Below are positions 1 through 50,790 of a stretch of DNA of 50,790 bases, piece after piece; positions within the stretch are counted from its first letter, which is position 1; every line of letters starts with the position of its first letter. The notes beneath the pieces were generated by a model, which worked only from the letters and a program-made list of their open reading frames with translations, made no database searches and was not told the DNA's origin. Where the stretch lies: NCBI GenBank assembly GCA_001778695.1, contig MFHU01000017.1, positions 21,214-72,003 of the forward strand. Direction: 5' to 3'. This stretch comes from Candidatus Giovannonibacteria bacterium RIFCSPHIGHO2_12_FULL_44_22. Its GTDB lineage: Bacteria; Patescibacteriota; Minisyncoccia; UBA11713; 2-01-FULL-45-33. A program made the translations under genes and the position numbers.

Positions 1-171
1 GCTTTTTCTAAATGCTCGCATTGCAGCGAGATCAAACTTCCGCACGTAATTTGCACCAACTGCGGGTATTATAATGACCGGCAGGTTGTCGACGTTTTAA
101 AGAAATTAGACAAAAAAGAACGCAAGAAAAAAGAAAAAGAGCTCGCCGTGAAAGAAGAGGCGAAGGCTTAA
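1..171 (+). CDS. rpmF: 50S ribosomal protein L32 (5' truncated by window edge)
   Basis: Open frame AFSKCSHCSEIKLPHVICTNCGYYNDRQVVDVLKK...KA*; CxxC...CTNCGYY zinc ribbon typical of L32; stop TAA 169-171. Confidence 0.85.
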   Translation, partial: AFSKCSHCSEIKLPHVICTNCGYYNDRQVVDVLKKLDKKERKKKEKELAVKEEAKA

Positions 172-223
172 TAAAAAAATTAGCAGATTAGTTCTTTATC
201 CCAAGTAGTTTTGAAAAATAAAT

Positions 224-1123
224 ATGGCAAATAGGCACCTCGCGAGATCTGTGGCAATGCAATCTCTTTTCCAGTGGGACTTCAATGGAAGAAAGGACGA
301 GGAGATTGAAAAAGTTTTAGAGGCGAATTTAAAAGAATTCGCGCCTGGTTTGGACGACCGCCAATTTGTCAAAGAGCTAGTGGAGGGCGTTCTTAAGAAT
401 CGAGATAGGATAGACTCGATTATTGAGAAGGCTGCTCCGGAATGGCCCTTGGAACAGGTTGCAATGGTGGACCGCAATGTTTTAAGGATCGGGCTTTACG
501 AACTCCTGTTCGGTTCCCGAAAAGAAGTTCCGCCTAAAGTCGCCATTAACGAAGCAATTGAACTCGCTAAAACCTTTGGCTCGGAATCTTCCGGGCGTTT
601 TGTTAACGGAGTCTTGGGGACGGTGTATCGCGAAATCGGCGAGCCGGGACGGGATGAGACTTCCAAGAAAAAAGCGACGCTCGAAGATTTGGAAAACCTT
701 CCGGTAGAGGCGAAGGCCGGCGGGATAGTTTACCGCAAGGAAGGAAAAAATTTGCAGTTTGCCCTCGTGCACGATGTTTTCGGATACTGGACGCTATCTA
801 AAGGAAGCCCATTGGAAAACGAAGAAGCGACGGGCGCGGCGGAGCGGAAGGTTAAAGAAGAATTAGGGATTAAAAGCGCGAAAGTCATTGAAAAATTAGG
901 GCAGAACGAATATATCGCGAAGGACCCGGAAAAAGGGCAGGTCCGGCGCAAGGTGGATTATTTCCTGCTCGAGACCGAAGACCGGGATTTAAATTTGGAA
1001 CCCTCCGGCGGCCTCGACGACGCCAAGTGGTTTAAGGTGGACGAGTTGAAAGACATCAAGACTTATCCGGATATCAAGCCTCTTTTTTCGAAAGCCCTCG
1101 AAATCATAAACAAGCAATCATGA
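224..1123 (+). CDS. nusB: NusB-like antitermination factor fused to a C-terminal NUDIX hydrolase domain
   Basis: N-terminal half NusB-like (RHLARSVAMQSLFQWDF...NEAIELAKTFGSESSGRFVNGVLGTV); C-terminal half has Nudix-like GSPLENEEATGAAERKVKEELGI. Confidence 0.85.
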   Translation: MANRHLARSVAMQSLFQWDFNGRKDEEIEKVLEANLKEFAPGLDDRQFVKELVEGVLKNRDRIDSIIEKAAPEWPLEQVAMVDRNVLRIGLYELLFGSRKEVPPKVAINEAIELAKTFGSESSGRFVNGVLGTVYREIGEPGRDETSKKKATLEDLENLPVEAKAGGIVYRKEGKNLQFALVHDVFGYWTLSKGSPLENEEATGAAERKVKEELGIKSAKVIEKLGQNEYIAKDPEKGQVRRKVDYFLLETEDRDLNLEPSGGLDDAKWFKVDELKDIKTYPDIKPLFSKALEIINKQS

Positions 1124-1812
1124 GCGAACTCGCTTTGTTAGAAGAAAAACTAAATATAAAATTCCAGAATAAAAAACTTTTAGAAGAGGCTTTTACGCAC
1201 CGCTCGTATTTAAACGAAAACCCGGACTGGGCGGGAAACCATAACGAGCGCTTGGAATTTTTAGGAGACGCGGTCTTGGAGTTGGCGGTGACGGAACATC
1301 TTTATTCAAATTTTCCGGATAAAACGGAAGGGGATTTGACGAGCTATCGCGCGGCTTTGGTTAACTCCAACATGCTCGCGGAGTTGGCGCAGGAAATCGG
1401 CTTAAACGATTATTTAATGCTTTCCCGCGGCGAAGCCAAGGATTTGGGGCGCGCCCGGCAATATATTTTGGCAAATACTTTCGAAGCCTTGGTCGGCGCG
1501 ATTCATCTGGACCAGGGTTATCTCGCGGCGGAAAAATTTATCAAAGAAACCGTACTCACTAAAGTAAGCGATGTCATCGCAAAAAAGCTTTTCCGTGACC
1601 CAAAAAGCGTTTTTCAGGAACGGGCGCAGGAAGCCGTCGGGATCACGCCGACATACGAAGTCATGAAAGAATGGGGCCCGGACCACAATAAACATTTCAT
1701 CGTCGGCGTGTATTTGGGCAAGGAGCTTATCGCGGAGGGCGAAGGGCCGTCCAAACAGGAAGCCCAGCTCCGCGCGGCGGAAGAAGGCTTGCGTGTAAAA
1801 AATTGGGCGTAA
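1120..1812 (+). CDS. rnc: Ribonuclease III
   Basis: HNERLEFLGDAVLELAVTEHLY signature and C-terminal dsRBD (SKQEAQLRAAEEGL); ATGA overlap with upstream gene. Confidence 0.95.
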   Translation: MSELALLEEKLNIKFQNKKLLEEAFTHRSYLNENPDWAGNHNERLEFLGDAVLELAVTEHLYSNFPDKTEGDLTSYRAALVNSNMLAELAQEIGLNDYLMLSRGEAKDLGRARQYILANTFEALVGAIHLDQGYLAAEKFIKETVLTKVSDVIAKKLFRDPKSVFQERAQEAVGITPTYEVMKEWGPDHNKHFIVGVYLGKELIAEGEGPSKQEAQLRAAEEGLRVKNWA

Positions 1813-1813
1813 A

Positions 1814-3976
1814 ATGAGGCTCACCCGTCTTGAACTAAACGGTTTTAAATCCTTCGGGAGCCAAACGGTCCTGGAGTTTCCGCACGCGATTTCCGGCGTG
1901 GTTGGCCCGAACGGTTCGGGAAAATCAAACGTCGCGGATTCGATCCGCTGGGTTTTGGGCGAGCAATCTATAAAAAGCCTTCGTGGAAAGCGCGGGGAAG
2001 ACATGATTTTTGCGGGCTCCTCGACGCAGTCCAAAATGTCTCGGGCGTCCGTAGTTTTAGTTTTTGATAATAAAAAACGCGAATTTCCTTTGGAATTTGA
2101 CGAAGTGCAGATCGAGCGCCGAGTTTATCGCGACGGCGTAAACGAATATTTGATAAATAAATCCGACGTGCGCCTGCGCGATATAATAGAACTTCTCGCG
2201 AAAGTTGGTTTCGGTTCAACTCGCCACCACATAATCGGGCAAGGCGAGGCCGACCGGATTTTGTACGCTTCCCCTTCGGAAAGAAAAGAGATGATAGAGG
2301 ACGCGCTCGGTTTAAAAATTTTCCACTTGAAGCGCGAAGAGGCGGAAAGAAAGCTTTCACGGACAGAGGAAAATATAAAGCAAATCGTCGCGTTGCAGAA
2401 AGAAATTCAGCCGCATTTAAAGTTTTTAAAATCGCAAGCCGAGAAATTCCAGATTTCTTCCGCCCTTCGCGAGGAATTGAAGGGCTTGCTCGAGGAATAT
2501 CTTTCGAAAAAACTCGCAACAATCGAAGAAAAAACCGACGAAATACACCTCCGGAAGAAACGGCCGTTTTCGGAATTGCGCGAGGTTGAAGCCGAGATTT
2601 TGAATTTGCGTAGAAGGATTGAGAAAGAAGATAAAAAGGAAACGCACGATTCCGGCAGGGACCGGGAGCTCGAGGAAAAACTGCGCAAGGTCCGCGAGGA
2701 TGAAATGAATTCACTCCGGGAATTGGGGAAGCTCGAAGGGATGATCGCGGCCGAAGAACGGGCGGCGCGAGCTTCCGCGGGTGAAGTCATCGCAAAAAAA
2801 GAAGCCGAGAGAATGCTCAAAGTTATCGCCGAGGCGATTGATAAAATCACGAGCCTCGAGATGTTGAAAAGTCTGAAGCATAAAGTTCTGGAATTCCTGG
2901 AAAATTTATCTCCCGCGAAAAAAGAAGAAATAAATTTGGAAGAAAAAAAGAAAGAGTTGGCCCTGCTTAAAGAGAAAATTGATAAGCTCGCCCTTGAGGC
3001 AAAAGAACTTTCGCGAAGATACGAAGAGGAAATTTCCAAGGCGCGGACGGAAGCGGAGGAGACGCGAAAAGACGAAAAAAGGGTTTACCAGTTGGAACTC
3101 GAAGCGGGAAAATTGAAGGACGTCCTGCGCTCGATCGAACTTGAAGAGGAGAAAATTAAACTTCTGCGGGAGGAATTTCATCGCGAGATAGAAGAAGCAA
3201 AACCGCACATGGACGCACGAATCGAGAAGGGAAAAGCCTTTGAGTCCGGGGAAGAGATGGAGGTACTCCGCAAAAAAGTTGAACGCACGCGCGTTAAACT
3301 CGAAGAGGCTGGCGGGATTGATCCGGACGTGATCAAAGAATTTAACGAAGTTTCCTCGCGCGACGAATTTTTGGTAAAAGAGCTTGGGGACCTGGACGAG
3401 TCGCATAAAAAACTCGAAGAGGTTATGGATGATTTAGAGGCGCGGCTTGAATTGGATTTCAAGTCCGGGATCTCCAAAATTAATTCCGAGTTTCAGGAAT
3501 TTTTCGCGACGATGTTCGGCGGAGGAAACGCGGCGTTGAAAATTATCAAACAGGACAAAAGAAGGCCCGCCGACCTGCCCGACGAAGCTTTAGCGGAGGC
3601 GGGAAGTCCGGATGAAATTGAATCAGGTATTGATATCAACGTCGATCTTCCGCGGAAAAAAGTCCGCTCGCTCGACGCGCTTTCGGGAGGGGAGAGAGCT
3701 TTGACCTCGATCGCCCTCCTGTTCGCGATGTCCGCGGTAAACCCTCCGCCGTTCTTGGTTTTGGACGAAACAGACGCCGCGCTCGACGAAGCGAATTCCC
3801 ACCGCTACGCCAAAATGCTCGAGAATCTTTCAAAAACAACCCAGTTGGTTTTAATAACCCACAACCGCAATACGATGAAGTGCGCGGGAATTTTGTACGG
3901 CGTCACGATGGGCTCCGACGGAGTTTCGAAACTGCTTTCGATTAAGTTTGAAGAAGCGGGAGCCTTAGTGGCCTAG
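1814..3976 (+). CDS. smc: SMC-like ATPase, short form without recognisable hinge
   Basis: Walker A GPNGSGKSN; signature LSGGERALTSIALLFAM; Walker B PFLVLDETDAALDEAN; only 720 aa with a short coiled-coil middle. Confidence 0.9.
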   Translation: MRLTRLELNGFKSFGSQTVLEFPHAISGVVGPNGSGKSNVADSIRWVLGEQSIKSLRGKRGEDMIFAGSSTQSKMSRASVVLVFDNKKREFPLEFDEVQIERRVYRDGVNEYLINKSDVRLRDIIELLAKVGFGSTRHHIIGQGEADRILYASPSERKEMIEDALGLKIFHLKREEAERKLSRTEENIKQIVALQKEIQPHLKFLKSQAEKFQISSALREELKGLLEEYLSKKLATIEEKTDEIHLRKKRPFSELREVEAEILNLRRRIEKEDKKETHDSGRDRELEEKLRKVREDEMNSLRELGKLEGMIAAEERAARASAGEVIAKKEAERMLKVIAEAIDKITSLEMLKSLKHKVLEFLENLSPAKKEEINLEEKKKELALLKEKIDKLALEAKELSRRYEEEISKARTEAEETRKDEKRVYQLELEAGKLKDVLRSIELEEEKIKLLREEFHREIEEAKPHMDARIEKGKAFESGEEMEVLRKKVERTRVKLEEAGGIDPDVIKEFNEVSSRDEFLVKELGDLDESHKKLEEVMDDLEARLELDFKSGISKINSEFQEFFATMFGGGNAALKIIKQDKRRPADLPDEALAEAGSPDEIESGIDINVDLPRKKVRSLDALSGGERALTSIALLFAMSAVNPPPFLVLDETDAALDEANSHRYAKMLENLSKTTQLVLITHNRNTMKCAGILYGVTMGSDGVSKLLSIKFEEAGALVA

Positions 3977-4248
3977 AAAGCTATGAATGGACCTGGTTGG
4001 CTCAAGATTAAAACTACAAAAGTTGAAACGATAACTAAGAAAGACCAAAGTAGAAAAGACCATTTTCTTCGCATGATGCTCATGCCAATGCCCCAGCCAA
4101 AAAGAGCAGCATAAACAAAAAGTAAAATAGGCAAAACCACATCGATATATTTTGAAAGCCATATAAAAATAACAAGGCCGATGAGTATCAGAAAGAAAAT
4201 AGAAAGTCGTGTCTGAACTATGTCGAGCATATATTTACAATAGCACAC
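3973..4248 (-). CDS. Small membrane protein, hypothetical
   Basis: ORF of 91 aa with hydrophobic segments, convergent to smc. Confidence 0.5.
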   Translation of the reverse strand: MCYCKYMLDIVQTRLSIFFLILIGLVIFIWLSKYIDVVLPILLFVYAALFGWGIGMSIMRRKWSFLLWSFLVIVSTFVVLILSQPGPFIAF

Positions 4249-4277
4249 TTGATTATTTTTTAGCTGTTAGTTACAAT
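4249..4277 (+). promoter_or_regulatory. Sigma70-type promoter of rpsP (TTGATT-17-TACAAT)
   Basis: -35 4249-4254, 17-nt spacer, -10 4272-4277; ATG at 4285, so start site about at the first codon. Confidence 0.6.
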
Positions 4278-4284
4278 ATAGACC

Positions 4285-4617
4285 ATGTTAATGATTCGGT
4301 TACAGAGAGTAGGGAGGCGGAATGACCCATCGTTTCGGGTGGTTATTACTGATTCCAGGAACTCCACTAAAAGCGGCAAATTTGTTGAAATTGTCGGCAA
4401 TTATGATACGCGGCATAAAGACAAAGTTCAGCTAGATAAAGAACGCATTCTGCATTGGATAAAGAATGGCGCCCGTACGTCAGATACTATGAATAACCTT
4501 TTGATTTCTAATGGGGTTATAACTGGCAAGAAGATAAACGTATCTTCGAAATCGAAGATTCCGGCCGGAGCGTCGGAACCGAAGGCAGAGGCCAAAACGG
4601 AGACGCCCGCCTCTTGA
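4285..4617 (+). CDS. rpsP: 30S ribosomal protein S16
   Basis: MIRLQRVGRRNDPSFRVVITDSRNSTKSGKFVEIVGNYD. Confidence 0.95.
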   Translation: MLMIRLQRVGRRNDPSFRVVITDSRNSTKSGKFVEIVGNYDTRHKDKVQLDKERILHWIKNGARTSDTMNNLLISNGVITGKKINVSSKSKIPAGASEPKAEAKTETPAS

Positions 4618-4642
4618 CCAGAAGCGTAAAATTTGCTATACT
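4614..4642 (+). promoter_or_regulatory. Sigma70-type promoter TTGACC-17-TATACT upstream of khpA
   Basis: -35 4614-4619 overlaps the rpsP TGA stop; -10 4637-4642. Confidence 0.7.
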
Positions 4643-4689
4643 TATCATAGCGGTCGAGATTATTGGGAAGTATTTACGATATTAAAGAG

Positions 4690-5013
4690 ATGGCAGAAAA
4701 ATTCGGAGACCAGGATTTTCTAGAGTTTGTAGTTAAATCCCTGGTTGATAATCCGTCTGACGTCAAAGTCGGCCGAACGGTTGACGAGATGGGGGTTCTT
4801 TTGAACCTCAAGTTGAACCCAACAGATATGGGCAAGATAATCGGACGAAACGGAAATACTGCGAAAGCTATCCGCACTCTTTTGCGCGTAGTCGGGATGA
4901 AGAATCACGCTCGCGTGAACTTGAAGATCGAGGAACCGGAAGGATCCACGAGGCCTCAAAGAACTCCGGGAGCCGGCAGTATGGACCAGGTCATGGAAGA
5001 CCTTAAACTTTAA
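4690..5013 (+). CDS. khpA: KH-domain RNA-binding protein (KhpA-like); alternative TTG start at 4663
   Basis: FLEFVVKSLVDNP...MGKIIGRNGNTAKAIRTLLRV, GxxG KH motif. Confidence 0.85.
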   Translation: MAEKFGDQDFLEFVVKSLVDNPSDVKVGRTVDEMGVLLNLKLNPTDMGKIIGRNGNTAKAIRTLLRVVGMKNHARVNLKIEEPEGSTRPQRTPGAGSMDQVMEDLKL

Positions 5014-5037
5014 TTAGATTTTAGTCTTTATGACGAC

Positions 5038-5073
5038 AAAAGCCCCAAGGGTCGGACCCGAGGGGCTTTTTGT
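5038..5073 (+). terminator. Rho-independent terminator
   Basis: AAAAGCCCC...GGGGCTTTTT hairpin between convergent khpA and pgsA-like. Confidence 0.8.
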
Positions 5074-5089
5074 TAGTTGGTGGGCGTAC

Positions 5090-5668
5090 TTAGTTGCGCC
5101 GGCTATCCAGGAACCCATTAATCTGGCCATGAATGCTTAGCGCACCCAAAAACAAAGCTGCTATCAGAACTATTTCCGATATAAGGTGCCAGCCACCGAA
5201 GATAGGAATAAGTGCCATTGACTGAACGACCATTTTAATTTTGCCGTATAAGTTCGCGCGCGCATCATACTTGAGTGCAAATCCGGCAAAGCGCATCACG
5301 ACGGACAAAAGTTCACCACCAAGAATTGCACCAACCAGTAATGGCAATTGAGCATAAAGCTCGAAACCAAAAACGGTCAGAATTATTAACTTATCAGCGA
5401 TGGGATCGATATTTGCTCCGCAAGCTGATTCTTGTTTTCGCTCTCGGGCTAACGGGCCATCAAACAAATCACTCATTACCGCAAAACATACAAGAAGAGG
5501 TATTAGTCTTGGAGCGAGTCCCGTAACGTATAAATACCAGACGCACGAGGCGACTAGAATCCTAAGATAAGTTATATGATTCGCAGTCACCCAGGAGGGG
5601 AGAAAGCGAACCAGTTCACGAAGATAGGACTCTTTAAGCGCCCACCCATAGTTAAAAAGTGCTTCCAT
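5090..5668 (-). CDS. pgsA: CDP-alcohol phosphatidyltransferase family protein
   Basis: Signature D-x2-DG-x2-AR-x8-G-x3-D-x3-D: DLFDGPLARERKQESACGANIDPIADK. Confidence 0.85.
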   Translation of the reverse strand: MEALFNYGWALKESYLRELVRFLPSWVTANHITYLRILVASCVWYLYVTGLAPRLIPLLVCFAVMSDLFDGPLARERKQESACGANIDPIADKLIILTVFGFELYAQLPLLVGAILGGELLSVVMRFAGFALKYDARANLYGKIKMVVQSMALIPIFGGWHLISEIVLIAALFLGALSIHGQINGFLDSRRN

Positions 5669-5739
5669 TTTTCCCTCCTTTCTGCGAGAACTCTACCTTA
5701 CAAAAAGAAGCGGGGCAAGGGATTATTTTAAGACGTAAA

Positions 5740-5778
5740 CAGCCCAGAAATCATTCCGATTTCTGGGCTGTTTTTTTT
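5740..5778 (+). terminator. Strong hairpin terminator (13-bp stem, T8 on + strand)
   Basis: CAGCCCAGAAATC-attcc-GATTTCTGGGCTG-TTTTTTTT. Confidence 0.75.
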
Positions 5779-5804
5779 GCGACTAACTAGCCGCTATTTA
5801 CTGT

Positions 5805-6053
5805 TCACGATGGCTTACTTTCTCCGTGAAGTTTTCTCTGGAGGTCCTCGAATGCATCCAAAATTCTTTTTGGGGGATTGTCAGACTCTCCAAGGACAAC
5901 AACCTTGCCACTCCAAATGTCAGTCGCCAAAATTATTTCCAGATCCTCTAACAGCATCAAGGTCTGCGGACTGTTTTTGATATCCATCTTAGTGCAATAT
6001 CCTACCGTGCCTTTTCTGCTACCTTCCATCCAAAGAATTTTTATAATTTTCAC
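5805..6053 (-). CDS. Hypothetical protein
   Basis: 82-aa ORF, no family recognised. Confidence 0.5.
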   Translation of the reverse strand: MKIIKILWMEGSRKGTVGYCTKMDIKNSPQTLMLLEDLEIILATDIWSGKVVVLGESDNPPKRILDAFEDLQRKLHGESKPS

Positions 6054-6062
6054 ATACGCCCC

Positions 6063-6218
6063 CTAGGTTAATTCCGCTTGGATCTTGTGTTTTTTTCTTC
6101 CACCCTGAAGGGCGAGAAGTAAAACAACAACAGCACCAGCAGCAAGGACAATGATAGCTAAGGGTAGAATCCAACCAGTCAGCAGCCAAAGAATAATATT
6201 TTTTATTTTTTTAAGCAT
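6063..6218 (-). CDS. Small (51 aa) single-TM protein MLKKIKNIILWLLTGWILPLAIIVLAAGAVVVLLLALQGGRKKHKIQAELT
   Basis: Read manually; strong RBS GGAGG upstream of ATG; below the ORF-track size cutoff. Confidence 0.6.
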   Translation of the reverse strand: MLKKIKNIILWLLTGWILPLAIIVLAAGAVVVLLLALQGGRKKHKIQAELT

Positions 6219-6286
6219 ATAGCCTCCTCCATTGTGAAGTAAAAGGACGCTTTTATCTAAGGTGATTTTGCATTATAATAACCACA

Positions 6287-7045
6287 ATGTCAAAGATTCG
6301 GTTCAATGTCATCACAATATTTCCCAAAATTTTCGACTCTTACTTTGGCGAGTCGATTATTAAGCGCGCTATCAAAAAGAAAAAAGCGGAGATTAAAGTC
6401 CATAACCTGCGGGATTTTTCGAACGATAAAAAACACCAAAAAGCCCGCCCGACCAAACCAGCCCAAAAGATTCATTCTGGCGGGTGGTCATTCGGGCGGG
6501 TTGACGATAAGCCGTACGGCGGGGGCGCGGGGATGGTTTTGATGGCCGGACCAATTTTGCGCGCGGTTAAATCACTTGGACGCTCGGCGTCCAAGTCAAA
6601 GCAGAAGGTTGTTATATTCTCCGCGAAAGGGAAGCCGTTTAACCAGAAAATGGCACATGATTGGTCTAAAAAATATAACAATTTTATTTTCGTGACCGGT
6701 AGATACGAAGGGATAGACGAACGCGTTGCAAAAATTTTGAAGGCTGAAGAAATTTCTATCGGGCCGTATATAACGACCGATGGTGATGTCGCGGCCATGG
6801 TTGTCGTCTCCGCGTTGACCCGCTTAATTCCGGATGTAATAAATTGGTCTTCGCTCGAAGACGAATCTTTTTTGCGTCAAGAATTAAAAAAGGAAGCGAA
6901 GCTCAAGGAAAAACAGCTCGAGTACCCGCATTACACCCGGCCGGAAATTTTAAGCTGGGGCGGCAAGAAATATAAAGTGCCGAGTGTCCTGTTATCGGGA
7001 GATCACGCAAAAATTAATTCCTGGCGCGACAGGCAGAGAAAATAG
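6287..7045 (+). CDS. trmD: tRNA (guanine-N1)-methyltransferase with two in-frame insertions
   Basis: VDDKPYGGGAGM, VTGRYEGIDERV, PHYTRPE, PSVLLSGDHAKI motifs. Confidence 0.95.
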   Translation: MSKIRFNVITIFPKIFDSYFGESIIKRAIKKKKAEIKVHNLRDFSNDKKHQKARPTKPAQKIHSGGWSFGRVDDKPYGGGAGMVLMAGPILRAVKSLGRSASKSKQKVVIFSAKGKPFNQKMAHDWSKKYNNFIFVTGRYEGIDERVAKILKAEEISIGPYITTDGDVAAMVVVSALTRLIPDVINWSSLEDESFLRQELKKEAKLKEKQLEYPHYTRPEILSWGGKKYKVPSVLLSGDHAKINSWRDRQRK

Positions 7046-7047
7046 TC

Positions 7048-7075
7048 GAGCGGCCGCCTTGGGCGACCGCTCTTT
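7048..7075 (+). terminator. Terminator downstream of trmD
   Basis: GAGCGGccGCC-ttg-GGCgaCCGCTC-TTT. Confidence 0.65.
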
Positions 7076-7089
7076 ATGTCTTGTGGCTG

Positions 7090-7197
7090 TCAAAATTTGA
7101 TTAAGATGATCATCCCGGCGAATGCTAGGAGAAATACGGCGTAGACCAGTAAGGCCAATGGAAAGGTATCTGGGGCCGGCTCTTCATCTTTTGACAT
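7090..7197 (-). CDS. 35-aa membrane peptide MSKDEEPAPDTFPLALLVYAVFLLAFAGMIILIKF
   Basis: Perfect SD AAGGAGGTGG upstream of ATG; the ORF-track 84-aa version is an N-terminal over-extension. Confidence 0.6.
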   Translation of the reverse strand: MSKDEEPAPDTFPLALLVYAVFLLAFAGMIILIKF

Positions 7198-7349
7198 AAA
7201 CCACCTCCTTATTGGCTTTATTTTAAGGCCTATTTTGTCTATTGACAATGAATAAATGGCGGCTAGAATGGAGTGATGCTTGTGCCACCCAGTATGGTGG
7301 CACTTTAGAATCGGAAAGAAACTTAACAATTTACGAAGAATCACACAAA

Positions 7350-7468
7350 TACCACTCCATACTTATTAACTTAATTATGGTCTGGTACAAGTAAAATATA
7401 AAAAGTCCAAACGGACAGAAGCACCATTCCATTTTTATCAATTAATTATGGTCTGGTATAAGAAAATA
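7350..7468 (+). promoter_or_regulatory. Two tandem copies of a promoter-like repeat upstream of 16S (7350-7398, 7419-7468)
   Basis: TTAATTATGGTCTGGTAcAAGtAAAATA and TTAATTATGGTCTGGTAtAAGaAAATA; extended -10 TGGTATAAG. Confidence 0.6.
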
Positions 7469-7498
7469 AATTTTCTCTTTTGTCCCGTTCATTCATAA

Positions 7499-7538
<40 letters not shown>

Positions 7539-8271
7539 GATAAGGCATGCAAGTCAAACGGAACTTATTTTGAAGGAGTTGCGATTACATCAAGACAACG
7601 GATTCATAGGTTTAGTGGCAGACGGGGTAGTAACACGTAGGAACATCCCCCAGAGACGGGTATAACTAGCCGAAAGGTTAGCTAATCCCCGATAGTCTCG
7701 TAAGAGTAAATCACTTAGATTGGCTCTGGGAATGGCCTGCGGGATATCAGCTTGTTGGCGAGGTAATTGCTCACCAAGGCTATGACGTCTAGGGGGCGTG
7801 AGAGCGCGACCCCCACCAATGGAACTGAGACACGGTCCATACACCTACGGGTGGCTGCAGTCAAGAACATTTGTCAATGGGCGAAAGCCTGAACAAGCGA
7901 CGCCGCGTGCGGGATGAAGCTCTTCGGAGTGTAAACCGCTTTTATAGGGGAGGAACTAAAGTGACGTTACCCTATGAATAAGGCCTTGCTAACCTCGTGC
8001 CAGCAGCCGCGGTAATACGAGGAGGCCAAGCGTTATCCGGATTTATTGGGCGTAAAGGGTGTGTAGGGGGCATGGTTAGTCTCCGCTTAAATTTTCGGGC
8101 TCAACCCGGAATCCGGCGGAGAAACGGCCAAGCTAAGAGGGTGCCAGAGGCAAATGGAACTCATGGTGTAGGGGTGAAATCCGTTGATATCATGGGGAAC
8201 ACCAAAGGCGAAGGCAATTTGCTGGGGCATTCCTGACCCTGAAACACGAAAGCGTGGGGATCAAAAAGGAT

Positions 8272-9052
8272 CGAAAAGTTCCGTTTACAAGGCGGACTGG
8301 TCCAATTGTGAAGTAATTCGCAATATAAAAACTTGGCTATATCGGGGAACATCTCGCGAAGCGAGACAATCCCGAGGGAAGTTGTGTGTTCAAATTTCTG
8401 GAAAAAGAAAAAGGCGCAGCTGTGCCGAGCCTTGGGAAATCACTGATCGATCTAAGTCATCGCTTGGTAGTAGACTCAAGCTTAGCGCATGCCAGAGCTG
8501 TTAGAAAACAGCCTAGTAGCAGCATCGCAAGAGTTGCGAGGGGTCCATACGCGAGGACGGGCTTACTTAGAGCGGTCAAAAGTGTTATTAGAACTCCAAT
8601 TATAACCATGGTTCACCTCCGATGCAAGAATACCATGATGGGATTAGAATGTCAAGAAAATTGACTCCAGAAATTTGAACATACAACCCCGTAGAGACTA
8701 TACGCCGAGCTCCTGATTAATTTCAGGATGATGATATAGTCCGAACTCTGCAGCGATGCAGAGAAGCAGATAGAAATATTCTGCTCACTCAAGAATGAAA
8801 ATCGGTGCTAATTTTTGGAAAAAGAAAGGCCACCACTATTAAGTGATGGCGTTCGCAAGACGAGAGATCAGATTCGAACTGACATCTAGCAGGGGGTACC
8901 CCGTCGCCTTACCGTTAGACCACTCCCGACTTGCATAAAAAGATTAGCACTAAATACAGTCTATTGTCAATAGACTCCAAAAATTAGCACCGATTACAGA
9001 ATTTCTTGAGGTCCGCCGTCGCTAAAGCTATGGCGGACACAGTAACAAAATG
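8272..9052 (+). mobile_element. Group I intron in 16S (between GGAT and TAGATACCC, E. coli about 788), no HEG recognised
   Basis: P7-forming R GACTATA (8696-8702) and S GATATAGTCC (8733-8742); core-like CGGGGAACATC...GACAATCCCGAGGGAAG; last base G. Confidence 0.85.
8859..8929 (-). tRNA. tRNA-like sequence with degenerate anticodon arm, antisense inside the group I intron
   Basis: TCGGGAG/CTCTCGT acceptor (6 of 7 pairs), D arm GTCTAACGGTAAGGC, T arm GTCAG-TTCGAAT-CTGAT; anticodon stem poorly paired, anticodon uncertain. Confidence 0.4.
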
Positions 9053-9655
9053 TAGATACCCTTGTAGTCCACGCCCTAAACGTTGATGACTAGGCATCCG
9101 AAGTATCGACCCTTCGGGAGCCGCAAGCTAACGCGTTAAGTCATCCGCCTGGGAAGTACGATCGCAAGATTAAAACTCAAAGGAATAGACGGGGACTCGC
9201 ACAAGCGGTGGAGCATGTGGTTCAATTCGATGGTAAACGAAAAACCTTACCAGGGCTTGAAATGGTTTTGACATTCCAGCGAAAGCTGGACTTCTCACAA
9301 GGACAAAATCACAGGTGCTGCATGGCTGTCGTCAGTTCGTGGCTTGAGTTGTTCCCTTAAGTGGGGTAACGAACGCAACCCCTATCGTGTGTTACAAGTG
9401 TCACGCGAGACTGCCCCGCTCAGCGGGGAGGAAGGCGGGGATGACGCCAAGTCAGCATGGCCCTCTGATGCCCTGGGCTACACACGTGCTACAATGCCGG
9501 TTACAATGGGTCGCGATGCCGTAAGGCGAAGCAAATCCCATCAAAAGCCGGCCCAGTTCAGATTGAGGTCTGCAATTCGACCTCATGAAGTCGGAATCGC
9601 TAGTAATCGCAGGTCAGCTATACTGCGGTGAATACGTTCTCGAGTCTTGTACTCA

Positions 9656-10514
9656 AAATTAAAAGCGCCCGGCAGCTTATATTTCTAGGCCGTTAAAATC
9701 GGTCCCTCCGATTAAAATCGGAGCGTAGCAAACGGATAAGTCCTTGGCCGCGAGGTTGTGGACTGAAGGATCCTATTAGCAAAAAGCAGCCTTATTAGTC
9801 CCCGGCTTGAGTCGGGGAAAGGCCGCGCGACCCATTCGGTGAGTAATGGGGAAGCGCCAAGAAAAGCTTAATGAGGATGTTTGGAAAAGAAATACAAGTG
9901 ACCCGCGGGAGATCTCATAACGCCACTGGAATTATTGCGTTTTGAGAAGTCAGCTGAATCATAGTACTGTGCGTCAACTTATTTTTATGTTAAAATAGGC
10001 GCATGGGAAGGATGAAACCGACGGTTGCAAAAGAATATATTGTTGGGCTTACTGATGGAGAAGGATGTTTCTATGTAAACATATGGAAATCTTCTTTATA
10101 TCGAGCAGGGTTCGGTGTTCAAATGCATTTTCATATAAAGATGCAGGAGAAAGACAGGATGTTGCTCGAAAAAGTGCGAAATACATTAAAGTGCGGCGCA
10201 GTTTATTTTCAAAAAGAACAGCGCCGAAACCACGTTCAATGTTATCGCTATACCGTCAGTGCGCAGCGGGATATCTTCAATACGATAATTCCATTCTTTC
10301 AGCAAAATTCTTTGGAGAGCGCAACAAAGCGCAAAAGTTTTAAGATCTTTTGCCGAATTGCTAATTTGCTTCAAGCAAAAGCGCATTTAACCAAAAGAGG
10401 TTTAAAACGAATATGGAAGCTAAAAAAGCTTATGAATCAAAGAACCGTCGGGCTCGCGTAGTGCGGGAAATCCGCCCGCTACGTGGGAACGCGAAGCATT
10501 CTAACTATCGCAAT
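9656..10514 (+). mobile_element. Second 16S intervening sequence (between CTTGTACTCA and CCGCCCGTC), intron class undetermined
   Basis: Interrupts the universally conserved CTTGTACxCACCGCCCGTC; carries a LAGLIDADG ORF. Confidence 0.85.
10003..10461 (+). CDS. LAGLIDADG family homing endonuclease
   Basis: EYIVGLTDGEGCFYVN motif; within the 16S intervening sequence. Confidence 0.85.
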   Translation: MGRMKPTVAKEYIVGLTDGEGCFYVNIWKSSLYRAGFGVQMHFHIKMQEKDRMLLEKVRNTLKCGAVYFQKEQRRNHVQCYRYTVSAQRDIFNTIIPFFQQNSLESATKRKSFKIFCRIANLLQAKAHLTKRGLKRIWKLKKLMNQRTVGLA

Positions 10515-10760
10515 CCGCCCGTCAACTCAAGGGAGCCGGGAGTAGATGAAGCCAGCGATTTTCGCTGATTAGTCTAAGCTCGGTGACAGGGAGTAAGTCG
10601 TAACAAGGCACGGCTAGCGGAAGCTGGTCGTGGAGTTTAATTTTTAATTTTTGTGATAAACAAAAGTTAATGTGTCGATTATGCCGTTTCGGCATAGGGT
10701 ATTGGTCCCGCAACCCTAATGCGGGACTGGGACAAAAGAAAAAGTGCTTTAACAAAATCA

Positions 10761-10795
10761 AAAAATCCGAATTTACAAATTCGGATTTTTTGTGT
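10761..10795 (+). terminator. Terminator of the 16S transcript
   Basis: AAAAATCCGAATTT-ac-AAATTCGGATTTTTT. Confidence 0.8.
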
Positions 10796-10831
10796 TATTA
10801 TTTGGATAGATAATATGCAAAAGGAGAGCTT

Positions 10832-11056
10832 ATGCCACATAGAAAATGGTCGGAAAGCGTTCTTTTAAAGTTAAAGCAAGCAAAAATGGAAACAGGCGCG
10901 CTCCCTGGAGCAAGCACTAGGGTGCCATTAAGCGGATATGAAATCGCGCAACTTATTGAGGTTCTCGAACCTTCTGAAATATTGCCGCTATTCCGGTGGC
11001 ATAATCATGATGAAATTTATTTACCAAATAGCAGAGAATCGACCGTCAAGAAATAG
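10832..11056 (+). CDS. Hypothetical protein
   Basis: 74 aa; RBS AAAGGAG; followed by terminator 11057-11088. Confidence 0.55.
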   Translation: MPHRKWSESVLLKLKQAKMETGALPGASTRVPLSGYEIAQLIEVLEPSEILPLFRWHNHDEIYLPNSRESTVKK

Positions 11057-11088
11057 CGCCTGTCCGCAAACCTGCGGAGGCGTTTTTT
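11057..11088 (+). terminator. Terminator
   Basis: CGCCtgtCCGCAaacCTGCGGaGGCG-TTTTTT. Confidence 0.65.
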
Positions 11089-11116
11089 ATTTTATTCACA
11101 TCAAGCGAAGTCGAAT

Positions 11117-11188
11117 TGCGTGTGGGAGGGATCGAACCTCCGGCCTCTGTCTTATCAGGACAGCGTTCTACCACTGAACTACACACGC
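11117..11188 (-). tRNA. tRNA-Ile(GAT)
   Basis: GCGTGTG acceptor, CTGTC-CTGATAA-GACAG anticodon arm, GGAGGTTCGATCCCTCC T arm. Confidence 0.9.
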
Positions 11189-11318
11189 GAAATTTACTAA
11201 TTTTAAGCCTAGCAATTTTTTAGACGTTTGTGAATAACTGATTAGTATTTAAAGCTAAATTATGTTAGAATACGCCTAAAGGTCAAAATATATTATTATA
11301 TAAGCGTTTTTTAATACT

Positions 11319-11501
11319 ATGCTAGCAAACAACAAACCAGAGCCAGTTGTGGCCTATTGCGTAAAGTGCCGCGAAAAAAGAGAGATGACCAACCCTCGAG
11401 AGGTTTCTATGAAAGGAAAAGGAGGTGTGGAGCGCCGCGCGATGACAGGCACTTGCGGGAAATGCGGAACAAAGATGTTTAGAATCATGGGCAAGAAATA
11501 A
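11319..11501 (+). CDS. Small zinc-ribbon protein (DUF5679-like)
   Basis: YCVKCREKREM...GTCGKCGTKMFRI. Confidence 0.75.
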   Translation: MLANNKPEPVVAYCVKCREKREMTNPREVSMKGKGGVERRAMTGTCGKCGTKMFRIMGKK

Positions 11502-11511
11502 ATCGTGCCCG

Positions 11512-11582
11512 GGGCCCGTAGCTTAGTGGTAGAGCATCCGGTTTGCATCCGGAAAATAGGGGTTCGATTCCCCTCGGGTCCA
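11512..11582 (+). tRNA. tRNA-Ala(TGC)
   Basis: GGGCCCG/CGGGTCC acceptor, TCCGG-TTTGCAT-CCGGA anticodon arm, GGTTCGATTCCCC. Confidence 0.9.
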
Positions 11583-11600
11583 AAATATTAATAAACCTTA

Positions 11601-11819
11601 CTAATCCTCCAGAATCTTTATTACCAATTTCTTGGCTGGTTTGGGCATACCTAGTTTTTTAAGCAATGATTCAATTTGTTCCAAAGTATAGATACGATAA
11701 TTATTTATAGGGTGTCTTGCGGCTTGGAATTTTCTATGATTATCCCAATTTCTAAGCGTAAGAGGAGTCACACCTATCAATCTGGCTGCTTGATGTATAT
11801 TTAGATATTTCTTTTGCAT
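11601..11819 (-). CDS. MerR-like HTH DNA-binding protein
   Basis: YLNIHQAARLIGVTPLTLRNWDNHRKFQAARHPINNYRIYTLEQIESLL. Confidence 0.75.
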   Translation of the reverse strand: MQKKYLNIHQAARLIGVTPLTLRNWDNHRKFQAARHPINNYRIYTLEQIESLLKKLGMPKPAKKLVIKILED

Positions 11820-11885
11820 TAAATTCATAACTATAAGTTTACTAAACATATAAGAAGTCGTCAATCTTGGCTAGGCGAGTAAGTG

Positions 11886-12812
11886 TTATCTGGGCAATGA
11901 GATTTCAAAATAATTGTTTCCATTGTCCAATAAAATCAGTTGGCCGGCTTCAGCCGAAATGATTTTAGGCGCTTTGCCTTTATAAATCGGAGAAATATTT
12001 TGTCCGCCGGTCCGCTCCATTTCTACCACGTAAATAGCGTCTCCGCTCGCGACTAGCAGATAATCTGGCCAATCAGGATAAAATTTCACATCTCGGATAG
12101 GCGAGGCCGACAAAATATGCAGTCCTCTTTCAGGATTTGTTGTTGAGTTCCTTTCCCATTCAGGTATTTTGTCTAAATCGGAAATCCAGTAGGAATCGAT
12201 ATTTTCTTCATCCCAATAAATAATTCTTGAAAAATTTTCGTCAAAAAAACTGTTTTTTTTGCTTTTTAAAATCTTAAAAGTCGTGGTGCTCCATTGGCCG
12301 ATAACGTCAAAAATATCCTTGTTTTTATAAAAGCCGCCGTCATCTCCCAAAATTAAAAAATCGTCAGTTTTCGGAATAACCCAGAATTTCTTTACGCCAG
12401 GAAATTTTGGCTTTTTTATTTCCAAGGCAGGAGTTGTGGTACCTAGAATTTTTATCTCGGCATTTTTTGGCACCAAAAGCACGGATCTATTCGCAACTAT
12501 TTCCGGCAGAATCATGAGCGTCTTTGTCCACCTCCAAAAGCCGTCTTTTTCAACGGTTGTTTGGTACGTGCCGGGGAGCAGATTTTTTATTAGAGTGGAA
12601 TTTGCCAAGAGTGATGTTTTTTTTGTTTTTTTATCAATGATCACTACGGCGCCGGCCTCGGAGGTTTTTATGAAAACGCCCCCAGTTTTATGAAGCTTGA
12701 AATCGCTGCCGATGCCATAGCCCAAACTGTAAAGAATCACCGGAAACAAAAGTAGTAAAAATATAAGTATGGCGAGATAAAACAGCACCCGCCTTTTGGT
12801 TTTGGTAAACAT
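11886..12812 (-). CDS. Membrane-anchored PEGA-like domain protein
   Basis: N-terminal TM then GGVFIKTSEAGAVVIIDKK...LPGTYQTTVEKDGFWRWTKTL. Confidence 0.6.
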   Translation of the reverse strand: MFTKTKRRVLFYLAILIFLLLLFPVILYSLGYGIGSDFKLHKTGGVFIKTSEAGAVVIIDKKTKKTSLLANSTLIKNLLPGTYQTTVEKDGFWRWTKTLMILPEIVANRSVLLVPKNAEIKILGTTTPALEIKKPKFPGVKKFWVIPKTDDFLILGDDGGFYKNKDIFDVIGQWSTTTFKILKSKKNSFFDENFSRIIYWDEENIDSYWISDLDKIPEWERNSTTNPERGLHILSASPIRDVKFYPDWPDYLLVASGDAIYVVEMERTGGQNISPIYKGKAPKIISAEAGQLILLDNGNNYFEISLPR

Positions 12813-12857
12813 AGCATCAATTTGATTTATCGTCTAAAATAGCATAAATTTAAACTA

Positions 12858-14114
12858 ATGGCAAAATTTTTGATAAAAGGGGGCCGGGCGCTGGAAGGCG
12901 AGATCAAAATCAATGGCAGTAAAAATGCGGCGCTGCCTGTTTTAGCCTCCTCTATTTTGTTTTCCGCCCTAGGCGGACCAGCCTCTGGCTGGAAAAATAT
13001 AATTGAAATTGAAAATCTGCCAAATATTGAAGACACAAAAAGGATGAAAGAGCTTCTTGATAAATTGGATGCGGACGGGAAGATTGATTATGAAATAGCA
13101 AAAAAATTTCGCGCGTCAATTTTACCGGTTGGCGGAGCTCTTGCGCGCTTTGGTAAAGTTTCGTTTCCTCACCCCGGCGGATGCGTCATTGGAGAACGTC
13201 CAATTGATGTATTTTTAGATGGCTGGAAAGCCATGGGAGCAAAAACTAAATTGTCGGAGAATGTTCCGACGGATTATGTAATTACCGCTCCGGAAGGGCT
13301 TTTCGGGGTTGATTACACATTTAAAATTCCTTCGGTAACTGGAACGGAGGCCTTGATTATGACCGCTGTTTTGGCAAGAGGGACTACTATTTTAAGAAAT
13401 GCTGTGCTTGAACCCGAAATTAAATATTTAGCTGATTTTCTTAATGCCAATGGCGCTAAAATCGCGGGTGCCGGCACTACAACTATAAAAATAGAAGGAC
13501 GATCCGGTGAGCTTCTTAAATATAGCGCGCGATTTACCGCGCCGCCGGATAGAATTGAAGCCGGGAGCTTTGCTATTTTAGGGGCGCTTCTTGGAAAAAA
13601 TTTAAGAATAAAAAATTTTGTCGCGGAGGAATTGCCGACCTTTTTGGCTTTACTTTCTAATGTGGGCGCGGAATATATTATAGAAAACAAAGATTTAATT
13701 TTTATAAATTCTTATAAAAAAACTTTGCGCGCGAGCAATGTTATCACCAAAGAATTTCCCGGTTTTCCCACGGATCTTCAAGCTCCATTTACCGTTTTAC
13801 TGACTCAGGCCGATGGGCAAAGCTTGGTGCACGAAACTGTTTTTGAAGGCAGGTTGAATTATATTCAAGATTTGAATAAAATGGGTTCACGGATAACGCT
13901 TTGCGACCCTCATAGAGCCATAATTTACGGGCCAGCTAAACTATTCGGAAGAACCATGGAAAGCCCTGATATTCGCGCTGGTTTGGCGTTTATTATCGCT
14001 GCACTTATTGCCGAAGGGGAGTCTACTATAGAAAATATTTATCAAATCGACCGCGGATACGAAAATATAGATTATAGGCTTTGCTCCATCGGAGCGGATA
14101 TAAAGCGGGTTTAA
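12858..14114 (+). CDS. murA: UDP-N-acetylglucosamine 1-carboxyvinyltransferase with in-frame palindromic insertion
   Basis: GSKNAALP and HPGGCVIGERPIDVFLDGW (active-site Cys). Confidence 0.95.
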   Translation: MAKFLIKGGRALEGEIKINGSKNAALPVLASSILFSALGGPASGWKNIIEIENLPNIEDTKRMKELLDKLDADGKIDYEIAKKFRASILPVGGALARFGKVSFPHPGGCVIGERPIDVFLDGWKAMGAKTKLSENVPTDYVITAPEGLFGVDYTFKIPSVTGTEALIMTAVLARGTTILRNAVLEPEIKYLADFLNANGAKIAGAGTTTIKIEGRSGELLKYSARFTAPPDRIEAGSFAILGALLGKNLRIKNFVAEELPTFLALLSNVGAEYIIENKDLIFINSYKKTLRASNVITKEFPGFPTDLQAPFTVLLTQADGQSLVHETVFEGRLNYIQDLNKMGSRITLCDPHRAIIYGPAKLFGRTMESPDIRAGLAFIIAALIAEGESTIENIYQIDRGYENIDYRLCSIGADIKRV

Positions 14115-14132
14115 ATATTTAAAAATATAAAA

Positions 14133-15146
14133 ATGAATTTCTTTATTAAAAAAATCGGAATAGATTTGGGAACGGCCAACACTTTGGTCTACGTGCCGGG
14201 GCAGGGAATAATTTTGAACGAGCCTTCGGTGGTGGCCGTTTCTTTGCCGGAAAATCGAATACTGGCGGTGGGCAATGAAGCTAAAGTTATGATTGGCAGA
14301 ACGCCCGAAAGCATTATCGCGTATCGCCCAATGAAGGACGGCGTGATCGCGGATTACCGCGTGACGGAAGCGATGCTTCGCTATTTTATTTCAAAAACGG
14401 TGGGCAAGTGGAATTTGATAAAGCCGGAAGTTTTGATTTCGGTTCCGGCCGGAGTCACTTCCACAGAAAGAAGATCTGTGGTGGAAGCCGCGATAAAAGC
14501 CGGCGCCAAATCGGCCTTCGTGGTAAAAGAGCCGGTGCTTGCGGCAATCGGCGCGGGGATTCCTATTCACGAGCCCAGGGGCCACATGGTTGTGGACATC
14601 GGCGGAGGGACGACGGATACAGCCGTGATTTCTTTGGGAGGAATCGTGAGTTCTATTTCTGTTAAAGTCGCGGGAAATAAAATTGATCAGGCCATTGCAG
14701 ATTATATTAAAAAACAATTTAACTTAGCGATAGGCGACACGACTGCCGAACAGATTAAAATAAATATAGGCTCGGCGATTCCAATTGAAGAAGAGTTGGT
14801 GACAACCATCAAGGGGCGCGATTTTTTGACCGGGCTTCCCAGGTCCATAGACATACGCACCAACGAAGTGGTGAAAGCGATTGACGGCGAATTGCGCGAT
14901 ATTATAAAAGCCATCAAGCAGGTTTTGCATAACACTCCGCCGGAGCTGGCTTCCGATATTATAGAAAATGGAATCGTGATGACCGGAGGAGGTTCGCTTC
15001 TCCGCAATTTAAACGTTTTGGTCACGCGCTCCACGGGCGTGCCCGCGACCGTAGCCAAAGACGCGCTTTACTGCGTGGCCAAAGGCACGGGCATCGCGCT
15101 GGAACATTTGGACGCCTACAAAAAAAGCATCGTGGCTAAAAGATAA
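14133..15146 (+). CDS. mreB: Rod shape-determining protein MreB (copy 1)
   Basis: IGIDLGTANTLVYVPGQGI; VVDIGGGTTDTAVISLGGIV. Confidence 0.95.
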   Translation: MNFFIKKIGIDLGTANTLVYVPGQGIILNEPSVVAVSLPENRILAVGNEAKVMIGRTPESIIAYRPMKDGVIADYRVTEAMLRYFISKTVGKWNLIKPEVLISVPAGVTSTERRSVVEAAIKAGAKSAFVVKEPVLAAIGAGIPIHEPRGHMVVDIGGGTTDTAVISLGGIVSSISVKVAGNKIDQAIADYIKKQFNLAIGDTTAEQIKINIGSAIPIEEELVTTIKGRDFLTGLPRSIDIRTNEVVKAIDGELRDIIKAIKQVLHNTPPELASDIIENGIVMTGGGSLLRNLNVLVTRSTGVPATVAKDALYCVAKGTGIALEHLDAYKKSIVAKR

Positions 15147-15153
15147 AGATAAT

Positions 15154-15792
15154 ATGCCAGAAAAACCGCCGGAAAATTCAAAATTATCACTTTTAAAACG
15201 TCAAATTAAATGCGGAATGTTGCCGCAGGCGTATTTATTTTACGGAAATGATGAAAAAGCAAAGGACGAGGCGGTTCATTTGCTTTCGATTCATTTTTTG
15301 GGGGAAAATTACGCGCATAGCCCAGATTTTTTTAAAATTGAAGAAGACCCCATTACTATAGAAGAGGTAAGGTTGCTTAAAATGAAAAGTTCGCAGAGTT
15401 CCGTCTCCGGCAAAAAAAACGTTTTTCTGATAAAAAATATTGAAAATTTGAGTCGCGAAGCGTCTCCCGCCATGCTCAAGCTCTTGGAGGAGCCTTCAAT
15501 AAGCAGTATAATTATAGCGACCACCAAAAACAAATCTTTTTTGCTCGGCACGATAAAATCACGTTTTTCCAGTTTTAGATTTTGGACTCCGGAGCCGGAG
15601 TTGGAAAAATCAGGCGACGAGTTAGAAACAAAATTAATTAAGTCGCTCGCTAGGGCTGAAATTGCCGTAAGAAAGAATCCGAACTCGGGCAATATTTTAA
15701 AATTTGAAAAAACGCTCGGAATTTATAAAATTATAAACGACCCGACCATCAACAAAAGACTTTTGGGCGAATATTTAAATTTAATTTCATGA
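15154..15792 (+). CDS. holB: DNA polymerase III delta'-like clamp-loader subunit
   Basis: QAYLFYGNDEKAKDEAV; MLKLLEEPSISSIIIATTKNKSFLLGTIKSR; no canonical P-loop. Confidence 0.75.
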   Translation: MPEKPPENSKLSLLKRQIKCGMLPQAYLFYGNDEKAKDEAVHLLSIHFLGENYAHSPDFFKIEEDPITIEEVRLLKMKSSQSSVSGKKNVFLIKNIENLSREASPAMLKLLEEPSISSIIIATTKNKSFLLGTIKSRFSSFRFWTPEPELEKSGDELETKLIKSLARAEIAVRKNPNSGNILKFEKTLGIYKIINDPTINKRLLGEYLNLIS

Positions 15793-16340
15793 TTGATTTT
15801 TCAAAAGAAGAAAAAGAATTTCAAAAAATAATTTTATGGTTCGCGGAAGAGCTTAAAAAAATCCGCACCGGTAGGGCTACATCTTCGGTTTTGGAGGGGG
15901 TCATGGTTGAATCCTACGGCGCCTTGTCGCCTTTGGCGCACGCGGCGGCCCTGTCTTCGCCGGATCCAAAAAGCGTGCTAATCCGCCCGTGGGACAAAAA
16001 CTTGCTTCCGGCCATTGAACAGGCGCTTACGAGGGCTAATTTGGGGCTTTCTATAATTTCTGAAATGGACCAGGTTAGAGCGATTTTTCCGGCGCTTACC
16101 GAAGAGCGCAGGAAAGAATTTACGAAAATCGTTGGCCAAAAAGCCGAAGAGGCGCGAATATCGGTAAGGAAACGCCGGGACGAAATCTGGAAAACGATTC
16201 AGGAAGAAGAATGCGCCAAAATCATATCAGAAAATCAAAAGTTTTCCCAAAAAGAAAAAATGGAGAAAATTGCCGAAGAAACAAATAAAAAAATCGCGGA
16301 GCTCGCCGCAAAAAAAGAAAAAGAACTAATGGAATTATAA
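15789..16340 (+). CDS. frr: Ribosome recycling factor
   Basis: LKKIRTGRATSSVLEGVMVESYG; LTEERRKEFTKIV. Confidence 0.95.
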   Translation: MIDFSKEEKEFQKIILWFAEELKKIRTGRATSSVLEGVMVESYGALSPLAHAAALSSPDPKSVLIRPWDKNLLPAIEQALTRANLGLSIISEMDQVRAIFPALTEERRKEFTKIVGQKAEEARISVRKRRDEIWKTIQEEECAKIISENQKFSQKEKMEKIAEETNKKIAELAAKKEKELMEL

Positions 16341-16349
16341 ACTAGAACC

Positions 16350-17411
16350 ATGCTTTTAACTCTTTTTATTTTCCTGATTATTCTTTTGGTTCTTGTGCTT
16401 TCCCACGAAGCGGGGCATTTTTTTACGGCGCGTTTTTTTGGCGTCAAAGTTGAAGAATTCGGCTTTGGGATTCCTCCGCGGATTTGGAGCTTGTGGCGCG
16501 ACAAGCATGATACTCTTTATTCTTTAAATCTTCTGCCTTTCGGCGGATTCGTAAAAATATTTGGCGAAGAGGGCGAGGATGGCGATAGCTCTGGAAGTTT
16601 TGGGTCAAAATCCGCCTCAAAAAGAGCCGTGATACTGGCCAGCGGAGTATTAGCAAATATTATTTTGGCTTTTCTCGCCCTTACTTTGGTAAGCGGTTTG
16701 GGCGTGCCACAAGCCGTTTCCGAAGAAGAAAGCGGCAATTATCTCGACGCCAAAATAACCATTATGGATGTGGCGCCGGATTCGCCGGCGGCACGCGCCG
16801 GAATTATGCCTGGAGACCAGATTTTCGGCTTTCAAAAAATAGAAGACGTGCAGAATTTTATTAAACAAAATAAAGGCAAAAATATCTCACTTTCTCTAAT
16901 TCGGGGAAAAAAGTCGCTTGAAGTGAGCGCGCTTTCCCGCCAAAATCCGCCGGAAGGGGAGGGGCCTTTGGGGGTTGCTCTCGGGCTAGTGCGCGTGAAA
17001 AAATCTCCGTGGTATCTTGCTCCAATAGACGGTGCACGATTTACTTGGGAAATTTTAAAAGGAACAGTTTTGGGATTATGGGATCTTATCCAAAGCCTTT
17101 TTAAAAAAGAGGCCTTGCCTGTTGAAGTTGCCGGTCCAGTGGGAATTTTCAACATAACTTCTTCGGCCATCAATCTGGGTTTTGGCACGCTTCTTATATT
17201 ACTTGCGGTTTTGTCCATTAATCTTTCGTTAATTAATATTTTGCCGTTTCCGGGTTTGGACGGCGGAAGATTATTTTTTCTTTTGATTGAAACTTTGCGC
17301 GGCCGGCGGATTTCTCCAAAAACCAGCGCTCTGGCGCACAGCCTCGGCCTCGCGATTTTAATTATGCTGATGCTAGTGGTAACTTATCACGACATTGCTA
17401 GGACGTTCTGA
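16350..17411 (+). CDS. rseP: RseP/S2P-type site-2 metalloprotease with PDZ
   Basis: HEAGHFFTARFFGVKVEEFGFGIPPR; NILPFPGLDGGRL. Confidence 0.92.
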   Translation: MLLTLFIFLIILLVLVLSHEAGHFFTARFFGVKVEEFGFGIPPRIWSLWRDKHDTLYSLNLLPFGGFVKIFGEEGEDGDSSGSFGSKSASKRAVILASGVLANIILAFLALTLVSGLGVPQAVSEEESGNYLDAKITIMDVAPDSPAARAGIMPGDQIFGFQKIEDVQNFIKQNKGKNISLSLIRGKKSLEVSALSRQNPPEGEGPLGVALGLVRVKKSPWYLAPIDGARFTWEILKGTVLGLWDLIQSLFKKEALPVEVAGPVGIFNITSSAINLGFGTLLILLAVLSINLSLINILPFPGLDGGRLFFLLIETLRGRRISPKTSALAHSLGLAILIMLMLVVTYHDIARTF

Positions 17412-17429
17412 CTAAGCTAACATATTCCT

Positions 17430-18668
17430 ATGCGACTTTCGGAATTATTCGCAAAAACAGAGAGGCGGCCTCCTAAAAACGAAGAGTCAAAAAACGCCAA
17501 ACTTTTGGAGCAGGCAGGTTTTATTCAGAAGCTCTCCGCTGGAGTTTATACTTTTTTGCCGTTGGGCCTTCGGGTTTTAAATAAGATAGAAAATATTGTG
17601 CGGGGGGAAATGAATAAAGCCGGCGGGGTTGAAATTTTAATGCCGTCTCTGCATCCCAAAGAAAATTGGGAGATTACCGGCAGATGGCAGGCCTTTGACG
17701 CGCTTTTTAAAACCAAAAGTAATTTCGGCGGAGAATACGCACTAGGGCCCACGCACGAAGAGGTGCTTTATTCTTTACTTAAAAAACACATCAGCTCTTA
17801 TCGCGACCTTCCCGTTTATATTTATCAAATCCAAACAAAATTCAGAGATGAAAAAAGGCCCAAGGCCGGGCTTTTGCGCGCGCGGGAATTTCGTATGAAA
17901 GACCTTTACAGTTTTCACGCGAACGATGAAGACCGTGATAAATATTACGAGGTGATGAAAAAATCTTATGTAGAAATTTTTAAAAAATTGGGTTTAGCGG
18001 CCATTCCCACCACTGCTTCCGGCGGAACTTTTTCGGAGCTTTCTCTGGAATTTCAAGTTGCCTCCGATGCCGGCGAAGACACTATTTATTTTTGCAAGAA
18101 ATGTAATTTAGCAATTAATAAAGAGATTGTCGGTTTAAACTCGCCGAAATGCTCAAATTGCGCGGGGCCGACTAAAGAAATAAAAGCCATAGAAGCCGGA
18201 AATATTTTCCCGCTGAAAGAAAAATACGCCAATGATTTTAATCTGAATTTTAAAGGCGAAGCAGGAAAGGAAAAATTGGTTTCAGCCGGATGCTACGGCT
18301 TTGGAACGTCACGGGTGATGGGAATTATTGCCGAAGTTATGAGCGACGAAAAAGGGCTTATTTGGCCGAATGAGGTCGCGCCTTTCACTCTCCATTTAAT
18401 AGCTGTAGGCGAGTCGCCTAAAGTAAAAAAAGCCGGCGAAAAACTTTACGCCGATCTTATTGCAAGAGGCGGGGAAGCATTGTACGATGATCGCGCGGAA
18501 AGAACCGCCGGAGAAAAATTTGCCGAAGCCGACCTTTTGGGAATTCCATTAAGAGCTGTTGTGAGCGAGAAAACTTTGGAAAAAGACAGCGTGGAACTGA
18601 AAGAAAGAAATTCCGAAACGATTCGGCTGGAAGTTATAAAAACATTTTTAGAAAAATATGATAAATAA
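17430..18668 (+). CDS. proS: Prolyl-tRNA synthetase, short form
   Basis: GPTHEEVLYSLL; YQIQTKFRDEKRPKAGLLRAREFRMKDLYSF; GCYGFGTSRVMG. Confidence 0.92.
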   Translation: MRLSELFAKTERRPPKNEESKNAKLLEQAGFIQKLSAGVYTFLPLGLRVLNKIENIVRGEMNKAGGVEILMPSLHPKENWEITGRWQAFDALFKTKSNFGGEYALGPTHEEVLYSLLKKHISSYRDLPVYIYQIQTKFRDEKRPKAGLLRAREFRMKDLYSFHANDEDRDKYYEVMKKSYVEIFKKLGLAAIPTTASGGTFSELSLEFQVASDAGEDTIYFCKKCNLAINKEIVGLNSPKCSNCAGPTKEIKAIEAGNIFPLKEKYANDFNLNFKGEAGKEKLVSAGCYGFGTSRVMGIIAEVMSDEKGLIWPNEVAPFTLHLIAVGESPKVKKAGEKLYADLIARGGEALYDDRAERTAGEKFAEADLLGIPLRAVVSEKTLEKDSVELKERNSETIRLEVIKTFLEKYDK

Positions 18669-19710
18669 ACTTTTCGGCATGTTTTCAAAAGACCTGGGAA
18701 TTGATTTGGGTACGGCCAATATTTTGGTTTACGTAAGGGGCGAGGGCATTTTAATCAACGAACCTTCGGTAGTGGCCATCAACCAAAAAACTGGGCAGGT
18801 GGTGGCCATCGGCCATGACGCCAAAAAAATGCTCGGCAGGACCCCCGGCCATATTACAGCTTTACGCCCCTTGGTTGACGGCGTTATCTCGGATTTTGAA
18901 GTTACGGCGGAAATGCTAAATTATTTCATAAAAAAGGTGCACAGCCCTTCGGCCCAGCTTTTCGCGCGCCCGCGCGTAGTGATTGGAATTCCTTCAAGTA
19001 TCACGGAAGTTGAGCGCCGAGCGGTAAGGGACGCAGCTTCCAACGCCGGAGCCAGGGAAGTTTATCTGGTGGAGGAGCCGATGGCCGCGGCCATCGGCGT
19101 GAGGCTCCCGATTCAGGAAGCGGTGGGGAGCATGGTTATAGATGTGGGCGGCGGGACGACGGATATCGCCGTGATTTCTTTGGGCGGTATTGTGACTTCG
19201 CGGAATTTAAGAATAGCCGGAGACAGATTTAACGATGATATTGCAAACTACGCTCGGGATGAATTCAAACTTTTAATAGGAGAGCGTACGGCCGAAGACA
19301 TAAAAATTTCAATCGGATCGGTTTGGAAAACCAACGATATTTTTGAAGGAACCTTGCGCGGGAGGGATTTGGTGACCGGACTGCCAAGGGAAGTTTTGGT
19401 AACAGATAGCGATGTGCGCGCGGCTTTGGCTAAATCCATCCGTCTGATCGTGGACGGAGTGAAGGGCACTATAGAAGACACTCCGCCTGAATTGGTTGCT
19501 GATATCATGCACCGCGGAATATTATTGGTGGGCGGAGGAAGTTTAATTCGTGGTCTAGACAAGCTTTTGGAGCGCGAAACAAAAATGCCGGTTTATTTGG
19601 CAGAAGACCCTTTGACAGCCGTGGTGCGCGGAACTGGAATAATTTTGGAAGATATAGACAGCCTCCGCGAAGTTTTTATTGAAGATGATTATGATATCCC
19701 TCCAAAATAA
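18658..19710 (+). CDS. mreB: Rod shape-determining protein MreB (copy 2)
   Basis: LGIDLGTANILVYVRGEGILINEPSVVAI; VIDVGGGTTDIAVISLGGIV. Confidence 0.95.
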   Translation: MINKLFGMFSKDLGIDLGTANILVYVRGEGILINEPSVVAINQKTGQVVAIGHDAKKMLGRTPGHITALRPLVDGVISDFEVTAEMLNYFIKKVHSPSAQLFARPRVVIGIPSSITEVERRAVRDAASNAGAREVYLVEEPMAAAIGVRLPIQEAVGSMVIDVGGGTTDIAVISLGGIVTSRNLRIAGDRFNDDIANYARDEFKLLIGERTAEDIKISIGSVWKTNDIFEGTLRGRDLVTGLPREVLVTDSDVRAALAKSIRLIVDGVKGTIEDTPPELVADIMHRGILLVGGGSLIRGLDKLLERETKMPVYLAEDPLTAVVRGTGIILEDIDSLREVFIEDDYDIPPK

Positions 19711-20389
19711 GATTTTTTGGGCGGCGCTTTTGGCGCTGATTTTTTTTAGCGGCAGTCGAGCTTTCGTAAAAAATTTAATTATCAAAGCATCGCTTTTTTT
19801 GGCTCCCGAAAGAGAATCTCGGCAAGCCGGCAATCAGGCTTTGGCGTTGCTTATTAAAATCCGGGATCTTGAAAAAGAAAATTTAAGATTACAAAAAGCG
19901 CTGGGCGTAAATGCCAAAACAAGGCTGATACCGGCTAACGCGGTTTTTGGAGGAGGTTATCTTTTTTCCGATATTCTTTTGATAAATCAGGGCTGGAACG
20001 CGGGAATAAAAATCGGCGATATGGTCACTTATCAAAATGAGGTTTTTCTCGGGCGGATTACGGAAGTTGGCGCGGATTGGAGCAAGATTGGTCTTTTGGG
20101 GCGTTTGGGAAATAAAATTATTCTGCGCCAAGATGCGCCTGAGAATATTCAATCCATTCCCATTGAAGCCATAGGCCTGGGCGGGGGAGAGTTTCAAATA
20201 GAGATGCCGGCGGAGACAAATTTAAAAATAGGAGATATTTTCCGTTCAGCCGAAAATCCCGAATATATCGCTGGCATGGTTGATAAGATTTCGTTCAAAT
20301 CCGGAGACCAGTTTAAGGAAATCGGCTTAATTTCTCCGCTGTCGCCGGTTTTGCTTAATGAAGTAGATATAGTTTCAAAAAATGATTAA
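19679..20389 (+). CDS. mreC: Rod shape-determining protein MreC
   Basis: TM plus coiled coil plus beta domain; follows mreB. Confidence 0.85.
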   Translation: MKMIMISLQNKIFWAALLALIFFSGSRAFVKNLIIKASLFLAPERESRQAGNQALALLIKIRDLEKENLRLQKALGVNAKTRLIPANAVFGGGYLFSDILLINQGWNAGIKIGDMVTYQNEVFLGRITEVGADWSKIGLLGRLGNKIILRQDAPENIQSIPIEAIGLGGGEFQIEMPAETNLKIGDIFRSAENPEYIAGMVDKISFKSGDQFKEIGLISPLSPVLLNEVDIVSKND

Positions 20390-20933
20390 GCAATTTATTA
20401 AAGGTAGGGTGTATGTTTTTATTGACGCGGCGAATATATTTTATTCGCAACGAACTTTAAAATGGCGTATTTCATACGAAAAATTAAAAAAATATTTTGA
20501 GAAAGAATGTAGCCCAGGACAAATTTTTATTTATACAGCCAATGATTCGAAGAGGCCAAATCAAGAAAAGTTTATAAAAATGCTTGAAGGCGCTGGTTTT
20601 AAGGTGCGCACTAAACCTGTTAAACAAATTCGTTTATCTAGCGGTGTGTATCAGTGGAAAGGAGATTTTGATGTAGAATTGACTATGGATATGCTGGACT
20701 CGATGGATAAATATGACACAGCTATTTTAATGTCCGGCGACAGCGATTTTGCACCGGTTGTCGATAGAATTAAATCCCATGGGAAGCTAATAATAGTAAT
20801 GTCTGTAAAAGGCCATATATCTAAAGAATTACTTGAAAGAGCAAAATATATAAATCTTAAGAAGCTAAGAAAAGAAATCGAGCTTATAAACAAAATCCCC
20901 CTCGCAAGCGAGGGAGAGGTTCGTCATGGCTAA
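20382..20933 (+). CDS. NYN/LabA-like (PIN-fold) putative RNase
   Basis: VYVFIDAANIFYSQ...DFDVELTMDMLDSMDKYDTAILMSGDSDFAPVVDRIKSHGKLIIV. Confidence 0.85.
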   Translation: MIKQFIKGRVYVFIDAANIFYSQRTLKWRISYEKLKKYFEKECSPGQIFIYTANDSKRPNQEKFIKMLEGAGFKVRTKPVKQIRLSSGVYQWKGDFDVELTMDMLDSMDKYDTAILMSGDSDFAPVVDRIKSHGKLIIVMSVKGHISKELLERAKYINLKKLRKEIELINKIPLASEGEVRHG

Positions 20934-20994
20934 GCTTAGCAAACCTAATATAAATGTCAATATCGCTGCCAATTAGTAGATGTGAATAACTAAT

Positions 20995-21795
20995 ATGCCC
21001 GAAAAACCACCAGAAAATAATACAGAAAATAATCCCGAGCCGAAATCTCCCGAATCCGAACTTTCTCAGGAAGTCTTGGAGAGGGTGATGGCTAAAGTGC
21101 AGGATATTGGATCGTATCCCACAGCATTTACTGCAATAGAAGATGACAAGACTCTGGACACTACAAAAAATGTTTTACAGTACGGACTTCTTGGGTCACA
21201 ACGCCCTAGTCTTGATACTGGTGATCGCGGTGACAGATCTAAGGAGAAGTGGGCTTATTTGGCGCGAAAAACAAAAAAAAACATTGTTCATTTCAATATT
21301 GTTGGAAGAACTATACTTGGCGCCGGACAGGAGGAACGAAACCCAGTAATGCGCCATATAGGTAGAAGTTATTGGACAAGAATAGTGTCTGGTTCTGAAA
21401 AAGGATTTGTTATATTATTCAATTCAAAAGAATTTGCGGATGGTTGGGAAAATGATGGGGAAAAAGACGGCTTAAAACGGCGCACCTATTATCAAAGAGG
21501 AGGCTTTCATGAGTGGGAAACCCGAAGAGATCCTTCCGATGAATGGTATGGCGTCGGGCCAATTCCGGATAGTGGATTTGTGATGCGCGACAGAATTGCG
21601 CCTCGTTTTTTTAAAGGCATTATTCCAGTGGGGAAAACACTTAGTTTAGAAGAACTTGTATTGCTTATGTTTGAAATTAAGACATTTCTACCGATATTTG
21701 ATTCAAATGGCAATTTGCTTTGGCCGCAAAAAATGAGCTACGAAGAAGTTAAAAAGTTTGTGGAGGAGAGGGATAAGAATAAAGAAAAAAAATGA
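20995..21795 (+). CDS. Hypothetical protein
   Basis: 266 aa with charged N-terminus MPEKPPENNTENN; no family recognised. Confidence 0.6.
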   Translation: MPEKPPENNTENNPEPKSPESELSQEVLERVMAKVQDIGSYPTAFTAIEDDKTLDTTKNVLQYGLLGSQRPSLDTGDRGDRSKEKWAYLARKTKKNIVHFNIVGRTILGAGQEERNPVMRHIGRSYWTRIVSGSEKGFVILFNSKEFADGWENDGEKDGLKRRTYYQRGGFHEWETRRDPSDEWYGVGPIPDSGFVMRDRIAPRFFKGIIPVGKTLSLEELVLLMFEIKTFLPIFDSNGNLLWPQKMSYEEVKKFVEERDKNKEKK

Positions 21796-22103
21796 TTAAG
21801 CAGAAATTTTTAATAACCGGTTTTTTTTACGGCTTGATATTTGAAAGCCTCGGGGCGGATGTTCTGGGTTTTTATTTACTGCCGGCGATGGCGGTAACAT
21901 TTTTATATGCCAAACTTCCTTTTACGCTTAGGGCAGTTAACGCGTTCTCGGCTTTTGTTTTTGGATTTTTTTTAATGATATTTTGGGCCTCCTTCAAAAA
22001 CGGCTGGAAAGCGCCATCATTAAAATTTACTTGGCATATTTTCATCTATGTTTCTTTGCTTTTAATTTTGCTTTATACTTTCAGCCATGCGGAGAAAAAA
22101 TAA
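21792..22103 (+). CDS. MreD-like small membrane protein (by position and hydrophobicity)
   Basis: TM protein between mreC region and PBP2. Confidence 0.5.
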   Translation: MIKQKFLITGFFYGLIFESLGADVLGFYLLPAMAVTFLYAKLPFTLRAVNAFSAFVFGFFLMIFWASFKNGWKAPSLKFTWHIFIYVSLLLILLYTFSHAEKK

Positions 22104-23766
22104 CAAAGAGATAGAAGTTGACGAGATATTCTTGGACCAAAAAAACACCCCGGGATTTCATCAGGAAAACATGGAGGGCATGCTGGAAAATCCCATAAAA
22201 AATAAGATTTTTTGGTTTTTGGGCGTTTTTTTGATCTCTATGCTTACTGTTTTTGGTTTACGCGTGGGATATCTTCAGTTAGCGCGCGGGGAAGAATTAA
22301 AAGAACGCTCCGAAAAAAATTATTTGAGGGTGGTAAGCTTGAGCGCCCAACGCGGAATTATTTACGACAAAGACGGCAATCCGCTGGCTTATAACGATAC
22401 AACCGAAACGGAGAGCTTAAGAAAATATCCGCCAGCCGGATTTTTACACGTTTTGGGATTTTTAACGGCTCCGGAAAAAGAAGGCGACGCGCCCAAAGGA
22501 GCCAGCGGTTTGGAAGCTACCTATGACGAAATACTGCGCGGCACTCCGGATAAAAATATAGAAGAAGTGGATGCTAAAGGAAATGTTGTTGAGCTGGGTA
22601 TTTTAGAAAAAGGTCAGGAGGGCAAAAATATTTTAACAGGAATTTCCAAGGGCCTTAATATAAAACTTGCCGAAGCCATAAACGGCACCAAAGAAGAAAG
22701 GGGATTTAAAGGAGGCGCGGGCGTTTTTATGGATATAAAAAGCGGAGAAATTCTGGCTTTGGCCAGCGCGCCGGAATTTGACCCTAATTTACTCTCCAAA
22801 AAAAACACTTCGGAAGAAATCAATAAATTGCTTTATGATGAAGGCAAGCCGTTTTTAAACAGAGCCGTCTCCGGCCTTTACGCGCCCGGGTCCATAGTGA
22901 AGCCGGCTCTAGCCATTGGCGCTCTTTTGGAAAATATTATTACGCCTGACAAAAAAATAATGAGCACCGGCTCAATCAGTCTGCCCAATCCCTACGACCC
23001 AGCGCGCCCTAACATATTTTTGGATTGGAAAGCGCACGGCCTGGTGGATATGAGGCAAGCCTTGGCGGTTTCCAGCGACGTTTATTTTTATGAAATCGGC
23101 GGAGGATATCAAGACCAAAAAGGTTTGGGGCCGTGGAATATAAAAAAATATTTTTCCATGTTCGGTTTTGAAGAAAAAAGCGGGATTGACCTTCCGGGAG
23201 AAAAGTCGGGCCATTTGCCTGACCCTTCGGAAAAACAAGGCGGGAGAGATTGGACAATAGGAAATACTTATCACATGGCTATCGGTCAGGGAGATGTCAC
23301 GGTCACGCCGATCGGGATGATTTCTTACGTGTCCGCGATCGCTTCCGATGGAATTATACGATATCCCCACTTAGTCCGCGCTGTAGTTGATAAAAACAAA
23401 AAACCTTTGCAGATTTTTTCTTATCCTTCCAGGCGCGTTTTACCGATATCGCCGGATATTTTTAAAGTTATAAAAGAAGGCATGCGGGATTCCGCGAAAT
23501 TCGGCACTGCCCAGGGGCTGTCCGGCCTGCCGATTGAGATTGCCGCCAAAACCGGAACGGCCGAAGTCGGCGGGACAAACACGGTGCATTCCTGGTCCAT
23601 CGGTTTTTTCCCTTACGAAAACCCGCGCGTGGCTTTTGTTATTTTAATGGAGGGCGGCCCGAGACAAAACACCGTGGGCGCCACTTATGTTGCTACCCAG
23701 GTCATCCGCTGGATAACAGATACCGGGTTTCTTTCCAAACTGGATAATGATATACTGCCCAAATAG
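22087..23766 (+). CDS. mrdA: Penicillin-binding protein 2 (transpeptidase)
   Basis: LYAPGSIVKPALAIG (SxxK), AVSSDVYFYEIGGG, AAKTGTAE. Confidence 0.92.
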   Translation: MRRKNNKEIEVDEIFLDQKNTPGFHQENMEGMLENPIKNKIFWFLGVFLISMLTVFGLRVGYLQLARGEELKERSEKNYLRVVSLSAQRGIIYDKDGNPLAYNDTTETESLRKYPPAGFLHVLGFLTAPEKEGDAPKGASGLEATYDEILRGTPDKNIEEVDAKGNVVELGILEKGQEGKNILTGISKGLNIKLAEAINGTKEERGFKGGAGVFMDIKSGEILALASAPEFDPNLLSKKNTSEEINKLLYDEGKPFLNRAVSGLYAPGSIVKPALAIGALLENIITPDKKIMSTGSISLPNPYDPARPNIFLDWKAHGLVDMRQALAVSSDVYFYEIGGGYQDQKGLGPWNIKKYFSMFGFEEKSGIDLPGEKSGHLPDPSEKQGGRDWTIGNTYHMAIGQGDVTVTPIGMISYVSAIASDGIIRYPHLVRAVVDKNKKPLQIFSYPSRRVLPISPDIFKVIKEGMRDSAKFGTAQGLSGLPIEIAAKTGTAEVGGTNTVHSWSIGFFPYENPRVAFVILMEGGPRQNTVGATYVATQVIRWITDTGFLSKLDNDILPK

Positions 23767-23778
23767 ATAAATTAAATT

Positions 23779-24249
23779 ATGGCAGAACTGGATTCAACAT
23801 ATTTTTCAAAAGAAGGCCTGGCCAAGCTTAAAAAAGAGCTGGAAAGCCTCAAAACCAAAAAACGCAAGGAAATCGCGGGTCGCTTGGAGTACGCCAAAAG
23901 CTTAGGTGATCTTTCGGAAAACTCCGAATATCAAGAGGCAAAAGAATCCCAAATAATGAACGAAGCCAAAATAGCGGAGCTGGAAGATATGCTCCGCCGG
24001 GCGGTTGTGGTGGAACATTCCGCGTCTCGCGGCCAAGTGGATATTGGCTCACAAGTCGCCGTGGAGGATATTTCTGGCAAAAGATTAAATTTTACGATTG
24101 TCGGCGCCAACGAGGCGTCTCCCGCGGAAAATAAAATTTCAAACGAATCTCCTTTGGGCAAAGCTCTTTTAAACCACAAAAAAGGCGAAACCGTTTCTGC
24201 CCACACGCCAAAGGGCGTACTGGAATATAAAATCGTTGATATAATATAA
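23779..24249 (+). CDS. greA: Transcription elongation factor GreA
   Basis: LSENSEYQEAKESQIMNEAKIAELEDML; NHKKGETV. Confidence 0.95.
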   Translation: MAELDSTYFSKEGLAKLKKELESLKTKKRKEIAGRLEYAKSLGDLSENSEYQEAKESQIMNEAKIAELEDMLRRAVVVEHSASRGQVDIGSQVAVEDISGKRLNFTIVGANEASPAENKISNESPLGKALLNHKKGETVSAHTPKGVLEYKIVDII

Positions 24250-24252
24250 AGT

Positions 24253-25725
24253 ATGGCTTCATCCGGAGAAGAAATTAGGAATTACCGCGTAAAAAAATTA
24301 GAGACCATACAAGGGGCTGGAATAGTTCCTTATCCCAGCAAAATTTCTTTTGCAATTTTGGCGGCGGAAGACATAAAAAAGAATTTTAAAAAATTAGTTT
24401 CCAATAAAAAAAATATTGGCGTTGCCGGAAGGATTTTGGCTAAACGCGAACATGGTGGCTCAACCTTTTTAGATTTATTTGATGGAACAGACAAGCTCCA
24501 AGTTTTTTTAAGTAAAGATAAGATTGGCACCGATTCTTATAATCTGTTTTCTGAAGCCGTGGATATCGGGGATTTTATCGCTGTTTATGGAAAACCATTT
24601 TTTACCAAACGTGCCGAACTGACGCTGGAAGTTTCGCGCTGGGAGATGCTGGCAAAATCGCTTTTGCCTTTGCCAGAAAAATGGCACGGCCTTCAGGATA
24701 TAGAGGAGCGCTTCCGCAAGCGTTATCTGGATTTACTGATGAACAGCGGAGTTAAAGAGAGATTTTTATTCCGAAGCCGGCTTATTTATAAATTGCGCGC
24801 GCTTTTAAATAAAGAGGGATTTTTGGAAGTTGAAACTCCTGTGCTCCAGACCTCGGCGGGAGGCGCTTCGGCGCGGCCTTTCAAAACGCGCCACAACGCT
24901 TTGGATATCGACCTTTGGCTGAGAATAGCCACGGAAATCCATCTGAAATATTTGCTAATCGGCGGGTTCAATAAAGTTTATGAAATCGGCCGTATTTTCA
25001 GAAACGAAGGCATAGACGCAATTCATAATCCGGAATTTACAACCGCAGAACTTTATATCGCTTATTCCGACCATGAAAGTTTGATGAAATTTATTGAAAA
25101 ATTGCTCGGAGACTTAGCCACTTTAATTGCCAAGAATAAAACTATAGCTTTCGGCGGGCAAAAAATTTCTTTTAAAACTCCGTTTAAAAAAATAACTTTT
25201 ATTGAGGCATTGGAGCGGCACGCTTTAATTACCGACTATCCTAAAAAATCGCGGGGGGATTTGGTGACAATCGCAATGCGCTTCGGCGTTAATCCGGAGA
25301 GCCACGAATCCAAAGATAAAATCGCGGAAAAAATATTCGCTAAGGTTTGCCGGCCGAAATTTATCCAGCCGATTTTTGTTACAGATTATCCCGCGAGCAT
25401 TTTGCCTTTAGCCAAGCGCTCGCCCAAAAATCCTGATACGGCTCTGTCTTTTCAGGTTGTCGCAGGAGGAATAGAAATAGTGAAGGCCTTTAATGAGTTA
25501 AACGACCCCATAGATCAACGGGAAAGGCTCAAAAAAGAAGCGGCGGCCGGCGCGGAAGGAGACGCCGAAGCCCAGCCCTTGGATGAGGAGTTTATTGAGG
25601 CCTTGGAATATGGCATGCCGCCGGCTGCCGGATTGGGGATAGGCCTGGACAGATTGGTCATGCTTTTCACCGATACTGACAATATCAAAGAAGTCATTCT
25701 TTTCCCCACAATGAAGCCGAAATAA
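24253..25725 (+). CDS. lysS: Lysyl-tRNA synthetase, class II
   Basis: VETPVLQTSAGGASARPFKTRHNALD; EFTTAELY; GLGIGLDRLVMLFTD. Confidence 0.95.
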   Translation: MASSGEEIRNYRVKKLETIQGAGIVPYPSKISFAILAAEDIKKNFKKLVSNKKNIGVAGRILAKREHGGSTFLDLFDGTDKLQVFLSKDKIGTDSYNLFSEAVDIGDFIAVYGKPFFTKRAELTLEVSRWEMLAKSLLPLPEKWHGLQDIEERFRKRYLDLLMNSGVKERFLFRSRLIYKLRALLNKEGFLEVETPVLQTSAGGASARPFKTRHNALDIDLWLRIATEIHLKYLLIGGFNKVYEIGRIFRNEGIDAIHNPEFTTAELYIAYSDHESLMKFIEKLLGDLATLIAKNKTIAFGGQKISFKTPFKKITFIEALERHALITDYPKKSRGDLVTIAMRFGVNPESHESKDKIAEKIFAKVCRPKFIQPIFVTDYPASILPLAKRSPKNPDTALSFQVVAGGIEIVKAFNELNDPIDQRERLKKEAAAGAEGDAEAQPLDEEFIEALEYGMPPAAGLGIGLDRLVMLFTDTDNIKEVILFPTMKPK

Positions 25726-25774
25726 ATACGCTGTGAATAAGCTGTGAGTAAATAAGCTGATTTAGCTTTATTTT

Positions 25775-25798
25775 GTCCCGCTGAAAGCGGGACGTTTT
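25775..25798 (+). terminator. Terminator of lysS
   Basis: GTCCCGCtgaaaGCGGGAC-GTTTTT. Confidence 0.75.
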
Positions 25799-25819
25799 TA
25801 TTTGCATGAGCGCGAGCTG

Positions 25820-25877
25820 TGGATTACAATGTATATGAAGTGGGAAAATGTGGATAAACCTGTGGATAGTGTGGATA
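25820..25877 (+). promoter_or_regulatory. Cluster of five TGGRN boxes upstream of mraZ
   Basis: TGGAT/TGGGA at 25820, 25841, 25851, 25863, 25872; spacings 21, 10, 12, 9. Confidence 0.55.
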
Positions 25878-25888
25878 ACTTTAAATAT

Positions 25889-26323
25889 ATGTTAATAGGC
25901 GAATATTTACATACCATAGACCAGAAAAATCGTGTTTCAGTACCTTCAAAATTTCGCAAAGACTTGGGGAAGATTGTTGTGCTTACCCGCGGATTGGATA
26001 AATGCCTTTTTCTTTACCCTTTGGCCCAGTGGAAAGAGCTCGCCGAAAAATTAGCCAAACTGCCTTGGGGCAAAGCCGAGCATCGCAGTTTTATCCGCGC
26101 GATGATTGCCGGAGCAACCGATATAGAAGTGGATTCGCTGGGGCGGATTCTTTTGCCGGATTATCTGAAAGTTTATTCAAAATTGTCGGACACGGCCATG
26201 ATCGTCGGACTTTATAACCGCGTGGAAATTTGGAATCCGGAACTTTGGGCGCGTTATAGCGAAGCTACAAAAGATAATGTTGAAGTAATTGCCGAAAAAT
26301 TAGGAGAGCTGGGACTTTACTGA
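25889..26323 (+). CDS. mraZ: Transcriptional regulator MraZ
   Basis: MLIGEYLHTIDQKNRVSVPSKFRKDLG; DSLGRILLPDYL. Confidence 0.95.
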   Translation: MLIGEYLHTIDQKNRVSVPSKFRKDLGKIVVLTRGLDKCLFLYPLAQWKELAEKLAKLPWGKAEHRSFIRAMIAGATDIEVDSLGRILLPDYLKVYSKLSDTAMIVGLYNRVEIWNPELWARYSEATKDNVEVIAEKLGELGLY

Positions 26324-27162
26324 TGCAAGAGATTCACACGCCAGTTTTAGTAAAAGAATTGAGAGTACTTTTAAATCTTAAGTCGGGGGATAACGCGGTA
26401 GACGCCACTTTGGACGGAGGAGGGCACGCGCGGATGATGCTGGAGTTTATAAAACCGAACGGCAAAGTGCTGGGAATAGACCAGGATAAAAATATGGTTG
26501 AAAAAATGGCAGGAGAAAAAAATATCACTGCCGTCCTGGGCAATTTCAAGGATATTGATGAAATCATAAAAAAACGCGGGTTTAAAAAAATACGGGCCAT
26601 ACTTTTTGATCTGGGCATGTCGCGGTGGCACATAGAAGGAAGCGGCAGGGGATTTTCTTTCGGGAGACCGGAAGAGCCGATTTTGATGCAGATGGACGCG
26701 AGGTCTCAAAAAAATGCCGCGCTAATCTTAAACACTTGTCCGGAAAGCGAACTTGTGAGGATTTTTAAAGAATTCGGCGAGGTGCGCGCTCCATGGGAGC
26801 TCGCAAAAAAAATAATTTTGGCAAGAAAAGCAAAGCGTATTTATTCGGTGGGGGATTTGCTTTCCGCGTTAGGCATCAAAAATAAAAAAAGCCTTGCCAA
26901 AATTTTCCAAGCTTTGCGGATAGCGGTAAATAACGAGCTGGAAGCTTTAACGGAGGCCTTGCCCAAAGCGTTTGGCGCGCTGGACGTGGGAGGAAGGCTG
27001 GCGGTTATCTCTTATCATTCTCTGGAAGATAGAATCGTAAAAAATTTCTTTTCCACCAGAGGAAAAATTTTAACCAAAAAACCCCAAACCGCGTCCCAGG
27101 AAGAAATTACCAAAAACTCCAGTTCCAGGTCAGCCAAATTAAGAGTCTTAGAAAAAATTTAA
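26323..27162 (+). CDS. rsmH: 16S rRNA (cytosine-N4)-methyltransferase
   Basis: HTPVLVKELRVLL; DATLDGGGHARMML; ILFDLGMSRWHIEGSGRGFSF; YHSLEDRIVKNFF. Confidence 0.95.
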   Translation: MQEIHTPVLVKELRVLLNLKSGDNAVDATLDGGGHARMMLEFIKPNGKVLGIDQDKNMVEKMAGEKNITAVLGNFKDIDEIIKKRGFKKIRAILFDLGMSRWHIEGSGRGFSFGRPEEPILMQMDARSQKNAALILNTCPESELVRIFKEFGEVRAPWELAKKIILARKAKRIYSVGDLLSALGIKNKKSLAKIFQALRIAVNNELEALTEALPKAFGALDVGGRLAVISYHSLEDRIVKNFFSTRGKILTKKPQTASQEEITKNSSSRSAKLRVLEKI

Positions 27163-27166
27163 TATT

Positions 27167-27547
27167 ATGAGCGTGCTCAATTTAACATTTTCATACGTCA
27201 GGCCCTATATCTACCAAGCCAGCGGAGCATTGGAAGATTTGAATTTCAGAAAGAAAAAAAATCTTTTGAAAAATTTGGCGATTATTTTTATTGTTTTGAC
27301 CGCTTTTTACGTTTATCTTACGGGTACGATTGTTGCCAAAAATCTTCAACGGGAGAATTTGGTAAACTTGCTGAATAAAACCGAGTTTGAGAACGCCGAA
27401 GCCGAAAGCATATTTATTAATGAAGGCTACGGCAAAGGCATGGCATATTTCATAGCGCGTGGCTACGAAGAGCCAAAAAATATAAGAGTTATAAAAAAAG
27501 CAGGAAATGTCGCCGTCAAGAATGTGGAAAAGCAAAATTTTTACTAG
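27167..27547 (+). CDS. FtsL-like single-TM division protein
   Basis: Position between rsmH and ftsI; one TM plus coiled coil. Confidence 0.5.
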   Translation: MSVLNLTFSYVRPYIYQASGALEDLNFRKKKNLLKNLAIIFIVLTAFYVYLTGTIVAKNLQRENLVNLLNKTEFENAEAESIFINEGYGKGMAYFIARGYEEPKNIRVIKKAGNVAVKNVEKQNFY

Positions 27548-29219
27548 CTCCGACAGGCTGAAACTTACGGTAATTTTTATTATTTTAATAGTCGCGGCCG
27601 TGGCCAGCCGCCTTTTTTTTATTCAGATTATCAGCCATCAGGCTTATCTGGATTTGGCCAAGAAACAGCAGGGATTCAGCAGGATTTTGGAGCCGAAACG
27701 CGGGGATATTTACTACAAAAATAAAAACGGCGAGCTCGCCAAAGCGGCCACTACGAAAGTAGGCTCTCTTTTATATTTAAATACCAAATTGTTAAAAGAA
27801 TCGGAAAATACGTTTAATAAGTTAAACGCCGTAACGTCAATAGACCGCGATTTATTTAATAAGATTGTAAAAAAAATAAACGACCCTTATGAAATTCTTA
27901 AACACCGCATAAGTCGGGAGGAAGCCGATAAAATCGCCGTTTTGAATCTTCCCGGCGTCGGGTTAGATGAAGAAAGATGGCGGGATTATCCGGCAGGAGC
28001 TCTCGGTAGCCATATTTTAGGATTTATTTCGGCGTTGTCGGCAGATGAAAGCGCTACCGGAAAATACGGCGCGGAAAAATATTACGACGGTATTTTAAAA
28101 GGCGCGCCGGGAAAAATCTCCGGCGACAGCGATCCCAAAGGAATTTTGATCGCTTTGAGCGAAGCCTCGCAAGTGAATCCAACCGAAGGGCAAGATTTGG
28201 TTTTAACCATAGAACCGATTGTTCAGCGCGCCGCCGAAGAGGAGCTTAAAAAATTAAAAGAAAAATGGCGCGCCACAGCCGGAGGGATTTTAATTATTGA
28301 CCCGAAAACCGGCGCTATAAAAGCTTTAGCCGGCTCTCCGGATTTTGACCCCAATAAATATCAAACTGAAAACAATCTCGGAGTTTTTTTGAATCCATAT
28401 GTGGAAAAAATATTTGAAATGGGGTCGGTTTTTAAGCCGCTCACAATGTCCGCGGCCCTTGACCAGGGAGTCCTTACTCCCGATACCGCCTATGTGGATA
28501 TGGGCCAGATTAAAATCGGTGACCGCATCATTAAAAATTTTGACGGCAAGGCGCACGGAACGCGCACCATGACTCAAGTTTTAGAGGAATCTTTAAACAC
28601 CGGCGCGGTGTTTGCCATGCAAAGCGTAGGCGAAGAAAAATTGAAAGAATATTTTCATAAATTCGGCTTGGCTGATAAAACCGGCGTAGATTTGCCGGGG
28701 GAGCTTAGGGGCGATCTTAGCAATCTTGAATCGGGCCGGGAGGTGGAGTTTGCCACGGCGTCTTTCGGCCAAGGAGTGGCCGTGACGCCTCTGGGATTTG
28801 CCATGGCGCTTTCCGCGCTAGCCAACGGCGGACATTTAATGAAACCTTTTATAAAAGACGGCACCGCTCCGCAAATCGTCCGCGACGTAATTAAACCGCA
28901 AACTTCCGAAACCATTACAAAAATGCTTGTTGACGTAGTAGATATGTCTTTAGCTGGAGGAAAACTCAAAATGCCTCGCATGAGCATCGCGGCTAAAACC
29001 GGAACAGCGCAAGTTGCCAACATCGGCGGCAAAGGCTACTCCGACCAATTTCTGCATTCTTTTTTCGGATATTTTCCGGCGTACGACCCAAAATTTTTGA
29101 TTCTAATATTTTTAGAAAAGCCCCAGGGCGTCAAGTATGCTTCGCAATCAATAACCGATACCTTCAAGGCCTTGGTTGAGTTTTTAATAAATTATTATAC
29201 AATTCCACCTGACCGATGA
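27522..29219 (+). CDS. ftsI: Division transpeptidase (FtsI/PBP3-like)
   Basis: FEMGSVFKPLTMSAALDQG (SxxK); ESLNTGAVFAMQ; AAKTGTAQVAN. Confidence 0.9.
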   Translation: MWKSKIFTSSDRLKLTVIFIILIVAAVASRLFFIQIISHQAYLDLAKKQQGFSRILEPKRGDIYYKNKNGELAKAATTKVGSLLYLNTKLLKESENTFNKLNAVTSIDRDLFNKIVKKINDPYEILKHRISREEADKIAVLNLPGVGLDEERWRDYPAGALGSHILGFISALSADESATGKYGAEKYYDGILKGAPGKISGDSDPKGILIALSEASQVNPTEGQDLVLTIEPIVQRAAEEELKKLKEKWRATAGGILIIDPKTGAIKALAGSPDFDPNKYQTENNLGVFLNPYVEKIFEMGSVFKPLTMSAALDQGVLTPDTAYVDMGQIKIGDRIIKNFDGKAHGTRTMTQVLEESLNTGAVFAMQSVGEEKLKEYFHKFGLADKTGVDLPGELRGDLSNLESGREVEFATASFGQGVAVTPLGFAMALSALANGGHLMKPFIKDGTAPQIVRDVIKPQTSETITKMLVDVVDMSLAGGKLKMPRMSIAAKTGTAQVANIGGKGYSDQFLHSFFGYFPAYDPKFLILIFLEKPQGVKYASQSITDTFKALVEFLINYYTIPPDR

Positions 29220-30490
29220 TAAAAAAAATTATAACAATGATTCTTGCTTGGGAAGCCAGAATCGCGCTGAAGCGCCATTCTCCGAAAGTCATAGGCATAA
29301 CAGGATCCGTTGGCAAGTCGTCCGCCAAAGAAGCCGTGGCTGCGGTTTTGGAAAGTAGGTTTAATGTCAGAAAAAGCATCAAAAGCTACAATAGCGAGCT
29401 AGGCATGGCGCTGGCTATTTTAGGATTAAAGACAGCTTGGAATAACCCTTTAAGCTGGATTAAAAATATCATTTACGGATTTAAAGAAGCTTTTAATCTG
29501 CCTGCCGGCAAGGCGGGCAAAAACTTCCCAAAAATATTGATTCTGGAAATGGGCGTGGATAGGCCGCATGACTTTGATAAATTGCTTAAAATCGCGCGTC
29601 CGGACATCGGAATAGTTACGGCTATCGGAGAAGTTCCGGTACATGTTGAATTTTTCGCCGGGCCGGAAGAAATTGCCAGCGAAAAAGCCAAACTTATAAA
29701 AAACTCAAGTTGGGCTATTTTAAATTTTGATGATGAAACAGTTTGGAACATGAAGCCAAAGGCCGGAGCGGAGATAATTGGTTTCGGCTTCGGAAACGGC
29801 GCGGATATTCTGGCTTCCAATTATAAAATTTCCGATGACGGTATTTCTTTTAAAATGGATTATAAAGGTTCCTCGGTGCCGGTGCGCCTTAAAAATGTTT
29901 TTGGAAAACATTCTGTGTACGCCGCTTTGTCCGCCGCGGCGGTGGGAATAATTTTTGAGATGAACCTTATAGAAATTTCGGAAGCGCTTTCAAAATACCA
30001 GGCGCCTCCCGGCAGATTAAGACTGCTTCCGGGAATTAAAAAAAGTTTGATTCTTGACGATTCATATAACGCTTCGCCGTTGGCTACCAATGCCGCTCTG
30101 GACACTCTTCAAGAATTAGATGGAGGAAGAAAAATTGTGGCTTTCGGCGATATGCTGGAGATCGGTAAATTTACCATTTTGGCTCATCAAACGGTGGGGG
30201 AGAAAATCGCTAAAATCGCGGATTATTTTGTCGCAGTCGGCCCGCGCTCAAAATTCGCCGCCGAAGAAGCTATCGTTCAAGGCATGGATGAATCTAAAGT
30301 GATAAATTTTTCAACTTCCCAAGAGGCAGCTATTCATTTAAAATCAAAAATTCAAGAAGGCGATTTAATTTTAGTTAAAGGATCGCAATCCATGCGTATG
30401 GAAAAAATAGTCGAAGAAATTATTGCCGAACCGGAAAGGGCTGGGGAACTACTTGCCAGGCAGGACGAATACTGGAAGAATAAAAAATAA
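29216..30490 (+). CDS. murF: UDP-MurNAc-tripeptide D-Ala-D-Ala ligase (Mur ligase)
   Basis: VIGITGSVGKSSAKEAV; LILDDSYNASPLATNAALDTL; VKGSQSMRMEKIVEEI. Confidence 0.9.
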   Translation: MIKKIITMILAWEARIALKRHSPKVIGITGSVGKSSAKEAVAAVLESRFNVRKSIKSYNSELGMALAILGLKTAWNNPLSWIKNIIYGFKEAFNLPAGKAGKNFPKILILEMGVDRPHDFDKLLKIARPDIGIVTAIGEVPVHVEFFAGPEEIASEKAKLIKNSSWAILNFDDETVWNMKPKAGAEIIGFGFGNGADILASNYKISDDGISFKMDYKGSSVPVRLKNVFGKHSVYAALSAAAVGIIFEMNLIEISEALSKYQAPPGRLRLLPGIKKSLILDDSYNASPLATNAALDTLQELDGGRKIVAFGDMLEIGKFTILAHQTVGEKIAKIADYFVAVGPRSKFAAEEAIVQGMDESKVINFSTSQEAAIHLKSKIQEGDLILVKGSQSMRMEKIVEEIIAEPERAGELLARQDEYWKNKK

Positions 30491-30508
30491 GCCTGCCTGC
30501 ACAGACAA

Positions 30509-30583
30509 GCCCCTGTCGTCTAGCTTGGTCTAGGACGCATGGTTCTCATCCATGTAACCCGGGTTCAAATCCCGGCGGGGGCA
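30509..30583 (+). tRNA. tRNA-Glu(CTC)
   Basis: GCCCCTG/CGGGGGC acceptor, CATGG-TTCTCAT-CCATG anticodon arm, CGGGTTCAAATCCCGG. Confidence 0.9.
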
Positions 30584-30596
30584 TAAAATCGGTTTT

Positions 30597-30974
30597 TTAT
30601 AATAGTATTCTATCAATGTCCTGTTCAATTGTTAAAAAATTTTCTTCAGATTTTATAATATACCCTCGCACCCCTAAAGCTATACCCTCACTGATCTTTT
30701 CCGTATCATCTAAATTAGAAACAATTAAAATAGGAATTGGCAACTCACCCGTTTGATTACCCGTCTGTATTTTTTTTAAAAATTCAATCCCGTTCATTTT
30801 CGGCATTTTCAGATCGAGTATAATTAAATCCGGCTTTATTTCATTTGTTTTTAATAACCCCTCTTCGCCGTCATAAGCCGCAAAAATTTTGTATTTTTTG
30901 GACAATAAACCAATCAATAATCGTGAAAAATCTCGGTCATCATCTATGATAAGTATCTTTTTCATATTATTCAA
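30597..30974 (-). CDS. Response regulator receiver-domain protein
   Basis: ILIIDDDRDFSRLLIGLL; PDLIILDLKMPKMNGIEFL. Confidence 0.92.
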   Translation of the reverse strand: MNNMKKILIIDDDRDFSRLLIGLLSKKYKIFAAYDGEEGLLKTNEIKPDLIILDLKMPKMNGIEFLKKIQTGNQTGELPIPILIVSNLDDTEKISEGIALGVRGYIIKSEENFLTIEQDIDRILL

Positions 30975-32745
30975 AGGGTATCATAAAGTAAAAAATACTA
31001 CCAACCTTCTCTTTTGAAATAGCGCCGACTGTTCCTTTATGCGCTTCTATTAGGGCTTTCGCAATAGAAAGCCCGAGTCCGGTTCCCTTTTTCCCATCCA
31101 AAGAAGCGGGGTAGAGTTGTTTGAATTTACCAAAAAGCTGGCTTATACTTTCAAGCGCTATGCCTATGCCGGTGTCATAAACGGCTATCGCAATCGCATT
31201 TGGGTAGTCTCGCGCCAAATCCGCGTTAATAGGAATTCCGGAGGAAACCCCGAGTGTTAAAAACTCATCGCTCAAAGAAAATCCTTTCTTATGCAAGAAA
31301 GCTATAATCTTAACCTCCCCTCCGCTTTTGGTGAATTTTAAAGCGTTGGAAATAAAATTATTTAAAACCTGCTGTATTGCCCGCGGATCAAGCCGCAACG
31401 CATCCGGCAGATCATTGCCGAATAGCGGATTCAATTTAATGCCTGCATCTTTGGCGGCTAACTCATAAAAGGAGATTCTGTTATTAATAATATCCTTAAT
31501 ATCCGCCGCTTCAAGCCTTATTTCGAATTTTCCGGCTTCAAGCTTCGCTAAATCCAAGATATCGTTGACTAAATCAAGCATGCGGGAAGCGTTTTGATAA
31601 ACCATCTGCAAATATTCCTGCGTATTCGCGCTGTTAACATCCGTCTCTTTATTTCGCAAAAGCTCGCTAATTTTTTTAATTCCGTCTAGCGGAGAGCGAA
31701 GTTCATGCACTATCATTGAAGTAAAATCCTTTCTGATGCGTTCAAGTTCAATCTCGTGCGTAATATCATGAAAAATCACAACGCCGCCCAAGACCTCCCC
31801 GGCTTTAAGGGAATATTTGTTTAAAACTGGAAATGTGAAAATTTGGAAAAATTTATCATTGATTAAAATTTTATCCAAAATATAAGACTTGTTAAGTTTG
31901 ACGCTTTCTTCCAGTTTTCCGCGAATATCAAATGTATTGCCGAGTTTGTCTATAAAATCAAAGATTGTGACTTCATTTTTCCCCTGCCAGCCGATTATAT
32001 TTTTCGCGGATGGATTCACGACCATAACGCGATAGTCTAAATCGGTCATAACCACGCCGTCCGCCATACTTTCTACCATGGCATTTAATTTGCTTTGCTC
32101 TGTTTTTACAACCTCTTGCAGTTTGGTTACAGCTTTAGAAGCTTGGCTCGTAATTTTATATAAAATTGTCATTTCCTCTTCTTTATACAATCCAGCTTTC
32201 GTATCGGACACTGTTAAAACGCCGACAACTCTATCTCCTATAGCCAATGGAATGTTGAAAAACGAGCGCACGGGCTCCTCAACTTCATCAACAATAATAG
32301 CTCCGGATAAAATCTCATTGACCTGTTCTCGCTTGAATTCTTTTTCTAAAAGGGCGGATAGCGATTTCAACATCCTGTCGCGCACTTCATCTATGAATCC
32401 GCGGTGCACGGATTTTTCCAAATGAACCTTAAAAAGCACTTTTTCAGGCTCAATGAGCATATAGGAAACCGCGCTATATTCAATAAATTGGTGAAGCGAC
32501 CCCGTGATTACATCAACAATTTGATGGACATCCAGAGAATATCCGACTCGATCACCTAATTCTTTTAAAATAGCTAATTCATACATTCTCTGGTGCATCT
32601 TACTTTCGCGATCTTCCAATTCCGCGCGGCGTACTTCAAACTGGGCGCGTACTTTGCGTTCACGCCTATACAAAAACAATCCAACCGCAAAAGCGGATGA
32701 AATTAACAAAAGAAACACAATAATACCTGCCGTTTCAGCAAACAT
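30967..32745 (-). CDS. Sensor histidine kinase (TM, GAF, PAS, HisKA, HATPase)
   Basis: MIVHELRSPLDGIKKISELL H-box; AVYDTGIGIALESISQLFGKF; GTGLGLSIAKALIEAHKG. Confidence 0.92.
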   Translation of the reverse strand: MFAETAGIIVFLLLISSAFAVGLFLYRRERKVRAQFEVRRAELEDRESKMHQRMYELAILKELGDRVGYSLDVHQIVDVITGSLHQFIEYSAVSYMLIEPEKVLFKVHLEKSVHRGFIDEVRDRMLKSLSALLEKEFKREQVNEILSGAIIVDEVEEPVRSFFNIPLAIGDRVVGVLTVSDTKAGLYKEEEMTILYKITSQASKAVTKLQEVVKTEQSKLNAMVESMADGVVMTDLDYRVMVVNPSAKNIIGWQGKNEVTIFDFIDKLGNTFDIRGKLEESVKLNKSYILDKILINDKFFQIFTFPVLNKYSLKAGEVLGGVVIFHDITHEIELERIRKDFTSMIVHELRSPLDGIKKISELLRNKETDVNSANTQEYLQMVYQNASRMLDLVNDILDLAKLEAGKFEIRLEAADIKDIINNRISFYELAAKDAGIKLNPLFGNDLPDALRLDPRAIQQVLNNFISNALKFTKSGGEVKIIAFLHKKGFSLSDEFLTLGVSSGIPINADLARDYPNAIAIAVYDTGIGIALESISQLFGKFKQLYPASLDGKKGTGLGLSIAKALIEAHKGTVGAISKEKVGSIFYFMIPFE

Positions 32746-32763
32746 ATTATACCGATTTACTTA

Positions 32764-33159
32764 TTAATTCAAAACTTTTGCGAGGAGCTCTTTGCGAGTC
32801 TTGTAGAAAGTAACTGCCATTAATGAAGCGAAAACTGTTTCCGCAACATCTCCAAATCCTCCGATGTGTAGGATTTTTAGGCCAGAAAGCGTTCCGTAGA
32901 CCTCCAGTACTGCAAATGCAAGCGATGCCATTGCCAACATATTCCATGTTTTTTCAAGCGAACCTCCTTGCGACAAAGCTGCCAGCTTCACTGCAAAAAA
33001 AGCGCCGAAAAGCGCCAAGATTAAATTTAATCCTTCTAAGCCAATCTCCAAATTTTCCGGGATAAGCGAAAAATCGTATAAATAGCCGCTTTCTCCGGCC
33101 GCCAAAAGCATAATTGGCATAGCGAGCAAAAGCGCCCCAAAAATTATTTTATTTTTCAT
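32764..33159 (-). CDS. Multi-TM membrane protein, hypothetical
   Basis: Four hydrophobic segments. Confidence 0.5.
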   Translation of the reverse strand: MKNKIIFGALLLAMPIMLLAAGESGYLYDFSLIPENLEIGLEGLNLILALFGAFFAVKLAALSQGGSLEKTWNMLAMASLAFAVLEVYGTLSGLKILHIGGFGDVAETVFASLMAVTFYKTRKELLAKVLN

Positions 33160-33187
33160 ATTTTTGATTTTAAGATTAATTCTAAAA

Positions 33188-33463
33188 CTAATTATTAACG
33201 CTGACTTTGATTTCAGGATATTTGCTCATAATGGTTCCTACTATATTTTTTACGATAAGACCAGATAAACTCACGTATTCATCAATGAGCTTCTTTAATA
33301 CTTGCTGTGGATCGCCGTCTATCGCAGTAACGGCGCCGTCGTTTTCCACAGATATCTCTTTTATATTGCGCGCCTTTAAGACAGCGATATCCGGACCTAA
33401 TATGACGATTTGCTTCTTTATTATTTCAGTTAAAAGTTCTTTGTATTGTTCTGATGTAGCCAT
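33188..33463 (-). CDS. Hypothetical protein
   Basis: 91-aa ORF upstream of the two-component locus. Confidence 0.55.
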   Translation of the reverse strand: MATSEQYKELLTEIIKKQIVILGPDIAVLKARNIKEISVENDGAVTAIDGDPQQVLKKLIDEYVSLSGLIVKNIVGTIMSKYPEIKVSVNN

Positions 33464-33603
33464 AAACTTTAATTTATAATTTTATTTTTAATTTTCGACC
33501 TTATGCTATTATACCACGCTACGCATATATAGGCATTGTGAACAATTTTATACCGATAGTCGTATTTTGTAAATTCTTTGAGTTCTGCTATTATTTGATT
33601 TAA

Positions 33604-34821
33604 ATGCTTGATATAAAATTCATCAGAGAAAATAAGGATCTAATCAAAGAAGCGGCTAGGAAGAAGCACGTGAAAGTTGATATTGACCGGATTTCGGCAA
33701 TTGATGAAAAAAGGCGGGCGTTGATTCAAGAAGTAGACGCGCTAAGGCAGGAACATAAAAAATTTACCGGAGTTTCGGATGAAGCCAAAATCTCAAAAGA
33801 TAAAATTTCCCATAAAGAATTTGAGCTGAAGGCGGTTGAGGATGAATTTAATGAATTGATGCTTCAAGTGCCAAACGTGCCAGACCCATCGGTGCCGGAA
33901 GGAGAATCTGACGCGGAAAATCAGGAAATTAGAAAGGTAAGAGAACCTAAAAAATTTTCCGGCCAAGATTATCTTTCCATTATGAAGCGGTTAGATATGG
34001 TGGATTTGGAGCGCGGAGTAAAAGTCTCTGGATTTCGCGGATATTTTTTAAAAAATGAAGGAGCGCTACTCTCTTTAGCTCTTTGGCACTTTGTGTTTGA
34101 TTTTTTGGTAAAAAAAGGGTTTGCGCCTTTTTTGGCTCCGGTTTTAATAAGAAGAGAAAATATGGTCGGCACAGGCTGGTTCCCGCAAGTTGAAGAGGAT
34201 ATTTATAAAACGCAGGATGATCTTTATCTTTCCGGCACCGCCGAAGTGCCGATGATGGGCTACCACGCGGACGAAATTTTAAAAGAAGAAGACCTTCCAA
34301 AAAAATACGTGGCATTTTCCCCTTGTTATAGAAGAGAGGTCGGGTCTTACGGTAAAGATACGAAGGGTATTTTTCGGGTTCATGAATTTTATAAAATTGA
34401 GCAAGTGGTGCTTTGCAGGGCTGATCATCAGGAATCAGTAAAGTGGCATGAAGAACTTACAAAAAATTCGGAAGAAATTATGCAAGCGTTGGAAATTCCT
34501 TACCGCGTAGTGATAAATTGCGGAGGCGATTTGGGGTTGGGGCAGGTCAAAAAATACGATATTGAGGGCTGGATCCCATCGGAGGGTCGGTACCGCGAAA
34601 CACATTCGGCGTCTTATTTTCATGATTTTCAAGCCAGGCGCCTTAATATAAAATATAAAGATAACGCCGGGAAAATTCATTTTATTCATTCCCTAAACAA
34701 CACCGCCATCGCCACGCCCAGAATCTTGGAAGCTTTTTTGGAAAATAATCTGCGGGAAGACGGCTCCATAAAAATTCCGGAGGCTCTGCAAAAATATTAT
34801 GGAGCTCGCGGATTATTATAA
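33604..34821 (+). CDS. serS: Seryl-tRNA synthetase
   Basis: MLDIKFIRENKDLIKEAARKKHV; TAEVPMMGYHADEIL; FSPCYRREVGSYGKDTKGIFRVHEFYKIE. Confidence 0.95.
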   Translation: MLDIKFIRENKDLIKEAARKKHVKVDIDRISAIDEKRRALIQEVDALRQEHKKFTGVSDEAKISKDKISHKEFELKAVEDEFNELMLQVPNVPDPSVPEGESDAENQEIRKVREPKKFSGQDYLSIMKRLDMVDLERGVKVSGFRGYFLKNEGALLSLALWHFVFDFLVKKGFAPFLAPVLIRRENMVGTGWFPQVEEDIYKTQDDLYLSGTAEVPMMGYHADEILKEEDLPKKYVAFSPCYRREVGSYGKDTKGIFRVHEFYKIEQVVLCRADHQESVKWHEELTKNSEEIMQALEIPYRVVINCGGDLGLGQVKKYDIEGWIPSEGRYRETHSASYFHDFQARRLNIKYKDNAGKIHFIHSLNNTAIATPRILEAFLENNLREDGSIKIPEALQKYYGARGLL

Positions 34822-35575
34822 AAAAAGAAGAAGGCGGCAATTTATCGGCAAAGCTGTTATTTTTGGCTGGGGATTGTTATTGATTTTCTTTTTGGTTTGG
34901 GGATTTTTTTGGATACCGTATTTGCGAGTGGCGAATATTAAAGTAGAGGGCTATCAGGATGAAAATAGCGTAAAAATCGCTCTCGCGGATTATTTATCTT
35001 CACGCGGTAAATTTTTTCTGCCGCAAAATAATTTTTTTCTGCTAAACATTGGAGATGTCAAGCGAATTTTAAAAGAAAAAGGATTTGATCTGCAGGATGT
35101 AAGCAAGCAAATTCCCAACACACTTTTAATCCGTTTTATTTCAATGCCTTCGCTTTTTATTTTCTGCCAAGATAAAAGCTCCTGTTTTTACGTTAACAGC
35201 TCTGGCGTTTTGGGTGAGCGTGCTCCGCGTTTCAGCGAAAGCCCATTGCTAGAATTAGCAATCGCGGAGCAAATCTTCCCTAAAATAGGCGACCAAATTT
35301 TTTCGGAACAACAGGCCAGATTTTTGGGAGTGTTTCTTGATTCTCTAAAAAATTTAAATTTGGCGCTCTCAAAAATAGAAATCTCTGGAAACAAAGACAT
35401 CAAAATATTTACAAAAGAAGGATGGCATATTTTAACTTCATCGGATCTTGACGCGGACCGCGTTTCCCAAGATCTGCAATTGCTCATCTCTCAAAAAATC
35501 GCCGACAATCGCTCGCGACTAGAATACATAGACATGCGTTTTCCGAATAAGGCATTTTATAAATTGAAAAATTAG
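34799..35575 (+). CDS. FtsQ/DivIB-like POTRA protein
   Basis: N-terminal TM then LRVANIKVEGYQDENSVKIAL. Confidence 0.6.
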   Translation: MELADYYKKRRRRQFIGKAVIFGWGLLLIFFLVWGFFWIPYLRVANIKVEGYQDENSVKIALADYLSSRGKFFLPQNNFFLLNIGDVKRILKEKGFDLQDVSKQIPNTLLIRFISMPSLFIFCQDKSSCFYVNSSGVLGERAPRFSESPLLELAIAEQIFPKIGDQIFSEQQARFLGVFLDSLKNLNLALSKIEISGNKDIKIFTKEGWHILTSSDLDADRVSQDLQLLISQKIADNRSRLEYIDMRFPNKAFYKLKN

Positions 35576-37263
35576 AATTTATAAATAAAAATCGAGCTTC
35601 CGCCCCGAGCAATCGGGGTTTTATTTTTGAGCCAGGAATACGCATCTTCCGGTTTTATTTTTATGTCGCCGATTGGTTTGGCTTGGTTGCCGATTAATGA
35701 ATTAAGCGATACGGCAAAATAAGAATCTTTTGGCGGTGGGCCAAATGACGACCACCAACCTTCGTATCCGTTTCCTAAATAATAATGTGGTGAACCTCCT
35801 CCAAAGTAATCTAAATATATTTTCTGAATATGATTTTTTTCTCTCCATTTGGCTAATCGCCTTAAATCCTGCCCCCAGTCGTAGTTTGAATCTGTCGCAA
35901 TTTTATAACCATTTTGCAATCCTCTGCCCAATTCATTGTAGTAAGAAAGATAATATGGGAAAGTAAAAATAACTTCCGCAAGCATCCAAACCATTATGAG
36001 GGCCGTAAAAATATGCTGTTTAAAATTTACAATTCCCAGCGCAACAAGCAAATAAATAAACGGGAAAGTTGGCAAAACATGCCGGACGCCAATGTTTAAT
36101 GGATTTAAAATAGAAGAAAGCCAGTAAAAGATTATAAAAACTATCGCGGCGATAACGTAAAAATTTTTCTGTTTCCAGATTTTCTCTTTGGTGCTCGTAA
36201 AAATAGCGATTAATGCTAAAAGATATAGTCCCAGTTGTTCTTTGACCAAAGTCAAGATTGGGAAATAAGACCACCAGCCTTTGGAGGAAACTTCGCCCAT
36301 AAAATAAGCTGTGTTCCCACCGGCCGTCCGTCGGGCTACCATCAAAAATCCATAAAAATACTGTCCCAGCGGACGCGTCAGACTATGCTCTACCAGCCAA
36401 AAATCCAGTTTAGCTAGAGACGGATATTTATAGTCGGAAAGAATATAACGGACGTCTTTGATTTGCTGGTCCATCGGATAATTCCACACTTGCCAAATGT
36501 AAACAAAATAAATCACGGCAAATCCAACAAGGCCAATTAAAAAAATCTGGCCGATGAGCTCAGCAAATTCGTAAGTAATTTTGGAGTATTTAAACCAAAT
36601 CCAAAGAAAACCTAAAATTAGATAAAGTGGAGCGAGCAAGAACAATGAAAATTTAAATAAATTAACCAGACCAAAAATAAGTCCGCAATAAATAAGAGAT
36701 TTTTTATCACGCCGCTCCAAAAATTTTAAAAAGAAAATAATTCCCAAAAAAAATCCGAGCGCCGCGCCAATATCAGTCGTCACAAACCTTGAATGCGCCA
36801 AAAAAGTGGGGGAGGTGGCGTAGAAAAATAAAGTCAGAAGCGCGGCTTTATCGCCGAAATTTTTGCGCGCCCACCAAAAAATCAGCCAGCCGAAAAGAAT
36901 CGCCAACAGCATAAATGGCAGCCGCGACCAAAAAAGAATCCGGTCTGCGTTGTTGCCGGCTTCATATAGAAGATAATTGCCGGTGGTCCATTGGCGGTCG
37001 TTGACGTTTTCCATCGTCCAAAATGGCTGTACCGTGATATTTCCTTTCAAGTTTAAAAATATAAGCGGCAACGCGGCCAGGTTTTTTAAAAGTGGGGGAT
37101 GCTCTGGGTTTAATCTGCCATCTTTAAGCATAAGCGAAGTGTATCCAGCCGGAATATGCGCCACTTCGTCAAAAATCGCAGAATCGTTCCATGACGAACC
37201 GAGCATTAGTCCAAACATCACAACCAGCATCAAAACGGCCAAAGTATTCGCAAATTTATCCAT
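35572..37263 (-). CDS. GT39/PMT-like membrane glycosyltransferase
   Basis: IFDEVAHIPAGYTSLMLKDGRLNPEHPPLLKNLAALPL; multi-TM. Confidence 0.8.
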   Translation of the reverse strand: MDKFANTLAVLMLVVMFGLMLGSSWNDSAIFDEVAHIPAGYTSLMLKDGRLNPEHPPLLKNLAALPLIFLNLKGNITVQPFWTMENVNDRQWTTGNYLLYEAGNNADRILFWSRLPFMLLAILFGWLIFWWARKNFGDKAALLTLFFYATSPTFLAHSRFVTTDIGAALGFFLGIIFFLKFLERRDKKSLIYCGLIFGLVNLFKFSLFLLAPLYLILGFLWIWFKYSKITYEFAELIGQIFLIGLVGFAVIYFVYIWQVWNYPMDQQIKDVRYILSDYKYPSLAKLDFWLVEHSLTRPLGQYFYGFLMVARRTAGGNTAYFMGEVSSKGWWSYFPILTLVKEQLGLYLLALIAIFTSTKEKIWKQKNFYVIAAIVFIIFYWLSSILNPLNIGVRHVLPTFPFIYLLVALGIVNFKQHIFTALIMVWMLAEVIFTFPYYLSYYNELGRGLQNGYKIATDSNYDWGQDLRRLAKWREKNHIQKIYLDYFGGGSPHYYLGNGYEGWWSSFGPPPKDSYFAVSLNSLIGNQAKPIGDIKIKPEDAYSWLKNKTPIARGGSSIFIYKF

Positions 37264-37359
37264 AGTTTTAGTTTAATCCAAAAAACTTCAATATAAAAAT
37301 TGGGTTTGACGTGTTAAATTACTTATGATATTTTAGCAACAGAGAAAGGAGGATAGTAT

Positions 37360-37596
37360 ATGTGGGAAGAAAAAACGCTATACGCGGTATTTTTCAACAG
37401 GCATCACAGGCGTTGCGGTTTTAGAACGGTGCTCGAGAGAGATTATTTTATGAAAGAGGGCATTGAGCAGGAAACAGAAAATAGAAAGGTTTCAAAATAT
37501 CGCGTGTACAAAGAACATCTGCGCCAATACGTTCAGGAGAAAGGTTACGACGCGAAAGTTACCCGCGCGCTGTACCTAAACCAAGAGGCTACGTAA
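37360..37596 (+). CDS. Hypothetical protein
   Basis: 78 aa; strong SD AAAGGAGG. Confidence 0.55.
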   Translation: MWEEKTLYAVFFNRHHRRCGFRTVLERDYFMKEGIEQETENRKVSKYRVYKEHLRQYVQEKGYDAKVTRALYLNQEAT

Positions 37597-37611
37597 GCAT
37601 ATCGATTTTAT

Positions 37612-37678
37612 CTTCTTAGAACCACGAATCCCGGGCTTATATCCAAACGGAGGCCTGGGATTTTTTTATTTTTTTAGA
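37612..37678 (-). pseudogene. Remnant C-terminus of a GT39 gene (KKIPGLRLDISPGFVVLRR*)
   Basis: Matches the C-terminus QKIPNLRLDISPGFVVLKNY* of the intact GT39 at 38373-39917. Confidence 0.65.
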
Positions 37679-37700
37679 ATTGATTAATAAAATCAGTTGT

Positions 37701-37736
37701 CTATACAACCTTTAACGATCGTGTAAAAGTGTATAG
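37701..37736. repeat. 36-bp imperfect dyad, copy 1, upstream of PaaX/Cas2-like gene
   Basis: CTATACAACCTTTAACGATCGTGTAAAAGTGTATAG; 29/36 identical to copy 2. Confidence 0.8.
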
Positions 37737-37765
37737 TATGCTAATATTAGAAATAGTATGAAAAT

Positions 37766-38287
37766 ATGAGTAAATTAAATCTTACTAAATTAGTGTTAAA
37801 AACCATCGACGATTTGGGTATTGCGACCTTAGATTCTTTCTTCCCTAAAAAGTATCCACAAGTGAGAGCGTGGAGGCAACTTTTAGGATTAGATTCGGAT
37901 TATCAATTTAAGCGCCAAACTTTTTCAGTCATTTTAACTAGATTGCAAAAACAAGGCCTAGTAGAGAGAAAAAGTAATAAATGGGGGATAACGAATTTTG
38001 GCAAAAAATTTATCAAAAATATAAAAAAAATTAATGCGCCTACTCTCCCTAAAAAAGATGGGGTTTTAAGGCTTGTAATATTTGATGTTCCAGAGCGTGA
38101 GCGGAGAAAACGCGATTGGCTAAGATTAGAATTGATCGCCTGTGATTTTAAGCCGCTACAGAAAAGCGTGTGGATTGGAAATCGGCCGTTACCTCAAGAT
38201 TTTTTAGAAAATTTAGCTGAATTAAATTTATTACCAAATATTCATATTTTCACAGTACAAAACAAGGGCACTATAAACATTAATTAA
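37766..38287 (+). CDS. PaaX-like regulator with Cas2-like C-terminal domain (solo)
   Basis: N-terminal winged-helix-like region; VLRLVIFDVPERERRKRDWLRLELIACDFKPLQKSVWIGNRPLP. Confidence 0.7.
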   Translation: MSKLNLTKLVLKTIDDLGIATLDSFFPKKYPQVRAWRQLLGLDSDYQFKRQTFSVILTRLQKQGLVERKSNKWGITNFGKKFIKNIKKINAPTLPKKDGVLRLVIFDVPERERRKRDWLRLELIACDFKPLQKSVWIGNRPLPQDFLENLAELNLLPNIHIFTVQNKGTININ

Positions 38288-38294
38288 AACGCGT

Positions 38295-38330
38295 CTATAC
38301 AAATTTATACGATCGTGTGTAAATGTATAG
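38295..38330. repeat. 36-bp imperfect dyad, copy 2, just after the stop codon
   Basis: CTATACAAATTTATACGATCGTGTGTAAATGTATAG. Confidence 0.8.
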
Positions 38331-38372
38331 ATAGTATATAGTTATAATTTATTATTTTAGCTCCTGTAGATT

Positions 38373-39917
38373 TTAATAATTTTTTAATACTACAAATCCA
38401 GGACTTATATCTAAGCGAAGATTCGGGATTTTTTGTTTTAAAGTTTTATAAATAGTCGGTTTGGCGTCAATTGGAACTATGATGCATTTTGGGTCGCATT
38501 CTTTAGAGCCGATTTGATTTGCGGTTAAATAATAAATATTTTTCTCCTTCTGTTTTTTCGCAAAAAAAGTGTCAGTAATAAAAATAATCGGCTGAAAAGA
38601 CATCGGCGCCCCGCGCACATCAACTTTGTCCACGGAATCCGTGACAACATATTTTTTAATATCCTTCGGCTGGCCATTTAACCAATTTGCCCTTTCGGTA
38701 ATATCGGTCTCAAAAGCTTCATAAACATTGAAATTGGGCGCCCAGCGGAAAAAATACTGATTAAAAATATAAATTGTGGCGACAATAAAAAAAAGAAAAA
38801 TAAAAATTTTAAGGCTGGATCTGATTTTTCCCCAAAACCACTCTAGCCCCAGAGCGACAAAAATCATGACCGGAGGGATTAAAACAATCGCGCGGAGCGC
38901 GTGCGGAAGAGATTCGTTGGAAAGCGCGACTGGCAAAATCATAACGACAAACCATAATAAAAGAAAAGATTCCGGCCATTTTATTTTTTTTAAAGATAAC
39001 CAAATTCCAATCAAAAATAAAATTCCTATCGGCCACCAGAGCTGTGGAGAACCGGCAAAATTGTGTCGCCAGTTAAAATCTCCAACAAAATTGAACATTC
39101 CCAGAGTTTTTACTAAATTTTCTGAAAATTGGCCAAGCCCCCACACCAATTTGATTGGTGTGGGGGCAAGCGGCTGGGGAATATTAAATATTGATATTGC
39201 TGAAGTGCGCCCTAAAAAATCAGCTGGATTTTGGGCGTAATACCAAAGCAAAGGAAGCGCAGCCAAAAACGCCATAAAAATAAAAAGACCGATTAGGCAG
39301 GGGGCGCAGTAGTTAGATGTCGGACGTCTAAGTTGCCAATTTTTATAAAACTTCCACAATGGCAGTAGCGCGATAATCGGCGTGACGCGGTAGGCGATAT
39401 AACTATGCGCGCCCAAGCCAAGAAGCAATCCGGCTAAAATAAAAATGGATTCTCTTTTTTTTCTTATGCCTAAAAATAAAAAATAAAAACTCCAGATCAA
39501 GAAAAACGGCGCCATAATCGCGCGAAAACCCATCCGCGAAAAATTAATATGCCAAAAAGAAGTTGCCAGAAAAAAAGAAGCAAACAACGCAACGCGCCCT
39601 GAAAACAATTCTTTTGTTAAAAAATAAAGCCCCAGGACTGTAAGTAAGCCAAAAATCGCGCTGGGGAGTCTCAACGCCCAAGGCGTGTGCCCAAAGACCG
39701 CGACTGATAGAGACTGAATATTTATAAAAAGGCCTTCTCTCCCGAAATTTTCAGGATAAAAAATTTTCCATTTATTGCCTTCTAGGGCCTGAATAGTATT
39801 GGTTCCGTTCATGGCTTCGTCGGACCAAAGCCCCGGCGGAGTATTTTTCAGATCATAAAATCTTAAAAAACCGGCAATTAAAATAATCAAAATCAGCCAA
39901 TAAACGGAGTTTTTCAT
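38373..39917 (-). CDS. GT39/ArnT-like membrane glycosyltransferase
   Basis: PPGLWSDEAMNGTNTIQAL; PWALRLPSAIFGLLTVLGLYFLTKELF. Confidence 0.85.
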   Translation of the reverse strand: MKNSVYWLILIILIAGFLRFYDLKNTPPGLWSDEAMNGTNTIQALEGNKWKIFYPENFGREGLFINIQSLSVAVFGHTPWALRLPSAIFGLLTVLGLYFLTKELFSGRVALFASFFLATSFWHINFSRMGFRAIMAPFFLIWSFYFLFLGIRKKRESIFILAGLLLGLGAHSYIAYRVTPIIALLPLWKFYKNWQLRRPTSNYCAPCLIGLFIFMAFLAALPLLWYYAQNPADFLGRTSAISIFNIPQPLAPTPIKLVWGLGQFSENLVKTLGMFNFVGDFNWRHNFAGSPQLWWPIGILFLIGIWLSLKKIKWPESFLLLWFVVMILPVALSNESLPHALRAIVLIPPVMIFVALGLEWFWGKIRSSLKIFIFLFFIVATIYIFNQYFFRWAPNFNVYEAFETDITERANWLNGQPKDIKKYVVTDSVDKVDVRGAPMSFQPIIFITDTFFAKKQKEKNIYYLTANQIGSKECDPKCIIVPIDAKPTIYKTLKQKIPNLRLDISPGFVVLKNY

Positions 39918-39947
39918 GATTTAATTATAGCATGTTATCATAAACAT

Positions 39948-40352
39948 ATGGTTCAGGAAGCGGTTAATGAAGAAATAAAATGGCTGGAGGAGCGGCTGGA
40001 GGCTAAAAAGAAAGAGCTGGCCGTCGGTGGCGTTGAAGGGCCTGAAAAAGAAATGGTGCGCGAGGTCATAAAAGACGTTTCTTTGGAAAAAACGCCTCCG
40101 CCAACTGGTCCCCATGGCGCTGTCGTAGCTGTTTCGGATGACGCCGCCCAAAAGACGGCTTACGCTCTGAAAGAAAAAGAGCACCGGCAGATTATAGAAG
40201 GGCTGATAAGTTTGGCGTTCGCCCAGGGGCTGGCTATCGCCGTCAAAGCCGCCAATCATTTAAAAAATCCGCATCTCTTGGATGAATTTCACGACGCGCT
40301 GGCAGACAAATATTACGAAAAATTGCTTGCGGCCAGAAAACTTAAAGCATGA
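39948..40352 (+). CDS. Hypothetical protein
   Basis: 134-aa helical ORF overlapping downstream ATPase start. Confidence 0.55.
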   Translation: MVQEAVNEEIKWLEERLEAKKKELAVGGVEGPEKEMVREVIKDVSLEKTPPPTGPHGAVVAVSDDAAQKTAYALKEKEHRQIIEGLISLAFAQGLAIAVKAANHLKNPHLLDEFHDALADKYYEKLLAARKLKA

Positions 40353-42778
40353 ATTCTTTCACTTTTTTTTATATTATTTTGCCGATAGTTTTAGCTTTAG
40401 TCCTCTGGCTTTTGCTTTTTTTCTCTTACCAAAAAAATAAAAAATTGCGAGGCGTGAGTTCGGGGCTGGGGCTGGCGCTTTATTTAATCAGCGCGCCGGA
40501 GAATATCAAGGCCCAAGAAGGCGATGAAATCCAGGCGCTGAAAAATTTCATTACGCAGATGGAGCAATTTTTGAGCGGCCTGGCGACTTTTCAAAGAAAA
40601 GGGCTGGCGGAGAAATTATGGGGCAACCCTTCTTTCGCTTTGGAAATCGCATCGCATAATCGCGGGAGCGAAATTTTTTTCTATATTGCTTTTCCCAGAA
40701 TATACGAAACACTTTTGGCAAATCAGTTGCACGGCGCCTTTCCGGACGCCAAAATGGAAAAAGTTCCTGATTATAATATTTTTAATGTTGAGGGAGCTAC
40801 TGCTGGAGCTCTTGTGTTAAGCGCAGAATCCCAAATCCTGCCGATAAAAACATACGCTAAATTGGGGGTTGACCCATTGGGAGCAATTACCGCGGCGTTT
40901 TCTAAAATAAAAGAATATGGCGAGGGAGCGGCGCTTCAGATAACGCTAAGAGCTGGCGGCGAAAGCATAAAAAAACGTGCGCACATGGCGGCCCAAAAAA
41001 TAAAAGAAGGGATTTCCCGCAAAGATGTTTTGGGCGGAAAAGGCCTGTGGGGCGCGTTTATAGATATACTTTCCGGAAAAATGGAGAAAGGAAAAGAATC
41101 CGCCGGCGGGCGGACTTCGGCTTACGACGAAGAATTGGCTAAGCTCTTTGAGGAGAAAGCCGGCAAGATAATTTTTGAATGCAATATCCGCATTCTGGCT
41201 TCGGCCGCCAAAAGCCGAGAGGCCGACGGGCTTTTAAAAAACATTGGCGCGAGCTTTCTACAATTTAACAATCCGGAAGGCAGCGGTTTTAAAATAAAGG
41301 AGCTTTCAGGAAAAGCTTTGAGAAAATTAGTTGAAAATTTTTCTTTTAGGTTGTTTGACGAAAAAAATATTGTAAATTTGAATGTTGAAGAAATCGCGAG
41401 CATTTATCATTTGCCTTTTTCAACAAAATCGGCTCCAATGGTGCGCACCCTAAAAGCGCGCGAGGCGGCTCCGCCGGTTAATCTTCCAAAAGACGGCCTT
41501 TCAATCGGCGTGAGCAAATACCGCGACGAAGAGCGCGAGGTGCGGATTAAAAAAGACGACAGACGCAGGCATTTTTATTCAATCGGCCAGACTGGCACTG
41601 GTAAATCCACGTTAATGCAAAAAATGATTATTCAAGATATTCAAAACGGGGAGGGAGTTTGCGTCATTGATCCGCACGGGGATTTGATTGATAAAATTTT
41701 AGGGCATGTACCGAAGGAGCGCGCGAATGATGTTATTGTTTTTGATCCGGGAGACATACAGCATCCGATGGGCCTCAATATGCTTGAATATGATCCAAAA
41801 TATCCAGAACAAAAAAGCCTGATAGTCAACGAACTTTTTGAGATTTTCAACAAGCTTTTTAATATGTCTGTCGCCGGAGGCCCGATGTTTGAGCAATATT
41901 TCAGAAATTCCACATCGCTCGTTATGGAAGACCCGGAAAGCGGGAACACGCTTTTGGAAATTTCAAGAGTTTTGTCGGATAAAACGTTTAGGGATTATAA
42001 GATTTCAAAATCAAAAAATATCGTTGTCAACGCGTTTTGGCAGCAGATCGCGGAAAAAGCAAGCGGCGAATCGGCTCTCGCCAGCATGGTGCCTTACGTC
42101 GTATCAAAAATAGACACGTTTTTGTCAAATGAAATTTTGCGGCCGATTATCGCTCAGGAAAAATCAGCTTTTAATATTCGCGACGTTATGGACCAAAGAA
42201 AAATTTTGTTTTTGAATCTTTCCAAGGGAAAATTGGGAGAGCTCAATTCAAGCCTTTTGGGGCTCATTATGGTGGGGAAAATTTTGATGGCGTCGCTTTC
42301 GCGCGTTGACACGCCGGAGGACGAACGAAAAGACTTTTATCTTTATATTGATGAATTCCAAAATGTTACGACGAAATCAATCGCTACAATTCTTTCCGAA
42401 GCAAGAAAATATAAATTGAATATGACAATTACACACCAATTTATCGGACAGTTGGAAGAAGACATAAAAAAAGCGGTTTTTGGAAACGTCGGCACGATGT
42501 GTTCATTCCGCATCGGTTCGGACGACGGAGAATATATGGAAAAACAATTCGCGCCCGTGTTTGCGGCGAACGACTTGCTCAATATTGATAATCTGAACGC
42601 TTATGTTAAGCTTTTAATTGACGGCCAAACCTCAAAGCCGTTTAATATGTTTATTCCTTTTCCTCCAAAGGGTTCGGCCGAAATCGCGCAATATCTTAAA
42701 GACCTCTCCCGCCAAAAATACTCCCGCCCGAGAGAGGAGGTGGAAGAAGAAATCAGGCGTAGGCATCAGGCTTTATGA
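40349..42778 (+). CDS. VirD4/TraD-like membrane-anchored ATPase
   Basis: FYSIGQTGTGKSTLMQKMIIQDIQNGEGVCVIDPHGDLIDKIL; DFYLYIDEFQNVTTKSIATILSEARKYKLNMTITHQFIGQL. Confidence 0.85.
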   Translation: MNSFTFFYIILPIVLALVLWLLLFFSYQKNKKLRGVSSGLGLALYLISAPENIKAQEGDEIQALKNFITQMEQFLSGLATFQRKGLAEKLWGNPSFALEIASHNRGSEIFFYIAFPRIYETLLANQLHGAFPDAKMEKVPDYNIFNVEGATAGALVLSAESQILPIKTYAKLGVDPLGAITAAFSKIKEYGEGAALQITLRAGGESIKKRAHMAAQKIKEGISRKDVLGGKGLWGAFIDILSGKMEKGKESAGGRTSAYDEELAKLFEEKAGKIIFECNIRILASAAKSREADGLLKNIGASFLQFNNPEGSGFKIKELSGKALRKLVENFSFRLFDEKNIVNLNVEEIASIYHLPFSTKSAPMVRTLKAREAAPPVNLPKDGLSIGVSKYRDEEREVRIKKDDRRRHFYSIGQTGTGKSTLMQKMIIQDIQNGEGVCVIDPHGDLIDKILGHVPKERANDVIVFDPGDIQHPMGLNMLEYDPKYPEQKSLIVNELFEIFNKLFNMSVAGGPMFEQYFRNSTSLVMEDPESGNTLLEISRVLSDKTFRDYKISKSKNIVVNAFWQQIAEKASGESALASMVPYVVSKIDTFLSNEILRPIIAQEKSAFNIRDVMDQRKILFLNLSKGKLGELNSSLLGLIMVGKILMASLSRVDTPEDERKDFYLYIDEFQNVTTKSIATILSEARKYKLNMTITHQFIGQLEEDIKKAVFGNVGTMCSFRIGSDDGEYMEKQFAPVFAANDLLNIDNLNAYVKLLIDGQTSKPFNMFIPFPPKGSAEIAQYLKDLSRQKYSRPREEVEEEIRRRHQAL

Positions 42779-43452
42779 TTATTAAAAAGGATTATTTAAT
42801 CGGGGCGGTTGCGGGGTTTTTTACGGGAGCGCTCGCGCTGGTTATTTTAAGTTTTTTGAAAATTTCTTTCCCTTATCAGTATATTATCGCTTTGGTTTTT
42901 ATTCCGATTCTTTGGGCGGCGGGGGTCTGGTTTGGCGATTTTCTTGGGGCGCGCGCCAAGCCGTTTTTCTCGCAATTCGGGCGCTACGCGGCCGCCGGAT
43001 TTCTCTCTACCGCGATTGATTTTTCGGTCTTAAATTTTACAAGCTATATCACGGGCGTAACGGCCGGCGTCATAGTCGGCTGGGTTAACGCGCCGGGGTT
43101 TTTAATCGCGGTTATAAACGGCTATTTATGGAATAAGCTTTGGGTTTTCGCGCCCCAAACCAGGTTTAGGTCACTTACTGACCCAAACCTGGTTTGGGTC
43201 AAAACCGGGCTTTTTGCGGATTTCCCGAAATTTCTCGCCGTTGGCATCGGCGGGCTTATCATCAACAGTGTTCTTATTATAGCGCTTACAACCTACGCGC
43301 CCGTTTCAATAATTTCCGCTGTAGGGCCGTCAAAATGGCTGAATGTTGCAAAATTTATCGCCAATATCGCGGTGATTATCTGGAATTTTCTTGGTTTTAA
43401 ATTTTTTGTATTTTCCGCCAAAGGTGGATCCGCCTCTGGCGGAAAAAAATAA
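42775..43452 (+). CDS. GtrA-family membrane protein with two palindromic insertions
   Basis: FGRYAAAGFLSTAIDFSVLNFTSY; FIANIAVIIWNFLGFKFFVF. Confidence 0.85.
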   Translation: MIIKKDYLIGAVAGFFTGALALVILSFLKISFPYQYIIALVFIPILWAAGVWFGDFLGARAKPFFSQFGRYAAAGFLSTAIDFSVLNFTSYITGVTAGVIVGWVNAPGFLIAVINGYLWNKLWVFAPQTRFRSLTDPNLVWVKTGLFADFPKFLAVGIGGLIINSVLIIALTTYAPVSIISAVGPSKWLNVAKFIANIAVIIWNFLGFKFFVFSAKGGSASGGKK

Positions 43453-43453
43453 T

Positions 43454-44479
43454 ATGTCACAAGTTTTTTACAGGAAATATCGTCCGCAGAGTTTTGAAGA
43501 TGTGGCGGGGCAGGAAAACACCGTCAAAATTTTAAAAAACGCTGTTGCAAAAAAGCGGATTGCTCACGCCTATCTTTTTTCCGGCCCCCGAGGCACCGGA
43601 AAAACCACTGTGGCCAGAATTTTAGCCCGTGAAGCAGGCTCGGCTGAAGAAGATATTATTGAAATTGACGCCGCCTCTTCGCGCGGAATAGACGAAGCAA
43701 GGGCTTTACGGGAGGCCGTGCGCATGGTTCCGTTCCGCTCTCAATATAAAACTTATATCATTGACGAAGTGCATATGCTGACCAAGGAATCTTTCAACGC
43801 GCTTTTAAAAACTTTGGAGGAGCCGCCGGAGCACGCCATTTTTATTTTGGCCACCACCGAGCTCGCCAAAGTTCCGGATACGATTGTCTCTCGCACCCAG
43901 CATTTTCAATTTAATAAAATCGCGATTCCGGATATAGTCGGAGAGCTTAAAAAAATATCTTCGGAAGAAAAACTCGTAGCAGAAGACGACGCTTTAAAAC
44001 TTATCGCTTTTTTCGCGGACGGCTCCTTGCGGGACGCCGAAAATATTTTATTCCAAATAGCGAGCGGGGGAGAAAAAAATATCAAAGAGAAGGATGCGCG
44101 GATGCTTTTGGGGGCGCCGGAGGAGGAAAGCGTGGAAAAAATAATAAAAGCCGCTTTTGGGAAAAATGTTGAAGAAGTTTTGAAACTTTTGGATAAAGTT
44201 TTGGAGGAGGGGATTGATCCGGCGCTTTTGGGCAAGTTGCTTTTGCGGAGTTTGCGGGCAATTTATTTTTTGGCGCTTGACCCTAAAACGGAGCGTTTTT
44301 TGGAACGCGAATTTTCTTCCGATGAGATTGAGTCATTTAAATCAATGGTTCCGGCGGATGCGGGATGCGCCGAACAAGCCCTTCGTCAAATAATGGAATC
44401 ATTAGACATCCACACCGACGACTATTCCGCTTCTTTGCCTCTGGAACTCGCGTTAATTAAAATCGCGACGTATAAATAA
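43454..44479 (+). CDS. dnaX: DNA polymerase III subunit gamma/tau, short form without zinc module
   Basis: YRKYRPQSFEDVAGQE; FSGPRGTGKTTVARILA; IDEVHMLTKESFNALLKTLEEPPEH. Confidence 0.93.
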   Translation: MSQVFYRKYRPQSFEDVAGQENTVKILKNAVAKKRIAHAYLFSGPRGTGKTTVARILAREAGSAEEDIIEIDAASSRGIDEARALREAVRMVPFRSQYKTYIIDEVHMLTKESFNALLKTLEEPPEHAIFILATTELAKVPDTIVSRTQHFQFNKIAIPDIVGELKKISSEEKLVAEDDALKLIAFFADGSLRDAENILFQIASGGEKNIKEKDARMLLGAPEEESVEKIIKAAFGKNVEEVLKLLDKVLEEGIDPALLGKLLLRSLRAIYFLALDPKTERFLEREFSSDEIESFKSMVPADAGCAEQALRQIMESLDIHTDDYSASLPLELALIKIATYK

Positions 44480-45091
44480 CTAGTAACTAACAAAACGGCC
44501 GATAGATGCTTTTCCGCGGAGATCAGTGATAAAAGTGTTGGCTTCAGCGCTGAATTTTTGCTGGCGGAGCTGATTTTGGACATTTTTCCTAAAATCGGCT
44601 TCCTGGCCCTTCGGCGGGGTGAGTTTGTTATCTGTAATAAATTTATCTATATCCGCATCAGCAACTTGAACTTTATCCGAAAGTATTTTTTCCAGCTCTT
44701 TCTGAGTTGTTACCTGTTTGATTAAATCGTCTTTCGTCATATTTCTCATAGAAAGCGCTTGATCCAATGTTTGACCTTGGGTTTTTACCTGCCCCTCTAT
44801 ATCTTTTAAAACAGCGTCTATTTCTTCTTGTGGAACGAAAATACCCTTTCTTTTAGCTTCGCCGTTAATAAGCTTCTCTGTAATAAGATTATCAAGAACT
44901 GCCTTTCCGGATTGTTTTTCAAGCATACTGATAACTGACAACCTGCTGATAGGCGAACCATTCACCGTTGCTGCGATAAAGAGTCCCTTATACATATATC
45001 CGAGCACGGCTATAATTACTGCCGCCAAGACAAGAAAAGACCTAAAATTAATAATCTTTTTGCTAAAAACAGACTTTATATAGTTGTTCAT
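44480..45091 (-). CDS. SurA N-terminal-domain-like chaperone
   Basis: TM, VNGSPISRLSVISMLEKQSGKAVLDNLITEKLI...EEIDAVL. Confidence 0.75.
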   Translation of the reverse strand: MNNYIKSVFSKKIINFRSFLVLAAVIIAVLGYMYKGLFIAATVNGSPISRLSVISMLEKQSGKAVLDNLITEKLINGEAKRKGIFVPQEEIDAVLKDIEGQVKTQGQTLDQALSMRNMTKDDLIKQVTTQKELEKILSDKVQVADADIDKFITDNKLTPPKGQEADFRKNVQNQLRQQKFSAEANTFITDLRGKASIGRFVSY

Positions 45092-45245
45092 AGGTATTAG
45101 TATACTATATATAAAAAAATGAAGAGTGTGCATAGCGTGATGCAAAACTATTGAACCATGACGCGGTCTAGATATTTTTAGAAACATATGTTAAACTTAT
45201 ATTAGAAAAATTGAGATTGAAACCCAAAAAGAGGAGGTGAGTTTA

Positions 45246-45602
45246 ATGCGCGATTATAAAGATGCGGAAAATGCATTCATTTTTCTGGCTTGCAATGGAC
45301 TGCGATTAAGGCTGCTTAATTTTCAATATGAAGCATACCGTTGCGATCAAAAATTTTCCGACCAGAAATGGATTACTGAAAATTTCGGCAAAGATTCACG
45401 GATTTTTACGCTCATGTGCCAATTTAAATGGTTTGAGCTTTTCTCAAATGAAGAGTGGCTAGATCTCCTCAAAATTGCTGAAAAATTTAATGAACTTTTA
45501 GATAGGAGTCTCGCCAAGCATATTGAAATCATCGCAAAATATTTTCCAACCGAAGTGCTGGAAGTTCCGGGCTTTCGTCCGCCAATAGGATTTATGCATT
45601 AA
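45246..45602 (+). CDS. Hypothetical protein
   Basis: SD GAGGAGGTGA upstream of ATG 45246. Confidence 0.6.
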   Translation: MRDYKDAENAFIFLACNGLRLRLLNFQYEAYRCDQKFSDQKWITENFGKDSRIFTLMCQFKWFELFSNEEWLDLLKIAEKFNELLDRSLAKHIEIIAKYFPTEVLEVPGFRPPIGFMH

Positions 45603-45673
45603 TTAGCGCGCCTATTTTTCGCGAATCGCGGAGGACGGGCTTTTTTATTTTATCAATTATATGAATCTGGGAT

Positions 45674-46636
45674 TTATTTTTGAGCTTTTATTATGTTGAG
45701 TATTTTTTCTACTTTTTTAATGCTTTCCGAATCGTATATTGAAATCGCTAGGGCTTGCGGATTTATTTTTTTGAGCGCCGATAATTTTTCTTTCACTTCC
45801 TTTTCGCCCCACAAATCGTTTTTTGTAAGAAACAGATATTCCTGTTTTTCCAAAAGTTCTTTTTTGTAGGCGCCCAGTTCTTTGCGTATTATTTCGTAAT
45901 CTTTTTTAGGATTCGCGGACTCCGCCGAAATAAAATGAAAAAGTATCCGGGTGCGCTCAATATGGCGCAAAAATTGTATGCCCAGCCCTTTCCCGTCAGA
46001 AGACCCTTCAATTAGTCCGGGAATATCCGCCAAAATAAGCTCATAGTAGGCGCCGAGAGAAGGTTCCAGAGTCGTGAAGGGATAATTAGCGACCTTGCTC
46101 CGCGCTTTGGTGAGAACATTCAACAAGCTTGATTTGCCGGCGTTAGGCAGGCCCACAAATCCGACATCGGCAATAAGCTTAAGTTCCAGCCGGAGTTCAA
46201 AACTTTCGCCAAGGATGCCCGGCTGAAATTCTTTTGGCGAAGTATTAACGGAAGAACGAAAATGAAAATTGCCTCTGCCGCCCAGCCCGCCTTTCGCGAG
46301 CAAGATTCGCGCGCCGATCTTTTCTATTTCAATATCCTTGCCGGTCGCGAGATTATGAATAATTGTTCCCATGGGAAGTTTTAATATCAAATCTTTTCCG
46401 GCGTTGCCGTCGCGAAATTGCCCGCGGCCGTCTATGCCGTCCTCTGCCGCGGATTCTTTTTTGAAACGGAACTGGCCCAAAGCGCCGAGGTCCGATACTC
46501 CCACCGCGTAAACATTTCCTCCATCGCCGCCTCTTCCTCCGACTGGCCCCAGGCTATTTACATTTTTATTAAAAGCCACAGAGCCCTTGCCGCCTTTGCC
46601 GGCGGAAATTTTTATTGTAATTTCGTCAATCAGCAT
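45674..46636 (-). CDS. obgE: GTPase Obg/CgtA
   Basis: ITIKISAGKGGKGSVAF...GGRGGDGGNVY; GLPNAGKSSLLNVLTKA; DIPGLIEGSSDGKGLG. Confidence 0.95.
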   Translation of the reverse strand: MLIDEITIKISAGKGGKGSVAFNKNVNSLGPVGGRGGDGGNVYAVGVSDLGALGQFRFKKESAAEDGIDGRGQFRDGNAGKDLILKLPMGTIIHNLATGKDIEIEKIGARILLAKGGLGGRGNFHFRSSVNTSPKEFQPGILGESFELRLELKLIADVGFVGLPNAGKSSLLNVLTKARSKVANYPFTTLEPSLGAYYELILADIPGLIEGSSDGKGLGIQFLRHIERTRILFHFISAESANPKKDYEIIRKELGAYKKELLEKQEYLFLTKNDLWGEKEVKEKLSALKKINPQALAISIYDSESIKKVEKILNIIKAQK

Positions 46637-46687
46637 AGATACGCCCATCCTAGCTTAAAAACGGATAAGGTGGTAGAATAGAAACCT

Positions 46688-47047
46688 ATGAAACTGTCGG
46701 AAACAATGAAACTGGAGCTGGACAGGAGATTTCAAAAAGTGCTGGCAACTCCGGCGAGCTTTGATTTTCTCGTGGCTATTCATGATTTTGTCCAATATAT
46801 TGAACTTAGCTCTCTTTCAAAACGGCTTCCCATACAATACGCGCATTTGAAACAAATTTATCAGGGAGTGAAAGATTCTGGCGCTAAATCAAAAGGCGAC
46901 TTGGGGCACGCGAGATATATGGTCATCCATGATTTGAACCGGATACAGAATAACGAATTTTCTCAAAATAATTTATTTTGGCGAAAGCAGGAATTCTTCC
47001 GGAAACTGGCGATTGAAATCCACGAAAAACTAAATCCGAGTTTTTAA
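46688..47047 (+). CDS. Hypothetical protein
   Basis: 119-aa ORF with TAGAAT -10-like element 10 nt upstream of ATG. Confidence 0.55.
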   Translation: MKLSETMKLELDRRFQKVLATPASFDFLVAIHDFVQYIELSSLSKRLPIQYAHLKQIYQGVKDSGAKSKGDLGHARYMVIHDLNRIQNNEFSQNNLFWRKQEFFRKLAIEIHEKLNPSF

Positions 47048-47166
47048 TAACTGTGTATCCTGAATAAAATCCGAACTTTTTACCAAAACAATCCGAGCGA
47101 GGACTAATCTGCGCGCCTCGTCCGCTCCCTGCGGTCGCGGGAGCAAAAACCAAAAATTTTCCTTAC

Positions 47167-47242
47167 CTTTCTTCTTTTTCTCGGCGGGGGGTGTGGGGGG
47201 AGCCGACAAAAAATGGAAAGGAAATTTTTGGTTTTGCTTCGC
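47167..47242. repeat. Left arm of 76-bp inverted repeat flanking the RM module; itself within a hairpin (47143-47237)
   Basis: CTTTCTTCTTTTTCTCGGCGGGGGGTGTGGGGGGAGCCGACAAAAAATGGAAAGGAAATTTTTGGTTTTGCTTCGC; 75/76 match to reverse complement of 50715-50790. Confidence 0.95.
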
Positions 47243-47503
47243 TGTTTCAGACTACTAAAAGAGCAATCTTATTTCAATATTTTTGTTTGCTCTTTTCTCC
47301 GTCCTCACGGCGAGACGAGGCGCTTCCTCTCCGCGTTTGGTGGTAGCTTGAAACTCTGTGCCTTCGACAACGGACAGTGATAACTCATAAAGCGGATTGT
47401 GCTAAGCACAAACAAATCTATATGTGCTTGCCCCGCCCGCCCTGTGCGCGCACAACCCCCCGCCGTTTTTAGGAAATATTATAAAACGGCGGGGATTGCT
47501 CCC

Positions 47504-47887
47504 TTAAAAGATAAAGCTTATTAAAATTCCGTACACCGCGAACTGAATTGCTAGATAAACAGTCTCCATCCAAAAAAATTCAAAATGTCGGACTGCAGAA
47601 CTTTTTCCCATCGTGGCTAAAACATGTGCGCTCCAGAGAAATAGACCCATCACGAGTGCATAGCTAATACCTGCGAGCATTGAAGCGTGATTGACCGTAA
47701 GAACAGAATAGCCATACGAAAGCACTATGCCTTGCACAACCATAGAACTAAGACCGAGTATCGGCTTCACATCCTCTCCGAAATACTTCCACGCCATATA
47801 CTTCGTTCTAAATATCTTCATGTGCCACAAAACAGCCAAAGGAAATGTGACGACGATATATGCAATTGTTCCAAGTAAAATTTGCAT
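47504..47887 (-). CDS. DUF1761-like small membrane protein
   Basis: 127 aa, 4 TM; LGTIAYIVVTFPLAVLWHMKIF. Confidence 0.6.
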   Translation of the reverse strand: MQILLGTIAYIVVTFPLAVLWHMKIFRTKYMAWKYFGEDVKPILGLSSMVVQGIVLSYGYSVLTVNHASMLAGISYALVMGLFLWSAHVLATMGKSSAVRHFEFFWMETVYLAIQFAVYGILISFIF

Positions 47888-47892
47888 ATGTT

Positions 47893-48093
47893 TTAGGCAG
47901 CTTCAAATCTTGCCTTATTTTCAACCATCCACTTCTGCTGTTCTGCCTTCTTCTCCTCGTCGGAGAGTCCAGCCTTGCCCTTCATCACGTCGGCGTGTGC
48001 CTGCATATAGTGTGGCATAAGTGCCTTCATCCATACTTCAAATGTTTCGCCTTCCGCCGTTACTTCGCACAAATCGCATTTTAGAGTTTTCAT
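47893..48093 (-). CDS. Small DUF1059-like/zinc-binding-like protein
   Basis: MKTLKCDLCEVTAEGETFEVWMKALMPHYMQAHADV. Confidence 0.5.
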   Translation of the reverse strand: MKTLKCDLCEVTAEGETFEVWMKALMPHYMQAHADVMKGKAGLSDEEKKAEQQKWMVENKARFEAA

Positions 48094-48133
48094 AGTGTTT
48101 TTAGTTAGTTGTGAGTTAATGTTTTCGACCTTT

Positions 48134-48472
48134 TCATTTTAGCACAAATTTAATACTTTCACCCACAAGTTTTTTCAACTGATGTTCATTTCCGAGTATT
48201 TGTTTTGAAAGCACCGCGTACTCTTTTTTGACATGACCTTTTGAAAAATACTTGAGGTGTCTTGCTTCTTTCTTTTGGAAAAGATCATCAAGCACATCTG
48301 GTGGAAGTCTAAGCGCAACACCAAACTTTCCGCATGAGATGAATATTTTTCCGCTCACATATCCACCAACTGCCCCAAAAACATTTTTGAATTCTAACCT
48401 GTGTGTTGTGGGAAGTTTTGGACGAGCTTGTTTAAGTAGCGTTGTTACTTTGTTGAGATATTTATTTTCCAT
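48134..48472 (-). CDS. TfoX N-terminal-domain-like protein
   Basis: FKNVFGAVGGYVSGKIFISCGKFGVALRLPPDVLDDLFQKKEARHLKYF. Confidence 0.65.
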   Translation of the reverse strand: MENKYLNKVTTLLKQARPKLPTTHRLEFKNVFGAVGGYVSGKIFISCGKFGVALRLPPDVLDDLFQKKEARHLKYFSKGHVKKEYAVLSKQILGNEHQLKKLVGESIKFVLK

Positions 48473-49637
48473 GAATTGCCAACTTTTTTACAGCATGTAT
48501 CTCAATCTGCTTTTCGGGGTTTGTAATTTCTGCAAGAAACTCAAAATCTGTTTTTGAGAAAAGACTTGTTGGAACTGCAAGCAATCTTTTTTTTGCAACC
48601 TTTATCGCTGGCTCCGACTTATCAATTCCAATCCAATTACGATTTAATTCTTGTGCCGCGACAAGTGTAGTCCCTGAACCGCAAAAACAATCAAGAACCA
48701 AGTCACCCTCGTTTGAGGAAGCTCCAACTATAAACTTTAGCAAATCAAGATTTTTTTCCGTAGGATAAGCAGGATATTGAGGGTCTTTGAATTCCCAAAT
48801 ATCCTGCATTTTTTTCCCATCTCTTTCGTCAACAAAAATCTTTTTTCGCGGCACACCATTTGACGACCATTCAATAAGCCCTTGTTTATCCCATTCTTCA
48901 AGAACGACTGGGTCGCTTCGCCAGTGTCTTCCCTTTGGTGGCATCACCCCACGCCATTCTTTGCCAGTATTGCCGTTTGCAGTCTCGCCGGGGGCATGGA
49001 GAGGAATGGTAGTATACTTTCTACTGTCTTTATCGGTTTTCTTGAATAAACGCTCTATATCGTCATCAGAATAAGGAGATTTTGGATCATTCCATGTAGG
49101 ATTTTCTGCTTTGGAATAAAAAAGGATTAAATCTTTAGTATTTCCGTATGCTTTTCGTTGGAAATTTTTAGGATTGCACTTAACTCGCGTAATATCATTT
49201 CTAAAATTTTTTATTCCAAAAACTTCGTCCATTATAAGTTTTACATAATGTCCGATTTTGTAATCAATATGCAAATAAATTGAACCGCGATCTGACATCA
49301 ATTCTCGTAGCAAAATCAATCTCTCGCGCAAAAACTCCAAAAATTCTGCTCCTATTAAAGTATCGCTGTACGCAATTGCGTCCCCATTACTACTACTGAT
49401 TGTGTTTGCGCGATCCTCACTAATTTTGAAATGTCCGTTAGTCGCAAATGGGGGGTCAATATAAATTAAATCAACCTTGCCTGAATAATCATCAAGTAAA
49501 GTTTTGAGGGTAGAAAGATTATCGGCATATATAAGCTTATTTTTTGCTCCTTTGCCCGATACAGTTTTTAGCTCTGCTCTCGAAGTTTTTTCGAGAATAT
49601 CTTTCTCAGGTTTTTTATTGTCATAAGTGATAAACAT
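48462..49637 (-). CDS. Site-specific DNA methyltransferase (beta-class order: DPPF before FxGxG)
   Basis: VDLIYIDPPFATNGHF; LVLDCFCGSGTTLVAAQELNRNWIGIDKSEPAIKVAKKRL. Confidence 0.92.
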   Translation of the reverse strand: MFITYDNKKPEKDILEKTSRAELKTVSGKGAKNKLIYADNLSTLKTLLDDYSGKVDLIYIDPPFATNGHFKISEDRANTISSSNGDAIAYSDTLIGAEFLEFLRERLILLRELMSDRGSIYLHIDYKIGHYVKLIMDEVFGIKNFRNDITRVKCNPKNFQRKAYGNTKDLILFYSKAENPTWNDPKSPYSDDDIERLFKKTDKDSRKYTTIPLHAPGETANGNTGKEWRGVMPPKGRHWRSDPVVLEEWDKQGLIEWSSNGVPRKKIFVDERDGKKMQDIWEFKDPQYPAYPTEKNLDLLKFIVGASSNEGDLVLDCFCGSGTTLVAAQELNRNWIGIDKSEPAIKVAKKRLLAVPTSLFSKTDFEFLAEITNPEKQIEIHAVKKLAIHGK

Positions 49638-49642
49638 AACAT

Positions 49643-50437
49643 CTATATTTGATAGAGAAATTCGCGCAAAACAAGAGCACTCATAATGTTTTCTTTTTTG
49701 AGCTTGCCTGTAATGTCCTTATACATTTTATTTTTACCCTCAATATAAAGAACGCCATCAAGAATTGCGACAGTTATTGCTTTTACACCTTTTGCTTTTA
49801 CTGTCGCAATAGCATCGTTGAATTGCGCGTTTTGATGTCCGCCAAAATCAGTTAGAAATTTTGCCTCACCGATAACATATTTTCCGTTGAAGCGACCAAT
49901 AAAATCTAAACCTTTATTATGTTTATAGTTCAGATGTTCGCGGGCAAAAGCCATCATTTCGGCATCGCTGGCATCCAAGATAGCGTTTCCTTTCACTTTC
50001 AAAAATTCATCGAGTTTTACCGGTTGAATTCCTAACGCTTTCTTATTAAGCCAGCGTTTGAAAAGCGGACCAATTTGACGATTTGTTTCCTTTGGTTCAG
50101 AACAACGAGCAAAAATCTTATCAAGCCCCATTTCATACAAGCGTCCAGAAAGTCGGGCAGAAGTTGCAGGATTTCGTTCTAACGCAGTTTTGTCTCGTTT
50201 TAGGTAAGCAACATAGGAATTTTTAATCGGAAACAAATCTAGTTTCAAAAGATTTTTCATAAGCGTAACATTGTCCCGCTTTTCAAATGCCTTTTCTACG
50301 CCTTTCCAAAGTTCGCCGTTAGGTTCGCGTATTCCGTCCGGAATTGTTGGATATACTTGAAATAGATCGTCTAAGTAGCTCCGCTGACTTGCGTATTCAA
50401 TGCTTAATTTTGTCCAAGGGTTTATGTTCTTTTTCAT
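49643..50437 (-). CDS. Putative type II restriction endonuclease (PD-(D/E)xK-like)
   Basis: GLDFIGRFNGKYVIGEAKFLTDFGGHQNAQFNDAIATV; adjacent to MTase and C protein. Confidence 0.8.
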   Translation of the reverse strand: MKKNINPWTKLSIEYASQRSYLDDLFQVYPTIPDGIREPNGELWKGVEKAFEKRDNVTLMKNLLKLDLFPIKNSYVAYLKRDKTALERNPATSARLSGRLYEMGLDKIFARCSEPKETNRQIGPLFKRWLNKKALGIQPVKLDEFLKVKGNAILDASDAEMMAFAREHLNYKHNKGLDFIGRFNGKYVIGEAKFLTDFGGHQNAQFNDAIATVKAKGVKAITVAILDGVLYIEGKNKMYKDITGKLKKENIMSALVLREFLYQI

Positions 50438-50441
50438 AGCT

Positions 50442-50654
50442 TTATTTTAACAATTCATCGCTCGAAACACCAAGTGCTTTGGCAATATTGGTAATGGTTG
50501 AAAGTGTCGGATTTGTCTTTCCATTTTCAATATTGCTTATAAAACTTCGGCTAACGCCGAGTGTTCGGACAATATCGCCTTGTGTAATGCCTTTTTCTGT
50601 TCGGATGCGTTTTAGGTTTCTACCTAATTTCGCGGACTCGCTTTTCATATCCAC
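50442..50654 (-). CDS. XRE-family HTH controller (C protein-like)
   Basis: LGRNLKRIRTEKGITQGDIVRTLGVSRSFISNIENGKTNPTLSTITNIAKALGVSSDELL. Confidence 0.88.
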   Translation of the reverse strand: MDMKSESAKLGRNLKRIRTEKGITQGDIVRTLGVSRSFISNIENGKTNPTLSTITNIAKALGVSSDELLK

Positions 50655-50672
50655 AGTATAACATTAACATTT

Positions 50673-50702
50673 ACATTATACACCAATATTATAGTATAAT
50701 GT
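50673..50702. promoter_or_regulatory. Inverted repeat ACATTATAC/GTATAATGT upstream of the C gene
   Basis: 9-bp arms 50673-50681 and 50694-50702, centres 21 bp apart. Confidence 0.6.
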
Positions 50703-50714
50703 AATATGGTAGCG

Positions 50715-50790
50715 GCGAAGCAAAACCAAAAATTTCCTTTCCATTTTTTGTCGGCTCCCCCCACACCCCCCGCCGAGGAAAAGAAGAAAG
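50715..50790. repeat. Right arm of 76-bp inverted repeat, truncated by window end
   Basis: Reverse complement of 47167-47242 with 1 mismatch. Confidence 0.95.

Follow-up and report, generated by a model that had tools for sequence, protein, structure and literature searches.

The 16S rRNA gene and its 3′ end

The window, i.e., the whole 50,790-nt stretch of DNA that was analyzed, lies on contig C17 of a Candidatus Giovannonibacteria genome (G000; 643 kb in 17 contigs, with an estimated completeness of 100% and an estimated contamination of 4.9%). It carries a 16S rRNA gene (RF00177 in Rfam, 1178 bits; start at 7493) that two insertions split into three exons (Table 1), and a whole-genome search recovered this as the sole 16S rRNA gene in the 643 kb, which are complete by estimate. 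Insertion 1 contains a group I-like intron (8300–8763; RF00028, 42.9 bits, E 5e-9, under the gathering score), and insertion 2 lies at the site designated 16IS9 (PMC11270868). As group I-like and LAGLIDADG insertions in a 16S gene, the second at a known site, they resemble the CPR rRNA insertion sequences described in that study; however, the 3′ tail of the gene is untouched by them, and the missing anti-Shine-Dalgarno (anti-SD) sequence described below is not accounted for. Insertion 1 also holds, on the opposite strand, a tRNA-like sequence (8859–8929; 31.6 bits, above the family cut-off when scanned alone) to which ARAGORN assigned no anticodon, and which lies between the two arms of a perfect 20-nt inverted repeat, AATCGGTGCTAATTTTTGGA (8800–8819 and 8976–8995; the whole element, 8800–8995, on the − strand).

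Table 1. Features of the window discussed in the text
Feature	Position	Strand	Basis or remark
Lineage-specific CDP-alcohol phosphatidyltransferase gene, strong SD (AGAAAGGAGGG)	5090..5668	−	
5′ leader arm of the pre-16S processing stem (TTCTCTTTTGTCCC)	7473..7486	+	Duplex with 10729–10743
16S exon 1	7493..8271	+	RF00177; boundary from alignment with intron-less relatives and GGAT/TAGATACCC
16S insertion 1, about position 788	8272..9052	+	
16S exon 2	9053..9655	+	RF00177; alignment with intron-less relatives
16S insertion 2, about position 1400	9656..10514	+	Weak group II-like match, RF01998, E 0.019
LAGLIDADG_1 homing endonuclease ORF within insertion 2	10003..10461	+	PF00961, E 4.5e-21
16S exon 3, including helix 45 (10610–10631) and GGA	10515..10634	+	Sequence; alignment with relatives
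U-rich tail GTTTAATTTTTAATTTTT, replacing TCACCTCC (lost anti-SD)	10635..10652	+	Sequence; relatives' tails
Predicted hairpin, 11 bp, starting 9 nt past GGA	10644..10670	+	Same helix predicted in congeners L073, L074 and L070
3′ trailer arm of the pre-16S processing stem (GGGACAAAAGAAAAA)	10729..10743	+	Motif after every family-1 16S examined
Lineage-specific gene, SD AAAGAGGAGGTGAG	45237..45602	+	Among the SD sites of the first-pass annotation

The first-pass annotation had claimed that the anti-SD is missing from the 3′ end of this gene, and both its letters and its coordinates proved correct. Helix 45 is recognizable and intact (ACGGCTAGC at 10610–10618, GGAA at 10619–10622, GCTGGTCGT at 10623–10631), and GGA follows it. 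The 3′ end of the gene reads GTCGTAACAAGGCACGGCTAGCGGAAGCTGGTCGTGGA and then GTTTAATTTTTAATTTTT, a U-rich stretch in the place of the expected TCACCTCC. CCTCC is absent from 10634 through the processing stem and the terminator, as had been stated; between 7400 and 11400 it occurs three times, at about 8616, 9705 and 11137. The leader–trailer stem also stands as described, with one mismatch and a duplex energy of −23.9 kcal/mol, and it recurs without a mismatch in a genome from another genus of the same family (G005). We infer the mature 16S 3′ end, like the transcript starts considered below, from such sequence signals.

Relatives share this arrangement. The 18-letter tail is identical in two genomes of the same genus (G001 and G002) and closely similar in G004 and G007, and in G005 the anti-SD is also lost, with a different sequence in its place. 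Downstream of the tail, the hairpin, a GTCGAT motif, a second hairpin and GGGACAAAAGAAAAAGTG are largely common to relatives. The tail pattern was also found in LCKG01000005.1 (Parcubacteria group bacterium GW2011_GWC1_45_13), JAUYMO010000001.1 and MFIM01000009.1 (both Candidatus Giovannonibacteria) and JAUSHV010000048.1, which are apparently contigs of the same four genomes (G001, G002, G004 and G007) and not extra cases.

An assembly error, a bin mix-up or a third intron hiding a TCACCTCC exon downstream would each mimic such a loss; the gene already has two insertions, and two other bins (G100 and G207, with 16S tails of other families) look mixed. Yet the congeners' separate assemblies have the same tail, hairpin and processing stem, free of gaps, many genes of the window's contig are held in common with G001, and TCACCTCC was not found downstream of the 16S gene on the + strand of the window. 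Because identical or near-identical tails occur in other assemblies, assembly error and chance are excluded, and because the tail and most of the sequence after it are common to relatives, there is no room for a third intron; taken together, we regard an artefact of these kinds as very improbable. That the anti-SD comes from elsewhere, either from TTCACCTCC, a 9-mer that does occur in insertion 1 (at about 8612), or from an unassembled 16S gene, is barely credible: chance alone would put about one such 8-mer into a window this large, the insertions of the relatives checked do not contain TTCACCTCC, and the genome, estimated to be complete, has one 16S gene. The insertion-1 TTCACCTCC is not conserved and was taken as a chance occurrence. 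Of the checks and refuting results that the first-pass annotation had named, those concerning a second 16S copy, the 3′ ends of sister genomes and a third intron all came out in favor of its claim: the absence of the anti-SD is real, and its interpretation as a loss from the 16S rRNA is supported.

Distribution of the anti-SD in the class and phylum

We searched 387 genomes of the class and found 16S ends in 267; the 168 tails that we classed were taken from among the matches listed for these 267 and from further relatives' loci, and they represent 68 families in what is not a complete sample. In this set, 77 tails have an intact TCACCTCC, 8 have a partial one (CTCC) and 83 have lost it, and by family, 41 of the 68 are wholly lost and 18 wholly intact. 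Outside the class, the tails among the matches listed for the phylum carry CCTCC, except for 13 variants that are mostly 1–2 bases off, and none of these listed tails has a U-rich replacement. Two of the 16S contigs encountered, G100:C19 with a family-1 tail and G207:C15 with a family-72 tail, carry the tails of other families and are probably mis-binned rRNA contigs.

In a 16S tree of 30 sequences, the lineage of the window falls within an 11-tip clade (support 100/99) whose members are all anti-SD-less. Parsimony requires 4 changes of anti-SD state on this tree (bootstrap range 3–6). The anti-SD was lost at least once in the class and probably several times; with just one change of state demanded by the well-supported branches, repeated loss is a likely reading and not a proven one.

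SD motifs, leaderless signals and their possible readings

Having established the state of the 16S tail, we evaluated SD use with a simple gene caller (start at the first ATG), scoring SD 4-mers and duplex energy against control windows; these measures replaced an earlier metric of exact 5–6-mers that was too insensitive on the E. coli control. With the same script, SD 4-mers precede 43–50% of E. coli K-12 genes versus 3–6% of control windows. The conserved genes of G000 show 7.8% versus 9.0% in the control, and three anti-SD-intact relatives are likewise near background (17.4 versus 14.4%, 8.4 versus 9.2% and 11.8 versus 7.6%). Neglect of the SD in this class extends beyond the loss of the anti-SD and was probably earlier; SD pairing was probably given up first and the anti-SD decayed afterwards. 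The GTPase Era binds GAUCACCUCC (PMC10582724), and no match to Era above the cut-off was found in 57 relatives; its absence from the relatives searched therefore removes another known constraint on the sequence.

The genome as a whole is nonetheless rich in strong SD motifs (AAGGAG 21 times versus 1.3 expected, AGGAGG 22 times versus 2.3 expected), and their placement is not random. Lineage-specific genes, defined as those without a match in the relatives compared (partial genomes) and including some with relatives outside that set, carry an SD in 24 of 146 cases versus 10 of 422 for conserved genes (p = 2e-8), and pooling five genomes of the family gives 56 of 321 versus 23 of 810 (p = 4e-16). 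By the more sensitive measures, SD 4-mers precede 22.6% of the lineage-specific genes of G000 (control 8.2%), and duplexes with dG ≤ −8 are found before 23% of lineage-specific genes (control 3%). The SD sites that the first-pass annotation had reported before several genes are real, with the refinement that they mark mainly lineage-specific genes, the conserved genes having none above background.

Several SD genes belong to short insertions, one to a few genes long, that interrupt runs of syntenic conserved genes; at these sites, G001 has either nothing or other unmatched genes, some of them with an SD of their own. Pfam searches of ten SD genes identified a dCTP deaminase, a CDP-alcohol phosphatidyltransferase and an inositol monophosphatase family protein, with no match over the cut-off for the other seven. 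Contamination of the bin was rejected as the source of the enrichment, given that SD genes share contigs with conserved genes and several lie between syntenic ones; a phage origin was also set aside, the dCTP deaminase having, among the matches listed, distant phage relatives only (28–35% identity). We consider the SD motifs upstream of lineage-specific genes to be, most likely, remnants of recent horizontal acquisition from SD-using donors. Their GC3 (0.464, versus 0.455 for the host) is near that of the host and does not point to a foreign origin. Among 292 G000/G001 gene pairs, an SD is present in only 5 and 6 genes, respectively, and in both members of 2 pairs, too few for a selection test.

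The sequence upstream of the genes also offers other signals. TATAAT-like boxes, often as extended −10 elements, peak exactly 12 nt before the ATG (61 of 568 G000 genes versus about 4 per position). A −10 box between −13 and −11 is found in 14.6% of G000 genes and in 22.5, 8.7 and 15.0% of genes in three anti-SD-less genomes from other families, compared to a background of 2–4%, while three anti-SD-intact genomes, a small sample with one GC-rich member, show 1.5, 4.5 and 5.3%. These box positions predict leaderless transcripts, whose first nucleotide would fall on the ATG or directly beside it. The other G000 leaders are A-rich, and from these patterns we infer that initiation would occur mainly on leaderless mRNAs and A-rich leaders.

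Such leaders raise the possibility that the U-rich tail is a changed anti-SD that pairs with them. The tail is complementary to AAAAATTAAAAATTAAAC, and there is a gain in pairing energy at the SD position; this gain is small, at −0.26 kcal/mol, whereas the E. coli control, with the canonical tail, reaches about −3 kcal/mol, and other genomes or other U-rich tails yield similarly small gains, with no match between tail and genome. Complementarity of the leaders to the new tail does not go beyond the control, and we rejected an altered SD:anti-SD pair of this kind as improbable. It is unlikely, too, that the SDs before lineage-specific genes still work without a 16S anti-SD, e.g., via bS21, an S1-like protein or some other RNA. 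In favor of it, these SDs are strong and their spacing is good, and the GC3 of their genes is close to the host's; against this, conserved genes make no use of the motif, and several SD genes lie in insertions missing from the congener, as would relics. Ribosomal protein bS21 adjoins the SD:anti-SD helix, and its retention in G000 (G000:C3:71002-71154, 34.5 bits, above the cut-off) favors working SDs and counts against an explanation by SD-free initiation; an S1-domain protein is also encoded, far under the rpsA cut-off. We know of no protein that reads GGAGG independently of the 16S anti-SD, and we hold it quite unlikely that a ribosomal protein or a further RNA reads the SDs on newly acquired genes, independently of 16S pairing.

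Apart from the SD genes, about ten copies of an intergenic element of about 50–120 nt with terminal inverted repeats, CCAGGTAGTGAAA...TTTCTACTACCTGG, are spread, outside the window, over G000 contigs C3, C4, C5, C9 and C11. Many copies end directly ahead of a conserved gene's ATG; the element was not found at the G001 orthologues checked, and it looks like a miniature mobile element.

Loss of the anti-SD in the context of known systems

Our preferred reading, to which we assign a probability of roughly 80%, is that the anti-SD has truly been lost, that the ribosome initiates without SD pairing and that the remaining SDs are relics. The conserved genes of the class would have ceased SD pairing, and with Era, the binder of GAUCACCUCC, missing from the relatives searched, little would have held the anti-SD sequence in place, so that its loss could leave the U-rich tail now common to the genus. 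Initiation would then rely mainly on leaderless mRNAs and A-rich leaders, and SD-bearing genes would have arrived recently from SD-using donors, their motifs persisting as relics.

This state has precedents. Non-anti-SD bacteria include Hodgkinia, Carsonella, Flavobacteria and haemotropic Mycoplasma (Lim, Furuta and Kobayashi 2012, PMC3522020; Amin et al. 2018, PMC6107228), in which loss of the anti-SD was described as always (PMC3522020) or almost always (PMC6107228) accompanied by loss of the SD. As in those bacteria, G000 has no CCUCC after an intact helix 45 and no second 16S gene, its change is common to close relatives, its conserved genes lack SDs, and its leaders are A-rich as in Flavobacteria. 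It differs in belonging to another phylum, with the loss extending across much of a large class, and in retaining strong SDs before a non-random set of genes, which makes G000 a partial exception to the published coupling. In Bacteroidota, the anti-SD is kept and sequestered by bS21, bS18 and bS6 (PMC6847099, PMC9976891). G000 is similar in that most of its genes do not use the SD and bS21 is present; however, the anti-SD itself is gone, and sequestration of the Bacteroidota type was rejected for G000, where CCUCC is missing from the 16S tail despite the presence of bS21. By analogy, the anti-SD-intact relatives within the class may be closer to the Bacteroidota state.

Wolfebacteria and Campbellbacteria belong to the Parcubacteria. 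In the section consulted here, a 2024 paper names Candidatus Wolfebacteria, Campbellbacteria and SR1 as organisms in which SDs are scarce and CCUCC is missing (its category iv; PMC10783764), so that the anti-SD-less state is already known from single genomes in Parcubacteria. The same section covers 1–2 genomes for each lineage and includes neither Giovannonibacteria nor a class-wide count, an analysis of promoter position or a split between conserved and lineage-specific genes. Nanoarchaeia, as presented there, likewise combine leaderless mRNAs with loss of a conserved CCUCC, whereas our case is bacterial and its leaderless starts are predicted from promoter position alone. In the literature searched, we found no report of a class-wide spread or of SDs kept before lineage-specific genes, which is not proof of absence; the class-wide extent and the SD pattern are apparently new.

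The CCUCC tail is often regarded as universal among bacteria. With about half of the sampled tails in a very large class lacking it, the class offers a natural experiment on SD-free translation start, and tools for gene finding or 16S annotation may fail there if they depend on the SD or the anti-SD. SDs may mark genes recently arrived from SD-using donors and are a possible marker of them. The class also allows study of the order in which the parts are lost and of other constraints on the tail. The position once occupied by the anti-SD seems, in several families that lack it, to form one arm of a small hairpin (UUCA/UGAA, UUCC/GGAA, UCUCUU/AAGAGA) that resembles the CUCC/GGAG hairpin of intact precursors, and the pairing may persist as the sequence changes.

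Follow-up and report, generated by a model that had tools for sequence, protein, structure and literature searches.

In Escherichia coli, PaaX acts as a repressor of its own promoter, through steric hindrance, and its binding sequence is TGATTC(N27)GAATCA (PMC9493321). Among single-gene elements, RAYTs and the enzymes of IS200-IS605 are tyrosine (HUH) enzymes, and REPs usually exceed 100 copies per genome (PMC2817692). An initial annotation of the DNA studied here had described a gene resembling both PaaX and Cas2 that stands between two 36-bp dyads, and had proposed two possible roles for these dyads, either as terminal repeats that delimit a minimal mobile unit or as operators for a regulator of the PaaX type. 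We have analysed this window, the whole stretch of 50,790 bases, together with its host genome (G000; 643 kb in 17 contigs) and the genomes of relatives. Among named genomes, MAGs of Candidatus Giovannonibacteria are nearest to the host. Patescibacteria genomes are very small, yet many of them keep several such genes, and the names PaaX and Cas2, which reflect profile resemblance, say nothing about what the members of the family do. We show here that the dyads belong to the gene, match each other, are conserved with it and differ from one cassette to another. We did not find a description of such cassettes in the literature searched, which took in few subscription journals or preprints, and this absence is weak evidence that they are new.

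Results

Gene and protein

The gene, which we call mini-PaaX, lies at 37766..38287 on the plus strand and encodes a protein of 173 aa. Its winged-helix region (approximately residues 45-90; 37898..38035, plus strand) has weak Pfam matches to MarR and HTH_45 profiles and shows helices and a wing in the structural model, and it is followed by a PaaX_M/Cas2-like domain (residues 96-169; 38051..38272, plus strand) that matches PF20803, the profile of the central Cas2-like domain of PaaX, with an E-value of 7.6e-16 and 58.4 bits against a cut-off of 24. No match to the PaaX_C ligand domain (PF08223) was found in the protein, its score with the PaaX equivalog TIGR02277 (17.7 bits) is far under the cut-off of 264.55, and the Cas2 profiles remain below threshold (PF09827, 18.5 vs 23.8; TIGR01573, 16.1 vs 24.5). 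The AlphaFold2 model (mean pLDDT 79.7, pTM 0.56; weak at residues 27-43) combines a winged helix with a domain of ferredoxin-like fold. Its top structural matches in the PDB are E. coli PaaX (8a39), which is the best match in both fold and profile comparisons, and a mycobacterial relative, with Cas2 structures ranking lower; whole-chain TM-scores are low (0.3-0.4), and the resemblance to PaaX and Cas2 is one at the domain level. On defining features, this protein falls outside PaaX proper and outside Cas2.

In an alignment of 32 family members, residues G79, F106, D107, R116 and S134 are invariant, the last four within the PaaX_M/Cas2-like domain, and so is an FD(I/V)PE-type motif like that of Cas2. 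In the domain alignment D107 occupies the position of the metal-binding Asp of Cas2, and E. coli PaaX has no Asp at the equivalent position of the profile alignment. Beyond this one Asp, no conserved catalytic set was found in the 32 aligned members, and no transposase motif was found in the protein. These residues bear on the idea that the gene encodes a nuclease, toxin or defence protein under its own operators, with the Cas2-like Asp as a catalytic residue. The invariant motif, its Asp missing from E. coli PaaX, and the many divergent copies per genome, as in conflict systems, would fit this idea; against it, the gene has no partner, its protein matches no defence-system profile beyond the weak Cas2 and wHTH ones, and for the proteins tried no phage or plasmid relatives were found except for one truncated copy on a viral contig. 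We regard it as quite unlikely.

Genes of the mini-PaaX type number eight in G000 and were found in 33 of the 55 genomes searched, with up to 13 in a genome; in a phylum-wide draw, 90 of 287 Patescibacteria genomes carry PaaX_M genes, with up to 11 copies each. The remark in the initial annotation that cas1 is missing extends to the whole of G000, which has no Cas1 (PF01867), and Cas1 is absent from 13 of the 14 unit-bearing genomes tested, G000 included. Patescibacteria homologues of at least 236 aa have no dyad pair, and the three of them that were checked match PaaX_C (PF08223), one just below the cut-off. No plasmid or phage relatives were found for the proteins tried. The sole viral-contig relative found (L151, IMG/VR UViG_3300031949_000100) is a PaaX-like ORF that is truncated; it has no clear dyad pair, and a CACGGCCGTG palindrome comes directly after it. 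As the proteins tried gave no more than this single copy, we rejected carriage of the units by viruses or plasmids.

Paired dyads

The upstream dyad of the window (37701..37736, plus strand) reads CTATACA-N7-ACGATCGT-N7-TGTATAG and ends 29 nt ahead of the ATG at 37766, where it is a putative operator lying across the promoter of the gene; the downstream dyad (38295..38330, plus strand), a candidate second binding site, starts 7 nt past the end of the stop codon at 38287. Both are real 36-bp dyads, in direct orientation and identical at 29 of 36 positions, as initially annotated, although the consensus string given at that time was one base out of register and, as written and with three mismatches allowed, yields no site.

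A chance origin of the window dyads is excluded by the homologues. We gathered 83 units through protein similarity, not through dyads, and compared the flanks of each unit with the flanks of other units; upstream and downstream flanks of the same unit match above the 99th percentile of these mismatched pairs in 55 of the 83, in direct orientation in 45 and inverted in eight. A joint palindrome search found paired dyads of about 38 bp, with CGATCG or a close variant at the centre, in 60 of the 83, counts that are not fully independent because part of the units are orthologues of one another. In these 60 units, 14 of which come from the phylum-wide draw as read from the list, one dyad lies ahead of the ATG and the other just past the stop; about 23 homologues have no recognisable pair. 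The pair is therefore a widespread companion of these genes, and the downstream dyad is not a peculiarity of the window: it is as widespread as the upstream one and equally palindromic (15.1 and 14.6 of 20, respectively), which argues that it is not a decaying copy. The downstream dyad is missing from at least one unit, L048, where the gene and the upstream dyad are intact, and L015 and L053 likewise have an intact gene with only one recognisable dyad.

The outer arms of the dyads vary from unit to unit and agree inside one unit, matching at 23.4 of 32 positions within units vs 11.2 between units, and the best match of a dyad among the 60 is its own mate, with ties allowed, in 49 units. For the units of G000, the best match to a dyad other than the mate covers 15-20 of the 32 positions, and mates share 20-31. 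Symmetry is high at the centre, falls to 53-65% at 5-10 nt from it and rises to 72-88% at 11-19 nt, where it ends; selection of the palindromes on overall symmetry inflates these levels but did not impose the three-part shape. In 452 kb of sequence we found 73 distinct dyads at units. Another 17 lie away from them, approximately half of these in loci with unlisted units, and shuffled sequence gave none. Dyads of the same design without an adjoining recognised gene were seen at L051:1195, L063:2535, L113:372 and L127:3092.

We scanned ten genomes of the host's family for the consensus of the window dyads, allowing up to three mismatches. The two sites found in G000, both without mismatches, are the flanks of the gene itself; all six dyads of the orthologous trio in G000, G002 and G006 match without mismatches and flank the orthologous gene, and apart from these flanks the ten genomes contain one extra site, with two mismatches, in G002. 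No further target for the window protein was thus found in G000 at this threshold, and we rejected its regulation of other genes, there being no third site of its type in that genome. Because the protein has no other clear target in its own genome, the cassette has the appearance of a selfish or addictive unit, complete in itself, and not of a regulator of host genes. An ordinary local regulator, acting on neighbouring genes through the dyads as operators, would agree with their operator-like appearance and with the manB-ychF locus, in which the downstream dyad lies just ahead of the ychF start. We consider it very improbable, as the neighbours vary between units, also in orientation, relatives without the unit keep the same neighbours, and the gene downstream of the window unit is convergent with it, which places the downstream dyad away from that gene's promoter. 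Across the family, downstream neighbours are co-directional in 26 cases and convergent in 31, and since they point both ways the downstream dyad is, as a rule, not the promoter of the next gene.

Palindromes at both ends of a gene could also be read as RNA hairpins in its transcript, such as terminators or processing sites, and Cas2-fold proteins include RNases. Selection for RNA hairpins would favour G.T pairs, yet imperfect pairs in the dyads show no such bias (43 G.T vs 60 A.C), which argues that the dyads act as duplex DNA. T-runs follow only nine of 60 downstream dyads, and the upstream dyad overlaps promoter elements, so that much of it is probably untranscribed. With mismatches not skewed to G.T we rejected the hairpin reading, to which we give almost no credence.

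The centre of the upstream dyad is typically 26-28 nt ahead of the start codon, and pairs of -35 and -10 elements fall within this dyad in 25 of 60 units vs 10.6 expected (downstream, 14 vs 8.7). This overlap, together with the short distance to the start codon, suggests that the gene may be autorepressed from a very short leader. The window unit has a weak promoter match, and its upstream dyad is centred 47 nt ahead of the ATG. The outer arms of the family dyads lie at a distance from each other similar to that of the E. coli PaaX half-sites, which fits the TGATTC(N27)GAATCA operator (PMC9493321). The size of the site, the spacing of its halves and the promoter overlap upstream speak for that part of the initial proposal which saw the dyads as operators of a PaaX-type regulator, and they do not extend to regulation of other genes; judged from sequence, a PaaX-like mode of action as an autorepressor is a well-supported prediction.

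Gain and conservation of the unit

In the window the unit is part of a block (37264..38372) that is absent from G001, G003, G004, G007 and G008. Its neighbours, two glycosyltransferase genes, overlap or lie a few nt apart, with no dyad, in the junctions of G001, G004 and G008 as read, and they abut or overlap in G003 and G007 as judged from match coordinates alone. Since the flanking genes adjoin in five relatives without the gene or a dyad, the unit was gained as a block. It stands between both glycosyltransferase genes in G000, G002 and G006, with protein identities of 82-86%, and in G002 the dyads are only about 35 and 58 nt from the neighbouring genes. The gained block can exceed the dyad-to-dyad span, with small accessory genes alongside. 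In the window a small ORF at 37360..37596 (plus strand) has no Pfam match; G006 has a different small ORF and G002 none, and this ORF is probably independent of the unit. Small opposite-strand genes are similarly swapped ahead of rplJ in several relatives.

Other members of the family are present at some junctions and missing from the same junctions in relatives (neighbour gene names were assigned by reading translations). Between rsmE and rplJ, G000, G004, G006 and G008 have a second paralogue, which G001, G003, G005, G007 and G009 lack. G000 and G009 share a third one behind secF; G001, G002 and G006 do not have it, and in the empty G006 junction homology picks up again no more than about 5 nt from the downstream dyad. 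The fourth follows dedA and is missing from G001, G005 and G008. Several of these loci show further changes. At L095 (G008:C7), the rplJ-side unit has ychF in place of rsmE on its left, and homology to the other genomes begins approximately at the upstream dyad, as if at a rearrangement breakpoint. The dedA-udg junction holds a mini-PaaX unit and an oxidoreductase gene in G000, and at L138 (G002:C45) and L139 (G004:C1) what appears by eye to be a diversity-generating-retroelement reverse transcriptase cassette. At L046 and L049, both in G006, the mini-PaaX gene is broken or truncated; the corresponding units of relatives are intact.

A 59-nt imperfect repeat surrounds the window unit, inside the outer coordinates of the initial annotation (37612-38442), which did not mention it. 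Read on the minus strand, the left copy (37613..37671) is an ancestral-type 3' tail of the glycosyltransferase (..GFVVLRR, then stop) and is present in G006 but not in G002; the right copy (38381..38439) is the present 3' tail of the glycosyltransferase gene at 38373-39917. The left copy carries the VVLR ending of unit-free relatives such as G004, and the right copy ends in VVLKN, as in relatives that have the unit; G006 shows the same arrangement. From these sequences the repeat seems to be a duplication that arose during insertion or later. Both copies can form terminator-like hairpins. Such repeats are not general among the units: long direct repeats outside the dyads exceed the 99% null in five of 59 units, with short duplications below the resolution of the comparison, and we rejected long target duplications as a rule, since they are limited to the window locus and a few others. 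At L033, a 41-nt imperfect direct repeat, terminator-like and outside both dyads, resembles that of the window.

Whenever two units exceed 80% identity they have the same context, whereas most pairs at 50-75% differ in it, and no near-identical copies were found at different sites. Units thus change place rarely and are then inherited in place. An enrichment of units at contig ends is not clear (19 within 2.5 kb vs 14.1 expected; KS p 0.09), and with this value we rejected the view that units break assemblies there as a sign of population variability. The mini-PaaX gene is under strong purifying selection (dN 0.073 and dS 0.853 between G000 and G002; serS of the same region, dN 0.142). Both dyads are strictly kept in three species, and their 22 constrained positions are unchanged in the six copies of G000, G002 and G006 at a synonymous difference (pS) of 0.5-0.6. 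Strong selection on the gene, together with unchanged dyads, argues that the unit has a role in place: it is doing something there.

These observations weigh on both sides of the proposal that the unit is a true minimal transposable or homing element, whose protein would use its Cas2-like domain to cut or join the dyads as terminal repeats, either by itself or helped by a nuclease or integrase of the host. Dyads that travel with the gene and are lacking at empty sites, the resumption of homology next to the secF dyad, the presence of units at a given site in some related species and not in others, the decaying copies of G006, the invariant Cas2-type Asp and the long imperfect repeat of target that flanks the window unit would all be expected of such an element. 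The lack of near-identical copies elsewhere, the absence of a conserved catalytic set beyond the Asp, the rarity of outer repeats, the unclear enrichment at contig ends and the strong purifying selection in place, unexpected for a passive insertion, stand against it, and we think it unlikely, if less so than the other alternatives. The gene and both dyads do come and go as a block, and to this extent the minimal mobile unit of the initial annotation holds; its extension to a protein that moves the unit is unsupported, given the lack of a transposase motif and of near-identical copies at other sites.

Discussion

The best explanation of these results is, probably, that the window unit is one of many related single-gene cassettes of Patescibacteria, whose short PaaX-type protein binds its own two flanking sites and represses its own gene. 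Each cassette encodes a winged helix joined to a Cas2-like fold for dimerisation, lacks the ligand domain of PaaX, and carries what would be the two binding sites of its protein. A protein dimer may bind both dyads as duplex DNA, with the wings on the variable outer arms and the CGATCG centre contacted by the conserved part of the protein. At the upstream site it would cover the promoter and repress the gene, and the downstream site could let the protein hold both ends, in a DNA loop or as the boundary of the inherited block.

A bolder interpretation would make these cassettes a new class of Patescibacteria single-gene mobile elements, each mobilised or copied by its own winged-helix protein of Cas2 fold, which would recognise the two terminal dyads, and with the cassettes of a genome mutually orthogonal. 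This is a tentative interpretation that we do not favour. If the cassettes were self-mobile, they would be elements of a new kind, with a bearing on the recruitment of Cas2-like proteins. The cassettes are of interest because each gene has a matched pair of sites, so that candidate binding sites for dozens of uncharacterised regulators can be read directly and their specificities tested, and the family forms a natural series of co-evolved protein-DNA pairs with one common centre.

The units share features with several known systems. With Cas2 they have in common the ferredoxin-like fold, the FD(I/V)PE-type strand and its Asp, whereas they fall below the Cas2 profile cut-offs, have the domain fused to a winged helix and occur without cas1 in 13 of 14 unit-bearing genomes. 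Casposons and Cas1-Cas2 integration resemble them in a Cas2-like protein and repeat-sized dyads, but the units have no Cas1-type integrase, and the inserted block brings its own dyads and duplicates no pre-existing one. Transposable elements with terminal repeats are similar in that gene and dyads move together and no dyads are seen at empty sites. RAYT/REP and IS200-IS605 systems also consist of a single small gene between imperfect palindromes (PMC2817692, PMC6006769); unlike them, the 32 aligned mini-PaaX members have no conserved His/Tyr set and few dyads lie away from units. The closest likeness in fold is to PaaX (E. coli 8a39; Jannaschia 3l09; PF20803, PF08223), which likewise has a winged helix ahead of its Cas2-like dimerisation domain. 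PaaX represses itself from a wide operator with two half-sites, TGATTC(N27)GAATCA (PMC9493321), and the geometry and promoter overlap of the mini-PaaX dyads would fit such a mode of action. Mini-PaaX differs from it in lacking the PaaX_C ligand domain, in its invariant Cas2-type Asp, in its copy number of up to 13 per genome, and in two putative operators with a conserved CGATCG centre that bracket its own gene.
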